Of a DNA stretch of 64,000 nt, positions 1-64,000 are shown one piece after another (the first letter of the stretch is position 1; each line of letters opens with the position of its first letter). The translations under genes and the position numbers were made by a program. Under the pieces are notes generated by a model. That model was not told the origin of the DNA. It did not search any database and was given only the letters and a program-made list of their open reading frames with translations. The DNA is from Thermococcus pacificus (GTDB lineage: Archaea; Methanobacteriota_B; Thermococci; Thermococcales; Thermococcaceae): positions 496,001-560,000 of the forward strand of contig NZ_CP015102.1 of the NCBI RefSeq assembly GCF_002214485.1. Direction: 5' to 3'.

Positions 1-2
1 GC

Positions 3-611
3 AACGACCTCGAGGTCATGGTTGAGGCTATGACCGGGGGAGCACTCAAGAAGAGGGGAACGCTGATAGCCTCAAAAAGCGTCGTCTACGGCGATGAGAC
101 CCACACACCCGCCATAAGCAAGTACCACCTTGACGTGCTGGAAAGCGTTCACATACCCGAGCCGGGGAGCAGGATACCCATTGGTGAGGATGAGTTCATA
201 ATAACACCCAGCCAGCACTCAGATCCAACGACCATCGGCTTCCGCATGAAGACCCGGTTCGGTGACATCTCGTACATACCCGACACGGCATACTTCGATG
301 GCCTCATCGAGTGGCATGATGGCGCAAGGCTGCTCATAGCGGCGGTAACAAGGCCCCGGGACATGGGCATTCCCTACCACCTAAGCACGGACGATGCAGT
401 TGAGATGCTGAAGAGCATGGAAAAAAAGCCCGAGGCACTCGTCATAAGCCACATCGGCATGAAGATGCACTTTGCCAACCCCTACAAGGAGGCCAAGTAC
501 ATCGAGAACGTCACCGGCGTCAAGACTTACGTCGCCAAGGAGGGCTTCAGAGTAATGGTAGAAAAGAACGAGATATCCGTCAGAACTCTAAGACCGGCGA
601 GGTTCGTTTAA
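3..611 (+). CDS. MBL-fold metallohydrolase, 5'-truncated by window edge
   Basis: The frame is open to the left edge (codons read N-D-L-E-V before the first Met at 18), so this is the C-terminal part of a longer protein. Visible motifs fit a metallo-beta-lactamase fold: a TPSQHSDPTTIGF strand with a putative metal His, an Asp in YIPDTAYFDG, and a late SHIGMKMHFANP segment with metal-binding-type histidines. Proteins of this type are zinc hydrolases acting on phosphoesters, thioesters or nucleic acids; the substrate cannot be read from this fragment. It converges on the next gene with a 4-base overlap at the stop codons. Confidence 0.75.
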   Translation, partial: NDLEVMVEAMTGGALKKRGTLIASKSVVYGDETHTPAISKYHLDVLESVHIPEPGSRIPIGEDEFIITPSQHSDPTTIGFRMKTRFGDISYIPDTAYFDGLIEWHDGARLLIAAVTRPRDMGIPYHLSTDDAVEMLKSMEKKPEALVISHIGMKMHFANPYKEAKYIENVTGVKTYVAKEGFRVMVEKNEISVRTLRPARFV

Positions 612-1978
612 TCCCCCTTATTTTTCTTCGCTTTTTCCACGGCTTCTCTGACCGTTCTGTAGGCGAACTCAAAAAGCTCGTCACGCCTCTTTTCGCTCGG
701 CGCCTCGACGACGACCCTTATCTTCGGCTCGGTTCCGCTGGGCCTCACGAGAACCCAGGAGCGGTCCTTCAGGTTGAAGCGGTAGCCAGAGATCGTCAGA
801 ATCTCCTTTATCTCGTCCCCGAGTTTTTCTTCCACGACTTTTGCCGAACTCTCAACGACCCGCTTCTTTAGCTCATCTGGGCAGGGGACGTTCTTCTTCG
901 TGAGGTAGAACTCGGGGACGTTTTCCCTGGCTATCTCCGAGAGGGGCTTGCCTTCCTCGTCTATCATCTTGATGAGCAGCCCCATCGTCACGAAGCTGTC
1001 TATCCAGGGGCCGAACTTCGGGTGGACGAGCTTCCATGGTTCGGCAGCGAAGATAGCCCCGTATTTCTTTATCCCGTCGTGGGGCTGGCCGAGCGGTATT
1101 CTTACAACCCTGCCGCCGGCTTCCTCAACGACGTGGTCTATCCTCGAGCCTGTGTCGATTGAAACCACCACCGTCCCGCCGCCATGCTCTTCGACGTAGC
1201 GCTTCGCGAAGAGCGCTATTACAGTGTCCTCCGTTAAGTAGTTCCCCTTCTCGTCGAAGACAGCTATCCTGTCCGCGTCTCCGTCCTGGGCTATGACGAG
1301 GTCAACGCCCAGCTCCCTCGCGAGTTCTCCAAGGTAGGCTATGTTCTCGTACCTTGGCTCGGGCTTTCTCCCAGGGAAGTGGCCGTCAACGTGGGCGTTG
1401 ACGCTTATCACCTTCGCCCCCATCTCACGGAGAAGATACGGGGCCAAGACACTGCCAGCGCCGTTGGCGCCGTCATAGAGGACCTTTAGACTCGTCTCGT
1501 GGTTCACGAAGTCGAGAACCGCTTTGATGTAGTCGTCAATGACCTCGATGGGCTTAACCGATTTTATCTCGTCCCAGTTCGCTTTTCTGAAGCTCCCTGA
1601 GAAGTAGAGTTCTTCAAGCTCTCTTTCCTGTTCAACGTAGAACTCGGTTCCGTCGCCGTTGAAGACCTTTATGCCGTTGTCGGTCGGGGGATTGTGAGAG
1701 GCGGTTATCATCACCCCGCCGTCGGCGTGCTCCCTCGTCGCCCACGCCAAAGCGGGCGTTGGGATGAGTCCGAGGTCGAGAACCTCCTTTCCCGTGCTGA
1801 GAAGGCCGCTTATCATTGCGCTCTGGAGCATGACGCTCGAAGTTCTCCCGTCCCTCGCGACGGCAACGCTCTCACCGTCAACGTAGGTTCCGATTGCCAT
1901 TCCCATCCTCATTGCGAGCTCCGGCGTGACCTTCTCCCACAGCGTTCCACGTATTCCTGCCGTGCCAAAGAGCTTCAT
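608..1978 (-). CDS. glmM: Phosphoglucosamine mutase / phosphohexomutase
   Basis: An alpha-D-phosphohexomutase of 456 residues, the usual family length. It shows the N-terminal KLFGTAGIRGT sugar-phosphate loop, the phosphoserine loop TASHNPPTDNGIK (about residue 95), the metal site DGDADR (about residue 235) and the C-terminal phosphate-binding loop RPSGTEPKIRV. The family interconverts glucosamine-6-P and glucosamine-1-P, and in archaea often mannose or glucose phosphates too; the sequence closely resembles Pyrococcus GlmM. The product would feed UDP-GlcNAc or other nucleotide sugars used by the glycan genes elsewhere in the window. The ATG at 1978 follows a GGTGGTG ribosome site. Exact substrate preference is inferred. 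Confidence 0.9.
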   Translation of the reverse strand: MKLFGTAGIRGTLWEKVTPELAMRMGMAIGTYVDGESVAVARDGRTSSVMLQSAMISGLLSTGKEVLDLGLIPTPALAWATREHADGGVMITASHNPPTDNGIKVFNGDGTEFYVEQERELEELYFSGSFRKANWDEIKSVKPIEVIDDYIKAVLDFVNHETSLKVLYDGANGAGSVLAPYLLREMGAKVISVNAHVDGHFPGRKPEPRYENIAYLGELARELGVDLVIAQDGDADRIAVFDEKGNYLTEDTVIALFAKRYVEEHGGGTVVVSIDTGSRIDHVVEEAGGRVVRIPLGQPHDGIKKYGAIFAAEPWKLVHPKFGPWIDSFVTMGLLIKMIDEEGKPLSEIARENVPEFYLTKKNVPCPDELKKRVVESSAKVVEEKLGDEIKEILTISGYRFNLKDRSWVLVRPSGTEPKIRVVVEAPSEKRRDELFEFAYRTVREAVEKAKKNKGD

Positions 1979-2006
1979 TCACACCACCGATACTACTTCG
2001 GCGGCC

Positions 2007-2017
2007 GCTTAAATAGG
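2007..2017 (-). promoter_or_regulatory. TATA box for glmM
   Basis: Reading the minus strand, CTATTTAAGC lies about 35 bases before the glmM ATG, at the very 3' end of the upstream UPF0146 gene. Position and composition fit an archaeal TATA box, so glmM may have its own promoter although the genes are only 30 bases apart. Confidence 0.45.
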
Positions 2018-2413
2018 TTTGGCCGTGTATATCGCCAGCCCTCTAAAGTTCACGAGCCTCAGGGCTTTCGGCATTGTATCGCCCGTGAGGGGAAGGATGT
2101 AAACCGGGACCCCGAGCTTCTCCCCGAGTTCGAGGATGGGCTTTACTATCTCAGGAGTGGGTCTAACCGAGTAGAGCGCTTTGACCCCGAGGTAGAGGTC
2201 GAGGCTCGGGCTGAAGAGGTCATCCCTAACTGCGTTAAGGCCCAGCTCCCTGGCTTTCTCGACCGATACAGGGTTCCAGTCAACGGCAAGAACATCGTAG
2301 CCGAACTCCTTCAGTTTCAAAGCCACCTTGAACTGAAAGCCTATCCCGAGCTCCGCCACCCTGCCAACTGGAACCTCTTTGGCCAGAAACTCCGCAAAGT
2401 CCTCGACAGGCAT
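2009..2413 (-). CDS. UPF0146 family protein, SAM-methyltransferase-like fold
   Basis: A 134-residue protein matching the archaeal UPF0146 family. It carries a glycine-rich AELGIGFQFKVALKLKEF loop (residues 20-37) and an acidic strand end VLAVDWNP (about residue 45), the layout of the AdoMet-binding half of class I methyltransferases. It is too short for a complete methyltransferase and no catalytic motif is seen, so its function is unknown. A TTTTTAAAC box about 25 bases before the ATG suggests a leaderless transcript. It lies head-to-tail between malK and glmM. Confidence 0.8.
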   Translation of the reverse strand: MPVEDFAEFLAKEVPVGRVAELGIGFQFKVALKLKEFGYDVLAVDWNPVSVEKARELGLNAVRDDLFSPSLDLYLGVKALYSVRPTPEIVKPILELGEKLGVPVYILPLTGDTMPKALRLVNFRGLAIYTAKPI

Positions 2414-2445
2414 GGAAGAAAATGGGAGAGGGGGTTTAAAAAGCT

Positions 2446-3564
2446 TCAGAATACGGCCTTTCCGCTCCCCTTCTCGAAGATGTGGACCTTCCTCATGTCG
2501 AAGACGACGTCTACCTCCTGCCCCTCCACGACTTTCGACTCCGACCTGAAGGAGCCGAGGAAGGTCACATTACCAACGCGGAGGTGGACTATCTTCTCGC
2601 TTCCGAGGTTCTCAATGATGTCCACCATGGCCCTGACCATGTTCTCCCCGGGGACCTTCACTTGCGCGAACATTGCGTCGTACAAGTCTTCAGGCCTTAT
2701 TCCGAAGATGACGTCCTTTCCGAGGTAGCCCTTCTCTTCCAGCACCTCAACCTGGTCGGGCAGGAGCTTGAGCCTGAAGGGGCCGAAGTCCACGAAGCCG
2801 TCCTCGGTTATAGTCGCGTCCATGAAGTTCATCGGCGGCGAACCTATGAACCCTGCCACGAACGTGTTTGCAGGTTTGTCATAGACTTCCTCCGGCGTTC
2901 CGACCTGCTGGAGCTCACCCCTGTTTATCACCGCAATCCTGTCGCCCATGGTCATTGCCTCGACCTGGTCGTGAGTGACGTATATCGTCGTGACCCCAAG
3001 CTGTCTCTGGAGTTTCTTGAGCTCGGCACGCATCTTCACCCTGAGCTTCGCGTCCAGGTTGCTCAGGGGCTCGTCCATGAGGAACACTTGGGGTTTCCTG
3101 ACGATGGCCCTGCCAAGGGCGACACGCTGCCTCTGGCCGCCGCTTAATTCCCTAGGCTTCCTCTTGAGGAACTCGGTCAGACCGAGCATCTCGGCGACTT
3201 CCCTAACGCGCTGGTCGATTTCCTGTTTTGGAACTTTCCTGAGTTTGAGGGGGAAGGCTATGTTGTCGTAGACCGTCATGTGCGGGTAGAGGGCGTAGCT
3301 CTGGAAGACCATCGCAATGTCCCTGTCCTTGGGCGGTACGAATACCCCCTTCTCCGGGTCTGCTACAAGGTTATCTCCGATGTAGATCTGGCCCCTGGTG
3401 GGTTCTTCTAGGCCGGCTATCATCCTGAGGGTTGTCGTTTTCCCGCATCCGCTTGGGCCGAGGAGGATCATGAATTCCCCATCCTTAATGTCAAGGTTCA
3501 TCTCCCTCACTGCCGTGAAGTCCCCAAACTGCTTCCAGACGTTGATGAGCTTCACTCCAGCCAT
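2446..3564 (-). CDS. malK: Maltodextrin ABC transporter ATP-binding subunit MalK
   Basis: A 372-residue CUT1-type ABC ATPase. Walker A GPSGCGKTTTLRMIAG (about residue 37), Q-loop MVFQSYALYPH, signature LSGGQRQRVALGRA, Walker B VFLMDEPLSNLD and switch His THDQ are all present. The C-terminal third is the regulatory OB/TOBE-type domain typical of MalK/UgpC (FGIRPEDL). It would energise uptake of maltodextrins through MalF and MalG, bound by MalE, all encoded upstream on the same strand. The start ATG follows a GGTGAT site 3 bases away. It is the last gene of the malE-malF-malG-apu-malK operon, an order also known from Thermococcus and Pyrococcus. Confidence 0.93.
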   Translation of the reverse strand: MAGVKLINVWKQFGDFTAVREMNLDIKDGEFMILLGPSGCGKTTTLRMIAGLEEPTRGQIYIGDNLVADPEKGVFVPPKDRDIAMVFQSYALYPHMTVYDNIAFPLKLRKVPKQEIDQRVREVAEMLGLTEFLKRKPRELSGGQRQRVALGRAIVRKPQVFLMDEPLSNLDAKLRVKMRAELKKLQRQLGVTTIYVTHDQVEAMTMGDRIAVINRGELQQVGTPEEVYDKPANTFVAGFIGSPPMNFMDATITEDGFVDFGPFRLKLLPDQVEVLEEKGYLGKDVIFGIRPEDLYDAMFAQVKVPGENMVRAMVDIIENLGSEKIVHLRVGNVTFLGSFRSESKVVEGQEVDVVFDMRKVHIFEKGSGKAVF

Positions 3565-3592
3565 TCTATCACCCCATAAAATTTGAAAGAGG

Positions 3593-6500
3593 TCAGCGCC
3601 TCCTCCTGAGGAGGAGCGGTATTATTGCCAGCCCTATCAGAGCCGCCGGGCCGCAGATTCCTCCGCCTCCGCCGGTGGTAGTGGTGGTCGGACTGTTGGT
3701 TGTCGGCTGAGTCGTTGAGCTCGGTGAGGTCGTGGTCTCGCTGGTGGTGGAGCTGGTGGAGCTCGTGCTTGAGGTCGTCTCTGTTGGGGTGGGCGTTACC
3801 TCGCCTCCGCTTCCCTCGACGAGCGGTATCATGACTACTGTGGCGAGCTTCATGTTCTCGGCATCGTAGCTACTCAGCTGTTCCTCCTGGGTTGGCTTGA
3901 AGCCTTCTGGAACGAGCTCATCAACGACTCTCGGTGCGACACCGTTGATAACCGCGTCCGGCTCTGCCCCGCCGAGCTTCCACTGCTCTGCCTCGACTGC
4001 AACCACCCTCCACTTGTCCGGACCATAGCCGTCCTGTGAGCCAACGAGCACCGACGCGTAGAGTCCATAGTCACCCACTCCGGGCAGGTACTTCTTCGGG
4101 AGCTTGACGATTATCGCGTTCTTCGTCGGGTCTGCCGAAATCTGCATCTCCCCCTGGTAGACCGTTCCGTCGGGCATGATTATGAGGTTTCCATAGTCCC
4201 AGCCGGCTATCCTCAGGGCTACATCCCACGGATGCCTCGGATCGAGTTGGACATTGCTTCCCGGCCCGTCGGGGAACATCTTTATCGCGGTGACGTTTCC
4301 GCCCTCGGTGTAGTCAAAGTAAGCCTCGATTATCTGGAGGCTGAAGCCGTTCGGCCCGTTCCATGGGTTACCTCCGAGATCCTTGAAGTAGAACTCCAGC
4401 GTCCAGGCATCGTCGCCCTCGGTCATCTTGAACCTAAGGAGGTCGAAGACGCCAGGCTTGAAGACGCCATCTGTCGGGTAGGTGTAGGTTCCCGGCCCGT
4501 GGTCGTCTCCCTCGGGGTCGTTAACCACTATTCCCTGCTTGAGCAGTGGAATGGCCCTAACCGTTGCCAGCTTTCCGCCGTTGGCGTCGTAGGAGCTGAG
4601 CTGCTCCTCCTGGGTCGGCTTGAAGCCTTCTGGAACGAGCTCGTCCACAACCCTCGGGGCGACGCCGTTTATGACGGCCTGTGGGTCGGCTCCACCGAGC
4701 TTCCACTGTTCAGCATCAACTGCAACCACCCTCCACTTGTCCGGACCATAGCCGTCCTGTGAGCCAATAAGAACGTCTCCCCAGAGACCGTAGTCCTCGT
4801 TTATCTGGATGTACTTCTTGGGCACCTTCACGGTTATGGTGTTGCTCGCGGGATCTGCTGAAATCTGCATCTCTCCCTGTATCGCGGTGCCGTCCGGAAG
4901 GACGATGAGGTTGCCGTAGTCCCATCCAGCGATCCTAAACGCGACGTCCCACGGGTGGTCTGGGTCGAGGTTGACGTTTGAACCCGGCCCATCCTGGAAC
5001 ATCTTTATGGCCGAGCTGTTGCCACCGTCCTTGTAGTCGAAGTACACCTCGATTATCTGCAGACTGAAGCCGTTCGGCCCGTTCCACGGGTTGCCCCCAA
5101 GATCCTTGAACTTGAACTGCATGACGTAGGCATCGGTCTGCTCGAGGAGCTTGAACTCGAGGAGGTCAAAGACTCCCGGCTTGAATACACCATCTGTCGG
5201 GTAGGTGTAGGTTCCCGGCCCGTGGTCGTCTCCCTCCGGGTCCTTTACATCTGCTATGACGACCCCCTTGACCTCGGTCGGGAGCTTGAGCTCGACCGGC
5301 GTGCTTATGATATCCAGGTTACCGTTACCGTCGACCGTGGATGCCGCAAAGTAGAAGTCGTTGGGGGTCTCGATGTACTCGAATGGAACCGTTACGTCAA
5401 CGGTGTTCCCGCTCTTCTCAACGGTAAGGTCTCCGAGCTTTTCACTTTCCTCATAGCCGGTGGCGTTGTAGATTTCCGCTTTGCCATCCCTGTAAACGAC
5501 GTGCTTGGTTATCATGAGGCCGACGCTGTCCGCTGAGAACGGCCAGAGGGAGTACCTGAGCTGGTCCGGCTTCTTCTGGAGGAGGGTGAAGGTGTTGCCG
5601 ACGCGCTTCCTGGCCTCGTACAGGCTCACCTCGAACTCATCCACGTCGCCATTCAGAACGAAGTGCACTCCCCTATCATCGAAGTAAACGCTCACGCTAC
5701 TGGCCTTCGGCGAGAGGCTGGAGTAGCTCTGGACTTCTCCCTTCTTGAGGCCGATCGGACCGAGCTTCTGATAGGGCTCGCCGTCAGGGAAGTAGTTGCC
5801 GTGGAGGTAGCTCGGAGGCTCGAGGCCCGCCAGCCTGTACATCTCGTAGAGGTAGGCCTTCAGGTAGCGGTCGAAGCTGTAGTCCTGCCCACTGTCCTGA
5901 TCGCTCCCGTACCACCAGAACCAGTCACTTGCCTCTGCGCGGAGCAGGTATTCATAAGCCTTCTCCCAGTCAGCCTGGCTCATCTCACCCTTGTGCTCCA
6001 TCAGGGCCTTCCTCGCCTGGTAGAGCCAGTACCAACCGTAGTTCTCCTGGGGCTCGCCTATCCAGGTGGAGAGGGTTCCGTCTATCCAGCTACTCTCGGG
6101 CCACTGCATCTCCTCCTTAACCCCGACCATGTCGTAGAGGTCGCCGAGGCTCTGGGCCTTGAGGAGCGCCTCTACCTTGTCTCCGGTGAGGTCGAGGCGT
6201 TCCATCATCTTCGGGGTGAGAACGTTGGCTTCCTCGCCGTAGAGCTTTATGTACTCGCTCGGGGTGACCGTCCTTATGAGGCCCTGCTCCTGGAGCTCCT
6301 CAAGCTTCTTGTAGAGTTCGTTGAGGAAGAGCTTGCCGTCGTAGGGATAGTTCTCCCAGGCATTCTCGCCGTCGAGGGTCACGACGTAGACGAGGGAACC
6401 GTCGTAGTTCTCCTTCTGGACCTTGAGGAGTTCGTTGACGAAGTCCTCAACGGCCTGGTACTGGTTCATGCCGCCGTAGGTGAAGCCAACGCGGTCGCTG

Positions 6501-7636
6501 AGCGCGTGATCGCGCGGGAAGAGGTATATCTTCTTTCCGTTGAACTCGGCCACCCAGGGCTTGTAGTAGTTCTCGGTGGTCTTCTCAACGCCGAGCCTGT
6601 CGAGGACGAGCTGGTCGGTCATGACCCATGTCCAGCCGTTTTCAGCCAGTATCTCGAGGGTCTTGTCATTGAGAGCTGACTCGGCAGCCCATCCACCAAC
6701 AGGGGTAACGCTGCCACCGCCGAGGTATTCCTTGTAAAGCTCGTGGGAGACCTTCACGTGCTCGTCGAAGTCGTTCTCCCAGCCGAAGTCGTTGAGTATC
6801 GGACCAATCGGATGGGCGTAGGGGACGACGGTAACCTCGACGTTGCCGTTGCCGAGGAGGTAGTTTATCTTCTCGTGCCCCTCGAAGGTGTGGTTTAGGA
6901 GCCACATCTGGGCGTCGAGGACTGTCTTGACGTCGTCCCTGGTGTAGCCGCCCTCGTCGACCTTCTCATAGATGGCCTTGAGCTCCGGGTTATCCATTAT
7001 GTAGCCGTAATCCGTCCAGGCGAGGTTGAAGAGAACCGCCAAATCGATGTAGTCCTGCTCGGTGAACTCTCCGGTAACCGCGGCCTTCTGCTCCTCGAGC
7101 GGCAGGTTGGCGTACTTGGCCTTGGCCTGGAGCATCTTGTCTTTAAGCTCGGTGTACCTGTCCCAGAAGTCCCTTGTTGGATTGCCGTTCGGGTCGGTTA
7201 TCGGTTCCCCGTTCCAGGGTATCGTGTGGTCGAAGAACCCTCCAGGGGCCTGGAGCATGAACCACTTCTCGTCAACGGTTAAGGGCTCACCGTTCGCTAT
7301 CTTCTCAGTTATTATCTGGTAGTTGTCCCTCTTTCCATCCATGTAGTCAACCAGCTGGGCTATGAGTGAACCGGAGAGGTCTATGGCAACATGGACGTCC
7401 GGATATTCGCTCAGGTAGTGGGCCATCTTCCAGTAGTTGTTTGCCGCGTGGAGCCTGACCCACGGCCTCGTGTAGATGTCCTGAACCGGGTCGTAGTAGT
7501 AGGGCTGGTGCTGGTGCCACACTATTATAACGTTGAGCGGCTTCGGCTCTGCCGCGCCAACGGTCTTTAGGTTAACTCCGACTATGCTTCCAACCATCAA
7601 AAAGGCAAGGAAAAGGGCAACAACCTGCCTCTTCAT
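3593..7636 (-). CDS. apu: Secreted cell-anchored amylopullulanase (GH57)
   Basis: A 1347-residue exported pullulanase/amylase that cleaves alpha-1,4 and alpha-1,6 bonds in starch-like glucans outside the cell. Order of parts: signal peptide (residues 1-28); GH57 barrel starting with VWHQHQPYYYD (about 40), nucleophile motif GWAAES (about 320) and the catalytic-Asp motif TLDGENAWE (about 420); a helical region; two near-identical 241-residue C-terminal modules (about 795-1278); a Ser/Thr linker (1282-1323); and a tail GGGGGICGPAAL followed by a hydrophobic helix and RRRR. That tail is the Thermococcales CGP-CTERM surface-anchoring signal. It sits between malG and malK, so the enzyme is co-expressed with uptake of its products. 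The ribosome site is GAGGTGATAAC directly before the ATG. Confidence 0.93.
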   Translation of the reverse strand: MKRQVVALFLAFLMVGSIVGVNLKTVGAAEPKPLNVIIVWHQHQPYYYDPVQDIYTRPWVRLHAANNYWKMAHYLSEYPDVHVAIDLSGSLIAQLVDYMDGKRDNYQIITEKIANGEPLTVDEKWFMLQAPGGFFDHTIPWNGEPITDPNGNPTRDFWDRYTELKDKMLQAKAKYANLPLEEQKAAVTGEFTEQDYIDLAVLFNLAWTDYGYIMDNPELKAIYEKVDEGGYTRDDVKTVLDAQMWLLNHTFEGHEKINYLLGNGNVEVTVVPYAHPIGPILNDFGWENDFDEHVKVSHELYKEYLGGGSVTPVGGWAAESALNDKTLEILAENGWTWVMTDQLVLDRLGVEKTTENYYKPWVAEFNGKKIYLFPRDHALSDRVGFTYGGMNQYQAVEDFVNELLKVQKENYDGSLVYVVTLDGENAWENYPYDGKLFLNELYKKLEELQEQGLIRTVTPSEYIKLYGEEANVLTPKMMERLDLTGDKVEALLKAQSLGDLYDMVGVKEEMQWPESSWIDGTLSTWIGEPQENYGWYWLYQARKALMEHKGEMSQADWEKAYEYLLRAEASDWFWWYGSDQDSGQDYSFDRYLKAYLYEMYRLAGLEPPSYLHGNYFPDGEPYQKLGPIGLKKGEVQSYSSLSPKASSVSVYFDDRGVHFVLNGDVDEFEVSLYEARKRVGNTFTLLQKKPDQLRYSLWPFSADSVGLMITKHVVYRDGKAEIYNATGYEESEKLGDLTVEKSGNTVDVTVPFEYIETPNDFYFAASTVDGNGNLDIISTPVELKLPTEVKGVVIADVKDPEGDDHGPGTYTYPTDGVFKPGVFDLLEFKLLEQTDAYVMQFKFKDLGGNPWNGPNGFSLQIIEVYFDYKDGGNSSAIKMFQDGPGSNVNLDPDHPWDVAFRIAGWDYGNLIVLPDGTAIQGEMQISADPASNTITVKVPKKYIQINEDYGLWGDVLIGSQDGYGPDKWRVVAVDAEQWKLGGADPQAVINGVAPRVVDELVPEGFKPTQEEQLSSYDANGGKLATVRAIPLLKQGIVVNDPEGDDHGPGTYTYPTDGVFKPGVFDLLRFKMTEGDDAWTLEFYFKDLGGNPWNGPNGFSLQIIEAYFDYTEGGNVTAIKMFPDGPGSNVQLDPRHPWDVALRIAGWDYGNLIIMPDGTVYQGEMQISADPTKNAIIVKLPKKYLPGVGDYGLYASVLVGSQDGYGPDKWRVVAVEAEQWKLGGAEPDAVINGVAPRVVDELVPEGFKPTQEEQLSSYDAENMKLATVVMIPLVEGSGGEVTPTPTETTSSTSSTSSTTSETTTSPSSTTQPTTNSPTTTTTGGGGGICGPAALIGLAIIPLLLRRRR
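3816..5250 (-). repeat. 723-bp in-frame tandem duplication in apu
   Basis: Two copies, about 4539-5250 (first in the protein) and 3816-4527 (second), are offset by exactly 723 bases (241 codons). Both begin with DPEGDDHGPGTYTYPTDG and end with SSYDA...LATV. Long stretches are almost identical in DNA, including synonymous positions, for example around 4470-4510 versus 5193-5233. The modules are likely beta-sandwich carbohydrate- or surface-binding domains. Confidence 0.9.
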
Positions 7637-7645
7637 GTTATCACC

Positions 7646-8896
7646 TCATTCCTTAAGGCCTCCAACGGTGAGGCCGCTCTTAATGTAGTTCTGGGCGAGC
7701 ATGAACATCACGAAGACCGGCAGGGCGAAGAGCAGAGCAGCCGCCGCGAAGTAGCTCCAGTCGATTCCCCTGCCTATGCCGCCCATGAGCAGGTATATCC
7801 AGACCGAAAGCGGCTGGTTATCCTGAGTTAAGAGCAGACTTGCCAGGATGAACTCCGTCCATCCTCCTATGAAGGCGAATATTGCAACCGTCGCTATTCC
7901 CGGTAGCGCCATCGGCAGTAGCACGTGCCTGATTATCTGGAGGTAGCCCGCGCCGTCCACTAAAGCCGCCTCGTCGAAATCGGGGCTGATTGAGTCGATG
8001 TAACCCTTGAGTAGCCACGTGTTGAAGGGAACGCTTCCGGCCGCGTATATGAAGGAAAGCACCGGCAGCTTGTCGTAGAGGCCGAGCTTGACGACCATAC
8101 CGTAGAGGGCTATAAGGCCTGCTATTCCAAGACCTCCAGATACCTGGGTGAACATGAGGTAGAAGTACAGCACGTGCTCCCTTCCGAAGAACTTCATGCG
8201 CGAGAAAGCGTAGGCCGCTGGGACGACGAAGATCAGCGTCAGTATCACCGTCAGGGTCGCTAGTATCAGGCTGTTCTTGAGGTAGCCGAAGAACTTCGAG
8301 TTCACGAACTTGCCGAGGTACGTGAAGTGCACGGTGCCGCTGTTCCTGGCAACGACGTACTTTTCCATGGGGCCGGAGACGGCCGTTCCGTCAAGACTTC
8401 CCTCGGTGAGGATGACGTTCCTTAGCAGGCCGAATCCTATTGTTCCATCGGGGTTCATCCGCGTCAGGACGAAGAGTCCCCTAACTTCCCCCTTCAGCCC
8501 CCCTTGAGCGTTAGAGTTCCCGGAGACGTCGAACACCAGGTTCTTTACCGGGATCTCAAACGTCATTCCCGTGAAAGGCCCGTATTTGACCTTTCCTCTG
8601 ATGGTTCCCTCCGTCAGGTAGAGCTTGCCGTCCTGGATGCTGGCACTTCCCTCTATCGTCCCAGTGAAGTCCTCGCTGAGCTTATTGCCGGAGAAGCCGA
8701 AGAGCACCTCCCTGTATGAGTCTAAGCTGACGTTTCTCGGTATTAGGTGGAACTCCGTCGTCGCGAGGGTTGAACCAGGGCTTATCGAGACCGTGAAGAT
8801 GTAGTAAACGGGGAAGAGGATGATGAACATCACCAGTATTGCCACGAGGGTCAGCGTGAAGCTCTTGAGAATCTCACTCTTCCGGCGCCCCATCAT
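7646..8896 (-). CDS. malG: Maltodextrin ABC transporter permease MalG, with inserted extracytoplasmic domain
   Basis: A 416-residue permease of the MalG type. The coupling (EAA) motif EAALVDGAGYLQIIRHV, followed by LLPMALPG, contacts MalK. It is much longer than bacterial MalG (about 280-300 residues): after the first membrane helix (residues 12-34) there is a roughly 115-residue beta-rich, glycine-rich segment (about 75-190) before the second helix. That segment should lie outside the membrane. The start overlaps the malF stop by 4 bases (ATGA), so the two permeases are translationally coupled. Confidence 0.9.
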   Translation of the reverse strand: MMGRRKSEILKSFTLTLVAILVMFIILFPVYYIFTVSISPGSTLATTEFHLIPRNVSLDSYREVLFGFSGNKLSEDFTGTIEGSASIQDGKLYLTEGTIRGKVKYGPFTGMTFEIPVKNLVFDVSGNSNAQGGLKGEVRGLFVLTRMNPDGTIGFGLLRNVILTEGSLDGTAVSGPMEKYVVARNSGTVHFTYLGKFVNSKFFGYLKNSLILATLTVILTLIFVVPAAYAFSRMKFFGREHVLYFYLMFTQVSGGLGIAGLIALYGMVVKLGLYDKLPVLSFIYAAGSVPFNTWLLKGYIDSISPDFDEAALVDGAGYLQIIRHVLLPMALPGIATVAIFAFIGGWTEFILASLLLTQDNQPLSVWIYLLMGGIGRGIDWSYFAAAALLFALPVFVMFMLAQNYIKSGLTVGGLKE

Positions 8897-9798
8897 CCCT
8901 TAGCACCCTCCTGCAGCTTGGTTATCCTAACGTTGACGTACATGTAAACGGCCAGTATCAGCGTGGCGATTATCATAACCGCCGAGGCCCTTCCGTAGTG
9001 CGGGCTGGCGCCAAAGGCTTTTCTGAATCCGTAGAGCAACAGGAACTTGTTCTCGAAGAGGCCGGCGTTGTAGATGTAGGGCACCATGAAGTACTGGAAG
9101 CTCGCGGCGCTGGTGAGTATCGTTGCGAAGGCTACCGGCTTCCCGACTATAGGAAGCACGACGTGCCTCACCCTCTGCCAGTAGTTTGCACCGTCTATGA
9201 TGGCCGCCTCGACGAGTGTGTCCGGAACGGACTGGAGCGCCGCCGTTATGACGGTCATCATGAACGGATATGCCAGCCAGACCTCAATTATGTTGAGCGC
9301 CAGAAACGCCCAGGTGGGGTCGTTAATCCAGTTGGGCAGTGTCGAAACACCCAGTGATTTTAGAATCTGGTTTATGGGTCCAAAAATCGGGTCGAACATG
9401 AACTTCCAAACGGTGACTGAGAAGAGGAGCGGCAACGCCCAGGGTATTATCAGGAGCGAACGGTAGACCGCCTTTCCCTTGACGTACTTGCTGTTGTAGA
9501 GCAGGCCCAAGAAGATTCCAGCGAGCACCTTCAGGGTAACGCTCGTGGCGACGAATATCCACGTCCACTTAAACGCCTCCCTGAAGCCATCGTTGCTGAG
9601 TATCCACCGGAAGTTCTCGAGACCGACAAACCTTAGCGGTCCGGCCGCACTCTCCGGGTTGTATATCGGGAAGTTGCCGAGCTGGGCGTTGGTGAAGGCC
9701 AGATAAACTGAGTAGATTATCGGCCACAGGTTGAAGAACAGGAACGCGGCTATCCCTGGCAGTATTAGAAAAAGGGCGATAGTTGTTGTCTTTCTCAT
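8893..9798 (-). CDS. malF: Maltodextrin ABC transporter permease MalF
   Basis: A permease of about 301 residues with six predicted membrane helices and the coupling motif EAAIIDGANYWQRVRHV near residue 205. Together with MalG it forms the membrane channel of the maltodextrin transporter. The ATG at 9798 (MRKTTTIALF) is chosen over an in-frame TTG 15 bases upstream because a GGGGGGA site sits 6 bases before it. It lacks the large periplasmic loop seen in E. coli MalF; here the extra domain is in MalG instead. Confidence 0.9.
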   Translation of the reverse strand: MRKTTTIALFLILPGIAAFLFFNLWPIIYSVYLAFTNAQLGNFPIYNPESAAGPLRFVGLENFRWILSNDGFREAFKWTWIFVATSVTLKVLAGIFLGLLYNSKYVKGKAVYRSLLIIPWALPLLFSVTVWKFMFDPIFGPINQILKSLGVSTLPNWINDPTWAFLALNIIEVWLAYPFMMTVITAALQSVPDTLVEAAIIDGANYWQRVRHVVLPIVGKPVAFATILTSAASFQYFMVPYIYNAGLFENKFLLLYGFRKAFGASPHYGRASAVMIIATLILAVYMYVNVRITKLQEGAKG

Positions 9799-9837
9799 GC
9801 CGTATCCCCCCAAAAAGATATAGGAAAGAGAACCGCT

Positions 9838-11204
<1,367 letters not shown>

Positions 11205-11205
<1 letters not shown>

Positions 11206-11215
11206 TATATATCTT
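11205..11215 (-). promoter_or_regulatory. TATA box of the malE-malK operon
   Basis: On the minus strand GATATATATA directly precedes, and by one base overlaps, the TrmBL1 motif. It lies about 55 bases upstream of the malE start, fitting a promoter with a short leader. Confidence 0.65.
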
Positions 11216-11303
11216 GCGCTTCCCTGCTCATAAGACATGCTCTGGACACAGTTATTCTACAATGACTAAAAATGGATAAAATAGTGCAGGGGAAGGGGTC
11301 TGT

Positions 11304-13193
11304 TTAAAAGAACCGAACCTCGAAACTGCACTCACCGGATTTGGGGTAGGTTATGACAACTCTCACCCCCTCATCCCCAAGAACCCTGTCGTAGACTATC
11401 TCGTCCCCCTCGAACTTTACGGGCACGAAGGCACCGAGCTGAATGGCCCTGCTCTTCTTCCTCAGGGCGATGAGCCGCTTGGTAGCCTCCAGGAGGTCAC
11501 CGTTCCATTTTCTCGAATCCCATATCATCGGAGTCCTTCCAACGCTGAGCCCCGGTCCCCTCTGTCCCCTCAGCCCTATCTCGTCGCCGTAGAATATGGA
11601 AGGAATTCCCTTGTAGGTCATCAGGAAGGTCAGCGCGCAGAGATACCTTCTCTCATCACCCACGAGGTCTATAAAGCGCTCCGTGTCGTGGTTGTCGAGG
11701 AAGTTGTACATCAAGTATTCAGCCGGTCCGAGCCGGGCGCTCAGGAGTTCCAGCCCGTTGAGGAACTCCTCCGCGTCGATTTCCCTTTCCACGAAAAACC
11801 TCAGAAGCAGCTCATAGAGGGGATAGTTCATCGTCCCGTGGAAGACGTCGAGGATCCACAAGCGAGCGTCGTCCATGACCTCCCCGAAGAGATAGGCCGT
11901 CGCTGGCATCCCCCTCCTAACCCTGCGCCAGAAATCCGGCGGAACGCCGTGGGCAACATCCAAGCGCCAGCCGTCAGCCCCCTCCCGGAGCCAGTGCTCC
12001 ATGACCTCCACAACAAACTCCCTCACCGCCGGGTTATCGTGGTTGAGACGCGGCATCAGCCAGACCGAGAAGAACCCCTCGTAGTTCCAGTCCATCCCTT
12101 TCAGCTTCGTATACTTCTCCACCCAAGGCTCGTCTGATTTGAGGGCCTCCACGAACTCATTCGAAACCACAGGGAAACCGGTTATTCTGTAGAAATCCCT
12201 GTACTCACTCTCCTCACCTTTTCTGATGACGTCCTGGAACCACGGGTGGAAGAAGCTCGTGTGGTGGAAGACCCCGTCGAGGACGAGCTTCATCCCCCTC
12301 TCCTTGAGAGCGTTCACGAGCTCCTCGAAGGCCTCGTCTCCCCCCATCCTACTGGCCACGTGGTAGTAGTCAACGATGTCGTAGCCGTGGTAGGTCATGG
12401 ACTCGAATATGGGCGTCAGGTAGAGGGCATTAACGCCCAGGCTCTCCAGGTGGTCTATGTGCTCAACAATCCCCTTCAAGTCCCCTCCGTGGAAGAACTC
12501 ACCTTCCAGCGGCAGCGTCTTCCCCCGAATTCCAACCGCGAACCTGTCGGGCATTATCTGGTAGAAGACGCGGTCAAACACCCAGTCTGGGGCGTCGGGT
12601 TTGTATGGAGCAGTTCTGAAGGGGCCGAGCTCCACTGTCTTCCCCCTGAGGGTCAGAATTTCAAAGGAGTACTCGATCTCCCCTTCCCTGGGCAGAACTA
12701 CCTCAAAGTACTCAAAGAGCTCACTTTCAGCTTTTTTTCTCATCCGGAAGGTTTCCCCTCCTGTTTTCAACTCCGCCCATTTGATGACTCCGTGTTTTCC
12801 CCTGAGCAGGACGTGCGTCCTCCCAGCGATAGTGTAAACGTATGTGGTGCTCGGGGCGTGGAAGATCCAGTCTCCGGCGTCGATGACCGCGACGCTGACA
12901 TCTCTCTTGAACTTGTATGATAATCTCCTGTAGGTCTCCTCCCGTGGGTTCTCACCGTCCCTCTCGAACTCTCCACCAATCGAGAACCCATAGTGCCAGA
13001 CTCCCTCTGGGAGCCGAACCTTTATCGTCCACCGACCTCCCCTCGGCTCCATCCTGAAAGAGCCCTCATTGAAGGCGTTGAAGCTTCCCACAAGGTAGGC
13101 CCACTTCCCCCTGAGAGGCGTCGAGAACTCGACGAGAGCCACCCTTCCGAAGCGCCAGTCGTATTCAAACCCGAAAGTTTTATACACTTTCAT
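11304..13193 (-). CDS. Cyclomaltodextrinase/neopullulanase-type GH13 glycosidase
   Basis: A roughly 629-residue intracellular-type amylase (no signal peptide). The N-terminus carries an immunoglobulin-like starch-binding domain (LVGSFNAFNEGSFRM...GVWHYGF). The GH13 barrel has all conserved regions: DGVFHH, GWRLDVAH (nucleophile Asp), LFGEVMDD (acid/base Glu) and FLDNHDTERF. Its likely role is to open cyclodextrins and cut imported maltodextrins in the cytoplasm. The ATG at 13193 (MKVYKTFGFEYD) is chosen: the upstream in-frame extension would run through the divergent promoter region. It lies in its own transcription unit opposite the TrmBL1 regulator and downstream in direction from it. Confidence 0.87.
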   Translation of the reverse strand: MKVYKTFGFEYDWRFGRVALVEFSTPLRGKWAYLVGSFNAFNEGSFRMEPRGGRWTIKVRLPEGVWHYGFSIGGEFERDGENPREETYRRLSYKFKRDVSVAVIDAGDWIFHAPSTTYVYTIAGRTHVLLRGKHGVIKWAELKTGGETFRMRKKAESELFEYFEVVLPREGEIEYSFEILTLRGKTVELGPFRTAPYKPDAPDWVFDRVFYQIMPDRFAVGIRGKTLPLEGEFFHGGDLKGIVEHIDHLESLGVNALYLTPIFESMTYHGYDIVDYYHVASRMGGDEAFEELVNALKERGMKLVLDGVFHHTSFFHPWFQDVIRKGEESEYRDFYRITGFPVVSNEFVEALKSDEPWVEKYTKLKGMDWNYEGFFSVWLMPRLNHDNPAVREFVVEVMEHWLREGADGWRLDVAHGVPPDFWRRVRRGMPATAYLFGEVMDDARLWILDVFHGTMNYPLYELLLRFFVEREIDAEEFLNGLELLSARLGPAEYLMYNFLDNHDTERFIDLVGDERRYLCALTFLMTYKGIPSIFYGDEIGLRGQRGPGLSVGRTPMIWDSRKWNGDLLEATKRLIALRKKSRAIQLGAFVPVKFEGDEIVYDRVLGDEGVRVVITYPKSGECSFEVRFF

Positions 13194-13201
13194 CACCCAG
13201 G

Positions 13202-13218
13202 TATCACTACTAATGAGT
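13202..13218. promoter_or_regulatory. Degenerate glycolytic-motif half-site between the GH13 gene and trmBL1
   Basis: TATCACTACTAATGAGT has a perfect left half (TATCAC) with 5-base spacing but only three of six matches in the right half. It sits in the 66-base divergent intergenic region, just upstream of the GH13 start. It may be a weak TrmBL1 site; this is only suggestive. Confidence 0.3.
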
Positions 13219-13259
13219 AAACCCTGGCAAGTGAAGGTTAAAAAGTTGGAGGTTCCGAT

Positions 13260-14282
13260 ATGCACGAGGAAGAGATCGTTGAGAAGCTTCAGAAGCTCGG
13301 CCTCACGAAGTACGAGAGTTTAGCCTACATAACCCTTCTCAAGCTGGGTCCGAGCAAGGCGACCGATATAACGAAGGAGAGTGGTATCCCCCACACGCGC
13401 GTTTACGACGTCCTGAGTTCTCTCCACAGGAAGGGCTTCGTGGACGTCATGCAGGGATCCCCAAGGCTCTACAAGCCAGTCAACCCCGAGGTCGTTCTCG
13501 AGAGGATAAAGGAGGACTTCATAGAGGACATAGAGAAACTTAAAGCTGCTTTTCTCGACCTCTACCGCGAAGTCCACGGCGAGGATTTACCTGAGATATG
13601 GACGATACAGGGCTTCGACAACACCGTCGAGAGGGCCGAGTACGTCATAAGAACTGCAAAGCACGAGGTTCTAATAAACACGCCCTTCGAATTCCTTAAG
13701 CTCCTGAAGAGCGAAATCCGCGCGAGGAAGGATGTCCTCTTCGTTATAATTAGCAACTTCGATGAGGTTCCCGACTGGCTCAAGAGGAGCAACATAATCC
13801 TCGCCAAGACGGGAGGAGCACCTTGGCTCATGGCCAGCTGGATAATCGGCGACATCGACTATGCGCTCTTCTTTGGTGCCCTGCCGAAGGACAAGAGGAG
13901 GGAAAAGTTCTACTCCTTCTGGGCCAAGAGTCCCAAGATAATCCAGAACTATATGCACTGGTTCTACACCATCTACTTCGACAACAGCGAGATCATAAAG
14001 CCGCTTGACTACGGGAAGCTCCCCAAGCCCCTCGCCCTCGTCAACATAAGAACTCTCATCACGGTCCTCAGAATGGCAAACCTGCCCAAGAGAGCCGAGA
14101 TAGTCGGAAGGATTGTCGACACCAAGGAGCCCGTAACCCTAGACGGGGAGATAATTGACTACGAGTACACGCCCCTCACGGCAAACATAACTTTCAAGTA
14201 CAACGGCAACGAGCTCAAGGTTGGCGGCATAGGCAGCTACTTCGAGGACGTTGAGGGAGAAAAGTTCATCCTCCTCGAGTGA
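13260..14282 (+). CDS. trmBL1: TrmB-family sugar-sensing regulator TrmBL1 (Tgr)
   Basis: A 340-residue transcription factor. Residues 5-75 form the TrmB winged helix (KLGLTKYESLAYITLL, SGIPHTRVYDVLSSL), then a coiled segment and a C-terminal sugar-binding domain. In Thermococcales TrmBL1 binds the glycolytic motif, represses maltodextrin uptake/degradation and activates gluconeogenic genes; maltotriose or maltodextrin relieves binding. The gene lies divergent from the GH13 glycosidase and adjacent to the mal operon that carries the motif, matching the arrangement known in T. kodakarensis. A GGAGGT site is placed 6 bases before the ATG. Confidence 0.92.
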   Translation: MHEEEIVEKLQKLGLTKYESLAYITLLKLGPSKATDITKESGIPHTRVYDVLSSLHRKGFVDVMQGSPRLYKPVNPEVVLERIKEDFIEDIEKLKAAFLDLYREVHGEDLPEIWTIQGFDNTVERAEYVIRTAKHEVLINTPFEFLKLLKSEIRARKDVLFVIISNFDEVPDWLKRSNIILAKTGGAPWLMASWIIGDIDYALFFGALPKDKRREKFYSFWAKSPKIIQNYMHWFYTIYFDNSEIIKPLDYGKLPKPLALVNIRTLITVLRMANLPKRAEIVGRIVDTKEPVTLDGEIIDYEYTPLTANITFKYNGNELKVGGIGSYFEDVEGEKFILLE

Positions 14283-14286
14283 TGTC

Positions 14287-14299
14287 CTTTTTTAATTTA
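14287..14299 (+). terminator. T-run terminator after trmBL1
   Basis: A CTTTTTTTAATTT stretch starts a few bases after the trmBL1 stop; oligo-T runs terminate archaeal transcription. It leaves the following gene needing its own promoter or read-through. Confidence 0.45.
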
Positions 14300-14331
14300 C
14301 CCCACTTCATCCACAGCTAGAGGTGAACCGC

Positions 14332-15684
14332 ATGAGGATTCTGATACTGGGGTTTGAATACCTTCCCGTGAAGGTCGGTGGACTGGCTGAAGCTATCACG
14401 AGCATAGCGGAGGGCCTTGCCGGTTTAGGCCATGAAGTCGTCGTCTTCACGCCAGACCACGGGAAGGGCCTCGGAGAGCCCGTGAAGAGGTTCAAAGTTA
14501 TCTCCTTCGGGGAAGAGGTCGATATCGAGGTAAGAAAGCGCGTGCAGAACGGCGTGACCGTTTACTCCCTCGCCGGCGGTCTCTTGAGCGAGCCTGACGT
14601 CTACGGCCCGGGCTGGGATGGACTACTGAAAAAAACCGTTCTCTTTGGGAAGGCCAGCGCTGGGCTGATGAACAGCCTTATTGGGGAGTTCAAGCCCGAT
14701 GTAGTCCATGCCCACGACTGGCACACCGTCTTTGCGCTCGGCCTTCTGAAGAAGTACTTCGGGATAAGGAGCGTCTTCACGATCCACAGGCTCAACAAGG
14801 CAAAGGTTCCAGCGGGATACTTCCACGAGGCCAACCTTAGCGAGCTTGCCCCCTACCCTGACATCGATCCGGAGCACACCGCCGCTTACATAGCGGACGT
14901 GGTAACTACCGTCAGCAGGAGCTACCTCTGGGAGGAGTGGGACTTCTTCAGGCACTTCGAGGGCAAAGTTACGCACGTCTTCAACGGCATAGACTGCACA
15001 TTCTGGAACGAAGGACTCCTTAAAAACGCGGATCTGCCAAGAGAAGAGCGCAGAAAGCTCATCCTGGAGCGCTTCGGACTCTCCGATGGCAAGGCCTTCA
15101 TGTTCATAGGCCGATTTGACAGGGCCCAGAAGGGGGTCGACACGCTACTCAAGGCTATCGAGATACTCTCAACGGATCCTGCCTTCAATGACATGCGCTT
15201 CATCATAATCGGGAAGGGGGATCCTGAGCTGGAGAGGTGGGCAAAGGCTGTGGAAAACCGCTTCCCGGGCAACGTCCGCGTGATAACGGAACTCCTCTCC
15301 AGAGAGACCGTCAGGGAACTCTACGGCTCGGTTGATTTTGTACTGATTCCCTCGTATTTTGAGCCCTTTGGATTGGTCCAGCTAGAGGCCATGTGCCTCG
15401 GCGCGGTTCCCATAGGAAGCGCCGTCGGGGGGATAAAGGACACCATCATAGACCTCGACGAGGATCCCGAAAATGCCACCGGAATACTCGTGCCACCGAG
15501 GGATGCATTCGCACTGGCGAAGGCTATGATAATAGCAAAGAACCTCGATGAAGAGACGCTCAATAGGCTTAGAGAAAACGGCAGGCGGAGGGGCAGGGAG
15601 GACTTCACCTGGAAGAAGGCCTGCGAGAGGTACGTTAAGGCTTACCTCAACGAGGTCGACAGGGCCATGTCATTCCTGCGCTAA
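14332..15684 (+). CDS. glgA: Glycogen (starch) synthase, GT5
   Basis: A glycosyltransferase of about 450 residues extending alpha-1,4-glucan chains from ADP- or UDP-glucose. The N-terminal [16 protein letters not shown] loop binds the donor diphosphate; [16 protein letters not shown] is the typical GT5 acceptor/donor motif; the C-terminal Rossmann half has [16 protein letters not shown] and the E-x7-E motif region [15 protein letters not shown]. The ATG at 14332 is preferred over an in-frame GTG at 14323 because GAGGTG is correctly spaced before it. It couples storage-glucan synthesis to the neighbouring maltodextrin utilisation genes. The 3' end overlaps rnp2 convergently by 4 bases. Confidence 0.9.
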
Positions 15685-16043
15685 CGCCAGCCGTACTCAG
15701 CCAAAAACTTCCTCTTTAACCTTTTTATAGTTCCCGAAACGCCGAGCGTTCTGAAGATTGCCCGCGAACCGTTCACATGGGTAACCAGCGTCAGAGCGAG
15801 GCGGAGCTCTTCCACATGTTTTCTGTCGACCCTGACTATTCCGGTCTGACTTTTCTCATCGAACTTTATGAACCAAGGCTTAGCTTTAGCAGAGCCAAGC
15901 ACTCCAAGCGTTGAGAGGCTTGCGTCCCATATTGCCCTCTTTATCTCATCCTTCGTGAATGCTCTCTCGCCGATAACCTGGAAGGCTATGTAGCGGTGCT
16001 TGTCCCTCAAAGTCGGCGGCAGGTACTTAGGCTTCTCCCTCAT
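15681..16043 (-). CDS. rnp2: Ribonuclease P protein component 2 (Pop5)
   Basis: A 120-residue protein matching the archaeal/eukaryal Pop5 family: [21 protein letters not shown] at the N-terminus (a conserved RNA-contact region) and [20 protein letters not shown] in the C-terminal half. Pop5 pairs with Rpp30 in the catalytic half of archaeal RNase P, which removes the 5' leader of tRNA precursors. Length is as expected. GGTGTAAAG precedes the ATG. Confidence 0.9.
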
Positions 16044-16084
16044 CTTTACACCTTCTCGAATTTGGCCACCAACCTTTTTAAGCC

Positions 16085-17200
16085 ATGCCCCGAGGCTGGG
16101 TTAGCGAGGTGAGGACTTTGGTCCGGGAAACGCCTTACTTTTCATACGCCGTGAGAGAGCTTCCAAAGGGCTGTCAGCTCTGCGTTAGGGGCGAGAAGCT
16201 CGTCCTCTTCACCACGGGGGTCTGTCCGAGGGACTGCTTCTACTGCCCGCTTAGCCCCTGGAGGAGGGAGGATGTTGTCTACGCCAACGAGAGGCCGGGT
16301 AAGCGGGTTGATGACGTTATCGAGGAAGCCCTTCTGCAGGAGGCGAAGGGGGCGGGAGTTACAGGCGGAGACCCGTTCGCGAGGCTCGACAGAACTGTGG
16401 AATACATAAAACTCCTCAAGGAGAACTTTGGTGAGGAATTTCACATCCACCTCTATACTACTGGCGCACTGGCGACCAAGAGGAACCTTGAAAAGCTCTA
16501 CGATGCCGGCTTGGACGAGATACGCTTCCACCCTGACCTGTTCAACCCCAACTCAAAGCTCTTCAAGGTTGAGATAGAGAACATAAAGAACGCCTTCGAC
16601 TTCGACTGGGACGTTGGGGGAGAGATACCATCAATTCCGGGCCAGTTCGAAAGGATGAAGTGGTACGCCGAGTTCCTCGATAAGCTCGGCGCGAAGTTCC
16701 TCAACGTGAACGAGCTGGAGTACAGCGAGATGACTCTCAAGACGCTTCTGGACCTGGGTTATCAGCCGGTAAGCGATGAGAGCGCCTCGATAAAAGGTTC
16801 CCTTGAGACCGGCCTAAAGCTCCTCGAGTGGGGCGAGGAAAACACCTCTCTGAGCTACCACCTCTGCACGGCAAGGCTGAAAGATGCCGTCCAGCTCAGG
16901 AACAGGCTGAAAAGGATGGCGAGGAAGGTTGCTAAACCTTACATGGAGATAACCGAGGAGGGGACGCTCCGCTTTGGCATCGCTGAATACGATGACCTCG
17001 ACGAGCTTTACAGCTTCCTCGTGAAGGAGGCAGAGGTTCCGCCCGAGTGGCTCCACATCAACCGCGAGAAGGGCAGGATAGAAATGCCTGAGGAAGTTGC
17101 GGTTGAGCTGGCAGAGGCGATTGAAGGCGATGTTAAGTTCTTCATCGTGGAAGAGTACCCGACGTGGGACAGGCTGGAAGTGGAAAGAACCCCGTTGTAG
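16085..17200 (+). CDS. Radical SAM protein of unknown substrate (COG2108-like)
   Basis: A 371-residue protein with a radical SAM cluster motif of CX3CX2C form ([14 protein letters not shown], about residues 45-58), two additional Cys upstream (GCQLC, about 29-33), and a GVTGGDP SAM-binding motif near residue 95. LYTTGALA and EIRFHPDLF are later barrel strands. The family is described as related to pyruvate formate-lyase activating enzyme, but the substrate is not known. The ATG lies just after a TTTTTAAGCC box, suggesting a very short leader. Flanked by two genes on the opposite strand. Confidence 0.8.
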
Positions 17201-17968
17201 TTATTTACTTTCCTTTTTGAGCCTTTTAACATCAAGCTCTTCGAATTCCCTTCTCAGATGGGAAAACTGACGACTATCCAATGCCTCAGGGCTTACAACC
17301 ACTATCAGCAGTGCACCCTTTAGGAGGAGATGATCTTTTAAAGCAGTGAGGAACTTAAGAACATTCTCAAACCCATTTTCAAGTATAAGGTACTCAACCC
17401 CGTCAATTATCACGGCGGTGTTTTCGTCTGCGGTGGATATGAGGTGATGGAGTATCGCGGGGAGGCGGCGTGGGTCTATGGAGTTCTCACCCTCAACCTT
17501 GCTGAGCCACAGGTAAGGGATGCCCCTCTCCTTGAATATCCCCGGCGTTCTCGTCAGGGCTATTACTCTTTTGCCTGCCAGCAGCTTAAGGATGGAGTCT
17601 ATATCTGTGGTATCAGCCAGATAAGCCCCCTTCTCAAGGGATGGTGTCCCTTTGAGTACCTTGGACGGTTCTACAGCAACTCGAGCCCTTCTCATGTGGT
17701 CTATGAGGTAGTAGGTGCCCAGTAGAAGGGCAAGGCAAATTATGATATCGTCAAGGAGTTTGGTGAAGGATGTGGGATAAACGTCGTTTATGACATCCAC
17801 CAGAAAACCCAGCCAGAAGATTGTTGTTACGTAGGTGAACTTCCTGAGCAAGCTTTGAGGAAGGGAAACCTCAAACAGGGCCCGATTCCTATAGAATACA
17901 AACAGGGCTAACGTTATTATACCGAGCTTTACTATTTCGAGGCCCAATTTAAGGGTCAGTTCCATCAT
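17201..17968 (-). CDS. DUF835 membrane protein
   Basis: Residues 1-95 contain about three membrane helices; the cytoplasmic remainder fits DUF835, with conserved strands RVIALTRTPG, NTAVIIDGVEYLILENGF and LIVVVSPEAL. DUF835 is common in Thermococci and is thought to be a degenerate ATPase-like signalling domain; no function is established. The ATG at 17968 (MMELTLK) is taken rather than 17995 because a GTGAG site precedes it and the hydrophobic N-terminus begins there. The stop abuts the convergent radical SAM gene with no gap. Confidence 0.7.
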   Translation of the reverse strand: MMELTLKLGLEIVKLGIITLALFVFYRNRALFEVSLPQSLLRKFTYVTTIFWLGFLVDVINDVYPTSFTKLLDDIIICLALLLGTYYLIDHMRRARVAVEPSKVLKGTPSLEKGAYLADTTDIDSILKLLAGKRVIALTRTPGIFKERGIPYLWLSKVEGENSIDPRRLPAILHHLISTADENTAVIIDGVEYLILENGFENVLKFLTALKDHLLLKGALLIVVVSPEALDSRQFSHLRREFEELDVKRLKKESK

Positions 17969-18135
17969 ATTCTCACAACTCGCGATACTGTGCATATCTT
18001 AAAAAACTTTTCGACGTCACTTAGGCACACTTCTGTACCGGACTGGTGCAATTAATCAATCATAACAGAAAGTGGTATTGGATTTCCCAGAATTCCATTT
18101 TTATAGATTCAAAAACCGCATTCTACAATCAAAAA

Positions 18136-18144
18136 GTTTATTTA
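18136..18144 (+). promoter_or_regulatory. TATA box of the membrane-protein cluster
   Basis: GTTTATTTA is centred about 26 bases before the ATG at 18166, so transcription would start at or next to the start codon: a leaderless gene. Confidence 0.5.
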
Positions 18145-18165
18145 CCCCCCAGAATATTAACGGCC

Positions 18166-18942
18166 ATGCGAGTCTTCATCAGGGACTACTTAATCCCGTG
18201 GCTGTTGCTGATTCTGGTGTGGGTTGCAATCTGGATTTTCGTTCCCGGGGAGGAGAAAAACCTCTCGCTACCGAACGTCCTCTCGGTTCTCATCCTCCTT
18301 CCCTTATTCCTCCTCGTGGTCCTGTACTTCGTTGGAAAGACCCTCGAACGCTACGGCTACTCGCGAAAGGACGTTAGGAGGCTTCCAGAGATAATCGAGA
18401 AAACCCACGGAAGGCTCTACCTATCTAGGGAAATCTTTGATACCATTGGACAGGCGCTAATTTTCTGGGCACTGTTTTCAACCGTCATTTTCATGACAGA
18501 GGACCCCCTGTGGGGAGTGGCCAACGCCGTTGCGATGTTTGCGTGGATATTTGCGTTCTTTGTCCTGCTCGTCTCTATGGTAATCTGGGTGTTGGGATTT
18601 CTTCCTGCTCTCTACAGGCTCCTCACCGGAAGGAAGCTCAACAGAGATTTTCTTGTTGAGATGATGAAGTTCAATTTAGTTTCCACGGCAATCCTCATTG
18701 TGGTCAGGCTCATTGCTCTCCACGTTGGCGACGTCTCCGCTCCCCACTACGTCATGAAGCTAATAGCCTTCGGCAGAAACGACCGCATTGTGAACTCTCT
18801 CCTTGAGCTTTCGGCCCTAAACTTCCTCTTCGGGCTGGTCGGCCTTTACGGGCCAAAGAGAATAGGAAAAGCAGCCGCTTTACTCTTAACCCTCATAGTC
18901 TTTGGCCAGCTGTGGGTTACATGGAAGTTGCTGTTCGGTTAA
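18166..18942 (+). CDS. Multi-pass membrane protein, paralogue family member A
   Basis: A 258-residue protein with about six membrane helices. It is clearly related to the gene at 20442-21209: both have a GKTLERYGYSRKDVRR / ARILEKHGYRKSDIKR segment after helix 2, an F/WALFST-type helix, a VSTAIL/VSTLAI helix and a conserved C-terminal LSALNFLFGLVG / LSILNTLFGFLG motif. The start ATG is preferred to an in-frame upstream ATG at 18046 because the TATA box lies between them. No known domain is recognised; a role in the envelope is only a guess. Confidence 0.75.
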   Translation: MRVFIRDYLIPWLLLILVWVAIWIFVPGEEKNLSLPNVLSVLILLPLFLLVVLYFVGKTLERYGYSRKDVRRLPEIIEKTHGRLYLSREIFDTIGQALIFWALFSTVIFMTEDPLWGVANAVAMFAWIFAFFVLLVSMVIWVLGFLPALYRLLTGRKLNRDFLVEMMKFNLVSTAILIVVRLIALHVGDVSAPHYVMKLIAFGRNDRIVNSLLELSALNFLFGLVGLYGPKRIGKAAALLLTLIVFGQLWVTWKLLFG

Positions 18943-18990
18943 GAAAAATTAATTGAGCTAAGCACCATTCACTGGCGTGGGGAATAAAAC

Positions 18991-19149
18991 ATGACCCCAA
19001 ATGGACCCTGCAATCTCCACGTGCTTATGATGGCCTTTGGGACGAGGAGTAAAGAAGAGGTTGCGAAGCTTGAGAAAGAGCTCAAAGAAGTTGAAGATTG
19101 GATGAACTCATCGTATTGGCCGGAGGGAAGTTTGGATGGGAAGAAATGA
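18991..19149 (+). CDS. Small hypothetical protein (52 aa)
   Basis: [20 protein letters not shown] is followed by a charged amphipathic helix ([17 protein letters not shown]), giving a short soluble coiled-coil-like protein. Its last 14 bases overlap the start of the next gene, which argues for translational coupling and against chance. No strong ribosome site precedes it. Function unknown. Confidence 0.5.
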
Positions 19150-20095
19150 ACTTTTTCTGGTCTTCCTTATGGGAGTCGTCTTTCTGGCGATGCTATTCAG
19201 CTATTCACTCTCACTTTCGCCGGTAGAAAGCCTCTCCTTTGCGGTTATTTTAGCGCTTCTCTACACCTCGACCCGCGTTTTCTGGGAGAAATCGGATAAA
19301 TGGAGAGGGAAATCTGGACTTTTAAAATCTAAGGGCGCGAGATATCTCATCTTCTTCTTGAGCTCGTTTGGGTTCGCCGTGCTCCTATTTGGGCTTACGT
19401 ACCTGGTCCTTGCAAAACCGGGCACTTCGTTCGTTTCCCTCGTCAAAGTTCTTGGTGTTCTCTTTGCAATAGGCTCCTCCCTGATGCTCCTTGCCTCAAT
19501 GTTTTATAACAGGGACAGAACACCTGAAAAAATCACATACTCCTGGAGGAACTTTCTAAGGGAGCTTTCGGCGTCAATCCTCCTATTCACGATTGCCTAC
19601 TTCTCCGGTGTTAGCCTAGAAAAGAGTGCTTCAATGGCCCTTTATGTTTTTGTTGCTACCAACTGGTACTACTCCACGATGGCCCACAGGTACGTGATAC
19701 CCGAGCAGATGCTTAAACTCAGGGCAGTCATCAACTTCGCGGCAATTGCCTCCGGCCTATACCTCTTCGTAATTGACAACGCGCTCGTAAGTGGATTAGT
19801 GGGGGCACTTTTTGCCGTTGCCGAAGAAAAAGACTACGGGATAACCAGGAAGCTTATAGAAACCGGACTGTTGGAGAGGAGGTACGCCGAAAGCGGGGTT
19901 GGAGGTCTGTTTTATGCAGTTTCTTATGGATTTGGGGCTATGGTGGCTTTGATTGTGGTCACCGGAAATTGTAACGCATCTTTCATCAGGGATTTCCTGC
20001 TAACGATGTTCAGACTGTTGTACCTGTTTACGGTGATTTTCCTCCCCTTCGGGACGTTCCTCGGGTGGGCGAGGCTGAAGGTTCACGGTGAATGA
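19136..20095 (+). CDS. Multi-pass membrane protein, unrelated to its neighbours
   Basis: A 319-residue protein with eight or nine hydrophobic helices and short cytoplasmic loops rich in Lys/Arg ([22 protein letters not shown], split by charge). A conserved-looking stretch [19 protein letters not shown] near residue 185 lies between helices. GGAGGG precedes the ATG by about 10 bases. It does not share the LxxLNxLxG motif of the flanking family. No family recognised. Confidence 0.65.
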
Positions 20096-20410
20096 AGTGG
20101 AAAATGGACTTTCAAGGAAGTTTTGCTGGTTTCACTGGCTTCTGGGGGCTTTCTGATCCTTTTAAGGTTTGTGTTCTCACATCCTGGAGCCTCAGAAATT
20201 GGGGCATTCCACTCTCTCTTAAAATTCTACGTAAACGGGGACCTACATAAGAACCTTCTGTTGCTTTCTGCCCTGAACGCTCTTTACGGCCTTGTCGGAA
20301 TTCTAATTCTGCCTCGAAGGAGAAGGTTTGGCCTCTTAACCCTTCTAATGATTGCCCTGGCTCTTATTCCCCTCGTGATAAAGGTTTTTATCCAACTGCA
20401 CTCATTGTAG
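20096..20410 (+). pseudogene. C-terminal remnant of the paralogous membrane-protein family
   Basis: The reading frame opens immediately after the preceding stop, in the same frame, and has no ATG or GTG; a TTG at 20123 lacks a well-spaced ribosome site. The translated sequence matches only the C-terminal part of the family encoded at 18166 and 20442 (LLLSALNALYGLVGIL versus LELSALNFLFGLVGLY and LLLSILNTLFGFLGGY), followed by a basic turn and a last helix. The first half of the gene is missing. This looks like a decayed tandem copy; a functional short protein starting at TTG cannot be excluded. Confidence 0.6.
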
Positions 20411-20441
20411 TTTGGATTTATCAAAAATCCAGGTGGTCTCC

Positions 20442-21209
20442 GTGAAGGGAAAAATTATCTTTGAGATTTTCATTTTCCCTGCGGTGCTCTTCACGGCGCT
20501 GTTTGGCTTCACCTGGGCGAAACTCGGCGTCATGACCCGTGAATGGGCTCTCATCACGGCCCTTCTTTTTGTTCTCGTAGTGGGTTCAATGGTCTTCTTC
20601 CTCGCCCGCATTCTGGAGAAGCACGGATACAGGAAAAGCGACATCAAGCGAATTGACGAGATTCTTGAGGAGCACTGGGATGAACCGTGGTATTCAGGAT
20701 ACCTAAAGCACGACGTACAGGAATGCATAGCCCATCACCTCATTATCTGGGGACTTCTCAGCACGTCTCTTCTGGCGTTTCACGATGTTTTCTTCGCCAT
20801 CATGGCTTTAGTTGGTTTGGTTTTTCTCATGGTGATAATGTATCCCGTCTTTGTCACCATGGTAGTTTGGATTCTGGCTCTACCGTTGTACTATCTCAAG
20901 AGTAGAAGGGCAGAGGATGCCTTTGAATTCATCGCTGAAACATCCCTTGTCTCAACCCTCGCGATTCCCGTTATCTGGGCCGTTTCCTCTTACGTCTCAA
21001 CCAAAAACTACCCGGAAGACGTTCTTAAGATGTTCAGCGCCGTGGTTAGAAACGCCGAGGGGTTTTTGCTCCTCTCAATCCTGAACACCCTCTTTGGCTT
21101 TTTAGGGGGTTATCTCTCGCGCAGGGTTGGGAGGAGAGTTTTCGCGATTGTTCTGCTCTCACTTGCAACGGCTATGCTCTTCATCGTCTGGAGCATTGTT
21201 AAAATTTAA
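20442..21209 (+). CDS. Multi-pass membrane protein, paralogue family member B
   Basis: About 255 residues and six membrane helices, paralogous to the 18166 gene throughout (see the GYRKSDIKRIDEILEE segment and the LSILNTLFGFLG motif). The GTG at 20442 is selected because GGTGG lies 5 bases before it; an upstream TTG at 20412 has no such site. No known function. Its presence with member A and the remnant between them indicates local gene duplication. Confidence 0.72.
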   Translation: MKGKIIFEIFIFPAVLFTALFGFTWAKLGVMTREWALITALLFVLVVGSMVFFLARILEKHGYRKSDIKRIDEILEEHWDEPWYSGYLKHDVQECIAHHLIIWGLLSTSLLAFHDVFFAIMALVGLVFLMVIMYPVFVTMVVWILALPLYYLKSRRAEDAFEFIAETSLVSTLAIPVIWAVSSYVSTKNYPEDVLKMFSAVVRNAEGFLLLSILNTLFGFLGGYLSRRVGRRVFAIVLLSLATAMLFIVWSIVKI

Positions 21210-21229
21210 ATTCTGCAGGAGGTGTTTAA

Positions 21230-21456
21230 ATGAAGCATGGGAAACGTTTGTTGGCGAAAGCCGTCTCGGTTCCTCTGATGCTGTGCGTCTTTATGTAGAT
21301 TCGGAAGGATTTCAACGCCTCTTGGTTGCTGATTACAGTAGCTCTTTCTTCGTAGCGCTACTTGAAAGGACAAGAAAAACCGCTATTACTGAGCTACTGG
21401 TGGGAAGTGTTCTTCTAGCTATCTCTGCGGCTATCACCCTAATGTTAGCGAGGTAG
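21230..21456 (+). pseudogene. Probable frameshifted small membrane-protein gene
   Basis: A textbook AGGAGGTG ribosome site precedes the ATG at 21230, but that frame stops after 22 codons (MKHGKRLLAKAVSVPLMLCV...). The neighbouring frame then continues to 21456 with protein-like sequence (VDSEGFQRLLVADYSS, a charged loop, and a final membrane helix LLVGSVLLAISAAITLML). A single-base indel near 21270-21300 would join the two into a two-helix protein of about 73 residues. Alternatively an internal GTG starts the second part alone. Confidence 0.35.
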
Positions 21457-21480
21457 AAAAAAGGAGATAAGAAGCCAAAA

Positions 21481-24400
21481 TTAGCCTTCGACCTTCTCAA
21501 TCCCTATCTTTGCCTCAACCTCGGGCCACTCGACAACGTAGCCCTTTGCTTCACCAAAGATTACCTCAACGGCTCTCGTTTCGCCCGTTATGTAGTCGAG
21601 GTTCTCGCTGAGAAGCTCACGGTTCTCGTCGGTGGTCTCTATCGTGACCTTAATGCGGTCGTTGACGTCCAAATCTAGGCGCTTGCGCATCTCCTGTATC
21701 CTCCTCACGAACTCCCTGGCAAGGCCTTCCGCTAAAAGCTCCCTCGTGAGGGTCTTGTCGATGAACACCTTTCCACCCTCGAACTCCTCAGCAACGAGGA
21801 AGTCCGGCAGCTTCTCCTCAACAGTGAGGTGCTCCCTCGTGAGGTGGAAGGTCTTGCCCTCGATTTCAACGTCCATCTCGCCCTTCTCGTAGAGCTCCCT
21901 GCCGTGCTCGCTTATCCACTTGGTTACGAGCCTGGCGTCGCCCTTGAACTCCGGGCCAACTTTCGCGAAGTTCGGCTTTATGATGAGCTCGCGCTCGACT
22001 TTTCCAACGGCAACTTCCTTGGCGTTGAGCTGGTCCTTCAGCAGGCGGTTAAGCCTCTCTACTGCCTTCTTAACGGTCTCGTCCTCGGTCTCGATGATTA
22101 TCCTCCTCACCGGGTAGCGGAGCTTTATCTTCGCCCTCTGCCTCGCTGAAGAGCCTGCCTCAACGATTTTTCTTACAACGTCCATCTCGCGCTCGAGCTC
22201 TTCGTCTACGGCCTTCTCATCGGCTTTTGGCCAGTCAAGCATGTGAACGCTCTCGACGCCGAGGAACGGCCTCATGAGGTTCTGGTAGATTTCCTCGGCT
22301 ATGTAGGGCGTGAACGGCGCCATGAGCCTGAGCAGAACGTCGAAGACCTTCCAGACGGTGTAGTAAGCGGTAAGCTTATCGGGGTCGTCGCCCTCAACCC
22401 ACATGCGCTTCCTGATGAGCCTGACATACCACCTGCTTAAATCCTCGACGACGAAGTTGTAGATGGCCCTCGTCGCCCTCGTCAGCCTGAAGGTCTCTAT
22501 ACCCTCGGTAACCTCACCTATGAGGCTGTTGACCCTGCTGAGTATCCATTTGTCCTCCTCCCTGAAGGGAAGCTCCTCAGGCTTGAGCTTGGTCGGGTCG
22601 AAGTTGTCGAGGCTCATGTAGGTTGCGCTGAGCACGTAGACGTTCCACAGTATGTTGAGCATCCTCTTGACCTGCTCAAGGCCCTTCCAGCTGAAGCGGA
22701 GGTTCTCCCACGGGTTGGTGGCCCAGAGCATGTAGAACCTGAAGGGGTCGCGCCCTTCTTTCTGGACGACCTCCTCAGGCCTTATGATGTTGCCGAGGCT
22801 CTTGCTCATCTTGTCGCCCTTCTCGTCGAGGACGTAGCCGTGCATGGCGACCTTCCTGTAGGGGACGGTGTCGAAGGCTATAACGCTCGCGGCCTGCTGG
22901 GAGTAGAACCACTTGGTGACCTGGTCCTCGCCTTCAACAATGAAGTCAGCCGGCCAGAGCTTCTCGAAGAGCTCCTTGTTCCTCGGGTAGCCAAGGGAGG
23001 CCCAGCTTGCTATTCCACTGTCGAACCATACATCCACGACGTCCTTGACGCGGCGCATTTCCTTACCGTTCACCTTTATGATGAAGGCATCAACGTAGGG
23101 CCTGTGCAGGTCTTCCGGCCCGAGCTTCTCCTCTATGATTTTGAGCTTCTCGTTGTAGTCCTCAGGGAGCTCTATCCTCTCGCCGTTAACTTCTATCGCC
23201 ACGCTCTTCTCGACCAGCTCCTTAAAGCTTCCAACGACGTATATCTCGCCGTCTTCACTCTGCCATATTGGGAGCGGAATTCCCCAGTAGCGCTGCCTGC
23301 TTATAACCCAGTCGCCGCTGTTCATGACGCCGTTGTCGTAGCGAACCTTCACCCAGTCGGGGTACCAGGTGACCTTCTCGTCGTTCTCTTTGATTATTTT
23401 GTCCTTGACCCTGCTGACCTTGAGGAACCACTGGTCCGTGGCGCGGAATATGAGCGGCGTCTTACAGCGCCAGCAGTGCGGGTACTTGTGCTCTATCTCT
23501 CCAGCTTTAACGAGGTAGCCCTTCTCTGTGAGGTGCTCAATTATCTCTCTGTCAGCGTCCTTGACGTAGGTTCCCTTCCAGAAGCCCTCGGTGTAGCGTC
23601 CCTCGTCGTCAACGGGGCTGTAAACCGGCAGGCCGTATTTCTGGCCGACCTCGAAGTCCTCCTCACCGTGGCCGGGGGCGGTGTGGACTAAACCGGTACC
23701 GTCCTCCAGCGTTACGTGCTCGCCGAGGATAACCCTGTGGGCCCACTCGTACTTCTCGCGGAACTCCTTTTGAGCTGGATACTCATCCATGAGGACGTGG
23801 ACGTAGCGGATTCCCTCGAGCTCTTCTCCCTTGAACTCCTCAACGATTTCACCCTTAACGCCGACCTCGGAAAGAACGCGCTCGACGAGGGCCTTTGCTA
23901 TTATCCAGTATTCCTCGCCCTTCTCGGTCTCGACCCTAACCCTGGCGTACTCATATTCTGGATGAACGGTTACAGCCAAGTTGGCCGGGAGCGTCCAGGG
24001 CGTAGTAGTCCAGATGAGGAGGTATTCGTTTTCTTTGCCCTCAATCGGGAACTTTACGTAGATGCTCGGGTCCTTCCTTATTTTGTACTCGCCGCGGACC
24101 TCGTGTTCAGCGAGAGCAGTCTCACAGCGTGGGCACCAGTGAAGAACGCGCTTGTCCTTCTCCAAAAGCCCCTTCTCCCAGGCCCTCTTGAGCGTGAACC
24201 AGCCCGATTCGATGTACTCGTTCTTTATGGTCATGTAGGGGTCGTCCCAGTCCATCCATATTCCGAGCTGCTTGAACTGCTCGGTCATGATTTTGAGGTT
24301 GTTGAGGGCGAACTCCTTACACTTCTTTATGAAGTTGTCAACGCCTATCTCGGTCTCTATGTCCTTCTTGACCTTGAGCCCGAGGGCCTGCTCGACCTTG

Positions 24401-24684
24401 ACCTCTATTGGAAGGCCGTGCATGTCAAAGCCCGGCTGTCTGCGGACGTTGTAGCCCTGCATGCTCCTAAAGCGTATCACCATGTCCTTGATGATCTTGT
24501 TCCAGGCAGTTCCGAGGTGTATGGCACCGCTGACGTAGGGCGGCCCGTCGAGGAAGTAGTACTTCGGGCCGTTGGCCCTGCTGGCCTTGACCTTCTCGTA
24601 GGTGTTGTTCTCCTCCCAAAAGCGCTCTATCTTCTCCTCAAGCTTCCCTGGGCTGTACTCCCTAAACTCCGGCTCTTTAATCAT
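21481..24684 (-). CDS. ileS: Isoleucyl-tRNA synthetase
   Basis: A 1067-residue class I aminoacyl-tRNA synthetase charging tRNA-Ile. The HIGH-type motif is PPYVSGAIHLGT (about residue 48), the KMSKSLGN motif is near residue 626, and the CP1 editing domain contains the conserved TTPWTLPAN and DGTGLVHTAPGHGEED segments that hydrolyse mischarged Val-tRNA. WCPRCETAL and CWRCKTPLI are zinc-type Cys pairs. The C-terminal extension is of the archaeal/eukaryal type. GGAGGGG precedes the ATG. Confidence 0.96.
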   Translation of the reverse strand: MIKEPEFREYSPGKLEEKIERFWEENNTYEKVKASRANGPKYYFLDGPPYVSGAIHLGTAWNKIIKDMVIRFRSMQGYNVRRQPGFDMHGLPIEVKVEQALGLKVKKDIETEIGVDNFIKKCKEFALNNLKIMTEQFKQLGIWMDWDDPYMTIKNEYIESGWFTLKRAWEKGLLEKDKRVLHWCPRCETALAEHEVRGEYKIRKDPSIYVKFPIEGKENEYLLIWTTTPWTLPANLAVTVHPEYEYARVRVETEKGEEYWIIAKALVERVLSEVGVKGEIVEEFKGEELEGIRYVHVLMDEYPAQKEFREKYEWAHRVILGEHVTLEDGTGLVHTAPGHGEEDFEVGQKYGLPVYSPVDDEGRYTEGFWKGTYVKDADREIIEHLTEKGYLVKAGEIEHKYPHCWRCKTPLIFRATDQWFLKVSRVKDKIIKENDEKVTWYPDWVKVRYDNGVMNSGDWVISRQRYWGIPLPIWQSEDGEIYVVGSFKELVEKSVAIEVNGERIELPEDYNEKLKIIEEKLGPEDLHRPYVDAFIIKVNGKEMRRVKDVVDVWFDSGIASWASLGYPRNKELFEKLWPADFIVEGEDQVTKWFYSQQAASVIAFDTVPYRKVAMHGYVLDEKGDKMSKSLGNIIRPEEVVQKEGRDPFRFYMLWATNPWENLRFSWKGLEQVKRMLNILWNVYVLSATYMSLDNFDPTKLKPEELPFREEDKWILSRVNSLIGEVTEGIETFRLTRATRAIYNFVVEDLSRWYVRLIRKRMWVEGDDPDKLTAYYTVWKVFDVLLRLMAPFTPYIAEEIYQNLMRPFLGVESVHMLDWPKADEKAVDEELEREMDVVRKIVEAGSSARQRAKIKLRYPVRRIIIETEDETVKKAVERLNRLLKDQLNAKEVAVGKVERELIIKPNFAKVGPEFKGDARLVTKWISEHGRELYEKGEMDVEIEGKTFHLTREHLTVEEKLPDFLVAEEFEGGKVFIDKTLTRELLAEGLAREFVRRIQEMRKRLDLDVNDRIKVTIETTDENRELLSENLDYITGETRAVEVIFGEAKGYVVEWPEVEAKIGIEKVEG

Positions 24685-24806
24685 AGAGAACCCCTCCAGA
24701 AGTGATAGTAAAGACTAACCCAGAACAGGGGAGGCTAAGCCACGAAACGGGCGAAGCGAAGGATAAAACACTCCCCCCTCATGGGTATCGGGCCAAAGTT
24801 GGGGAT

Positions 24807-24819
24807 TTTATTTATAAGG
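24807..24819 (+). promoter_or_regulatory. TATA box for the NTP pyrophosphatase gene
   Basis: TTTATTTATAAGG lies about 35 bases before the GTG at 24849 in the divergent region with ileS. Its position supports the downstream start rather than the longer open frame from 24702. Confidence 0.55.
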
Positions 24820-24848
24820 TTTTTGGAATCTCTCTAAGGGGGATTATC

Positions 24849-25430
24849 GTGAGGATTGCAGTTGGCTCAACCAACCCGACGAAGGTTCTGGCCGTTAAAG
24901 AGGTCATGGAGATGATTTACGGGGACGTCGAAGTCTTTGGCGTTGAAGTCGAGAGTGGAGTGCCGGACCAGCCCGTTGGAATTGAGGAGACCATCAGAGG
25001 GGCAATAAACCGCGCCAGGCAAGCCCTGGAAAAGGGAAACGCAGACATGGGAGTTGGAATAGAGGCAGGCATTTACCCAGTTCCAAACTCGCTCACGGGC
25101 TATTTTGACATCCAGTTCTGCGCCATCCTCGATAGAGAGGGATGGCTCACCATAGGCCACGGCCCGGGCTTTGAGTATCCGCCGTACGTGATCAAGAGGA
25201 TAAAAGAGGGAGTTGAGGCGGGAAAGGCCATGGACGAGCTCGTCGGGGAGAAGGACCTGAAGAGGAAAACCGGTGCCATAGGTTACCTCACGCACGGAAT
25301 CTTGCCGAGAAAGGAGCTGAACAAGCTTGCCGTGCTCATGGCTATGGTTCCGCGGATGAATCCAGAACTCTTCGGTTTGAAAGATGTGCCCTCCCCGACC
25401 GCCCCCCGCTCACCGCTCACGGGGGTGTGA
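24849..25430 (+). CDS. Inosine/xanthosine triphosphatase (YjjX/DUF84 family)
   Basis: A 193-residue house-cleaning phosphatase removing deaminated purine triphosphates (ITP, XTP). It shows the family hallmarks: [15 protein letters not shown] at the N-terminus, [27 protein letters not shown] (acidic metal site) and [11 protein letters not shown]. The GTG start is supported by a GGGGGAT ribosome site and a TATA box upstream; starting earlier would read through the promoter. The short tail after [11 protein letters not shown] is proline-rich and poorly conserved. Confidence 0.88.
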
Positions 25431-25465
25431 GAGGGGGAGGGCGGAGAAAGTTATGTCCGAGAATT

Positions 25466-25840
25466 TTAAGCGTTTTCCACCTGCCTCTCTTCCTCGGGCT
25501 CACCTTTCCTCCTGCTCTCGTTCTTGATGACCTGAATAACGTAGTCGATAAACTTCCTGACCTCCTCTAGGTCCTCCTCTGGGATGTCTGCAATCTTCTT
25601 GTTCTTGGTCTTGTAGGTGAGTAGCTTGAGGAGTGCGAGCCTTCCGAGGGCCGTCTTTGTGCTTATCTCCCCTTCCTTCCAGTCCCGCCAGATGGCGTTC
25701 GCTATGCCGTAGAACTCGGGTATGCTATCCAGTCCCGGGTCGCCGACGTCTATGACCTCCTTTCCGAGGTACTTGTAGCGCTTCTCCTTCTCCTCCTTTG
25801 AGAACTCCTTGGTCTTCTCCTGTATATACGCCTGCACCAT
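25466..25840 (-). CDS. Conserved hypothetical protein (about 124 aa)
   Basis: A soluble, highly charged, mostly helical protein with a Lys/Glu-rich N-terminus (QEKTKEFSKEEKEKRYKYLG) and C-terminus (RRKGEPEEERQ). The central GLDSIPEFYGIANAIWRDWK and STKTALGRLALLKLLTYKT read like a folded domain. The ATG at 25840 is used since GGTGGTGG lies directly before it. No family is recognised and the neighbours give no functional clue. Confidence 0.65.
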   Translation of the reverse strand: MVQAYIQEKTKEFSKEEKEKRYKYLGKEVIDVGDPGLDSIPEFYGIANAIWRDWKEGEISTKTALGRLALLKLLTYKTKNKKIADIPEEDLEEVRKFIDYVIQVIKNESRRKGEPEEERQVENA

Positions 25841-25888
25841 GGCCACCACCCATAGAATCCTCCGGGGGGAATATTTATTAACTTTTCG

Positions 25889-26725
25889 TTAGGAAAAATG
25901 ATCATGCCGCACCTCGTTCCATATGGCCGCCATTATGAGGAGCGCCCCGATGTAGCCCTCTACACTGAGAACCTCCCCTATGGTTAGAAACGCCGCAACG
26001 TGGCCGAATATTGGCTCAGAGGAGTATATCAGGGCCGCTTTGTGGGCGCTCGTGTTCCTCTGGTGCTTCACCTGGAGCGTGAACGCAATGACCGTGGCGA
26101 ATATCGACGTGTACAGGATCCCTGCCCACGGCAGCGGGTCCGTTGGAATGACCAGGGGCTCGAAGAGGAGAGCGAAGGCAAGGGAAAAGACGAAGTTCCA
26201 CGTTATCTGCCAGAAGGCCAGGCTGAGGTAGTCCTTCTCTCCAAACCTCTGCACGAGGACTATCTGGAAGGCGAAGCTGAGGGCACAGAGTACTGTGAGC
26301 AGGTCGCCGTGGTTGAGGCTCAGACTGGCCCCCGAGATTAGGTAGAGACCGGTGAGCGCAACCACCAGCGAAACGGCGTCCCTGGGCCTGAGTCTGTCCC
26401 CGAGGAGAAAGTAAGCTATGAAGGGCGTGAAGACGACGTAAAGCGAGGTTATAAATGCCGAGTTTGAGGCAGTCGTGTATTTTAGACCAACTATCTGGAA
26501 GCCGTGGCCAAAGAAGAGAGTCAACCCGAGAAGGAAGCCCTCCCTGAAGGTCTCTTTCCTCAAAACCTTTGACCTGAAGAGAATTAGCATGAGGAAGGAG
26601 GCTATCCCAAAGCGGTAGGCCAGGAAGAGCATCGGCGGGAGGTAGTCGAGACTAACCTTCATCGCCGGGAAGGTAAAGCCCCATATCGCAGTGATCCCAA
26701 GTAGAACTGCCTCTGAGCGGTTCAT
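25889..26725 (-). CDS. EamA/DMT-superfamily transporter
   Basis: About 278 residues with ten predicted membrane helices forming two EamA repeats (AIWGFTFPAMKVSLDYLPP in the first; ALSFAFQIVLVQRF and IGEVLSVEGYIGALLIMAA in the second). Such proteins export or import amino acids, nucleotides or other metabolites; the substrate is not predictable. The ATG at 26725 (MNRSEAVLLG) fits the usual family start just before helix 1; the upstream in-frame region would extend into the promoter of the divergent oxidoreductase genes. Confidence 0.85.
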   Translation of the reverse strand: MNRSEAVLLGITAIWGFTFPAMKVSLDYLPPMLFLAYRFGIASFLMLILFRSKVLRKETFREGFLLGLTLFFGHGFQIVGLKYTTASNSAFITSLYVVFTPFIAYFLLGDRLRPRDAVSLVVALTGLYLISGASLSLNHGDLLTVLCALSFAFQIVLVQRFGEKDYLSLAFWQITWNFVFSLAFALLFEPLVIPTDPLPWAGILYTSIFATVIAFTLQVKHQRNTSAHKAALIYSSEPIFGHVAAFLTIGEVLSVEGYIGALLIMAAIWNEVRHDHFS

Positions 26726-26809
26726 CGTATTCTTTACCGTGTCCCCGTTTATAAGCTCTTTCCCCCGTACAAATTCAGGTCTTTGCGTTTTCATATGGTT
26801 CTCAGAAGG

Positions 26810-26818
26810 GTTATATAG
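26810..26818 (+). promoter_or_regulatory. TATA box of the tungsten-oxidoreductase operon
   Basis: GTTATATAG preceded by a purine-rich AGAAGG (BRE-like) lies about 38 bases before the ferredoxin-subunit ATG at 26852. Confidence 0.55.
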
Positions 26819-26851
26819 TTGAAGTCCCAATCATGAAATTGGGTGTTCCCT

Positions 26852-27373
26852 ATGGGCGATGAGGAAAGATTGTGGATTCTGGTAACCCCCGATAAGTGCA
26901 GCGGCTGCAGACTCTGCGAGATAGCCTGTTCCCTGGAGCACGAGGGAATAATATGGCCAGAGGCTTCCCGCATCAGGGTATACGAGCTCCTCCCCGGCGT
27001 CAACGTCCCCCACACCTGCGTCCAGTGCCCGGATTATCCGTGCGTGAACGCGTGCAACTTCGATGCGCTGAGTGTTGACGAAGTGACCGGTGCCGTGCTG
27101 GTGAACGAAGAGAAGTGCATCGAGTGCGGCGCCTGCGTTCTGGCATGTCCGGGCAACGTCCCGAGGATTCCAGCAGGAAAGGGGAGCGTCGTGATATGCG
27201 ACCTCTGCGGTGGGGAGCCGAAGTGCGTGGAGGTCTGCCACGAGGCGGGCCACGACGCTTTAACGCTCGTTAAGGGCAACTACCGCTCGATCTACAGGAC
27301 ATTCGCGAAGGACCCGATCGAGAAGAGCGCCGAGCTGGCGAGAAAAATGTACGGGGAAGAGCTTATGGGGTGA
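26852..27373 (+). CDS. Polyferredoxin subunit with four [4Fe-4S] sites
   Basis: A 173-residue iron-sulfur protein with 16 cysteines in four groups: CSGCRLCEIAC, CVQCPDYPCVNAC, CIECGACVLACP and CDLCGGEPKCVEVC. This is the pattern of HycB/CooF-type electron carriers and of the small subunit paired with WOR5-type tungsten oxidoreductases. It would pass electrons from the next gene's enzyme to ferredoxin or another acceptor. The ATG at 26852 follows GGGTG at 6 bases. Its stop overlaps the beginning of the oxidoreductase region by a few bases, so they are co-translated. Confidence 0.88.
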   Translation: MGDEERLWILVTPDKCSGCRLCEIACSLEHEGIIWPEASRIRVYELLPGVNVPHTCVQCPDYPCVNACNFDALSVDEVTGAVLVNEEKCIECGACVLACPGNVPRIPAGKGSVVICDLCGGEPKCVEVCHEAGHDALTLVKGNYRSIYRTFAKDPIEKSAELARKMYGEELMG

Positions 27374-27378
27374 TGGGA

Positions 27379-29250
27379 ATGAAGGGCTACGCTGGAAAGC
27401 TCCTTGACGTTAATCTGAGCACGGGGGACGTGAAAACCGTCGAGCTCGACGAGGACATGCTCCGCTTCTACGGCGGCAGGGGGCTCGGCACTTACATCCT
27501 CTGGAGGGAGCTCGGCGAGCGGTGGGAGAGTATTGACCCGCTCGGCGAGGAGAACCTCCTCCTGATCCTCACCGGCCCGCTGACCGGCTACTACCCCGGA
27601 ATAAAAACCGCAGTGGTTTCAAAGTCCCCGGAGAGCAACGGTGTGGTGGGAAGCGTCCTGAGCAGCGAGGTGGGGATAGAGCTCAAGAGCGCGGGCTACG
27701 ACGGGATAATAATCCGCGGAAAGGCCAGTGAGCCGGTTTACCTTTTCATCAACGACGACGAGGTGGAAATCAGGGACGCCTCAAAGTACTGGGGCATGGG
27801 AGGCCTTGAGCTCCACAAAACCCTGCTGAAGGAAGTCCACGAGGAGCTAAGGAAAAAGGGCAAACTGAAGGGAGTCCCGAAGGAGCCGGCGATGATGTAC
27901 ATCGGCAGGGGCGGAGAGGAGAAGGTGAGGTTCGCGGCGATAATGAGCAAGCTGATGCATGCCGCTGGTTACGGCGGCTTTGGGGCTGTCATGGGTAGCA
28001 AGAACCTCAAGGCAGTTCTGGTTAAAGGCAATGGGCCGTTGCCGGAGGTCCACGACCCGGAGAGGTTCAAGTCCCTTCTCAGGGAGTTCCAGCGGGAACT
28101 TTTGACCCTCACCACCTTCCGCCAGTGGGGGACAGGGGCAGGCGGCTATAGCGTCGGTAAAGACCGCTCAAGCCAGCCGATCAGAAACTGGCAGGAGGAG
28201 TACCACGACGACGAGAGGATAAGCGTGGTGAACTTTGAGCTCAAGGCCTGGGTGAAGAAGTACTGGGCCGACTACGGCTGTCCCGTCAACTGCATGAAGA
28301 TATCCTACCTCCGCTACGGGCCGTATAAAGGCGCAATAACAGACGCGCCCGACTACGAGCTCATGGCATACATGGGCACGAACCTCGGAATATTCGAGCC
28401 CGAAAAGATTGTCTACCTATCCTACCTAGTTGATGAGCTCGGCCTCGACGGGATAAACGCGGGCAACGTCCTCGGCTTCGCCGCGGAGCTCTACCAGAGG
28501 GGAATCCTCACGGAGGAAGACCTCGGCTTCAAGCTCGAATGGGGCGACGAGAAGGCCTTCGCGAGGCTCCTTGAGCTGATAGTCAGGGGAGAGGGCATCG
28601 GAAAAGTCCTCGCCGAGGGGACCTACCGTGCGGCGAAGCGCATCTCGGAGATGAAGGGCGTGGATGCTATGCGCTACGCTGTCCACGTCAAGGGGATTGG
28701 AGTGGGTGCCCACGGTGTCAGGAGCGGCCTTGACTACACGAGGGACATAAGCTACGCCGTCTCGGTCCAGGGAGGCGACCACACTGCAACCGCCGGTCTG
28801 CCCGCGAGGAGCTACGAGGGCGAGATGGTGAACGCCTTCTACGACTCCGCCGTTATATGCATGTTCACGACGAGACCGGGCTTCGAGCGTATCATAGAGT
28901 TCGGAAACGCAATTACGGGCTTTGAGCTGACACCGGAGAAGTGGTTCAACGAGATGGGTTTGAGAATAATCCACCTGCAGAGGATCCTTCTCCTCCTCGG
29001 AGGGCCCGACGTTTACTGGGACCCAAGAAGGGATGATGACAACCCGCCCAGGTTCTACGAACCACTGCCAAGCGGCCCAGTTAAGGGGAGTGCTCCTACC
29101 AAGGAGGAGATACAGGAGAAGGCTCGCCAGTACTACGAAGAGATTGGCTACGACGAGCACGGGATCCCAAGGGAGGACGTCCTGGAGGAACTCGGCCTCG
29201 GCGAGGCGAAGCGCGAGGTGAAGCGTATAAGAAAGCGCCTCGGCCTCTGA
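27379..29250 (+). CDS. Tungsten-dependent aldehyde:ferredoxin oxidoreductase family enzyme, WOR5-like
   Basis: A 624-residue AOR-family protein. It starts KGYAGKLLDVNLSTG, has the cofactor-binding GPLTGYYPGIKTAVVSKSP and VGSVLSSEVGIELKSAGYDG segments, a Cys pair CPVNC (about 305) that with an upstream site and a late Cys (about 494, AVICMF) should hold the [4Fe-4S] cluster, and HAAGYGGFGAVMGSKNLKAV. The family oxidises aldehydes to acids using tungstopterin. Pairing with a four-cluster ferredoxin subunit points to the WOR5 type rather than single-subunit AOR, FOR or GOR; this assignment is an inference. The ATG at 27379 follows GGTGAT at 4 bases. Confidence 0.85.
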   Translation: MKGYAGKLLDVNLSTGDVKTVELDEDMLRFYGGRGLGTYILWRELGERWESIDPLGEENLLLILTGPLTGYYPGIKTAVVSKSPESNGVVGSVLSSEVGIELKSAGYDGIIIRGKASEPVYLFINDDEVEIRDASKYWGMGGLELHKTLLKEVHEELRKKGKLKGVPKEPAMMYIGRGGEEKVRFAAIMSKLMHAAGYGGFGAVMGSKNLKAVLVKGNGPLPEVHDPERFKSLLREFQRELLTLTTFRQWGTGAGGYSVGKDRSSQPIRNWQEEYHDDERISVVNFELKAWVKKYWADYGCPVNCMKISYLRYGPYKGAITDAPDYELMAYMGTNLGIFEPEKIVYLSYLVDELGLDGINAGNVLGFAAELYQRGILTEEDLGFKLEWGDEKAFARLLELIVRGEGIGKVLAEGTYRAAKRISEMKGVDAMRYAVHVKGIGVGAHGVRSGLDYTRDISYAVSVQGGDHTATAGLPARSYEGEMVNAFYDSAVICMFTTRPGFERIIEFGNAITGFELTPEKWFNEMGLRIIHLQRILLLLGGPDVYWDPRRDDDNPPRFYEPLPSGPVKGSAPTKEEIQEKARQYYEEIGYDEHGIPREDVLEELGLGEAKREVKRIRKRLGL

Positions 29251-29270
29251 TTTTCCTTTTGGTGGTTCTC

Positions 29271-29489
29271 ATGAGAGTGACCCTCGTCCTCTACGGCGAG
29301 CATGCCCTAAAACACGGGCCGCGAAGGGAGCTTGAGGTGGAAGAGGGGAAGAGCGTCAGAGAGCTACTGCGGGAGCTCGGGATAAGCCCGGCCGAGCACC
29401 ACATCCTGGTGAACGAGAGGAAGGTCACTGACTGCAGGCTCAAAGACGGGGACGTCGTTAAGGTGCTCCCCGTTGTTTACGGGGGCTGA
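29271..29489 (+). CDS. MoaD/ThiS-family ubiquitin-like sulfur carrier
   Basis: A 72-residue beta-grasp protein ending in Val-Tyr-Gly-Gly, the diglycine tail that is adenylated and thiocarboxylated in MoaD/ThiS proteins. EEGKSVRELLRELGI and HILVNERKVTDCRLKDGDVVKVLPV follow the family pattern. Directly downstream of a tungstopterin enzyme, it most likely supplies sulfur for the molybdopterin dithiolene, possibly dedicated to this oxidoreductase. The ATG at 29271 is preceded by GGTGG; the earlier TTG at 29259 is not. Confidence 0.82.
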   Translation: MRVTLVLYGEHALKHGPRRELEVEEGKSVRELLRELGISPAEHHILVNERKVTDCRLKDGDVVKVLPVVYGG

Positions 29490-29798
29490 TCACTCCCCTG
29501 GCCCGTTCACGCAGGACATGTTCATGGCTAAGAGCATCTCGACGTAGCCGCTCTCGAGGTTCTTCTTTATTTTTTCCGCGAGGGATTTTAGCTCGTCAAC
29601 CGTGAGCGGGCTCTTTGTTCTGAGCCATTTAATCTTTCCGTCGTTCTTATCAAGGACGACTATTTCTCCCTCAGTAATAAGCGGGACGTAGTTCATCTTT
29701 ATCCCGTAGAGCTCTTCAGCGAAGGCGAGCTTCGCCCTCATAAGTTCGAGATAGTTGGCCAGGTCTTCCCCGAGAATCCGCCTGAGTTCCCTCTCCAT
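29490..29798 (-). CDS. Hypothetical protein (102 aa)
   Basis: A small soluble protein: a helical N-terminus (MERELRRILGEDLANYLELM), a central strand region (GEIVVLDKNDGKIKWLRT) and a C-terminal helix ending in MNMSCVNGPGE with one Cys. The ATG at 29798 has GGTGGGAG immediately upstream. It ends exactly next to the MoaD-like stop on the other strand. Not recognised; no functional clue. Confidence 0.6.
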   Translation of the reverse strand: MERELRRILGEDLANYLELMRAKLAFAEELYGIKMNYVPLITEGEIVVLDKNDGKIKWLRTKSPLTVDELKSLAEKIKKNLESGYVEMLLAMNMSCVNGPGE

Positions 29799-29925
29799 TC
29801 TCCCACCGCCAGAAACTCGATGCACACCCTTATTAACCTATCGGGCAGTTATGGGTAAAAATGTCCGTCTTTTCCGGGCCGAAAGGGAAATAAGGGACGA
29901 AGATGTATCACTCACGGTGAGACTT

Positions 29926-31662
29926 ATGTTCATGAAGTACGCCCACCACTTCCACGCATACCAGCCCGGCGATATAGTCTACGTTCATGACGGCGACGGT
30001 TCAAAGCCGATAGAGTACGAGGAAAGAAAGAGCCCTGTCGCGGTTAAAATCCGCGGTGAAGAGGTCAGAGGCGAGAACTGGACGCGGGCAATGCTCTACT
30101 CCTACGAGCACATCTCGGACACACTTTCCAGGATGAAGGGGATAAGCGTGGACATAGAGCCCTTCACATTTCTCATGCTCCTGCGGTACCACAGAAAAGC
30201 CTTCGAGGAAACCGTTGGCCTTCTCCAGGGGTTTGATGCCGTTCCGACAACGCCCTTCCACCCGATAGTTCCCCACCTCGACGAGTTTGAACAGAGAATC
30301 CTTGCAAAGGTTTCCTTCGACTTCTACACCCCTTTCACCGGTGAGAAGGACGTCATCGGCTACTGGCTTCCTGAGGCGGTGATAACCCGGAAAAGCGCTT
30401 CCATAGTTGAGTCCTCGACGGACAAAAGGCTCGTCTTCCTCTTAGACGAGAGACAGCTCCTCTATGACTTTCCGCAGGCCAAGCACTCCTGCAACCGCTA
30501 TGGAAATTCCTTCGTCTTTGGGAGGGAGTGGCGCATAAGCGATGCTTTCGCCTTCAACACCCTCGACGTTCCTGGGTTAGTTTCAGCTACCCTCGCCTAC
30601 CGCGACGACTACAAGGAGAACCTCGGCGTTCCCTATCTTCTCTTCACAGCCAGCGACCTCGAGAGTCTCCTCGGAAACCCTGCTCAACTTGACCGCTTCA
30701 CCGCATGGATGGGGGGCCTTGAAGAGAACGGCGTCGAGCGCGTCTCGGCGATGGAGTTTGTCAGGAAAAAGCTCTCCGGGGAGTTCAGGCGCCTCGACGG
30801 CGAATGCTCATTCGAGATGGGAGTTAAAGACTACTCCGCATGGAGCGACTACTTTGATTTAAGCCTCGACGGCAAGACGAGCGATTCGAGGTGGCTCGGC
30901 TATCGCAGGGCCGATGGAAAGGTCTTCGCGAGGGAAGTGAAGGGAAGAAAGGTGAGCCAGGTCTGGAAGGTAGCCTTCACGAGGCTCTTCGAGGAACTAA
31001 ACCGGTTTGTGAGACTCGGCGTGCTGAAGGGCCTTGAAGATCTCGGTGTTGGTTCTCAAAACGCCGAGGAGTTCCTCGTCCGCTACGCGAGGGTCTTCTT
31101 CAGGGACTACTACGATTACTTTGGGGTGGAGACCTCGCTCGGCTACGTCCTCGAACCCGTGAACGGCGATAGAGAGGCCCTCAAACTTGGAAGGGCCTAC
31201 TACCTGATGCTCCTCGCCAACCACTCCTGCCCGCGCTTCTGGGAGAACCTCGACACGCGCGTTTCCTTTGGCAATGTCTCAGCAATAGCCAAGGCCATTA
31301 TCGAGCTTATGAGATATTTTGACGGCAGCGAAACCAAGAGCATCTTCATAGAGGCCTACCTGAGGCTCCTCAACTTCGAAGGCCTTCACCACCTCTGGGA
31401 CCTCGGCTCGATGGAGGGCCTTGAGGGATGGGAAACAACTGAGAATGCCTGGAGCGAGGCGCTTAAACCGGAGGTTCCCAACAGCGGCTATAACGTCGTC
31501 ACGAGGGCGGCCCTCTACGTCGGGAAGCGCGATCTGCGGGGCGAGCTTCGTTCTCTTATCGAGCCCTACAACCTCGAGTGGGCCGTCGCCGACACCGGCC
31601 ACATACCAGGTGAGGTTCACGGCCACTGGGAAAATTCGGAGTGGTGTGAACACAGAAACTGA
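29926..31662 (+). CDS. Orphan GH57-like glycosidase
   Basis: A roughly 578-residue intracellular protein. The N-terminus HHFHAYQPGD resembles the GH57 first motif (HxHQP), though the spacing and residues differ, and GYWLPEAV (Glu near residue 150) matches the GH57 nucleophile motif. A helical C-terminal region follows, as in many GH57 proteins. The ATG at 29926 follows GGTGAG by 5 bases; a longer open frame from 29755 would overlap the divergent gene. The substrate is unknown: alpha-glucans are usual for the family but sequence divergence leaves this open, and it is not part of the maltodextrin cluster. Confidence 0.65.
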   Translation: MFMKYAHHFHAYQPGDIVYVHDGDGSKPIEYEERKSPVAVKIRGEEVRGENWTRAMLYSYEHISDTLSRMKGISVDIEPFTFLMLLRYHRKAFEETVGLLQGFDAVPTTPFHPIVPHLDEFEQRILAKVSFDFYTPFTGEKDVIGYWLPEAVITRKSASIVESSTDKRLVFLLDERQLLYDFPQAKHSCNRYGNSFVFGREWRISDAFAFNTLDVPGLVSATLAYRDDYKENLGVPYLLFTASDLESLLGNPAQLDRFTAWMGGLEENGVERVSAMEFVRKKLSGEFRRLDGECSFEMGVKDYSAWSDYFDLSLDGKTSDSRWLGYRRADGKVFAREVKGRKVSQVWKVAFTRLFEELNRFVRLGVLKGLEDLGVGSQNAEEFLVRYARVFFRDYYDYFGVETSLGYVLEPVNGDREALKLGRAYYLMLLANHSCPRFWENLDTRVSFGNVSAIAKAIIELMRYFDGSETKSIFIEAYLRLLNFEGLHHLWDLGSMEGLEGWETTENAWSEALKPEVPNSGYNVVTRAALYVGKRDLRGELRSLIEPYNLEWAVADTGHIPGEVHGHWENSEWCEHRN

Positions 31663-31757
31663 TGCCCGCAGTTTTCCCTGACCTTTCGTTCCCTTTTTGG
31701 GAAGCCTAACATTTAAAACCTCCGCGAGGAATAATCACATAAGTCCATCGATGGGGG

Positions 31758-31982
31758 ATGGAAATGCAGGACTCAAAACCAGAGAAAGGTAAAATAGTGG
31801 ACGAGCCCCTGCTGACGAAACTGGGCGGAAAGGGATACCTGGAGCTGAAGCGTATCGTACAGAAAGTGAGTGAGAGCCTTGAACGGCATAGGAAGTCCCT
31901 GCTGCTACTTCAGGTTCCACTTCTCTCTGCTCAGGAAGAGATACGCGCTCTGCTCCAGCTCCTTGGGAGCGTAGTCTGCTAA
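31758..31982 (+). CDS. Possible truncated small gene overlapping the cca 3' end
   Basis: An ATG preceded by GGGGAT and by a TTTAAAA box (about 31711-31717) opens a 74-codon frame. The first 50 residues are charged and helical (KIVDEPLLTKLGGKGYLELK) and look protein-like; the rest is antisense to the last codons of cca. This may be the 5' remnant of a gene cut off at the cca boundary, or a chance frame. No homologue is recognised. Confidence 0.25.
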   Translation: MEMQDSKPEKGKIVDEPLLTKLGGKGYLELKRIVQKVSESLERHRKSLLLLQVPLLSAQEEIRALLQLLGSVVC

Positions 31983-33269
31983 GACATCCGCCAGTTTTAT
32001 CATTTCTCGAATCCCCTTGCCCAGGGCCACTTGGTTCTTTTCGAGGAGCTCTGAGATAACGTCGACGATGTTCTCTTTCACCCTCTTCTCCGCGTAGAGC
32101 CGCTTCCCCCTCACCCAGACCCTTTCGTTTTTCCTGTAGAAGTCCAGCCCCCTCTCGGTGAAGAACTCCGGGCCGGGCTTTATCGTTACCCTCTCACGTT
32201 CAACCCTATCGAGTTCGAGCATTATGAATGCTTTATCGCCTGAGTACCCGTAATCCCAACCAAAGACTCTGAAGCCTTCCCGTTCCAGGGCCTTCTCAAA
32301 ACCCCGCGCGCTCCTTTCGAGCTGAGGCAGGAGGAGGTCGTCTACTAAGTCCGGCTTCTCGAAGGCCAGCACCACAAGGTGGGTTCCCTTCCTCCTGAGC
32401 TCATCCAGGTAGTTCCCTGCCCTAGGTTTCTCGGGGAAGAAAAACTTCGTCGAGGGCTCCTCAAGGAATTTCATTGCTTTGAAATAAAAAATCCCATATC
32501 GCTCCCAGCCCAGGTTTGCCGCGACGTTCCTCCTCGGATCGACGGGGTCTATGACTATAAGCGGCCTGTCCTCATCGGCTTCCCTCTTGACGGTGTTCAT
32601 TGCGGTTTCGTACTCGCGCTTGAGCCAGTTTCCGGGGTCGATTATCTTCTGCCTCAGTATGAAGTCGGCCTTTTCAAGGACCTCCAGGAATGAGCCGTAT
32701 TTTATAACCAGAATCTCGGCAAGGTAGCCCGAGAAACCGCGCACGTAAATTTCACTACCGTAGGCGTTAATACCCTTCAAAAAGCGCTTGAGGAGGCGGA
32801 CTTCATCGTTTTTTCCCCTGATGTTCTCGTTCACCCACTCCGTGTGGAGTATCGAGCGGTCGACGGCCGTCCTGACGTCCTTCCAGCTCTTAACGTCGTA
32901 GCAGGGCACCAGATCAACGCTCACCCCTCTATATCGCGCCCTCACGTACGGATGCTCCGCGTAGGCAATCTCATAGGAGTCGAGCCTCTCGGCCATGGCC
33001 TTTCCGAGCTCCAGGCCTTTCTCCCGGAGCTCTTCAAGGGGAGTTTCGAGCGGAAAAGCCAAGAAAAGGTCAACGTCGTGGTCTCCAGCGAGATAAGTGT
33101 CCTTCGCGAGGGAGCCGACGAAGTAGGGCTTAACGTCGAGGCCGAGCTCCTCAATGGTCTCCACGGCGAGCTCCTCAAGTTCCCTCATCAGGTTCTCGAT
33201 GAAGGCTCTCTCTTCTTCTGTTGGCCTGATTTGCTGTAGGACTTCCTTGATGACGGACTCGGCGTCCAT
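31905..33269 (-). CDS. cca: Archaeal CCA-adding enzyme (tRNA nucleotidyltransferase)
   Basis: About 454 residues, normal for archaeal class I CCA-adding enzymes, which build or repair the 3' CCA of tRNA without a template. The nucleotidyltransferase signature GSLAKDTYLAGDHDVDLFL (about residues 50-70) carries the catalytic Asp pair; RYRGVSVDLVPCYDV has the third carboxylate, and RFLKGINAYGSEIYVRGFSG lies in the central domain. The ATG at 33269 follows GAGGTG; an upstream GTG two codons earlier is less well placed. Ends 10 bases before thpR's reading direction begins, on the same strand. Confidence 0.94.
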   Translation of the reverse strand: MDAESVIKEVLQQIRPTEEERAFIENLMRELEELAVETIEELGLDVKPYFVGSLAKDTYLAGDHDVDLFLAFPLETPLEELREKGLELGKAMAERLDSYEIAYAEHPYVRARYRGVSVDLVPCYDVKSWKDVRTAVDRSILHTEWVNENIRGKNDEVRLLKRFLKGINAYGSEIYVRGFSGYLAEILVIKYGSFLEVLEKADFILRQKIIDPGNWLKREYETAMNTVKREADEDRPLIVIDPVDPRRNVAANLGWERYGIFYFKAMKFLEEPSTKFFFPEKPRAGNYLDELRRKGTHLVVLAFEKPDLVDDLLLPQLERSARGFEKALEREGFRVFGWDYGYSGDKAFIMLELDRVERERVTIKPGPEFFTERGLDFYRKNERVWVRGKRLYAEKRVKENIVDVISELLEKNQVALGKGIREMIKLADVLADYAPKELEQSAYLFLSREKWNLK

Positions 33270-33278
33270 GCTCACACC

Positions 33279-33833
33279 TCATTCCGCCAGCTCGAACCTC
33301 GCCACCGTCTCGTAGATCGGTCCCTTCGGAGTCAGCGTGCTCTTCTTGAGCTCTATCGCGTTGACCTCGAACTCCCCAAATTCCTCGTTGGCAAGGTCTT
33401 TCAGCGCCATCGCCAGCTCAAGCTTATCCTTCACGAACTTGACGCGGCCAATGGTTATGTGGGCAACGAAGTCTTTTTCCTTCTTGAAGCCCAAGCGACG
33501 CATCTCCCTCTCCACATCGGCCGCTATCGCCTTTATGCCCTCGTCGTTCTCTATGCCGGCCCAGATTACCCTCACGTAGTTGGGATTCGGGAAGACGCCG
33601 ATGCCCCTAACTCTAACGCGGTGCTTTTTGTGCTTCTTGGCTATCTCCTCCAGGGACTTCTTGACTTCCTCAGCTGTTGCTTCGTCAATCTCGCCGAGGA
33701 ACTTCAGCGTTACGTGAAAGTTTTCGCGCTCGACGAACTTTATCTTTGCCGCTTTGCTCCCTATCCTCTCCTGGGCCTTCAAGAGATTGTCCCTAACTTC
33801 GTCGCTGACCTCTACCGCTATGAACGCCCTCAT
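33279..33833 (-). CDS. thpR: RNA 2',3'-cyclic phosphodiesterase (2H family, ThpR/LigT)
   Basis: A 184-residue two-histidine phosphoesterase. Both catalytic HxTx motifs are visible: FHVTLKFLG (about 41) and HITIGRVKF (about 127). Members hydrolyse 2',3'-cyclic phosphates on RNA and can ligate tRNA halves in vitro. It is the gene just upstream of cca with 9 bases between, so a small RNA-processing operon is likely. GGTGGTGTT precedes the ATG. Confidence 0.92.
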
Positions 33834-33890
33834 AACACCACCTAGAAAAGTTGGAGAAAGGGGTTAAAGGGGTTTTCGGGGAGTTCCTTA

Positions 33891-34208
33891 TTAGCCTCCT
33901 CTGAAGAACCATTCGACGATGATCACTATTCCCAGCTCGATGATTAGGCCCAAGAGTGCAAAGTACTCTTCTTTGAGTGGAATGAGGAATGCCAAAGCAA
34001 GCCAAAGGAGAGTGAAGGCGCCTATCACTGTTAATTCTGCTGTTGGAATGTTTCTGTCGAGGTAGCTCCCGAGCACTATCATGAATACTAACCCTCCAAT
34101 TTGGATCCACATCCATGGGCGATTTACTTGTCGTGGGAAATCCATGAATGTTAGTGCAAAAAGGAAGAGGAAATAAATGAATGGAAGAACGAAAGTCCAG
34201 CGTCTCAT
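33891..34208 (-). CDS. Small three-helix membrane protein, partner of the secreted protein upstream
   Basis: A 105-residue protein with hydrophobic helices at about 5-22, 34-48 and 57-100 and a short cytoplasmic basic tail. A GAGGTG site precedes the ATG. It begins 11 bases after the stop of the secreted protein gene, so the two form one operon, and both are AT-rich compared with their surroundings. No family recognised. Size, topology and pairing resemble immunity proteins that accompany secreted peptides, but there is no sequence support for that role. Confidence 0.6.
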   Translation of the reverse strand: MRRWTFVLPFIYFLFLFALTFMDFPRQVNRPWMWIQIGGLVFMIVLGSYLDRNIPTAELTVIGAFTLLWLALAFLIPLKEEYFALLGLIIELGIVIIVEWFFRGG

Positions 34209-34219
34209 GGTTTTTCACC

Positions 34220-35104
34220 TCAGGGATTTGATAGGTGGTAGTCATTTTTAAGTGTGTAGCTGGCTATCCTTAGATATTTTAAAACAGGTCCGTATTCATA
34301 CCCCGGAGGTATCCAGCGCCAGTGATATTCCCATTTCCAAGCGAACCATACCCATAAGCAGCCATGCTCATCCAAAAGGTAGTTTCCAAATGTTATCCCT
34401 GCTGCCAGGCCAGTTATGGCTCCAATAACAGCGCCTGGCACGTTGGCGAAGTAAGCACCTATAGCAGCACCTAGTGCAGTTGGTCCAGCGTCTAGGAGAA
34501 ACTTTGATTTCGCCCAGGAGAAGTGTAAGTGCGTGAGCTTATTGCCTTTTATTGAAGCAGTATCCCATGGTTCTATTCCATAGTACTCATAATCTGGATG
34601 CGGGTACCGTATCATGTAGCCTTTGACAAAGTACACTCCGTCCCACCAGTAATGTTGCTGTGTGGTTAAGGTCATAATGTTACTTGACTCCTTGTTAATC
34701 CCTGGCTTTGATATTAACTGCTTTGTTTTCAAGCCTGGATCTATCATGTTTATTGGGGTTCTTATAGAGTATGTGGTCCCGGAAGTATCTTCCATGGTCA
34801 GTATGTATGAATCATTTATCTTGGTGGACGTTAGGTGGACAACGTCAATTATCTCACCTGTAGTTGTGTTTGTGATAATTATTTTTGCTTCTATGCCATT
34901 GGTCCTATAGTCTACTAAAAGGTCTCCAAAAACAAAGGTCTGTCTCGTGGGGGTATCCACCAAGAGTTTAGTTGGGAACTCCTTCATAACCACTGCTTTT
35001 GTGTGGGAATTTTGGGAGGGACTCGGCATCGCTGCTGCGCTTCCCGCTGCCATTCCGATCATCAGCAGTCCCAGCAGGACTGCGAACAAAGGCTTCCACT
35101 TCAA
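34220..35104 (-). CDS. Secreted protein with glycine-zipper hairpin and Trp-rich tail
   Basis: About 294 residues from a TTG start at 35104, chosen because GAGGTGA is correctly spaced (5 bases) and the resulting N-terminus MKWKPLFAVLLGLLMIGMAA is a clean signal peptide; the longer frame from 35146 lacks this. A polar beta-type region (about 30-190) is followed by a small-residue hydrophobic hairpin at about 200-240 (GPTALGAAIGAYFA, NVPGAVIGAITGLAAGI) and an aromatic segment CLWVWFAWKWEYHWRW. The hairpin looks membrane-inserting, like those of pore-forming peptides. No known family. Codon use is AT-rich, suggesting transfer. Confidence 0.55.
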   Translation of the reverse strand: MKWKPLFAVLLGLLMIGMAAGSAAAMPSPSQNSHTKAVVMKEFPTKLLVDTPTRQTFVFGDLLVDYRTNGIEAKIIITNTTTGEIIDVVHLTSTKINDSYILTMEDTSGTTYSIRTPINMIDPGLKTKQLISKPGINKESSNIMTLTTQQHYWWDGVYFVKGYMIRYPHPDYEYYGIEPWDTASIKGNKLTHLHFSWAKSKFLLDAGPTALGAAIGAYFANVPGAVIGAITGLAAGITFGNYLLDEHGCLWVWFAWKWEYHWRWIPPGYEYGPVLKYLRIASYTLKNDYHLSNP

Positions 35105-35152
35105 GGGGTTCACCTCTGCAATGGTTGTGCAATACTGATTATGCAACTTTTC

Positions 35153-35162
35153 CTTATAAGTC
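35153..35162 (-). promoter_or_regulatory. TATA box of the secreted-hairpin operon
   Basis: Minus-strand ACTTATAAGG about 50 bases before the TTG start, preceded by purine-rich GGAAAG as BRE. Confidence 0.5.
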
Positions 35163-35167
35163 TTTCC

Positions 35168-35184
35168 TTTTACTTAAAGTAAAA
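35168..35184. promoter_or_regulatory. Perfect palindrome next to the promoter (candidate operator)
   Basis: TTTTACTTAAAGTAAAA is a perfect 8-bp inverted repeat around a single base. It lies directly upstream of the BRE/TATA element of the secreted-hairpin gene, a location where archaeal activators or repressors bind. No known regulator is matched. Confidence 0.45.
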
Positions 35185-35321
35185 ATTCTTACTTGTTTTT
35201 TTCGAGTATAAATTCGTTTGGAGTTGCGTTTTTCAGTTAGGATGATTCAAAAGAAGGCCGAGTAAAGGAGTTGCATGAAGATGCAAGTGGGTGCAAGTGG
35301 AAGAATCAAAAAGTTAAAACC

Positions 35322-35786
35322 TCACTCCCTCACGACGACCGGGAACTCCTCCCAGGGGAAGACGACCCACTTGTCGGTTCTGAAGACGTAGAAGTCCGGC
35401 ACGACCTTCGTCCAGGGCTTCATGCTGAGGCAGACGACCTTAACCTCGCTCGCTCCAGCTTTTTTAACCTCGTCGATGACGACCTCAAGCGTCTTCCCCG
35501 TGTCGCTGACGTCGTCGACGATTACCACCTTCTTGCCCTTGAACTCGCCGTGGAGGGGTATGGTTATCACGGGCTTCTCCATTCTCTCGTCAATCCCCTT
35601 GTAGAACTTGACATCGATGACCTTGACCTCAACGTCGCCGAGGATGTGGCTGAGCCTCACGGCTGGAATGAGTCCGCCCCTCGCAACTCCGACTATCACA
35701 TCCGGCATGAAATTTTTCCTCAGTTCATCAGCCAATGCAAATATCGCCCTGTCAACCTGCCACCAGGTGAGATAGACCTTGTCCAT
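35322..35786 (-). CDS. Purine phosphoribosyltransferase (xanthine/guanine/hypoxanthine type)
   Basis: A 154-residue type I phosphoribosyltransferase that salvages purine bases using PRPP. The PRPP loop VVIVDDVSDTGKT is at about residues 86-98, and GVARGGLIPAVRLSHILG is the early PPi-binding loop. TDKWVVFPWEEFP near the C-terminus is typical of the XGPRT-like group in Thermococcales. A GGGGTG site precedes the ATG. Precise base preference is not decidable from sequence. Confidence 0.87.
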   Translation of the reverse strand: MDKVYLTWWQVDRAIFALADELRKNFMPDVIVGVARGGLIPAVRLSHILGDVEVKVIDVKFYKGIDERMEKPVITIPLHGEFKGKKVVIVDDVSDTGKTLEVVIDEVKKAGASEVKVVCLSMKPWTKVVPDFYVFRTDKWVVFPWEEFPVVVRE

Positions 35787-35880
35787 GTCAACACCCCCGA
35801 ATACCCAAAGTTAGGGCCGGTTCACTTAAGGCTTTCCTCTGAGTGGCAAAAGTTAAAACGTGGTCCTTAAAAAGGATGCT

Positions 35881-35898
35881 TTGACAGGAAAGTGTCAA
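35881..35898. repeat. Inverted repeat upstream of the phosphoribosyltransferase gene
   Basis: TTGACA-GGAAAG-TGTCAA has perfect 6-bp arms and a 6-base spacer. It sits about 95 bases upstream of the phosphoribosyltransferase start and 35 bases beyond the ribonucleotide reductase stop. It could be an operator or a terminator stem; neither is demonstrated. Confidence 0.3.
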
Positions 35899-35932
35899 TT
35901 TCTGGGAGAGCATAGAAATGGAAGAAAAGAGA

Positions 35933-38677
<2,745 letters not shown>

Positions 38678-38851
38678 TTACAGTTGTTTATCGCTGCCCC
38701 TTATAGTAAAAGCATCAGCTAACTGGTAAGCGGGCACTCCTAAATATACCTTGCCCCCTAGAAAGTTGCCGGGGTGACGAATTTATGCTCCGGAATTTGC
38801 CCCCTGCGTGAAGGGGTAAAAAAGAGAGATGTCGGATAATTTATCCAAATG

Positions 38852-39286
38852 TCAGAGGCCCTCGTAGACCAGCTTGAGTCTGTATGCGTGCTTGAGCTCT
38901 TCTCCACCCATCATTTTGAATATCTGAGCCAAAGATCCGTCCAGGATCGTGGCAAGCTTCATATACAGCTCGTAAGCGTGCTTCTCCCGTATCAAAGCCT
39001 CTATGACCAGCTCCTCCAGGCTCTCCGGCTCGGCCCTGGCGTCGTCCAGCATCGGCTCAAGGGACAGGGAGTCGAGGTAGTCTATAACCGCCGTCCCCTC
39101 GAGGGTTTTGCCCGAGAGCATGTCCTCTAGAGTCTTCCTGTGCCTGAGCTCTTCCTCGGCTATCAGCTGGAAGACCTCGGCCAGCTCCGGTCTCTCGAAG
39201 GTTGCGAAGGTCTCTCCAAGCTTGTGGAGGTTGTAGAGCTCGTTCTCCTGGTGAACGAGTCTCTCAAGCAGTTCATTGAGGTTCAT
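38852..39286 (-). CDS. Ferritin-like diiron four-helix protein
   Basis: A 144-residue all-helical protein with two Glu/His pairs typical of the rubrerythrin/ferritin superfamily: EEELRHRK (about 46-53) and EELKHAYR (about 128-135), plus Glu residues in helices 1 and 3 (HQENELYNLH, REKHAYELY). It should bind a diiron centre; roles could include peroxide reduction or iron handling. It lacks the rubredoxin domain of rubrerythrin. The ATG overlaps the upstream phosphatase stop by 4 bases, indicating translational coupling. Confidence 0.78.
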   Translation of the reverse strand: MNLNELLERLVHQENELYNLHKLGETFATFERPELAEVFQLIAEEELRHRKTLEDMLSGKTLEGTAVIDYLDSLSLEPMLDDARAEPESLEELVIEALIREKHAYELYMKLATILDGSLAQIFKMMGGEELKHAYRLKLVYEGL

Positions 39287-40101
39287 CCTTCCTCCTCCAG
39301 CTTGACTTTGAGGTACTCAATGAGTTCCTTAACGCTCGGCAGGACTATGTCCGGCCTTATTCCACTCTTCTCAATGTCTTCGAGGCCGCTTACGCCCGTC
39401 AGGACCATTATCGCCTTCATCCCAAAGCGCTTCGCGAAGGCTATGTCGGTGTCAAGCCTGTCTCCAACCATCCAGATCTCTTCAACCCCATCGAGCTTCT
39501 CCCTAGCGACCTCGTAAGCTGGTTCATTGGGCTTGCCTATTATAAGGGGCTCGACGTCCGTTGATGCCTTCAGCGCGGCTATTATTGCACCTGCGCCGGG
39601 GTAGAGGCCTTCCTCAGCTGGATACGTCGTGTCCGGGTTCGTGCCTATAAAGCGCGCCCCGTTCCTTATCGCCAGTGTGGCGTACTTGAGCTTCTCGTAG
39701 GTTAAATAGGGGTCGAGGCCGACGACGACGTATTTGACCTCCTTCCACCCGCCGTTTCCGGCCTCTTCAACGCCTACAACGCCCCAGCCGAGGCGTTCCA
39801 TCTCCTTCAGCAGGCCATCGCCGCCGATGACGAAGATCCTTCCGGGTTCGAAGTGCTTCTCCATGTAGAGCCTCGTCGCAAGGCCCGACGTGACGATTCT
39901 CTCTTCAGAAACGTCTATGCCCATCGAGAGAAGCTTCTCGCGGTACATTGAGGGGTCTCTGGTGGAGTTGTTGGTGAGAAATATGAATGGAATCCCCCAC
40001 TCCTTCAGGAAGTTTATCAGCTCCCCCGCTCCTTCCACCGGTTTGTTCCCTCGGTAGAGCACACCGTCCATGTCGAAAATGAGACCGATCCCTCCACTCA
40101 T
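39283..40101 (-). CDS. HAD-IIA family sugar phosphatase (NagD-like)
   Basis: About 272 residues. Motif I is FDMDGVLYRG (nucleophile Asp), motif II is the Thr/Ser of LTNNSTRD, motif III Lys lies in GKPNEPAYEVA, and motif IV is MVGDRLDTDIAFAKRFG. The cap sits between motifs II and III (type IIA). Such enzymes dephosphorylate small sugar or nucleotide phosphates; the substrate is unknown. The ATG at 40101 is chosen over 40119 because TTTTAAA at about 40124-40130 would place the transcription start at the 40101 codon. Confidence 0.87.
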   Translation of the reverse strand: MSGGIGLIFDMDGVLYRGNKPVEGAGELINFLKEWGIPFIFLTNNSTRDPSMYREKLLSMGIDVSEERIVTSGLATRLYMEKHFEPGRIFVIGGDGLLKEMERLGWGVVGVEEAGNGGWKEVKYVVVGLDPYLTYEKLKYATLAIRNGARFIGTNPDTTYPAEEGLYPGAGAIIAALKASTDVEPLIIGKPNEPAYEVAREKLDGVEEIWMVGDRLDTDIAFAKRFGMKAIMVLTGVSGLEDIEKSGIRPDIVLPSVKELIEYLKVKLEEEG

Positions 40102-40381
40102 GAAGAAAGAAACGGCCATGGGTTTAAAAGTTCACTGGCTCAGAGAGGTTCCTGTTAATTTCATGCCAAGTATCTCACAAACGTGTCGGTCTTTGGCGCT
40201 CTTGTCGTGTGGAGTGCCGTGAATGGAGATTGAAGCAAAAGCTTCACAGCCCGGACTGGAACTGAAGCATGATCCATGGTTTGTGAAGACTGTGGGTTGA
40301 ATTAATGGCGAAGGTTCATGGCGAATGGAACTTCACTCCCGCCTTCCCAACGCGGTGCCCCTCACTATTCTCTGTTTCCAC
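40102..40381. other. Intergenic region without a supported gene
   Basis: About 240 bases between the phosphatase promoter and the nucleotidyltransferase stop. A short plus-strand frame starting ATGGAGATTGAAGC (about 40220) reads MEIEAKASQPGLELKHDPWF and stops; its composition suggests the tail of a vanished gene. No tRNA, C/D-box or repeat was identified. Confidence 0.4.
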
Positions 40382-41377
40382 TCATTCTCCTCTCTGTATC
40401 TTCGCGTGCCCGCCGACGAGGCTCTTCCTCAGCTCCAGGTTCCGTATCTCGCACTTCTCATCTATGATGGAGCGCCATATAGTCGAGTTTCTGATGATGG
40501 TTCTCCTGAAGATTATCGAGTCGCTGACGTCGGAGTTCTCTATCACGCAGTCCTCGCCTATGTAGGCGTATGGCCCGATTATCGAGCGGCCGAGGATCTT
40601 GGCGCCCCTCCTGATGACCACCGGTGGGATTATCTTGGAGTAGGGACTTATTTGAATCTCCTCGATGTGACTCTCCTTAAGGAGGGTCTTCAGGGCCTCG
40701 AGGTAGCTGTCAGCGCTCCCTATGTCGTACCAGTAATCGGAGAAGCGGTAGGCCTTTATCGGCTCCCCCTTCTCCAAAAGCCACTGGAGGAAGTAGCCCG
40801 GCGAATCCCTGTTGCCATTGGAGAGATACTCGTCTACGCGTTCCATCACGGCCTTTGGGAACACGTAAACGCCGGTACTTATGAGCGTTGACTGGGGCTG
40901 AACAGGCTTCTCCTGGAAGGAGATAACTTTGTCACCCTCAAGGACGACCACACCGTAGCGTTTGGCAAGTTCCGGGTCGCCGACGTCGTAAACCGCTATG
41001 AGGGTCCTCCCGTCATAGGCGCGCAGGAAGTCCGAGAGCGAGAAGGAGAAGAGATTGTCGCCCGCTATGATGAGGTAGTCGTCGAGGCCGAGCTCCTCAA
41101 CGGCCCTCTTCATCGCCCCGATAGTGCCGAGCTTCTCCTCCTCGTGGAGGGTGTCCTCGACTATCAGCCCAACCCCGTACTTCTCCGCGTAGGGTTTGAA
41201 GTGGGCCTCGAAGAACCTGTTGGTCGAGATGTAAGCATCCAAGCCCAGTTCGTTTACCTTCTCCATGATGTAATCGAGTATCGTCTTCTCGCCGAGGGGA
41301 AGCAGGGCCTTGGGATTGTCCTTCGTTATGGGCCAGAGCCTCGTCGCGTAGCCGCCGGCCATTATGAGAACTTTCAT
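40382..41377 (-). CDS. Sugar-1-phosphate nucleotidyltransferase
   Basis: A roughly 331-residue enzyme activating sugar-1-phosphates to NDP-sugars. The N-terminus MKVLIMAGGYATRLWPITKDNPKAL is the nucleotide-binding signature (bases and pyrophosphate loop); IIAGDNLFSF carries the metal Asp and FQEKPVQP the sugar contact. The C-terminal third has hexapeptide repeats of a left-handed beta-helix (VVIRRGAKILGRSIIGPYAYIGEDCVIE). The sugar and base are not decidable. GGTGAT precedes the ATG at 41377. It is divergent from a GalE-like epimerase through a shared promoter region, so both probably make one glycan precursor. Confidence 0.88.
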   Translation of the reverse strand: MKVLIMAGGYATRLWPITKDNPKALLPLGEKTILDYIMEKVNELGLDAYISTNRFFEAHFKPYAEKYGVGLIVEDTLHEEEKLGTIGAMKRAVEELGLDDYLIIAGDNLFSFSLSDFLRAYDGRTLIAVYDVGDPELAKRYGVVVLEGDKVISFQEKPVQPQSTLISTGVYVFPKAVMERVDEYLSNGNRDSPGYFLQWLLEKGEPIKAYRFSDYWYDIGSADSYLEALKTLLKESHIEEIQISPYSKIIPPVVIRRGAKILGRSIIGPYAYIGEDCVIENSDVSDSIIFRRTIIRNSTIWRSIIDEKCEIRNLELRKSLVGGHAKIQRGE

Positions 41378-41425
41378 CAGTATCACCATGGTCTCTTTTG
41401 GTACCGAGAATTTTTGAAGCAAACG

Positions 41426-41435
41426 TATTTAAATT
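41426..41435. promoter_or_regulatory. Bidirectional TATA region between nucleotidyltransferase and epimerase genes
   Basis: TATTTAAATT is nearly symmetrical and sits 30 bases upstream of the epimerase ATG on one side and about 49 bases from the nucleotidyltransferase ATG on the other, so it could serve either or both. Confidence 0.45.
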
Positions 41436-41464
41436 ATTTTGCATTATCAAAATGGGTGGTATAG

Positions 41465-42418
41465 ATGAGAGTTCTCGTTACGGGCGGTGCCGGCTTCATA
41501 GGTTCACACCTTGTTGACGCGCTGATGGAATCCAGAAACGAAGTCAGGGTTCTCGACGACCTGAGCGCCGGAAGCCTCGACAACATCAAGCGCTGGCTCG
41601 ACAACGAGCGCTTCGAGTTCATAAAGGGCGACATGAGAAACCCTGAGATCGTTGAAAGGGCCGTTGAGGGCGTTGACGTCGTCTTCCACCTCGCGGCAAA
41701 CCCGGAAGTTAGAATCGGCGCCCAGAGCCCCGAACTGCTCTACGAGACCAACGTCCTCATAACCTACAACCTGCTCAACGCGATGAGGGATTCAGACGTT
41801 GAGTACCTCGTCTTCACGAGCTCTTCAACCGTCTACGGTGATGCCGAAGTAATCCCCACCCTTGAAGACTACGCCCCGCTAGAGCCGATAAGCGTCTACG
41901 GCGGAGCGAAGCTCGCGGCTGAGGCCCTGATAAGCGGCTACGCCCACACCTTCGGCTTCAGGGCTTTAATCTTCCGTCTGGCCAATATCATAGGCGAGCG
42001 CTCCAACCACGGCGTCATCTACGACTTCATCAACAAGCTGAAAAAGAACCCGGACGAGCTGGAGATACTCGGTGATGGAACCCAGAGGAAGAGCTATCTC
42101 CACGTGAGCGACACGGTTGAGGGCATGCTTCACATCTTCGAGCACTTCAGGAAGGAAAGCAAAACCGTCGACTTCTACAACATGGGCAACGACGACTGGA
42201 TAACGGTGAAGGAGATAGCGGAGATAGTGAGTGAGGAGATGGGCTTGAATCCAAGGTTCCGCTTCACTGGCGGTGTCGATGGCGGTCGCGGCTGGAAGGG
42301 GGATGTCAAGTTCATGCGCCTGAGCATAGAGAAGGCCAAGAAGACCGGCTGGAGGCCAAAGATGAACAGCTACGAGGCCGTCAGGAGAACCGTTAGGGAG
42401 CTCCTCGGGACGGCTTGA
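41465..42418 (+). CDS. NAD-dependent nucleotide-sugar epimerase, GalE-like
   Basis: A 317-residue extended short-chain dehydrogenase. GGAGFIGSHLVDAL (residues 7-20) binds NAD; FTSSSTVYGDA holds the catalytic Ser; SVYGGAKLAAE provides the YxxxK pair. ILGDGTQRKSYLHVSDTV is a typical substrate-domain motif. It most likely epimerises UDP-glucose/UDP-galactose or the corresponding N-acetyl sugars, for protein glycans or polysaccharide. GGTGGTATAG precedes the ATG. Confidence 0.88.
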   Translation: MRVLVTGGAGFIGSHLVDALMESRNEVRVLDDLSAGSLDNIKRWLDNERFEFIKGDMRNPEIVERAVEGVDVVFHLAANPEVRIGAQSPELLYETNVLITYNLLNAMRDSDVEYLVFTSSSTVYGDAEVIPTLEDYAPLEPISVYGGAKLAAEALISGYAHTFGFRALIFRLANIIGERSNHGVIYDFINKLKKNPDELEILGDGTQRKSYLHVSDTVEGMLHIFEHFRKESKTVDFYNMGNDDWITVKEIAEIVSEEMGLNPRFRFTGGVDGGRGWKGDVKFMRLSIEKAKKTGWRPKMNSYEAVRRTVRELLGTA

Positions 42419-42436
42419 GTCTTCCTTCCTTTTCAG

Positions 42437-42670
42437 CTATTTTATCACTTCGTACACCTTTCTCGCCACTATGAACGCGAAGGCCAGGAGGAGCAGGTAG
42501 GCCGAGAACTTCAGCGAGTCCTTAACGTCCTTGGTGAGGTAGAACTCACCGACCTCTAACGCTATAAGTATACCGATGAGCGCTATCGTGAGGAATATGC
42601 CCGTTGATGGGCTCAATATGGCGGAAACCACAATCCAAACCGCCAGAAACAGGATCACGTTCTCCCTCAT
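42437..42670 (-). CDS. Small membrane protein (77 aa)
   Basis: Three hydrophobic helices (ENVILFLAVWIVVSAIL, IFLTIALIGILIALEV, FSAYLLLLAFAFIVARK) with a short charged loop between the last two. The ATG at 42670 overlaps the stop of the upstream gene as ATGA, so the two are translationally coupled. No family recognised. It belongs to the unit transcribed away from the MoxR operon. Confidence 0.65.
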   Translation of the reverse strand: MRENVILFLAVWIVVSAILSPSTGIFLTIALIGILIALEVGEFYLTKDVKDSLKFSAYLLLLAFAFIVARKVYEVIK

Positions 42671-43386
42671 AGCCATCTCTCTATCCCACCGAGCGGCTCT
42701 AGGATTAGCTTCACGTGGTCGTTGGCCCTCTCAGAGGACTCGACCCTCAAAACCTCACCCTTCCCCATCGCTATTCCAAGGAGCATCGCCGAGAGTACCG
42801 GGTCAGCATAGAACGGGTCCCCACACATAGGTTTGGCGAACAACTCGATTTTCCCGTCCTCCCTCTCAAAGGCCTCGGCTGAGCCAATTCCGAGGGCGCT
42901 GAGAACCGACGAGACGGCTGATGATGCATAGCCAACTCCAGTTCCGGAGAGCTCCCCCACGTTTTCTAGTGTGTACTCTAGGATCCCCCATCCTGGAGGG
43001 GGACTCATCAAGACGCCGCTCTCCTCCTCGGTTCCGGTTATGAAGACCGCCCCATCGGCAAACTTTCCGAGGTGGAGGGAAAAGTTTTCGTTCTTGGGCA
43101 GGAAGAGGCCGCCCCTGGGGAGGTTCTCGTAGGGGGGTATTACAACGGGGGAACCCCTGAGCTCCAGCCCCTCCCTCATGTTCTCGACGAAGCCGCAGAA
43201 GTCACGACAGCTAAGGCGCAGCGCATCCCTGTCCACGTATCCCCTGGAAGGGAAGGCTGCGAGTACGATACCCAGTATTATAGTCCCTATTCCCAGGTTG
43301 ACCAGGGCCACGTTTCCCTGGGTACCCCCGTAGTACCAGAGCGCTATTCCAGCTATGGCTAACAGACTTCCCCAAAGGCGCCCCAT
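42667..43386 (-). CDS. Hypothetical membrane-anchored protein
   Basis: About 239 residues: two N-terminal membrane helices (LLAIAGIALWYYGG and LGIGTIILGIVLAAF), then a soluble domain with two Cys in SCRDFCGF, a proline-glycine segment (PPYENLPRGGLFLPK) and a C-terminal half KIELFAKPMCGDPFYADPV. The ATG at 43386 follows a perfect GGAGGTG site; the upstream open frame runs through the divergent promoter and is rejected. No known domain. Divergent orientation from the Ig/DUF4129-MoxR operon suggests shared regulation. Confidence 0.65.
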   Translation of the reverse strand: MGRLWGSLLAIAGIALWYYGGTQGNVALVNLGIGTIILGIVLAAFPSRGYVDRDALRLSCRDFCGFVENMREGLELRGSPVVIPPYENLPRGGLFLPKNENFSLHLGKFADGAVFITGTEEESGVLMSPPPGWGILEYTLENVGELSGTGVGYASSAVSSVLSALGIGSAEAFEREDGKIELFAKPMCGDPFYADPVLSAMLLGIAMGKGEVLRVESSERANDHVKLILEPLGGIERWL

Positions 43387-43407
43387 TTTAACACCTCCAA
43401 CGAATAA

Positions 43408-43417
43408 ACTTAAAAGG
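43408..43417 (+). promoter_or_regulatory. TATA box of the MoxR/archaeosortase operon
   Basis: ACTTAAAAGG lies about 33 bases before the ATG at 43445 in the 58-base divergent region. Confidence 0.5.
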
Positions 43418-43444
43418 TTTTTATGCCTTGTGGGTATGATAGCC

Positions 43445-45193
43445 ATGAGGAAGGTTTCGATTTTAATCATCCTCATTCTAATCATAGGTTCCGTCCCCCT
43501 GGCCTCGGGGAAGGCCGTTCAGGAGCCGACCCAGAGGGATGTTTTCCTGTACCAGTACTTCTCCCAGGTTTTGGTTAGGTTTGATTACTCCCTCCGCTAC
43601 GCCCTCGTGAACGAGAACTACTCCCTCAAGCTGGCGAACCTCACCCTCAGCGAGCTCGAGCTGATAAAGGATGAGAGCCTCTACTATCAAGAGAAAGGGG
43701 TAAACTCGACGGTCATGAGGGTGATCCCTCCCTTCTACGACTTCGCCAGCGAGATGGTTGTACTCGTTCAGCTCGTCCTCGAGTTCCATGAGAACCCCAC
43801 TCCCGCCCTTGCCTCGGGGATACTCAGCACTGTCGATGATATGGAGAGAACGCTTGATGTTATAGAGGGAATAAGGCTGATGAACGGGACGGAGGTTCTC
43901 ACCTTCAACACCGCCAAGGTCCGAACCCACCTGGCGGCGATAAGGAAGCTCGTCTCGAACCTCCCTCCCGGGCAGGGGGACTTCGTCATAGGTGTCTCCG
44001 ATGATAGCCCAATCCTCCACCAGACTATTACCATATTCGGTTCGTGCCCCGGCAACTCCTCGGTGACGGTGGTCATCGAGGGGGGGAACTCCACTTCCCT
44101 CCTTCTAGTTAACTCCAGAAACGGCCTCTTCTCCACGAATTACAGGTTTGATGAGCTTGGGACGTACAGAATCTACGCGGTTCAGGGGGGCGAGAGGTCG
44201 AACAACGTCACTGTGACGGTGAGGAGGATACCCACTTCCTTCATAGTCGATGACTCATACAGCGCCTTTCTCAACAGCACAGTTCACCTCTCGGGCAGGC
44301 TCGTCGACTATTACGGCAACCCGCTTGGAGGTAGAAAAATAACCGTCGGTAACTCCACCCTGACCACCGGGAGCGATGGCGGCTTTTCGAAGGGCTACTT
44401 CTCCCCCGTTGCGACGAGCTTCAAGGTGACCCTCAGGTTCGGGGGTGATGCAACACACGCTGCAACTATGAAGGAAGTGATCGTAAGGTTCACAAGGTAC
44501 CCCGTCTCCATAACCCTCGATGGCCCGTCCGAGGTGGTTCTCGGAAAGACCGCGGTCTTCACCGGAACCGTTGACCCGGCCCTTCCTTTCCCGATTACCG
44601 TCTACGTGGCCGGGAAGGAGTACCTCAGGCTCACTCCAGATAACGGGACGTTTTCCTTCGAGCTGAAGCCCAATGAAACAGGGGAGTTCGAGGTCTACGC
44701 CTCCTTCTCGGGAAACGAGAGGTATGAGAAGGCCAAGTCCAACGTGGTAGTCCTGAAGGTCGTTCCGCCGGAGAACATGATGTTGAGGTACATCGCGATA
44801 GCCCTGCTTGCCCTCCTGATGGTTGCCCTCATCCTGCTGGAGAGGAGGAAGGAAGGAGACAAGGCTCCTGCCAGGAAGAAGCCCGAGCCTGATGTAGTCC
44901 CAGGGGAAGAAAAAGTCCCCATCAAGGCCGAGACGGAGTTCAAGATACCCGAAGATGTTGGTGAGGCTTACACCCTTCTCAGGGAGAGGCTTAGGGAGGC
45001 CCTCGGGGTAAGCGAGAGCATGACCCCGAGGGAAGTCCTGAGGGCTCTAAGGGACTGGGAGCTTTACCCCTACCTTGAGACCGTGACCAAGCTCCACGAG
45101 AAGGCCGTTTACGGTGAGATGCCCCTGAGTGAGGGCGAGACTGCCGAGTTCGTGAATGCCATGGAGAACCTCCTGCGGGGTGTGTCGGGATGA
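43445..45193 (+). CDS. Membrane-anchored Ig-like protein with C-terminal DUF4129
   Basis: About 582 residues. A signal peptide (KVSILIILILIIGSVPLASG) is followed by a helical domain (about 30-170), then at least two Ig-like beta-sandwich modules (STVHLSGRLVDYYGNPLGG, TAVFTGTVDPALPFPITVYV), a membrane helix near residue 480 (YIAIALLALLMVALILL) and a cytoplasmic DUF4129-type segment (YTLLRERLREALGV...TPREVLRAL). DUF4129 proteins are habitual partners of MoxR and DUF58 proteins. It is the first gene of a chain of overlapping genes ending in an archaeosortase. Several N-glycosylation sequons are present. Confidence 0.8.
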   Translation: MRKVSILIILILIIGSVPLASGKAVQEPTQRDVFLYQYFSQVLVRFDYSLRYALVNENYSLKLANLTLSELELIKDESLYYQEKGVNSTVMRVIPPFYDFASEMVVLVQLVLEFHENPTPALASGILSTVDDMERTLDVIEGIRLMNGTEVLTFNTAKVRTHLAAIRKLVSNLPPGQGDFVIGVSDDSPILHQTITIFGSCPGNSSVTVVIEGGNSTSLLLVNSRNGLFSTNYRFDELGTYRIYAVQGGERSNNVTVTVRRIPTSFIVDDSYSAFLNSTVHLSGRLVDYYGNPLGGRKITVGNSTLTTGSDGGFSKGYFSPVATSFKVTLRFGGDATHAATMKEVIVRFTRYPVSITLDGPSEVVLGKTAVFTGTVDPALPFPITVYVAGKEYLRLTPDNGTFSFELKPNETGEFEVYASFSGNERYEKAKSNVVVLKVVPPENMMLRYIAIALLALLMVALILLERRKEGDKAPARKKPEPDVVPGEEKVPIKAETEFKIPEDVGEAYTLLRERLREALGVSESMTPREVLRALRDWELYPYLETVTKLHEKAVYGEMPLSEGETAEFVNAMENLLRGVSG

Positions 45194-46188
45194 ACAAGAC
45201 CGTCAAGTACCTCATACTGCTCCTCATGCTCTTCACGCTCATCACGATGCCTCTGACGATTCCCGTCTTTAAGAGCTCCACTCAATACAGCATCTTCAAC
45301 AGCGGATGGGACGGCACCTCGAGATTTGTTAAGTTGGCCTATCTAAAGGGCAAAAACGTTGTTCCAATCTTCGAGTCCTTTGACATAGCGAACATCAGCG
45401 AGCTGAACGGCGTCCTCATCATAATCGGCCCGAACATGACCTTCACCGGGGCAGAGGTGGAGCAGATAAAGCTCTTCCTCGAGAGGGGCAACACTCTCTT
45501 CATAGCCGATGATTTCGGAACCGGGAACGAGATACTGCGCGCCCTCAACGTCCCTGTGGGCATATCCGACTACCCCCTCTGGGACTTCTTCTACGAGGGG
45601 GACGACAGGCTGGTGGTGTCGGTCAGGATAGAGGACCCGCTCTTGGCCAGAAACGTGACCAAGGTCGTTACCAACGAGCCTTCGGGAATCATAGTGACAA
45701 GGAAGGGCGAGGCCTACGTCAGCAAAGTGGCGATGATAAATCTCCACAGGAGGATGTACCCGATAATGACCGAGCTCAGGTACGGGAACGGCAGGATAGT
45801 GGTTCTCTCCGACCCTGACGTGCTCGCCAACATGCAGTTCGAGGAGAATAAGCAGTTCCTGAGCAACCTCATCGACTACTTGGGCGGCGACGTCTTCTAC
45901 TTCGACGAGGCCCACCATCCAGACTTCAACCTCTACACAGTAGGAACTGTCACGATAACCCGTGTCCTCCCGAAGGACAGGGCTGTGAAGCTCATACTGG
46001 CGGTAGCGGCCCTCATACTGCTCAAGGAGCTGGGAGTCTTTGGGTTGCTGGGAAGGTTTATCCGGAGGTTCGCATCACGCTTCTTCCGGAAGGAGATCAA
46101 CGTTGATGAGGTTGCCCTCTCCCTAGCGAGGGAGAAGGGCTGGGATGAGAACGAAGTTAGGGAAATGCTGATGAGGATGGGTGATTGA
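45190..46188 (+). CDS. DUF4350 membrane protein
   Basis: A 332-residue protein with one N-terminal helix (YLILLLMLFTLITMPLTIPV), an extracellular ThuA/GATase-like domain (GVLIIIGPNMTFTGAEVEQI, RGNTLFIADDFGTGNEIL, RIVVLSDPDVLANMQF) and a second helix near residue 270, with a basic cytoplasmic tail. This matches DUF4350, regularly found beside MoxR/DUF58. The FYFDEAHHPDF motif is characteristic. It overlaps the preceding stop by 4 bases. Function unknown; probably part of a membrane complex assembled by the MoxR ATPase. Confidence 0.82.
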   Translation: MNKTVKYLILLLMLFTLITMPLTIPVFKSSTQYSIFNSGWDGTSRFVKLAYLKGKNVVPIFESFDIANISELNGVLIIIGPNMTFTGAEVEQIKLFLERGNTLFIADDFGTGNEILRALNVPVGISDYPLWDFFYEGDDRLVVSVRIEDPLLARNVTKVVTNEPSGIIVTRKGEAYVSKVAMINLHRRMYPIMTELRYGNGRIVVLSDPDVLANMQFEENKQFLSNLIDYLGGDVFYFDEAHHPDFNLYTVGTVTITRVLPKDRAVKLILAVAALILLKELGVFGLLGRFIRRFASRFFRKEINVDEVALSLAREKGWDENEVREMLMRMGD

Positions 46189-46189
46189 G

Positions 46190-47110
46190 ATGATACTCGA
46201 AAAGATACAGGCGGAGATTAGAAAGGCCCTCGTGGGAATGGAGGACATAGTTGAGCTCATGACTATAGCCTTGATAGCAAACGGACACGTGCTCCTCGAG
46301 GGAGTCCCGGGAATAGCGAAGACTACCCTCAGCAAGAACTTCGCGAACACGCTCGGTTTGAAGTTCTCCAGGGTTCAGATGACCCCAGATCTACTACCCG
46401 CGGATCTCATTGGTCACACCTTCTACGACATGCGCACCGGGGAGTTCAAGATAAGGAAGGGCCCCATCTTCGCCAACGTCGTCCTCGTCGATGAGATCAA
46501 CCGCGCCTCACCGAAGACTCAGTCGGCCCTGCTTGAGGCAATGGAGGAGAGGCAGGTCACCATAGAGGGCCTCCCCCTCAAGCTCCCGGAGCCCTTCGTC
46601 GTCCTCGCCACGATGAACCCGGTAGAAATGGAGGGCGTCTACGAGTTGCCGACGGCGCAGGTGGATCGTTTCATGATGCGGATAGACATGTCATATCTCC
46701 CGGAGGACACCGAGAAGGAGATGCTGAGGAGGAAGAATCTTGGCCAGTTCTCCGAGGCAAAGCAGGTTGTCCTCCAGAGCGAGCTGGCGCAGGCCCGGAG
46801 GGACGCGATGAAGGTTCACGTGAGTGATGCGATAATAGACTACATTTACGAAGTCGTCAAAGAAACGAGGCTGGACGAGAGGGTCATCCTCGGCGCCTCT
46901 CCGAGGGCGGGCGAGCACCTCCTCTACGCGGCGAAGGTCAGGGCCTACCTCGAAAACAGGGGCTATGTTATACCCGACGACGTTAAGTGGCTTGCAGTTC
47001 CTGTTATGGCCCACAGGATAGTCGTGAAGCCCGAGTACGAGGTGGAGGGGATAGACGGCAAGACCATCGTCAGGGATGTCCTTGAGCGTATAGAGGTGCC
47101 GGTGGAATGA
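46190..47110 (+). CDS. MoxR-type AAA+ ATPase
   Basis: A 306-residue AAA+ chaperone. Walker A is EGVPGIAKTTLSKNFA, Walker B VVLVDEINRASPKTQSALLEA, sensor 1 VLATMNPVEMEGVYELP, and the C-terminal lid has SPRAGEHLLYAAK (sensor 2 region). MoxR proteins insert cofactors or remodel von Willebrand-type or DUF58 partners. The ATG at 46190 follows GGTGAT at 4 bases; a GTG three codons upstream is less likely. It is sandwiched with overlaps between DUF4350 and DUF58 genes. Confidence 0.92.
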   Translation: MILEKIQAEIRKALVGMEDIVELMTIALIANGHVLLEGVPGIAKTTLSKNFANTLGLKFSRVQMTPDLLPADLIGHTFYDMRTGEFKIRKGPIFANVVLVDEINRASPKTQSALLEAMEERQVTIEGLPLKLPEPFVVLATMNPVEMEGVYELPTAQVDRFMMRIDMSYLPEDTEKEMLRRKNLGQFSEAKQVVLQSELAQARRDAMKVHVSDAIIDYIYEVVKETRLDERVILGASPRAGEHLLYAAKVRAYLENRGYVIPDDVKWLAVPVMAHRIVVKPEYEVEGIDGKTIVRDVLERIEVPVE

Positions 47111-48390
47111 AGCGCGCCGAGGTCGTCCTCTCCCTCGCTGCCGTTGTTGCCGGCACGGCTTACCTCCTGGGAAGCCCGGCGGCGGCCCTCATTGGCGTGG
47201 CCCTGATGGCCCACTACTCCCTCGCCAGGATGGCCTTCAAACCGAAGGTCAGGGTCGAGAGAAGCCTCCCTGAGAGGGGCACCGAAAGGGAGCCGGTAAA
47301 GGCCCGTGTCAGGATTGAGAACCTCTCCGATGTAGCCGGCCTGGTAAGGGTCAGGGAGACCTCCGAAAAGGCCTTCGCGAGAGGACTGAAGGCGTTCGTC
47401 AGGCCGGGGGAGAGGAAGTACCTCGAGCAGACCGTGGTTCCCCAGGCCAAGGGCAGGATAAACCTGAAGGCTGAGGCCGTATTTGAGGACGAGCTCGGCC
47501 TCTTCAGGGCGAGCTTTCCGGTGATCGGGAGGGGCGAAATGGCTGTCTTTCCTTCCCAGAGGAGCATACGCGAGGCCATGAGGGAGAAGCGCCAGGTTGA
47601 GGCCCTCGCCGAGGCCGAGAGGGCCCTTGGAATCGGCGCCGAGACCCTGGAGTTCCAGGAGCTGAGGGAGTTCCTCCCTGGAGACGACATAACGAAGATA
47701 GACTGGAAGGCCACCTCGAGGCTCCAGAAGCTCATCATCAGGGTCTTCAAGAGGGAGACCATGGCGGATATCTACCTTCTCATAAACGTAGACCCTAGAT
47801 TCCGCCGTGAGCTTAAGGCTGGAAAGACGGACTACCTCGTCCTGATAATAGCGCAGCTAACGGCATACTTCAGGCGCTTCGGCCACGGCATCAAAGTTCT
47901 GGCCTACGATGAGCATGGGATTGTGAGGGCCATCGAGAACCCCTTGGATCCCCTGTCCGTAGTCCATGAGCTTGGGCTCAGGGCGGAGAGGGGTCTTCCT
48001 GCGCTCAGGCCCGCAAAGGTTTCCAGGGGCTCTTCACTTGGGACGCTCGTGGCGAGGCTCAAAAGCGGCTCCGAGGCCCACGGTGTGCTGAAGGCGGCTT
48101 TGAAAGTCCCCGCAGGATCCTACGTTATCGTGGTGGATGATCTGGGTCTCCATCCTGGCGAGATAATGAAGGCATCCCGGCTCTTGGAAAGGAGGGGCTC
48201 TAAAGTCGTCCTGCTGTACCCCAACCCCGTGTTCTTTGTCGACAAGAGCACTCTCAGTGAGGATGAGGTAGAGGTCCTCTACAACGCCTACCGCGAGAGG
48301 AAGGAGCTGATGAAGAAGGTCATGGGCTGGGTCAAGGTCATAGAGGTCGGCCCAAAGGATCTGCTTCCGGTGGTGGTGAGCAGGCTATGA
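47107..48390 (+). CDS. DUF58 protein, MoxR partner
   Basis: A 427-residue protein with two N-terminal membrane helices, a beta-rich region (about 45-150), and the DUF58 signature FLPGDDITKIDWKATSRL near residue 195, followed by a von Willebrand A-like domain (MADIYLLINVDPRF, YVIVVDDLGLHPGE). It is the obligate neighbour of MoxR in most genomes and presumably its substrate or effector. Overlaps the MoxR stop by 4 bases. Confidence 0.9.
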   Translation: MKRAEVVLSLAAVVAGTAYLLGSPAAALIGVALMAHYSLARMAFKPKVRVERSLPERGTEREPVKARVRIENLSDVAGLVRVRETSEKAFARGLKAFVRPGERKYLEQTVVPQAKGRINLKAEAVFEDELGLFRASFPVIGRGEMAVFPSQRSIREAMREKRQVEALAEAERALGIGAETLEFQELREFLPGDDITKIDWKATSRLQKLIIRVFKRETMADIYLLINVDPRFRRELKAGKTDYLVLIIAQLTAYFRRFGHGIKVLAYDEHGIVRAIENPLDPLSVVHELGLRAERGLPALRPAKVSRGSSLGTLVARLKSGSEAHGVLKAALKVPAGSYVIVVDDLGLHPGEIMKASRLLERRGSKVVLLYPNPVFFVDKSTLSEDEVEVLYNAYRERKELMKKVMGWVKVIEVGPKDLLPVVVSRL

Positions 48391-48941
48391 TAGGACTGAT
48401 GGCGGCGCTCCTTGCGGGTGTGGTGCTCAAGCAGTGGGCCTTTGGACTGGCGGTGGTTCCTTATCTCCTTAGGCTCAGGAGCAGGAATCTATCGCTCATA
48501 GCGTTCTACGCCTACGTTCTTACCGTTGTCTTAATGGTTCCCGGCGTTTCGATATATACTCACGAGGGGCTTGTTCAGGCTGTTGGGGCTTTTACCTCAA
48601 CCTTCCTCCTCTTGGACGAAGTCCTTAGGGGGGTTAAAATCAGCAGGACAGAGCTGGCTCTCTCCGCTCTCCTTCTGGCTTCGGCGGTCTATGACTACGC
48701 CTTCGTGGCGGCCCTCATCGCGGTCACAATCTACGCTGTCTACCTCCGCTTCGGCCGGGTCGTTTACTACATCCTCGGCTGGCTGGTAACGTCCGCGGTC
48801 GTTCTGTACCTTCTGAAGAACAGCCTTCCCGACCGCGTGGCCCAGTCCTTCGTGATGATCGGCCTCGGCCTGATATTCCTCCTCTTCGCCGAGAGGAGGG
48901 ACGTTGAGTTCCTGGAGGTGGGTCTCTTTGAGGAGGAGTGA
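48387..48941 (+). CDS. Membrane protein of the MoxR/archaeosortase operon
   Basis: A 184-residue protein with six predicted membrane helices joined by short charged loops (LRLRSRNLS, RGVKISRTE) and an acidic C-terminus (RRDVEFLEVGLFEEE). Overlaps the DUF58 stop by 4 bases and the archaeosortase start by 14. Not recognised; its fixed position suggests it works with one of the two neighbours. Confidence 0.72.
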   Translation: MIGLMAALLAGVVLKQWAFGLAVVPYLLRLRSRNLSLIAFYAYVLTVVLMVPGVSIYTHEGLVQAVGAFTSTFLLLDEVLRGVKISRTELALSALLLASAVYDYAFVAALIAVTIYAVYLRFGRVVYYILGWLVTSAVVLYLLKNSLPDRVAQSFVMIGLGLIFLLFAERRDVEFLEVGLFEEE

Positions 48942-49743
48942 ACTTTACATCGCTTTTTCGTTCCTCTTCACGGTGCTACTCTTCGCCCTCTTTAGAACCC
49001 CCTTCCTTCTCTACTTCGGGCTGGTCTACTCTCTCGTCCTTTACTTGAGGCGCTTCGCGCTCGTTCCCAGGGCCTTTAAGTTCGATGTCGGTGTCATTTT
49101 GGGGATTGCTTTGATGGCAATATCTCCCGTTTTTTTGGTGGTTCGTTTCGGAGAATACACCAGTCCTTCCACATTCCATGCCCTCTTCCTGCTGGGGTTG
49201 TTCTCCGTGTTCTTTGAGGTCAGGGATGGTTTTCTTCCACTCATCCCCCTTGCTGAGGCTATGATTGCACTAATAGCGAAGACAGACACCTTTGAAGTAG
49301 CGGTTAACTGGCTCACCCATCTCTTCATGGACATCACTTCCTACCTCGTCCGCGGATTGATAGACATCTTCAACCTTCCCATTGCGATGAAGGGGAACGT
49401 CGCCGTCGTAAGGAACAGTATGGTGATCATCGGTTCCGGCTGCTCCGGGCTGGACGCTTTTATCCTCTACATTCTCGCGGCTCTGCTGCTCATATACCTG
49501 AGGAAATCCAGCAGAAGGGAGGCCGCCCTGCTGCTCGTCGGCGCCCTCGGGATAATCCCCCTGAACGCGGTGAGGATATTCACCCTTCTGGTTATTGGAT
49601 ACCACAGCGGCATATCCTTCCTAGAACTGTTCCACTCCCACCTTGGAGACCTGATGTTCGTTGCCTACGTTTTCCTATACTGGTGGGCCGTGCTCAGGTG
49701 GAAGAAACAGGTAAAAGGGGAAGAAAAGCTCACTGCCTCCTGA
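48928..49743 (+). CDS. Archaeosortase/exosortase family transpeptidase
   Basis: About 272 residues and eight membrane helices. The catalytic triad of the family is visible: Cys172 in IIGSGCSGLDAFILY, Arg216 in PLNAVRIFTLLVIG and His236 or His238 in FHSHLGDLMFVAY. Archaeosortases cleave C-terminal sorting signals of exported proteins and attach them to membrane lipid. The TTG start at 48928 is chosen because GGAGGTG lies before it; an upstream TTG at 48904 has no such site. It is the last gene of the MoxR operon and converges with a gene whose product has a matching C-terminal signal. Subfamily not assigned. Confidence 0.87.
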   Translation: MRRSELYIAFSFLFTVLLFALFRTPFLLYFGLVYSLVLYLRRFALVPRAFKFDVGVILGIALMAISPVFLVVRFGEYTSPSTFHALFLLGLFSVFFEVRDGFLPLIPLAEAMIALIAKTDTFEVAVNWLTHLFMDITSYLVRGLIDIFNLPIAMKGNVAVVRNSMVIIGSGCSGLDAFILYILAALLLIYLRKSSRREAALLLVGALGIIPLNAVRIFTLLVIGYHSGISFLELFHSHLGDLMFVAYVFLYWWAVLRWKKQVKGEEKLTAS

Positions 49744-50644
49744 AGAACCAGAAGGCACCGAGGGCAAGCAGGATCGCTACCGCGCCCATTGCGATGCTGT
49801 CGCTGAAGAAGGGAACCTGGGTAATGTCAGCATACTGGAAATTGCTCAATGTGTTCGAACCACTAGAGAGAGGATCCATAGCATCCTCTACTTGGACTGA
49901 GCCACTGTTGGCGGTTTGGAGCACTGTCAGAAAATCCATATAAAATCCAAACTGCTGATCACTTAAGCCTAAAGCCCCCTTTGGTATTTTCAGCTCGATG
50001 CCACCGCCGGTAGTAGTATCTCCAGTATAAATGCCGATTGAATAGTCGCCATACACCAAATTATTGCTGTCGTCATACAACACATTATCGCCATAGATAT
50101 CTAGAACATCAACGCCAGCCGGATTATCATATGTCCCCCCCGTACTGAACTGGTTAAGGTCAACTCTGATGAGATAATCCCAGGCGTAGGGATCACTATC
50201 ACTCACTTTTACATCGGCGCCCCATAACACCTGGCCGCCGAAGGTCTTATTTCCACCATCCGTAGAATCGATAATAATTGCAACCGCCGGAATATTCTGC
50301 GCGTTCGGGTTTTTTCCTCCGAGAGTTAGCTGACCGGTGAATTTTATGTAAAAATACACATAACTTGAGTTGGCTGTTACCCTAATATACTTAACATCTG
50401 CAGCATCTACAGAGTCTATAGCATCTCCGGATGTATCCATCCATATATATTGTAGATGTTGAGAATCTAGTCCTTTCTCCTGTAGGGAAGATGGTGTGTT
50501 CCATGAGTTGGGATCTAGGAGTAAAAGATCTAAGGATCCCCAGTCGCTATCGTTCCCATCTATTGTGGGGGTAAATGCACTCACCATTCCCATCATTCCG
50601 CCTAGCACAAGCAATCCCATCAGCAATGCAAACATCCTCTTCAT
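49730..50644 (-). CDS. Secreted protein with sortase-type C-terminal signal, probable archaeosortase substrate
   Basis: A 304-residue exported protein. Signal peptide MKRMFALLMGLLVLGGMMGMV; then a domain starting TPTIDGNDSDWGSLDLLLLD that resembles DOMON/CBM9-type beta-sandwiches; then a tripartite C-terminus: VPFFSD motif, hydrophobic helix SIAMGAVAILLALGAFW and basic FFRRQ. That layout is the hallmark of exosortase/archaeosortase targets. The stop overlaps the convergent archaeosortase gene by 14 bases. Low basic content and many Asp/Asn/Gly residues fit an extracellular role. Contains one or two N-glycosylation sequons. It differs from the CGP-type tail of the amylopullulanase. Confidence 0.8.
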   Translation of the reverse strand: MKRMFALLMGLLVLGGMMGMVSAFTPTIDGNDSDWGSLDLLLLDPNSWNTPSSLQEKGLDSQHLQYIWMDTSGDAIDSVDAADVKYIRVTANSSYVYFYIKFTGQLTLGGKNPNAQNIPAVAIIIDSTDGGNKTFGGQVLWGADVKVSDSDPYAWDYLIRVDLNQFSTGGTYDNPAGVDVLDIYGDNVLYDDSNNLVYGDYSIGIYTGDTTTGGGIELKIPKGALGLSDQQFGFYMDFLTVLQTANSGSVQVEDAMDPLSSGSNTLSNFQYADITQVPFFSDSIAMGAVAILLALGAFWFFRRQ

Positions 50645-50800
50645 GGAGCCTCCCCCCTTTATGAGTGTTGGCTATGTACTATTGTTAATTGCAGGTATAA
50701 AACATTTTGGGCACTTAAAGAAATTCCAAGCTTTAATGTGTGACAGTCATGCTACCAAAAGAAAAGAACATCGCAAAGACATTCAAACAAACGGGAAACC

Positions 50801-50809
50801 GTTTTAAAC
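50801..50809 (+). promoter_or_regulatory. TATA box for the DUF1616 gene
   Basis: GTTTTAAAC is a palindromic TATA-type box ending 31 bases before the ATG at 50840, with the ribosome site GGTGG in between. Confidence 0.5.
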
Positions 50810-50839
50810 CCTCCTCCTTTTTCTGTTTAAGGTGGTGGA

Positions 50840-51841
50840 ATGGGTAACCCCCAAGGTTTTAAAAAGTACTGGGACCTGCTCACGGTCATCGCACTTTCTG
50901 TAGTCCTCGATCTTCTCATAGCGTTCTTTCCCGACAGCCTCGCCCGGAAGGCCCTCGGCCTGGCCTTCGTCCTCTTCTTCCCGGGCTACGTCTTCATAAC
51001 CGCCCTCTTCCCCAACAGGAAGGAGCTCGACAACCTCGAAAGGCTGGCCTTGAGCTTCGGCCTGAGCATTGCGATAGTCCCACTCATAGGCCTCGCCCTG
51101 AACTACACTCCATGGGGCATAAGGCTGATTCCCATACTCATCAGTCTAACCGTATTCAACATCGCCCTCGCGGTCGTCGCAATCTACCGCAGGGCGAGGG
51201 CCTTCGAGCCCTGGATACCGTGGATAACCATTGAGAGGATAAAGAAAGAGCTCGAATGGGAGGAATCGAGCAAACTTGACAAGGCCCTCACCGTCATCCT
51301 GATAATTGCCATCCTGACCTCTATCGGGACTTTGGGCTACGTGATAACCCACCCGAAGCCCGGGGAGAAGTTCACGGAGTTCTACATCCTCGGGCCCGAT
51401 GGGAAGGCCGACAACTACCCGACCGAGCTCAAGGTCAGCCAGAACGGGACCCTTATCATAGGCATAGTGAACCACGAGGGGCGGAACGTCACCTATTACG
51501 TTCAGATATGGCTTGTAAACCTGACGTGGGACAACAGCACGAACACCACAATAATCCACGAGATGTACCCGATTCCAGGCTGGTTCAACGTAACACTGCC
51601 CCACGTTCCGGTGGACATTGAGGGCAACTGGACGCCGCAGTTCGAGGAGAACTACACCTTCAGCATTAACAAACCCGGTAGGTGGCAGGTCTGGTTCCTC
51701 CTCTTTAAGGACGGGCAGCCGGAACTCCCACCCGCGCCGCCGGACGGGAACTACGCCGAAACGGAAGCCAAGAACCTGATCCTCGAGGCGGTAAACGGGA
51801 CGATACAGAGCCTGAAGCTGAACGTGGAGGTTAAACCCTGA
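50840..51841 (+). CDS. DUF1616 membrane protein
   Basis: A 333-residue protein with four N-terminal membrane helices (LDLLIAFFPDSLARKALGL, LVLFFPGYVFITALFP; two more to about residue 110), a cytoplasmic loop, a fifth helix near 150 and an extracellular beta-sandwich C-terminal half with many N-glycosylation sequons (NLT, NVT, NST). This is the architecture of archaeal DUF1616 proteins, which occur near surface-glycan and exosortase-type genes. Function unknown. AAGGTGGTGG precedes the ATG. Confidence 0.85.
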   Translation: MGNPQGFKKYWDLLTVIALSVVLDLLIAFFPDSLARKALGLAFVLFFPGYVFITALFPNRKELDNLERLALSFGLSIAIVPLIGLALNYTPWGIRLIPILISLTVFNIALAVVAIYRRARAFEPWIPWITIERIKKELEWEESSKLDKALTVILIIAILTSIGTLGYVITHPKPGEKFTEFYILGPDGKADNYPTELKVSQNGTLIIGIVNHEGRNVTYYVQIWLVNLTWDNSTNTTIIHEMYPIPGWFNVTLPHVPVDIEGNWTPQFEENYTFSINKPGRWQVWFLLFKDGQPELPPAPPDGNYAETEAKNLILEAVNGTIQSLKLNVEVKP

Positions 51842-52247
51842 GTCCACAACCCTTTTTATTGTTCGACGGATTATATTTTCCATTCTGACCTTCTCCCTGC
51901 CCTAAAGAGCGAAGCTTTCAAGAGAAAGAGATAACTCAAATGAGCCAAAAATTTCAGAAGTCAGTGTCAAATAAATGTTTGACACTGTCTGAGTTGAGGA
52001 TTATTTGCTCCTCATTTCTCTTGCCGTCTTCAGGTGTTGCTCCAGGCAATAGTAGTGAGCGATAGATTTAGCTGCCTAGATGTACTCTGGGAGTGTACCT
52101 GCAGGGGTTGATGGGACTTACCTTACCAAGGACTGTTCTTTTTGCATAATATCATCCATCGTATTGAATATCAAATGCAAATTTTTGCTGTTTAAAATAC
52201 CGTTAGTTTTAATTGCCCTTTCTCAACGTGCCAAATGAGGTGGTGTC
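51842..52247. other. 406-base intergenic region with palindromes, no gene
   Basis: No supported reading frame is seen on either strand. It holds the 10-bp palindrome listed separately, a 7-bp inverted pair TTTGCAT/ATGCAAA (about 52141-52181), and an imperfect palindrome around GTACTCTGGGAGTGTAC (52083-52099). The final 60 bases are AT-rich and should contain the promoter of the following gene (TAGTTTTAAT at about 52204). Confidence 0.5.
51962..51987. repeat. 10-bp perfect inverted repeat
   Basis: CAGTGTCAAA and TTTGACACTG flank a 6-base spacer TAAATG. It is about 120 bases after the DUF1616 stop with no T-run following, so it fits an operator or an RNA stem better than a terminator. Confidence 0.5.
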
Positions 52248-52676
52248 ATGAAAGCGGAACAAATAATACTATACATCCGGGAAGGCCAGGCATCCATTGA
52301 AGTGCTCAGCCCGGGGAAAGCATGGCAGGGAGTCACCGAGCTGGAGCTGCCCCTTGGCCCATTCGTGGCGCTGGTAGCGGAAACGCTCGGCACAGGCCTC
52401 AAGCGCGGGGAAGCAGTCTTCAGGTACACCCGGGCAAAGAACACTCTACGGATGGACCTGAACCGGCTGAAGGTCGAGGTGAGTCCTAAAAGGGCCTTCC
52501 GGCTAAAGCTCCAGAACGGCAGGTATCCGCGGAAATTCCTGGCCGTGCTCGTGGTAGGAACTGGGGACATATACGACTATCTGCCGGGCATCCTTGAAAA
52601 GCGGCGGAAGTACATCAGATTCGAGCTTTCAGCGGACGATGGATCTAGAAGGGTCTACACCCTCAGCATCGCCTGA
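52248..52676 (+). CDS. Hypothetical protein (142 aa)
   Basis: A basic, soluble, beta-rich protein (QIILYIREGQASIEVL, FRLKLQNGRYPRKFLAVLVVG) with no Cys and no signal peptide. GAGGTGGTG precedes the ATG. No family recognised. It and the next two genes form a short run of unrecognised genes between surface-protein and polysaccharide loci. Confidence 0.6.
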   Translation: MKAEQIILYIREGQASIEVLSPGKAWQGVTELELPLGPFVALVAETLGTGLKRGEAVFRYTRAKNTLRMDLNRLKVEVSPKRAFRLKLQNGRYPRKFLAVLVVGTGDIYDYLPGILEKRRKYIRFELSADDGSRRVYTLSIA

Positions 52677-52680
52677 TCCC

Positions 52681-52692
52681 TTTTCTTTTTTT
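52681..52692 (+). terminator. T-run terminator
   Basis: TTTTCTTTTTTT five bases after the stop of the 142-residue gene. Confidence 0.45.
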
Positions 52693-52763
52693 AGTGCTCC
52701 TTTTTGAGGTTTCTTTATATAAAAAAGGAAAAAAATGTGAAGACTGCCAGCTCACAATACCAA

Positions 52764-52959
52764 TGCACCTCCAGATAGGGGTGGCCTGGAGGAGTTAGTG
52801 ACGTGGGGGAGTATCGAATACCGAGTCTGGACTAGGATGAGGCTTTCCTTAGCCCTAGTAATGGCGACGAAGAGCGTTGGGGCGTACTTGACGTCCTCTT
52901 CTCCGCTGCCCTGCGAGTCTTTCTTGAGCCTCGCCCTTGGGTTGACGCTTGCACCTCCA
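52764..52959. other. GC-rich noncoding element bounded by 10-bp direct repeats
   Basis: The word TGCACCTCCA occurs at 52764-52773 and again at 52950-52959. The sequence between is markedly more GC-rich than its flanks and begins with a hairpin (CCTCCAG at 52768, CTGGAGG at 52786). No coding gene is convincing: minus-strand frames are short and rich in Ser/Arg or lack a start. It may be a structured RNA or a small non-autonomous insertion whose repeats are a target duplication. The rest of 52677-53045 is AT-rich with no gene. Confidence 0.4.
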
Positions 52960-52997
52960 TTAAGTTTTGGCAAAATAGAAAGTTAAGCGGGGGCAAT

Positions 52998-53007
52998 TAA
53001 ATATAAC
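52998..53007 (+). promoter_or_regulatory. TATA box for the 134-residue hypothetical gene
   Basis: TAAATATAAC centred about 43 bases before the ATG at 53046. Confidence 0.45.
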
Positions 53008-53045
53008 TCCTAAAATCATCAAAATTAAGAAAAACCTACAATTAG

Positions 53046-53450
53046 ATGCAATATAAACAAAAAATTGTCTCTAAAAGAGCATCGGCGAAAGATTTAACTC
53101 ATGTGCAGAGAGGCCCAACCGGGTGGCTCGTTCTGAAGTACTTTCCGGAGGACGTTGTGGTTGAGGTTCTGAGCCTTGCAAGGTTCGCACTCGACCTCGA
53201 ATTGGCAGTAGAGACCAGAAAAGCGTTCTTTGTACTCAAAAACGGCAAGATCGCGGGTGTCATAATATTCCTGTCAAAAAAGCCACCGAAGGAGGACAGG
53301 AAGTTCATGGCCGGGCTTGAGGAAAAGCTCGGGGTTCCAGTTTATGCAGTCTTCACGAAGAGCAGCAAGTACATTGCTATTGACAGCGAGGGTGAAGAAA
53401 TACCTTTGGAGCAGGAAGAGCTTGGGGCCTTCGTGGATCTTGTGTTCTGA
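53046..53450 (+). CDS. Hypothetical protein (134 aa)
   Basis: A small alpha/beta protein: LTHVQRGPTGWLVLKYFP, a helix ALDLELAVETRKAFF, strand GKIAGVIIFLSKK, and a C-terminal acidic end. The layout resembles the restriction-endonuclease-like or DUF-type folds but no catalytic motif is clear. The first 15 codons are AT-rich and the start has no ribosome site, so the true start is uncertain. A T-run follows the stop. Confidence 0.5.
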   Translation: MQYKQKIVSKRASAKDLTHVQRGPTGWLVLKYFPEDVVVEVLSLARFALDLELAVETRKAFFVLKNGKIAGVIIFLSKKPPKEDRKFMAGLEEKLGVPVYAVFTKSSKYIAIDSEGEEIPLEQEELGAFVDLVF

Positions 53451-53466
53451 TTTTTATCTTTTTCTT
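53451..53466 (+). terminator. T-run terminator
   Basis: TTTTTATCTTTTTCTT immediately follows the stop codon. Confidence 0.45.
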
Positions 53467-53607
53467 CCGAAAGCCTCGCAGTTTGGGGAGGAAGTCAGAG
53501 TTTGAATTCTGCATGAGAGGACTCACCGGCTGTCCCGGGCAGGCAGAGAAGCTTTTTTTCGCGGTCTGGCTTCTTAAGAAATAAAAAACAGAAGGGCCAA
53601 AGAGGTG

Positions 53608-54252
53608 TCAGAGTGCTGCCTCCTTCACCCCGCTGATAGAGGTTTCGGCCCAGTGGAAGAAGGGTTCTGTTCCCCTGAGTGTGATGTAACTGCCGTCTAC
53701 AAGACGTACCCTGCCACCTGCCCTGAGGTTCTTGCGGGCGTTCATCAGGTTGTAGACTAGCCCGGAGAACTCTTCTAAGCTTATGAGCTTCCTGGACAGG
53801 GCCTCCTCGAAGAGAGTCGCAAGGTTCAGGCATTTCATTTCCGCGTATGCTCTGACTATTCTTCGCATGTTGTAAAACGACGTCTCCCCCCACGGGCCAG
53901 GGTTTTTGCGGTTTGCATTCAGGACGTGTTGAGTGATGATGGAAATATGCTCGAGAACTTCCTCGTCGGACAGCTCGAGAGTGTGGTGGTGCCGCCGTAT
54001 TTTCTTGATTAATGACAGAATCGTCTCCGCCTCCTCTGCGGAGAGCATCTTTCCACGCCTTATCTTCCGCATGGCCTTCCGCTCTTTCCTGGATATCTGG
54101 TGGAGTATATCGTCCGGGATGTAAACGTGATGACCATCGAAGATTTCGGGGAACTGCCTGTAGTAGTCCGCCTCTAATGGATTGCTCCGGGCGGTGTACT
54201 CAACCGTGGAGGGGACCTCGCCCCCAAGGACATGGTTCGTTCTCCTTCTCAT
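53608..54252 (-). CDS. Hypothetical protein (214 aa)
   Basis: A basic, mostly helical protein with a Lys/Arg- and His-rich middle (ISRKERKAMRKIRRGKML, IKKIRRHHHTLEL) and a C-terminal half with RRIVRAYAEMKCLNLATLF and RVRLVDGSYITLRG. Charge suggests nucleic acid binding, but no helix-turn-helix or nuclease motif is evident. The ATG at 54252 is chosen over an upstream GTG. It is divergent from the rml operon, with the GTAC palindrome between. Confidence 0.6.
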   Translation of the reverse strand: MRRRTNHVLGGEVPSTVEYTARSNPLEADYYRQFPEIFDGHHVYIPDDILHQISRKERKAMRKIRRGKMLSAEEAETILSLIKKIRRHHHTLELSDEEVLEHISIITQHVLNANRKNPGPWGETSFYNMRRIVRAYAEMKCLNLATLFEEALSRKLISLEEFSGLVYNLMNARKNLRAGGRVRLVDGSYITLRGTEPFFHWAETSISGVKEAAL

Positions 54253-54366
54253 GTTGCACACCGGGGGGCGAGGGTTAAGACGAAGTATTAAACATAACGG
54301 TTTTTGTGTGCTGGGCCGTGTCGTTATATATTAAGGTATTTCTCGATAAAAATATAACAGTACGAG

Positions 54367-54406
54367 GGTACAAAGGTACATATGGTGTACTGTGTACTTT
54401 TGTACC
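54367..54406. promoter_or_regulatory. Long inverted repeat with clustered GTAC words (candidate operator)
   Basis: GGTACAAAGGTACA at 54367-54380 pairs with TGTACTTTTGTACC at 54393-54406 (13 of 14 matches, 12-base spacer). Including flanks, GTAC occurs six times within about 46 bases (54360-54405). It lies in the divergent region between the 214-residue hypothetical gene and the rml operon. Such arrays usually bind a dimeric or oligomeric regulator. Confidence 0.5.
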
Positions 54407-54577
54407 GTGATTTTTTTGATATGGGAGTTTACCTTAACATTATATATTGAGGATGGGCTTGTTTTTTGGCTGCCCCTTCATACGAATGGGCGAAATAGGG
54501 GTTCAGAGATTTTAGGATCTCGTCGGGACTATGTGGTATTTTCTCTGGAAATCCCACTGATAGGGTTTTACGCTGGT

Positions 54578-54588
54578 AAATATATAAA
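54578..54588 (+). promoter_or_regulatory. Distal TATA box of the rml operon
   Basis: AAATATATAAA is a near-ideal archaeal TATA box; it would start transcription about 60 bases before the rmlA GTG. Confidence 0.5.
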
Positions 54589-54638
54589 TTGGAGAGACAA
54601 TGGCCAAAGATTGCCGTGAAGAGGAGTCTGACGAAATT

Positions 54639-54648
54639 CTTTTATAAC
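54639..54648 (+). promoter_or_regulatory. Proximal TATA box of rmlA
   Basis: CTTTTATAAC is centred about 26 bases before the GTG at 54670 and would give a leaderless rmlA transcript. Confidence 0.45.
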
Positions 54649-54669
54649 TCTAGCAAGATAAAATCCTGG

Positions 54670-55737
54670 GTGTTAGTAATAAAGGCCCTTATACTCTCTG
54701 GTGGTCACGGCACCCGCTTGAGGCCTCTGACTTACTCCCAGCAGAAGCAGCTCATCCCAGTGGCCAACAAGCCGGTGCTCTTCTATGCAATCGAAGACGT
54801 TATCGAGGCCGGAATTCACGAGATTGGAATCATTGTTGGTCCCAACGCCGAGCAGGTAAAGGAAACAGTTCTGAGTAGGGAATGGGACGCAGAAATAGGG
54901 TTCATCTATCAGGACGATCCTAAGGGACTCGCACACGCCATTCTGGTTGCCAGGGACTACCTCGGCGATGATGACTTCGTCATGTACCTCGGTGACAACA
55001 TACTCCGCGAGGGCATAGTAGAACACCTGAAGCACTTCAAAGAAGGAAACTTCGACGCCAGCATACTCCTCCAAGAGGTTCTCAATCCCCAGCAGTTCAG
55101 TGTTGCTGAACTCAGTGAGGATGGGAAGACGATAAAACGCCTCGTTGAGAAGCCCAAAGTCCCGCCGAGCAACCTTGCCTTAGTGGGCATATACTTCTTC
55201 AAACCGATCATCCATGAGGCCGTCAGGAACATAAAACCCTCCTGGAGGAACGAGCTTGAGATAACCGACGCCATCCAGTGGCTCATCGACCATGGCTATC
55301 GTGTGGGCTGGACGAAGGTCACCGGCTGGTGGAAGGACACAGGGAAGCCCGAGGACTTGCTCGATGCGAACAGGCTTATCTTGGACGACATAAAGACCGA
55401 CATCCGGATACACACCAACGCCCGCATCCACGGCAGGGTTGTTATTGAGGAGGGAAGCGAGATAGACAAGAACACGGTAATAAAAGGACCCGTGGTCATC
55501 GGGAAGAACGTTAAAATAAAGAACTCCTACATTGGCCCCTACACGAGCATCGGCGACAACGTTGTTATAGAGAACACGGAAATAGAGGACTCGATAATTC
55601 TAGAGGGAAGCGAGATAAGGAACGCCGGCAGGATCGTGGAGAGCCTTATTGGGAGGGGCGTGAAGATAATAAACGGCACAAGCCATCCGTTCGGCAGAAA
55701 GCTGGTCATCGGTGACAACTCCAGGCTCATACTGTGA
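54670..55737 (+). CDS. rmlA: Glucose-1-phosphate thymidylyltransferase, long form
   Basis: About 355 residues. It makes dTDP-glucose, the first step to dTDP-L-rhamnose. KALILSGGHGTRLRPLTYSQQKQLIPVANKP is the nucleotide-binding signature (given here as separate motifs LSGGHGTRLRPLT and KQLIPVANKP), with YLGDNILREG as the metal-site strand and GWWKDTGKPEDLLDANR near residue 225. The C-terminal third is a hexapeptide-repeat beta-helix, typical of archaeal long RmlA. GTG at 54670 is the best start: it lies at the expected transcription start of the proximal TATA box and just before the conserved strand. Confidence 0.9.
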   Translation: MLVIKALILSGGHGTRLRPLTYSQQKQLIPVANKPVLFYAIEDVIEAGIHEIGIIVGPNAEQVKETVLSREWDAEIGFIYQDDPKGLAHAILVARDYLGDDDFVMYLGDNILREGIVEHLKHFKEGNFDASILLQEVLNPQQFSVAELSEDGKTIKRLVEKPKVPPSNLALVGIYFFKPIIHEAVRNIKPSWRNELEITDAIQWLIDHGYRVGWTKVTGWWKDTGKPEDLLDANRLILDDIKTDIRIHTNARIHGRVVIEEGSEIDKNTVIKGPVVIGKNVKIKNSYIGPYTSIGDNVVIENTEIEDSIILEGSEIRNAGRIVESLIGRGVKIINGTSHPFGRKLVIGDNSRLIL

Positions 55738-55746
55738 GGTGGAAAG

Positions 55747-56748
55747 ATGAGGCTGCTGGTTACAGGCGGGATGGGTTTTATAGGGAGCAACTTCATCCAC
55801 TACGTTCTTGAAAAGCACCCCGACTGGGAAGTGATAAACCTCGACAAGCTTGGCTACGGCTCGAACCCAGCCAACCTTAAAGACATTGAAGACGACCCGC
55901 GCTACACCTTCGTCAGGGGTGACATTGCGGACTTCGAGCTCGTGAGTGAGCTGATTAAGAAGGCGGACGCGGTAGTTAACTTTGCCGCTGAAAGCCACGT
56001 GGACAGGAGTATTTCAAGCCCGGAGCACTTCCTGAGAAGCAACGTCATCGGCACCTACACTATTCTCGAAGCGATACGGAAGGAAAACCCCGAAGTTAGA
56101 CTCGTCCACGTAAGCACCGATGAAGTCTACGGCGACATCCTTGACGGCTCTTTCACCGAGAGGGACGCGCTGATGCCCTCCTCACCTTACTCCGCCACCA
56201 AAGCTGCCAGCGACGTTCTCGTCCTCGGCTGGACGAGAACATACAACTTGAACGCCTCAATAACCAGGTGTACCAACAACTACGGCCCCTACCAGTTCCC
56301 GGAAAAGCTCATCCCGAAGACGATAATAAGGGCCAGCATGGGGCTAAAGATACCGGTCTACGGCACCGGCCAGAACGTCAGGGACTGGCTCTACGTCGAA
56401 GACCATGTGAGGGCGATCGAGGCAGTCCTGCTCAAAGGAGAGCCGAGGGAAATCTACAACATCTCGGCCGGTGAGGAGAGAACTAACCTGGAAGTAGTTA
56501 AGACAGTTCTCAAGCTCATGGGCAAGGATGAGGATCTGATAGAGTTCGTTGAGGACAGGCCGGGCCACGATTTGAGGTATTCGCTCGACTCGTGGAAGAT
56601 AACTAGGGATTTGAAGTGGAGGCCGAGGCACAGCTTCGAGGAAGGTATAGAGAAGACTGTCAAGTGGTACCTCGAAAACGAGTGGTGGTGGAGGCCGCTG
56701 GTGAACGAGAAAGTCCTTCACCCAACGCCCTGGAAGCTGGGGTGGTAA
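55747..56748 (+). CDS. rmlB: dTDP-glucose 4,6-dehydratase
   Basis: A 333-residue short-chain dehydrogenase. GGMGFIGSNFIHYVL binds NAD; AESHVDRSI, VSTDEVYGDI (catalytic Thr-Asp-Glu) and SPYSATKAASDVL (YxxxK) are diagnostic of RmlB; RCTNNYGPYQFPEKLIP and GTGQNVRDWLYVEDH complete the substrate site. It converts dTDP-glucose to dTDP-4-keto-6-deoxyglucose. Located 9 bases after rmlA with GAGGTGG before the ATG. Confidence 0.95.
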   Translation: MRLLVTGGMGFIGSNFIHYVLEKHPDWEVINLDKLGYGSNPANLKDIEDDPRYTFVRGDIADFELVSELIKKADAVVNFAAESHVDRSISSPEHFLRSNVIGTYTILEAIRKENPEVRLVHVSTDEVYGDILDGSFTERDALMPSSPYSATKAASDVLVLGWTRTYNLNASITRCTNNYGPYQFPEKLIPKTIIRASMGLKIPVYGTGQNVRDWLYVEDHVRAIEAVLLKGEPREIYNISAGEERTNLEVVKTVLKLMGKDEDLIEFVEDRPGHDLRYSLDSWKITRDLKWRPRHSFEEGIEKTVKWYLENEWWWRPLVNEKVLHPTPWKLGW

Positions 56749-56750
56749 TA

Positions 56751-57251
56751 ATGCCGTTCGAGTTCAAGCGCCTTGAAATCCCCGATGTTGTCTTGATCAA
56801 GCCCCGCGTTTTTGAGGACGAGAGGGGCTTCTTCATGGAGACGTACAAGAAGCAGGACTTTGAAAAGGCAGGCATAAAGGGTGAATTCATCCAGGACAAC
56901 CACTCCCGCTCAAAGTACGGCGTGCTAAGGGGCCTGCACTTCCAGCGCGAACCCTACGCCCAGGCAAAGATTGTGAGGGCCATTAGGGGAGTCATATACG
57001 ACGTCGCCGTTGACCTGAGGAAGAATTCTCCGACCTTTGGCAAATGGGTCGGCGTCATACTCTCGGAGTACAACAAATGGCAACTCTACATCCCGAGGGG
57101 CTTCGCCCACGGGTTCGTCGTTCTGAGCGACGTTGCAGAGGTTGTCTATAAGGTGGACAACGTCTACGCTCCCGACTACGAGGCGGGAATAATCTGGAAC
57201 GACCCGGAGATAGGAATAGACTGGCCAGTTGATGAGCCAGTGGTCTCTTAA
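56751..57251 (+). CDS. rmlC: dTDP-4-dehydrorhamnose 3,5-epimerase, cut short by an in-frame stop
   Basis: A cupin epimerase with catalytic His in LRGLHFQREP (about residue 62) and FAHGFVVLSD. The family motif FFMETYKKQDF is present. Translation stops at TAA 57249-57251 after 166 residues, but the same frame continues to TGA at 57306-57308 with the expected RmlC C-terminus (KDRKWPTLREAVERGWAF). One base change (GAA to TAA) would explain this. The lost 19-20 residues form a C-terminal helix, while the active-site residues remain, so activity may be reduced rather than absent. The ATG is 2 bases after the rmlB stop. Confidence 0.88.
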   Translation: MPFEFKRLEIPDVVLIKPRVFEDERGFFMETYKKQDFEKAGIKGEFIQDNHSRSKYGVLRGLHFQREPYAQAKIVRAIRGVIYDVAVDLRKNSPTFGKWVGVILSEYNKWQLYIPRGFAHGFVVLSDVAEVVYKVDNVYAPDYEAGIIWNDPEIGIDWPVDEPVVS

Positions 57252-57367
57252 AAGGATAGGAAGTGGCCAACGCTGAGGGAAGCGGTTGAAAGGGGATGGG
57301 CCTTCTGAGACACCACCATCGCAAAATATTTTTGAATTAGTAACACAGGAGTACACTGGTGGTTGAT

Positions 57368-57556
57368 ATGGGAAAAATTGCCATTGAACTCAACGTCCCT
57401 GATGAGATACTGAAGACGATTGACCCTAAGCGACTGAAACGAATCGTTGAGAGGGAAGTTATTGCAGAGTACAGTGCCCAGAAACTCCATGGAAAGTTCA
57501 GGGGCATGGACCTTAAAAAACTCCTGAGAGAGGTAGAAGAGGAATGGGGCCTTTGA
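57368..57556 (+). CDS. Antitoxin of a VapBC-type module
   Basis: A 62-residue acidic/basic protein: a short N-terminal strand (KIAIELNVPDEIL) and helical remainder (RLKRIVEREVIAEYSAQKL, LKKLLREVEEEWGL). This layout, overlap of its last 13 bases with a PIN-domain gene, and size match archaeal VapB-like antitoxins. The ATG at 57368 follows GGTGGT. VapB normally neutralises VapC and represses its own promoter; no separate promoter is obvious here. Confidence 0.75.
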   Translation: MGKIAIELNVPDEILKTIDPKRLKRIVEREVIAEYSAQKLHGKFRGMDLKKLLREVEEEWGL

Positions 57557-58014
57557 CGGCTTTTGTGGATACCAACGTGATAATTGAGCATCTGGAGGGC
57601 AATGTTGACCTTCTCGATATAAGGGAGAGGTTCGACGCTCTGTATTCCAACAACATAGTGTTCAGTGAGGCGCTTATGGTTTACCTGATGGCGTTAACTG
57701 GCGAACGCCCGTACACACTCAAACACAACCCCAATATTATCAGGAACCTGAGTGAGGAGCTCCTGGACTTCTTAGGGCTTTTTGGACTTTTCCTTGATCT
57801 GGAGATAAACAGGGCCGTTGAAACCCTTGCTGTTGAGTACATGATAAAATACGGCCTGCTACCGAATGATGCACTCATTCTTGCAACCTGTAAGTTTCAC
57901 GGCCTCAAGTATCTAATTTCGTTTGACAGCGATTTTGCCAATGCCTGTGAAAGTGAGGGGATATCCCTTATTAGTGATCCAGAGGAGATAACCAGGGTCG
58001 GTGATGTCCCGTGA
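57544..58014 (+). CDS. PIN-domain ribonuclease toxin, VapC type
   Basis: A 156-residue PIN-domain protein. The conserved acidic residues are Asp9 (FVDTNVIIEHL), Glu42 (FSEAL), Asp109 (LPNDALILATC) and Asp128 (SFDSDF), which bind Mg and cut RNA. It overlaps the antitoxin gene by 13 bases and the rmlD start by 4 bases (GTGA), so toxin and RmlD are translationally coupled. Its RNA target is unknown; many VapC toxins cut tRNA or rRNA. Confidence 0.88.
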   Translation: MGPLTAFVDTNVIIEHLEGNVDLLDIRERFDALYSNNIVFSEALMVYLMALTGERPYTLKHNPNIIRNLSEELLDFLGLFGLFLDLEINRAVETLAVEYMIKYGLLPNDALILATCKFHGLKYLISFDSDFANACESEGISLISDPEEITRVGDVP

Positions 58015-58874
58015 AGATTGCGATAATCGGTGCCAACGGTCAGCTCGGAACAGATTTGGTGGAGGTCTTTGGGGAAGACCCGTCTTTTGAAGTTATTCCC
58101 TTGACTCACAAGGATCTTGATGTTACAATTCCCGAGAGCTTGAGGATTTTGAAGGAGCTTAAGCCTGATGTTATAGTTAACACAGCAGCATACGTTAGGG
58201 TTGATGATGCTGAGCTCTACCCGGAGAAAGCCTTTGCCGTCAACGCTATTGGCGCGCTGAACGTTGCGAGGGTCTCCAGTGAGATCGGCACAATAAACGT
58301 CTACATAAGCACCGACTACGTCTTTGACGGCGAGAAAGGAAAGCCATACACTGAGGAGGACGTTCCGAACCCTGTAAACGTCTACGGGGCGAGCAAGTAC
58401 GCCGGTGAGATCTTCACGAGGAATTATTCTGAGAAATATTACATCATTAGGGTTGCGAGCCTCTACGGAAAGGCCGGCGCGAGCGGAAAGGGCGGGAACT
58501 TCGTTGAGTGGGTCATTGAGAAGGCGAAGCGCGGGGAAGAACTGAAAATCGTGAATGACCAGTTCATGAGCCCCACCTACACGATGGACGTTGCGAGGAC
58601 TCTGAAGGAGTTCCTGAAGTTGAAGCCGGAGTTCGGGATTTACCACATGGTCAACGAGGGTTATTGCTCGTGGTACGAGTTCACCAGAGCGATATTCGAA
58701 ATCCTTGGCTGGGAAGTTGAGGTTAAGCCTATAAAATCGAGCGAGCTCAACAGGCTGGCGAGGAGACCGAGGCTCTCGGCGCTTGAGAACAGGAGACTTC
58801 ATAAGATAGGGCTCAGAATGCCCAATTGGAAGGAGAGGCTGAAGAGATACCTGGTGGAAAAGAGATATCTCTAA
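58011..58874 (+). CDS. rmlD: dTDP-4-dehydrorhamnose reductase
   Basis: A 287-residue reductase performing the last step to dTDP-L-rhamnose with NADPH. GANGQLGTDLVEVF binds the cofactor; YISTDYVFDGEKG and VYGASKYAGE give the catalytic Thr/Ser and YxxxK pair; ASLYGKAG and NDQFMSPTYTMDVA are also conserved. GTG start at 58011 overlaps the VapC stop; it is well supported because MKIAIIGANGQLG begins the fold directly. Confidence 0.93.
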   Translation: MKIAIIGANGQLGTDLVEVFGEDPSFEVIPLTHKDLDVTIPESLRILKELKPDVIVNTAAYVRVDDAELYPEKAFAVNAIGALNVARVSSEIGTINVYISTDYVFDGEKGKPYTEEDVPNPVNVYGASKYAGEIFTRNYSEKYYIIRVASLYGKAGASGKGGNFVEWVIEKAKRGEELKIVNDQFMSPTYTMDVARTLKEFLKLKPEFGIYHMVNEGYCSWYEFTRAIFEILGWEVEVKPIKSSELNRLARRPRLSALENRRLHKIGLRMPNWKERLKRYLVEKRYL

Positions 58875-58940
58875 ACCTCGCCCCATACATCGCAAAAATG
58901 ACGCAATAATGATGCAAAAGAGGTAAAAAGGTGAGGCACT

Positions 58941-60470
58941 ATGAGCGAAGCAAGCCAGGCTTTGCAGAATATTGCAAGGGGGACGGGTATTGTCTTTGCT
59001 GGAACTGTTATCTCAATGTTCTTCGGGTTTTTGAGCAGAGGGGTTATAGCGAGGTACTTTTCAACTTCAGAGTATGGAGTGTTTAATCTAGCTCTGACAA
59101 TTTTGAGTATCACCCTCGTACTTGCAACGCTTGGCTTTCCGAACTCTCTCCCTAGGGAAGTCGCCTTCTATAGAGAGAAAGAGCCGTCAAGAGTAAGAGA
59201 TTTAATTTCGACAGCCGTGGTGATTGTTGCTGTAAACAGCTTTGCAATCATGATGTTTCTGATTTTTGGTTCGGGCTTTATAGCTCAGGTGTTTAATGAA
59301 GAGAGACTAGTTTATCCTCTAAAAGTGATGGCTTTTGCCCTGCCGTTTTCTGCTTTAATAGGTGCGATAATTTCAATTTCCCAAGGCTTTGGAAGAGTCA
59401 GAGAAAAGGTATACTTTCAGAATGTGGTTTATCCTGTAATCTGGCTGGTATTTGTCGTCTTACTTGCCCTTCTTAGCCTTCCGTTTGCTTCCTTGTTCTG
59501 GGCATATGTCATCGCCCAGTTCCTGACATTCCTCACATTGATCCTTGAAACCTACAGGATTGGGCTCTTTAGGTTCAGACCTTCTCTCGACGTGGGGCTC
59601 GGGCGGAAGTTAGTTGCATTCTCTTTTCCTCTGATGTTTGTTGGAATACTGAACTTTCTGATGACCTGGACTGACACATTGATGCTTGGTTACTATAAAG
59701 GTTCCGAGGTTGTAGGGTTGTACAACGCAGCAACACCGCTGGCTAGGCTGATTCCGATGTTTTTGAATTCTGCGGCTGTTATTTACTCCCCCATAGTCAC
59801 CTCATGGTATGCTCAGGAGAAAATGGCGGAAATGAAAAGGGTTTACCAAGTGCTCACGAAGTGGATATTTCTGCTGACTCTCCCGCTGTTTGCTCTCATT
59901 TTCCTCTTCCCGGAAGCCACGATATCGTTCCTTTTTGGAGAGAAATACGTATCAGCAGCACTCGCACTTCAGGTTCTCTCCTTGGGTTTTATGTTTCACA
60001 CGTTTCTGGGGCTAAACGGCATGACGCTGATAGTTATCGGTAAGCCGAAGCTCAACATGATCGGGGATACCTTTGCGGTGGTCTCGAACGTTGCTTTAAA
60101 CCTCGCTCTAATTCCCTCATATGGAATGGTTGGTGCTGCCGTTGCCACGACAGTTTCTTATTTTGTCGCCAACGTGTTCAGGTCGTACTGGCTCTATAAA
60201 ATGACGAGGATTCACCCATTTAGCTGGAGCTATGTGAAGCCTCTGGCCATATGGTTTGTTTTACTTGGGATTATTAAGGGGTTAAACCTTAGTGTGCCTG
60301 ACATATGGTACGCCATCCTAGCTCTTCTGGTCTTTATGGGAGTTTATGCTGTTCTTGTCCTTCTCAGCAGGAGCATTGATAAAGAAGATATCGAGCTGTT
60401 GCTGGCCGTTGAAAAGATATTGGGAGTTGATTTTGGAATAATAAAGAGAGTTTTGAAGAGGTTCGTTTAG
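58941..60470 (+). CDS. Polysaccharide/oligosaccharide flippase (MOP superfamily, Wzx-like)
   Basis: A 509-residue protein with about 14 membrane helices. The N-terminal NIARGTGIVFAGTVISMFFGF and RYFSTSEYGVFNLALTI segments and the MTWTDTLMLGYYKGSEVVGLYNAATP motif are typical of RfbX/Wzx flippases, which move lipid-linked glycans across the membrane. Here it likely exports a rhamnose-containing unit. GGTGAG precedes the ATG. Ends with a 4-base convergent overlap with the next gene. Confidence 0.88.
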   Translation: MSEASQALQNIARGTGIVFAGTVISMFFGFLSRGVIARYFSTSEYGVFNLALTILSITLVLATLGFPNSLPREVAFYREKEPSRVRDLISTAVVIVAVNSFAIMMFLIFGSGFIAQVFNEERLVYPLKVMAFALPFSALIGAIISISQGFGRVREKVYFQNVVYPVIWLVFVVLLALLSLPFASLFWAYVIAQFLTFLTLILETYRIGLFRFRPSLDVGLGRKLVAFSFPLMFVGILNFLMTWTDTLMLGYYKGSEVVGLYNAATPLARLIPMFLNSAAVIYSPIVTSWYAQEKMAEMKRVYQVLTKWIFLLTLPLFALIFLFPEATISFLFGEKYVSAALALQVLSLGFMFHTFLGLNGMTLIVIGKPKLNMIGDTFAVVSNVALNLALIPSYGMVGAAVATTVSYFVANVFRSYWLYKMTRIHPFSWSYVKPLAIWFVLLGIIKGLNLSVPDIWYAILALLVFMGVYAVLVLLSRSIDKEDIELLLAVEKILGVDFGIIKRVLKRFV

Positions 60471-61903
60471 ATTTTACCTTTTAATTTCAGGTGTTTAATA
60501 GCTTTTTTAAGTTTTTCATCTTTTTGTTTTATTCTATAATAACTGGGGTCAACGTATTTTGGTTTTCTTTTCACAAATTCTGAATCTTCTTTGAATATTT
60601 CCATTAAAACCCTTCCGTCCATATCGCTTGGAATAGGGAAATTAAATATATGAAGAATCGTGGGAGCTATGTCATAAACTGTTGGGAGATGTCTGAAAGT
60701 AATCTCTGAGTTAATTCCCTCCCCCAAAGCACCAAGTATTCCGTGAATCTCGTGATCCCCTTGGTAAGTTGTCTCTGTTAGTTTCCCGCTGAGATCTCTA
60801 GAAAACTTGATTCCATCCTTGGGCACTATAAATAAATCTGGCAATAACTGAATATGTGGTCCCGTGTATATTTCTTCCTTCAATACTACCTTGGAGATCT
60901 CTGGAAATGACTCAAGTGCTTTCTTTACTTGTTCTTTAAGTGTTTTATCAGTTACATACACCCCCCATGTGGCATGAGATAACATAAATGCTTTCCTCTT
61001 TTGAGGGTCCGTGGCGTAGGACATCTGATTTGTGCCGCGAGTAGCGAGTATTTTTGCAATCTTAGAGGGTATTATTTTTTTGCCAAACCTTACAAAGGAT
61101 GCCTTAGTTTTGTTATATCTCAGAAAGCCTAAACGAGCTAATGCTTCATTCACATAGAAAATCTTGCGCTTGATTTCGAATCCGTGATCACTTACAATAA
61201 ATGTGATATCTGCTATATTCATTGCTTTATCAATGAATTTTTTTATCTTTTTAAATACTCCATATACGAGATGAGTATCTTTGCCCTCCAGTATTTGAGG
61301 AAAAATATGAGAGAACCAATCTGTTTCACTAAAAACTATAAAGTATAGATCCCAGTCCCAATCTTCTAGTAGGTCGTAGTATATGTTAAGCCGGGTAGTC
61401 GTGTACTCTTCTACACGTTTTGCATAACCCGAGGGATTATCAATGTGCTTTTCCCAGGAGTGTGGGGGGTCAATTAGATATTCTTTGTATTTTTCGTTAA
61501 GCCTTTTCGGATAAATCTCCTGATATGGAGCTGCCCAATCTGATACTATCACAGTGTTTTCTTTAAATTTAATACCCTCGAATGGGTATGTCATTGGTAG
61601 ATTAATGAGAACACTTTTTAAACCATGCATGCTGAGTAGCTCTGATATTCTGTAGTATTTAACATCACGAGAAGTTGCGATATTCACTGTGAGCTCTTTA
61701 GGATCAATTCTCTGAAAATCAATGATACCATGTTTTGCGGGGGTTACTCCTGTCAATATAGAGGTCCATGCTGGGGGAGTATATGGGGGAATTGTAGATA
61801 TGAAGTTATGGATGTATTTTGTATTTAGTCCTACTAGGTTTGCAGTATTTATATTCGCACCATCTAGGCCTATTACAACAACCTTGGTTCTGTTCTTTGG
61901 CAT
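60467..61903 (-). CDS. Alkaline-phosphatase-superfamily phosphodiesterase/phosphotransferase
   Basis: A 478-residue cytosolic-looking enzyme. VVVIGLDGANINTANL carries the first metal Asp; TPPAWTSILTGVTPAKHGIIDF has the nucleophile Thr; the second metal site is FIVSDHGFEIKRKIFYVNEAL; GDHEIHGILGALG contains a late His. This is the pattern of type I phosphodiesterase/nucleotide pyrophosphatase enzymes. Within a glycan locus it may hydrolyse or transfer phosphate groups on sugars or lipids. GGAGGTG before the ATG lies in the last codons of the upstream gene. AT-rich. Confidence 0.82.
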   Translation of the reverse strand: MPKNRTKVVVIGLDGANINTANLVGLNTKYIHNFISTIPPYTPPAWTSILTGVTPAKHGIIDFQRIDPKELTVNIATSRDVKYYRISELLSMHGLKSVLINLPMTYPFEGIKFKENTVIVSDWAAPYQEIYPKRLNEKYKEYLIDPPHSWEKHIDNPSGYAKRVEEYTTTRLNIYYDLLEDWDWDLYFIVFSETDWFSHIFPQILEGKDTHLVYGVFKKIKKFIDKAMNIADITFIVSDHGFEIKRKIFYVNEALARLGFLRYNKTKASFVRFGKKIIPSKIAKILATRGTNQMSYATDPQKRKAFMLSHATWGVYVTDKTLKEQVKKALESFPEISKVVLKEEIYTGPHIQLLPDLFIVPKDGIKFSRDLSGKLTETTYQGDHEIHGILGALGEGINSEITFRHLPTVYDIAPTILHIFNFPIPSDMDGRVLMEIFKEDSEFVKRKPKYVDPSYYRIKQKDEKLKKAIKHLKLKGKI

Positions 61904-63679
61904 TTACACACCTCCGAGGAATATTTTCATCCCAGGAGCAACATATACTTTTTGAAAATAATTATCTGCTTGAAGCCGCATATAGTCTATCTCATTAAAC
62001 TTGTGCAGTTTTTTGACTTCGGGGATTTTTAAATAAAACGTCTCTTCAAACCGGGTCAATATAAGATATGTGGTTTGAAGAGACGTTTTACTATTGTAAT
62101 TGAAATGATCAGGATAGAGTCGTGGTAGTTTATTGTAACATATATGGGTTGCTCGGTACTGTCCATATATAAAACTAAAAAACCTGTAAGGTATATACAT
62201 TCTACTGGAGATTGGATAACAAGCCCCACGCTGTACAAGCCATGCAGAACCACTTATTTCGCTATATGTAACTTGAGGATTATACCGTGTGATCTGGGCG
62301 GGGGTGACCCCAAATGTTTTGACGCTAACAACAGTCCCGAATACGATTAAGATAGTAATGCTTAGTATTACTATTTTTGTGATCTTTTTATGCATGATTT
62401 TGTTACTACCCATTAAGATGCCTAATAGCATGAATGTGAATAAACTTGGATACTTCAAAAACCTGTAATATTTTATTACGATATCAACCCAAATAGAGAC
62501 TATTGCTAAAATCACGAAAATAATGATCTGCGTGCTTGATATTATGATTATAGAGAATAATCTCGTGTCATTGAATAAGAACTCGTCTTTGTACTTCCAT
62601 ACGATGAATAGAACGAGCCCTGTGGTTCCTAAAAAGACTATGTATGCCACATTTGGTATTAATGCATTTTTTAGTATCTCAATTAATGGTATCTGTCTGT
62701 TTGTGACAAATTGCCCATAGTATTCAGCAGGGCTTTTATTGGTGATTCCTGAGATTACATAATAAATTCTATTGGCATATTTCATACCTCTAGTTGAATT
62801 CAAGACATAGAACACATTAAATAATACTATGAATACTGTGAGAGTACCAATGTGTGAGAGTACCAAATTTGACTTGTCTTCTTTATTGTTGGAATACAAA
62901 TATTTAGTGACAATTATTGAAATGACAAGCGTTGTTGCAAATAATACAAACTCAAAATGTGCAAATGGTAACAACAAATAAAATGGGATCACTAAATACT
63001 TTATGGCTCTCATACTCCAATTTTTTATTATAAATAAATACACCAAAATGGGGGGAATGACTAAAAACAAATTCGAAGATGGCCTAAACAAGATAATTGG
63101 TTCTGTCAATAAGGGTATTGTGAATAAAATTATGGGAAATAAAATTTGATGGGTTTTAAGATTAGGGTGTAGTCCTTTTAAGATCATTATTGCAAAGACT
63201 ATGAATGTTCCAAAATACATCACAATTACTTCTCTACTGGCTGTGAATATGCTATCTATTCCCTGAATTTTTAAGAGCATTGCTGTATAGATATGAAGTA
63301 TTGGATATATGTTATATTGTTCATATACCCGTGAAGTAATGAGAATATCTCTTACAAGCCCCGCATGAGTCATAGAATCGTGTCGCCCAAAAAAAGCATA
63401 ACCTTTTAATTCGGGCAATAATATTAGTGTTATTGTTACTACCGTTAGGAGCAACATTACTAAAATCTTGTTAACACCTTTTTGATAGTATATATTTACT
63501 ACTCCAGTAATATATAAAATAATTACAATATATAACACTCTCGATATTCCATTGTATATAGATATTTCATACCCACTTGCAGGTTGTATTTTTGTCATTG
63601 TGTATAAGTATACACTAAGTGTGAATACAAATATTATGCCATCTATAAAATTCAACACTTTATGCATATTTTTTGTCAT
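61904..63679 (-). CDS. Large multi-pass membrane protein (possible glycan polymerase or GT-C glycosyltransferase)
   Basis: About 591 residues with 12 or more predicted helices and a C-terminal extracellular region of about 120 residues (SAWLVQRGACYPISSRMYIPYRF, split by charge). A large early loop contains FFGRHDSMTHAGLVRD, with acidic and His residues between helices reminiscent of GT-C enzymes or O-antigen polymerases; no definitive motif is seen. ATG 63679 follows GGGGGGAT. Very AT-rich, the lowest GC in the window. It overlaps the preceding glycosyltransferase gene by 20 bases. Confidence 0.7.
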   Translation of the reverse strand: MTKNMHKVLNFIDGIIFVFTLSVYLYTMTKIQPASGYEISIYNGISRVLYIVIILYITGVVNIYYQKGVNKILVMLLLTVVTITLILLPELKGYAFFGRHDSMTHAGLVRDILITSRVYEQYNIYPILHIYTAMLLKIQGIDSIFTASREVIVMYFGTFIVFAIMILKGLHPNLKTHQILFPIILFTIPLLTEPIILFRPSSNLFLVIPPILVYLFIIKNWSMRAIKYLVIPFYLLLPFAHFEFVLFATTLVISIIVTKYLYSNNKEDKSNLVLSHIGTLTVFIVLFNVFYVLNSTRGMKYANRIYYVISGITNKSPAEYYGQFVTNRQIPLIEILKNALIPNVAYIVFLGTTGLVLFIVWKYKDEFLFNDTRLFSIIIISSTQIIIFVILAIVSIWVDIVIKYYRFLKYPSLFTFMLLGILMGSNKIMHKKITKIVILSITILIVFGTVVSVKTFGVTPAQITRYNPQVTYSEISGSAWLVQRGACYPISSRMYIPYRFFSFIYGQYRATHICYNKLPRLYPDHFNYNSKTSLQTTYLILTRFEETFYLKIPEVKKLHKFNEIDYMRLQADNYFQKVYVAPGMKIFLGGV

Positions 63680-64000
63680 ATCTATCCCCCCTTTGAAGTC
63701 TCGATACAATATGGGTAAATCTTTTTGTTGCCTTTTTCAGGGTATACCTAGATAACACAACCTTCCGTGCGTTTTTTGAAATCTCTGTAAGATTCATACT
63801 GTGAATACGTTCTATGCTCTCTGCAATACTTAGGGGATCAACATCTGTAATTAAAAATCCGTTATATCCATTAGTTACAATATCAGTTATTGCCCCAACA
63901 GGGGTAGTTAAAACCGGTGTCCCACAGGCCATACTTTCAAGAATTGCTGTTGGTAAACCTTCTGAATGTTGAGAAAGCAGTACAAAGAGTTTTATTCTGT
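63660..64000 (-). CDS. GT4 glycosyltransferase, C-terminal part (cut by window edge)
   Basis: The frame is open to the right edge. The visible 113 codons contain the classic GT4 donor-binding motif HSEGLPTAILESMACGTPV with the E-x7-E pair, followed by TTPVGAITDIVTNGYNGFL and a C-terminal helix. It transfers a sugar from a nucleotide donor to a growing glycan. First of three AT-rich minus-strand genes in view. Confidence 0.85.
   Translation of the reverse strand, partial: RIKLFVLLSQHSEGLPTAILESMACGTPVLTTPVGAITDIVTNGYNGFLITDVDPLSIAESIERIHSMNLTEISKNARKVVLSRYTLKKATKRFTHIVSRLQRGDRYDKKYA

What the first reader, a model, noticed from the sequence alone, without database searches (positions are those of the whole stretch)
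33891..35184. AT-rich operon: secreted glycine-zipper hairpin protein plus small membrane protein, candidate archaeocin/immunity pair
A signal-peptide protein with a small-residue hydrophobic hairpin (about residues 200-240) and a Trp-rich segment precedes, by 11 bases, a three-helix 105-residue membrane protein. Base composition is lower in GC than adjacent cca, thpR and nrdJ, suggesting transfer. The combination resembles secreted membrane-active proteins with immunity partners, not described for this sequence type to my knowledge.
Basis: inference. Interest (0 to 1): 0.62.

Follow-up and report, generated by a model that had tools for sequence, protein, structure and literature searches.

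The report
Exchangeable secreted toxin-and-immunity cassette in Thermococcus
These two genes look like one variant of an exchangeable archaeal weapon: a secreted membrane-attacking protein and its membrane-bound antidote, in a chromosomal slot where related species carry other weapon/antidote pairs, only the leftover antidote, or nothing.

Summary
A minus-strand operon at 33891-35104 encodes a signal-peptide protein with a glycine-zipper hairpin and Trp-rich tail, then, 11 bp on, a 105-aa membrane protein (four predicted helices, not three). Neither matches a known family.

Comparison with 93 other Thermococcales genomes supports the toxin/immunity reading and enlarges it. The gap between the flanking PRTase and thpR genes is an exchange site: 39-40 bp and empty in 10 of 45 sites read (9 bp in an 11th), 0.25-6.6 kb of changing genes in 34. 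A conserved promoter plus 25-residue leader is spliced to about a dozen unrelated mature proteins, at this and other sites; most are followed within a few bases by a small membrane gene. For the window's family, no genome has an intact payload without the membrane gene; four have a broken payload with the membrane gene still open, and five keep the membrane gene with the payload replaced, deleted or decayed. One cassette is 99.7% identical in two genomes whose flanking genes are only 86-88% identical. The hairpin domain recurs in VARTIG, another Thermococcales polymorphic module.

Most likely: a Sec-secreted polymorphic effector that inserts into rivals' membranes, with a membrane immunity protein. 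Toxicity is untested. New variant of a known kind.

The parts
34220..35104 (-). Payload (predicted secreted effector), 294 aa from TTG 35104 (alternative upstream starts GTG 35113, TTG 35146)
   Evidence: ORF; full-length homologues 73-78% identical in G025, G028, G034, G039, G049
35030..35104 (-). Shared leader (signal peptide MKWKPLFAVLLGLLMIGMAAGSAAA), conserved in proteins with unrelated mature parts
   Evidence: leader in 56 of 94 Thermococcales genomes; leader DNA 75.5% identical between genes whose mature parts are unrelated (26.6%)
34360..34486 (-). Glycine-zipper hydrophobic hairpin (GPTALGAAIGAYFANVPGAVIGAITGLAAGITFGNYLLDE), approximate bounds
   Evidence: alignment; Pfam Gly-zipper hits below cut-off; hhalign to a VARTIG C-terminus E 6e-7 against best 0.02 in 100 shuffles
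34300..34360 (-). Trp-rich segment CLWVWFAWKWEYHWRW, approximate bounds
   Evidence: W254, W256, W259, W265, W267 invariant in six homologues
33891..34208 (-). Predicted immunity protein, 105 aa, four predicted transmembrane helices
   Evidence: (AlphaFold pLDDT 71, pTM 0.54); retained where the payload is broken or absent
35146..35170 (-). Promoter-like block GGAAAGACTTATAAGGAAAAGTTG (BRE/TATA-like), conserved upstream of leader genes
35262..35286 (-). Upstream palindromic element TTGCAT-N4-ATGCAAC followed by TCCTTTAC, at -182 from the start codon
   Evidence: palindrome about -172 to -182 upstream of many leader genes at several sites; 32 hits in all on both strands of 750 kb of loci; only copy in this genome
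35248..35257 (-). CTTCTTTTG element at about -150 from the start codon
33834..33873 (-). The ~39 bp that make up the whole PRTase-thpR gap in empty sites, retained at the thpR side of filled sites
33279..33833 (-). thpR (RNA 2',3'-cyclic phosphodiesterase), right border of the exchange site
35322..35786 (-). Purine phosphoribosyltransferase-like gene, left border of the exchange site

Best explanation
The pair is one allele of a polymorphic effector/immunity cassette. The first gene makes a Sec-exported protein: a shared leader (removed), a beta-rich N-terminal domain of unknown use, and a C-terminal killing module consisting of a glycine-zipper helical hairpin followed by a Trp-rich segment. 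The hairpin is proposed to insert into the membrane of closely related competitors and damage it. The second gene makes a four-helix membrane protein that stays in the producer's membrane and blocks the hairpin. The leader with its upstream ~180 bp of regulatory DNA and the thpR side act as shared homology at which cassettes are swapped between species; when the effector is displaced, older immunity genes remain beside thpR. Shown: conserved operon, leader shared across unrelated payloads, site occupancy, horizontal exchange, one-sided retention of the partner. Inferred: secretion, toxicity, membrane insertion, that the partner neutralises this payload, and homologous recombination as the route.
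For: (1) Leader and promoter joined to about a dozen unrelated mature parts; identical codons at 59% of same-residue positions against 34% expected from codon usage, and leader dS 0.47-0.54 against 0.73-0.95 in the payload and 1.0-1.5 in thpR. (2) Small membrane gene directly downstream for 34 of 55 leader genes against 78 of 684 other genes, Fisher p 8e-17; most exceptions belong to one payload family. (3) Site between PRTase and thpR empty or occupied by different cassettes; at least 30 changes of occupant on the tree of the flanking genes. (4) Payload broken but partner open in G004, G088, G054, G072; partner without payload in G003, G047, G057, G051, G068, with payload remnants directly upstream in G057 (15 codons) and G068; no payload-only genome. 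(5) G047 against the window: leader matches, effector unrelated, immunity 89% identical. (6) Cassette 99.7% identical in G025 and G004 with flanks at 86-88%. (7) The hairpin domain also forms the C-terminus of a VARTIG protein followed by a membrane gene.
Against: No toxicity data. No payload tested matches a known toxin domain. Broken payloads in draft or MAG assemblies could be sequencing errors (G072 is a single-contig genome, the others are drafts). The window-type immunity gene is also the last gene of a recurring array behind a different payload (G047, G009, G010, probably G051), so partner specificity is not strict or those copies are orphans. The larger payload gene is a bigger target for random breakage. 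AlphaFold gave no usable payload model. dN/dS of orphan copies may mostly reflect divergence before orphaning.
Confidence: 0.74

Rival explanations
1. A non-lethal self/non-self recognition or adhesion system: the variable secreted proteins are surface tags exchanged by recombination, and the membrane proteins are their receptors or anchors, as proposed among the hypotheses for VARTIG.
For: Secreted variable protein with a membrane partner; patchy exchange between species; hairpin shared with VARTIG, whose authors leave this option open (PMC8416519).
Against: A receptor or anchor should not be kept preferentially after its ligand is broken or deleted, as seen in nine genomes. No common anchor domain was found.
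Confidence: 0.12
2. Surface proteins diversified under virus pressure (receptor variation or superinfection exclusion), with the membrane gene as part of the exclusion function.
For: Fast turnover at fixed sites; small membrane proteins kept on their own.
Against: No match to PADLOC or PHROGs models or in phage and plasmid records; the shared promoter-leader fits secretion of the payload better than an exclusion protein.
Confidence: 0.07
3. The membrane protein is an export, folding or processing helper for the secreted protein, and the pair has an ordinary envelope or nutrient role.
For: Operon arrangement; most payload families have their own small membrane gene.
Against: A dedicated helper has no use without its client, yet helpers outlive clients. 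The shared leader argues for the general Sec route, not individual helpers. Payloads are absent from most genomes.
Confidence: 0.05

Closest known systems
VARTIG modules of Thermococcales (Makarova et al. 2021, PMC8416519)
   Same: Thermococcales-restricted, hypervariable, secreted protein first in an operon followed by small membrane proteins; recombining C-termini; one VARTIG C-terminal domain is homologous to the window's hairpin domain.
   Different: No large Ig-domain protein; different leader; no D[ND]NxxxG[GD] C-terminal motif in any of 55 leader proteins; sits as small cassettes at housekeeping-gene sites; the whole mature part, not only the C-terminal domain, is exchanged.
Bacterial polymorphic toxin systems (Zhang et al. 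2012, PMC3482391)
   Same: Constant N-terminus with variable effector part; immunity gene immediately downstream; orphan immunity genes.
   Different: The constant part is only a promoter and a signal peptide, with no delivery domain; no known toxin domain; archaeal.
Vibrio cholerae T6SS immunity gene arrays formed by effector displacement (PMC5361080)
   Same: New effector/immunity modules displace the old effector while the old immunity gene is kept downstream, with homologous recombination.
   Different: Delivery by signal peptide export rather than T6SS; archaeal; no experimental toxicity here.
Archaeocins (halocins, sulfolobicins), from general knowledge
   Same: Secreted archaeal proteins that act against relatives, with self-immunity.
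   Different: No sequence relation found; separate four-helix immunity gene; activity untested.

Membership tests
Polymorphic toxin system | Constant N-terminal region joined to diverse effector regions | tested here: met
   same leader and promoter, about a dozen unrelated mature families
Polymorphic toxin system | Immunity gene directly downstream of the effector | tested here: met
   membrane gene in 34 of 55 against 78 of 684, p 8e-17; that it confers immunity is inferred
Polymorphic toxin system | Orphan immunity genes retained after effector loss | tested here: met
Polymorphic toxin system | Recognisable toxin domain or demonstrated toxicity | tested here: inconclusive
   No family match above cut-off; glycine-zipper hairpin only; toxicity not testable here
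Polymorphic toxin system | Dedicated delivery or trafficking domain | tested here: not met
   Only a signal peptide is constant
VARTIG | Large arCOG07710 protein with Ig domains at the operon start | tested here: not met
   payload 294 aa, no Ig-type family; none in the window operon
VARTIG | C-terminal D[ND]NxxxG[GD] motif | tested here: not met
   0 of 55 leader proteins
VARTIG | Shares variable C-terminal domains with VARTIG cargo | tested here: met
   hhalign E 6e-7 to the G030 VARTIG C-terminus, best of 100 shuffles 0.02; one domain only
Archaeocin (halocin/sulfolobicin) | Secreted, kills related archaea | not testable with these tools
   Needs a growth-inhibition test
Archaeocin (halocin/sulfolobicin) | Sequence membership in a described family | tested here: not met
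   No such family reported by Pfam or NCBIfam; halocin sequences themselves were not compared

The most novel reading that the evidence does not exclude
Thermococcales carry a genus-crossing arsenal in which one promoter-leader cassette serves as a universal secretion and recombination handle for many unrelated membrane-active effectors with private immunity genes, co-regulated through an upstream TTGCAT-N4-ATGCAA element and sharing killing modules with VARTIG: a polymorphic toxin system whose only constant part is a signal peptide and its control region.
Probability: 0.5. Interest if true: 0.85.

Novelty: new variant of a known kind. Interest (0 to 1): 0.72.

Why it matters
To my knowledge no antagonistic toxin of Thermococcales has been shown experimentally, and the literature search found only the VARTIG proposal. 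This family gives compact two-gene candidates, natural orphan-immunity strains and empty-site relatives as controls, in a group with genetic systems. It would make inter-species antagonism among hyperthermophiles, and the function of VARTIG, directly testable.

Tried and rejected
Pfam, NCBIfam, PHROGs, PADLOC, PDB sequence, plasmid and phage searches found no relative (the PDB-sequence, plasmid and phage searches were run with the payload only); the weak TraT and glycine-zipper lipoprotein hits are below cut-off and reflect mainly the hairpin. AlphaFold of the mature payload failed (pLDDT 37) so it was not used for fold search; the immunity model gave no significant PDB match. A transposon was considered: the inserts keep the same ~39 bp at the thpR side and no recombinase gene was noticed in the cassettes; terminal repeats were not searched. 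A housekeeping role was rejected on the patchy distribution. Homology of the window partner to the VARTIG membrane gene or to the neighbouring 152-aa membrane gene of G047 was tested and not found; the partner comparisons printed were stale output and are disregarded. The guess that all payloads carry a glycine zipper was rejected: only some families do.

Full report
What is there. The operon lies on the minus strand between a purine phosphoribosyltransferase-like gene (35322-35786) and thpR (33279-33833). The payload runs from TTG 35104 to 34220 (294 aa) and the membrane protein from 34208 to 33891 (105 aa), 11 bp apart. The payload starts with MKWKPLFAVLLGLLMIGMAAGSAAA, then about 125 residues including weakly predicted beta strands, an HYWWDGVYFVKGYMIRYPHPDYEYYG block, the glycine-zipper hairpin and the Trp-rich tail. 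Signal cleavage after AAA is inferred; no signal-peptide program was available. The membrane protein is predicted as four helices. Databases of families, structures, phages and plasmids hold no convincing relative.

The leader is shared by unrelated proteins. A search of 61 congeneric genomes with the payload gave eight genomes with matches along much of its length and about 140 further matches confined almost entirely to the first 45 residues, in 46 of 61 genomes in all. Across the order the leader is found in 56 of 94 genomes and in all six genera. The mature parts form 16 groups by BLAST, some of them fragments, so about a dozen unrelated payload families. At DNA level the leader is 75.5% identical between genes with unrelated mature parts, which are 26.6% identical (chance level); same-residue codons are identical in 59% of cases against 34% expected. 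Synonymous divergence between the window and its homologues is lower in the leader (0.47-0.54) than in the payload (0.73-0.95) or in thpR (1.0-1.5). The conserved block extends about 180 bp upstream, through a BRE/TATA-like GGAAAANTTATAAGG and a palindrome TTGCAT-N4-ATGCAA at about -172 to -182. Similarity ends just after the signal peptide.

A membrane gene follows. Of 55 leader genes of 120 aa or more, 34 have a same-strand membrane gene within -20 to 70 bp, against 78 of 684 other genes (p 8e-17). Many of the exceptions belong to one payload family of about 349-401 aa that has no adjacent partner.

The site. In 45 genomes in which both flanking genes were read, the gap between PRTase and thpR is 39-40 bp in ten, 9 bp in one, and 0.25-6.6 kb in 34. 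Fillers include the window type; a payload ending in IWHN with a 53-57-aa two-helix partner; a 225-aa hairpin payload with a nine-helix partner; a 227-aa payload followed by four membrane genes; and genes without the leader, such as a protein of about 990 aa. On a tree of the flanking genes the occupant changes at least 30 times, and the window type appears in several separate branches. G025 and G004 share a 99.7% identical insert although PRTase and thpR are 87.8% and 86.2% identical. G028 and G026 are close (94% and 92% in the flanks) but carry unrelated payloads behind a similar promoter-leader. Leader cassettes also sit beside leuS, kbl, the gene for an aIF2-gamma-like GTPase, and others (gene names from sequence recognition, not from a search).

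One-sided retention. Both genes are intact in G000, G025, G028, G034, G039 and G049. The payload is broken with the partner's frame open in G004 (partner C-terminus altered), G088, G054 (two partners) and G072. The partner stands without its payload in G003 (first nine residues differ), G047, G057 (the last 15 payload codons, 93% identical, remain just upstream), G051 and G068 (decayed payload remnant upstream); G009, G010 and G045 have decayed or fused copies. No genome has an intact payload alone. In G047 the window-type partner, 89% identical, is the last gene before thpR, behind a different payload and its own membrane genes. Extra or solitary copies of the 53-aa partner of the IWHN family occur in the same place in G059, G002 and G039. 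L051 shows the same for a third family: payload internally deleted, partner open. This matches effector displacement in Vibrio cholerae T6SS clusters, where old immunity genes are retained (PMC5361080).

Link to VARTIG. Residues 185-249 of the payload profile align with the C-terminus of a 1067-aa protein in G030 (hhalign E 6e-7; best of 100 shuffles of that tail 0.02), including the SI-x-GNK stretch before the hairpin. That protein heads a locus with standalone smaller proteins alternating with membrane genes, and one protein there carries the VARTIG C-terminal motif (motif from PMC8416519). A second such locus in G071 has the hairpin split from its carrier with the partner open. The leader proteins themselves fail the VARTIG definition.

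Interpretation. A secreted protein with a membrane-active hairpin, exchanged between species as a unit with a membrane protein that outlives it, is best explained as an effector with its immunity protein. Toxicity, the membrane target and specificity of the pair are inferred. I put 0.74 on effector/immunity and about 0.5 on the membrane-inserting hairpin as the killing part, because several payload families lack a glycine zipper. Cautions: several broken copies are in draft assemblies; the home-made gene caller and hydropathy rule (onward) approximate gene starts and helix numbers; G handles carry no species names.

Noticed in passing
L090 (G030:C5:150000-160000) and L183 (G071:C3:4000-18000): VARTIG-like loci whose large protein or standalone proteins end in glycine-zipper hairpins followed by a 4-5-helix membrane gene; in L183 the hairpin is split off its carrier while the membrane gene is open.
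   Followed up: partly
window 35262-35286 and upstream of many leader genes: Palindromic element TTGCAT-N4-ATGCAAC(TC)NTTTAC at a near-fixed distance upstream of leader genes of unrelated payload families; single copy in this genome. Regulator or recombination role unknown.
   Followed up: partly
L065, L071, L075, L076, L082, L085, L094 (beside leuS); L157, L163, L167 (beside kbl): Further recurrent chromosomal sites for leader cassettes, beside the leucyl-tRNA synthetase gene and beside kbl.
   Followed up: partly
L065:4367-5413, L082:4219-5274, L095:4979-6028 and others: A leader-bearing family of about 349-401 aa without an adjacent membrane partner, often ending in an FEVEVNP-like or FTVEMYPW tail; may be a different class, not an effector.
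   Followed up: no
G001:C1:544797, G035:C30:177166, G024:C1:672923, G059:C1:860922, G002:C1:783346: Distant relatives (31-36%) of the 105-aa partner as a single gene at a conserved place upstream of a conserved 166-aa protein, with no payload: perhaps an old immunity gene fixed in the lineage.
   Followed up: no
window 59400-63600: GC falls to 31-46%, suggesting an integrated element or foreign segment at the window's end.
   Followed up: no
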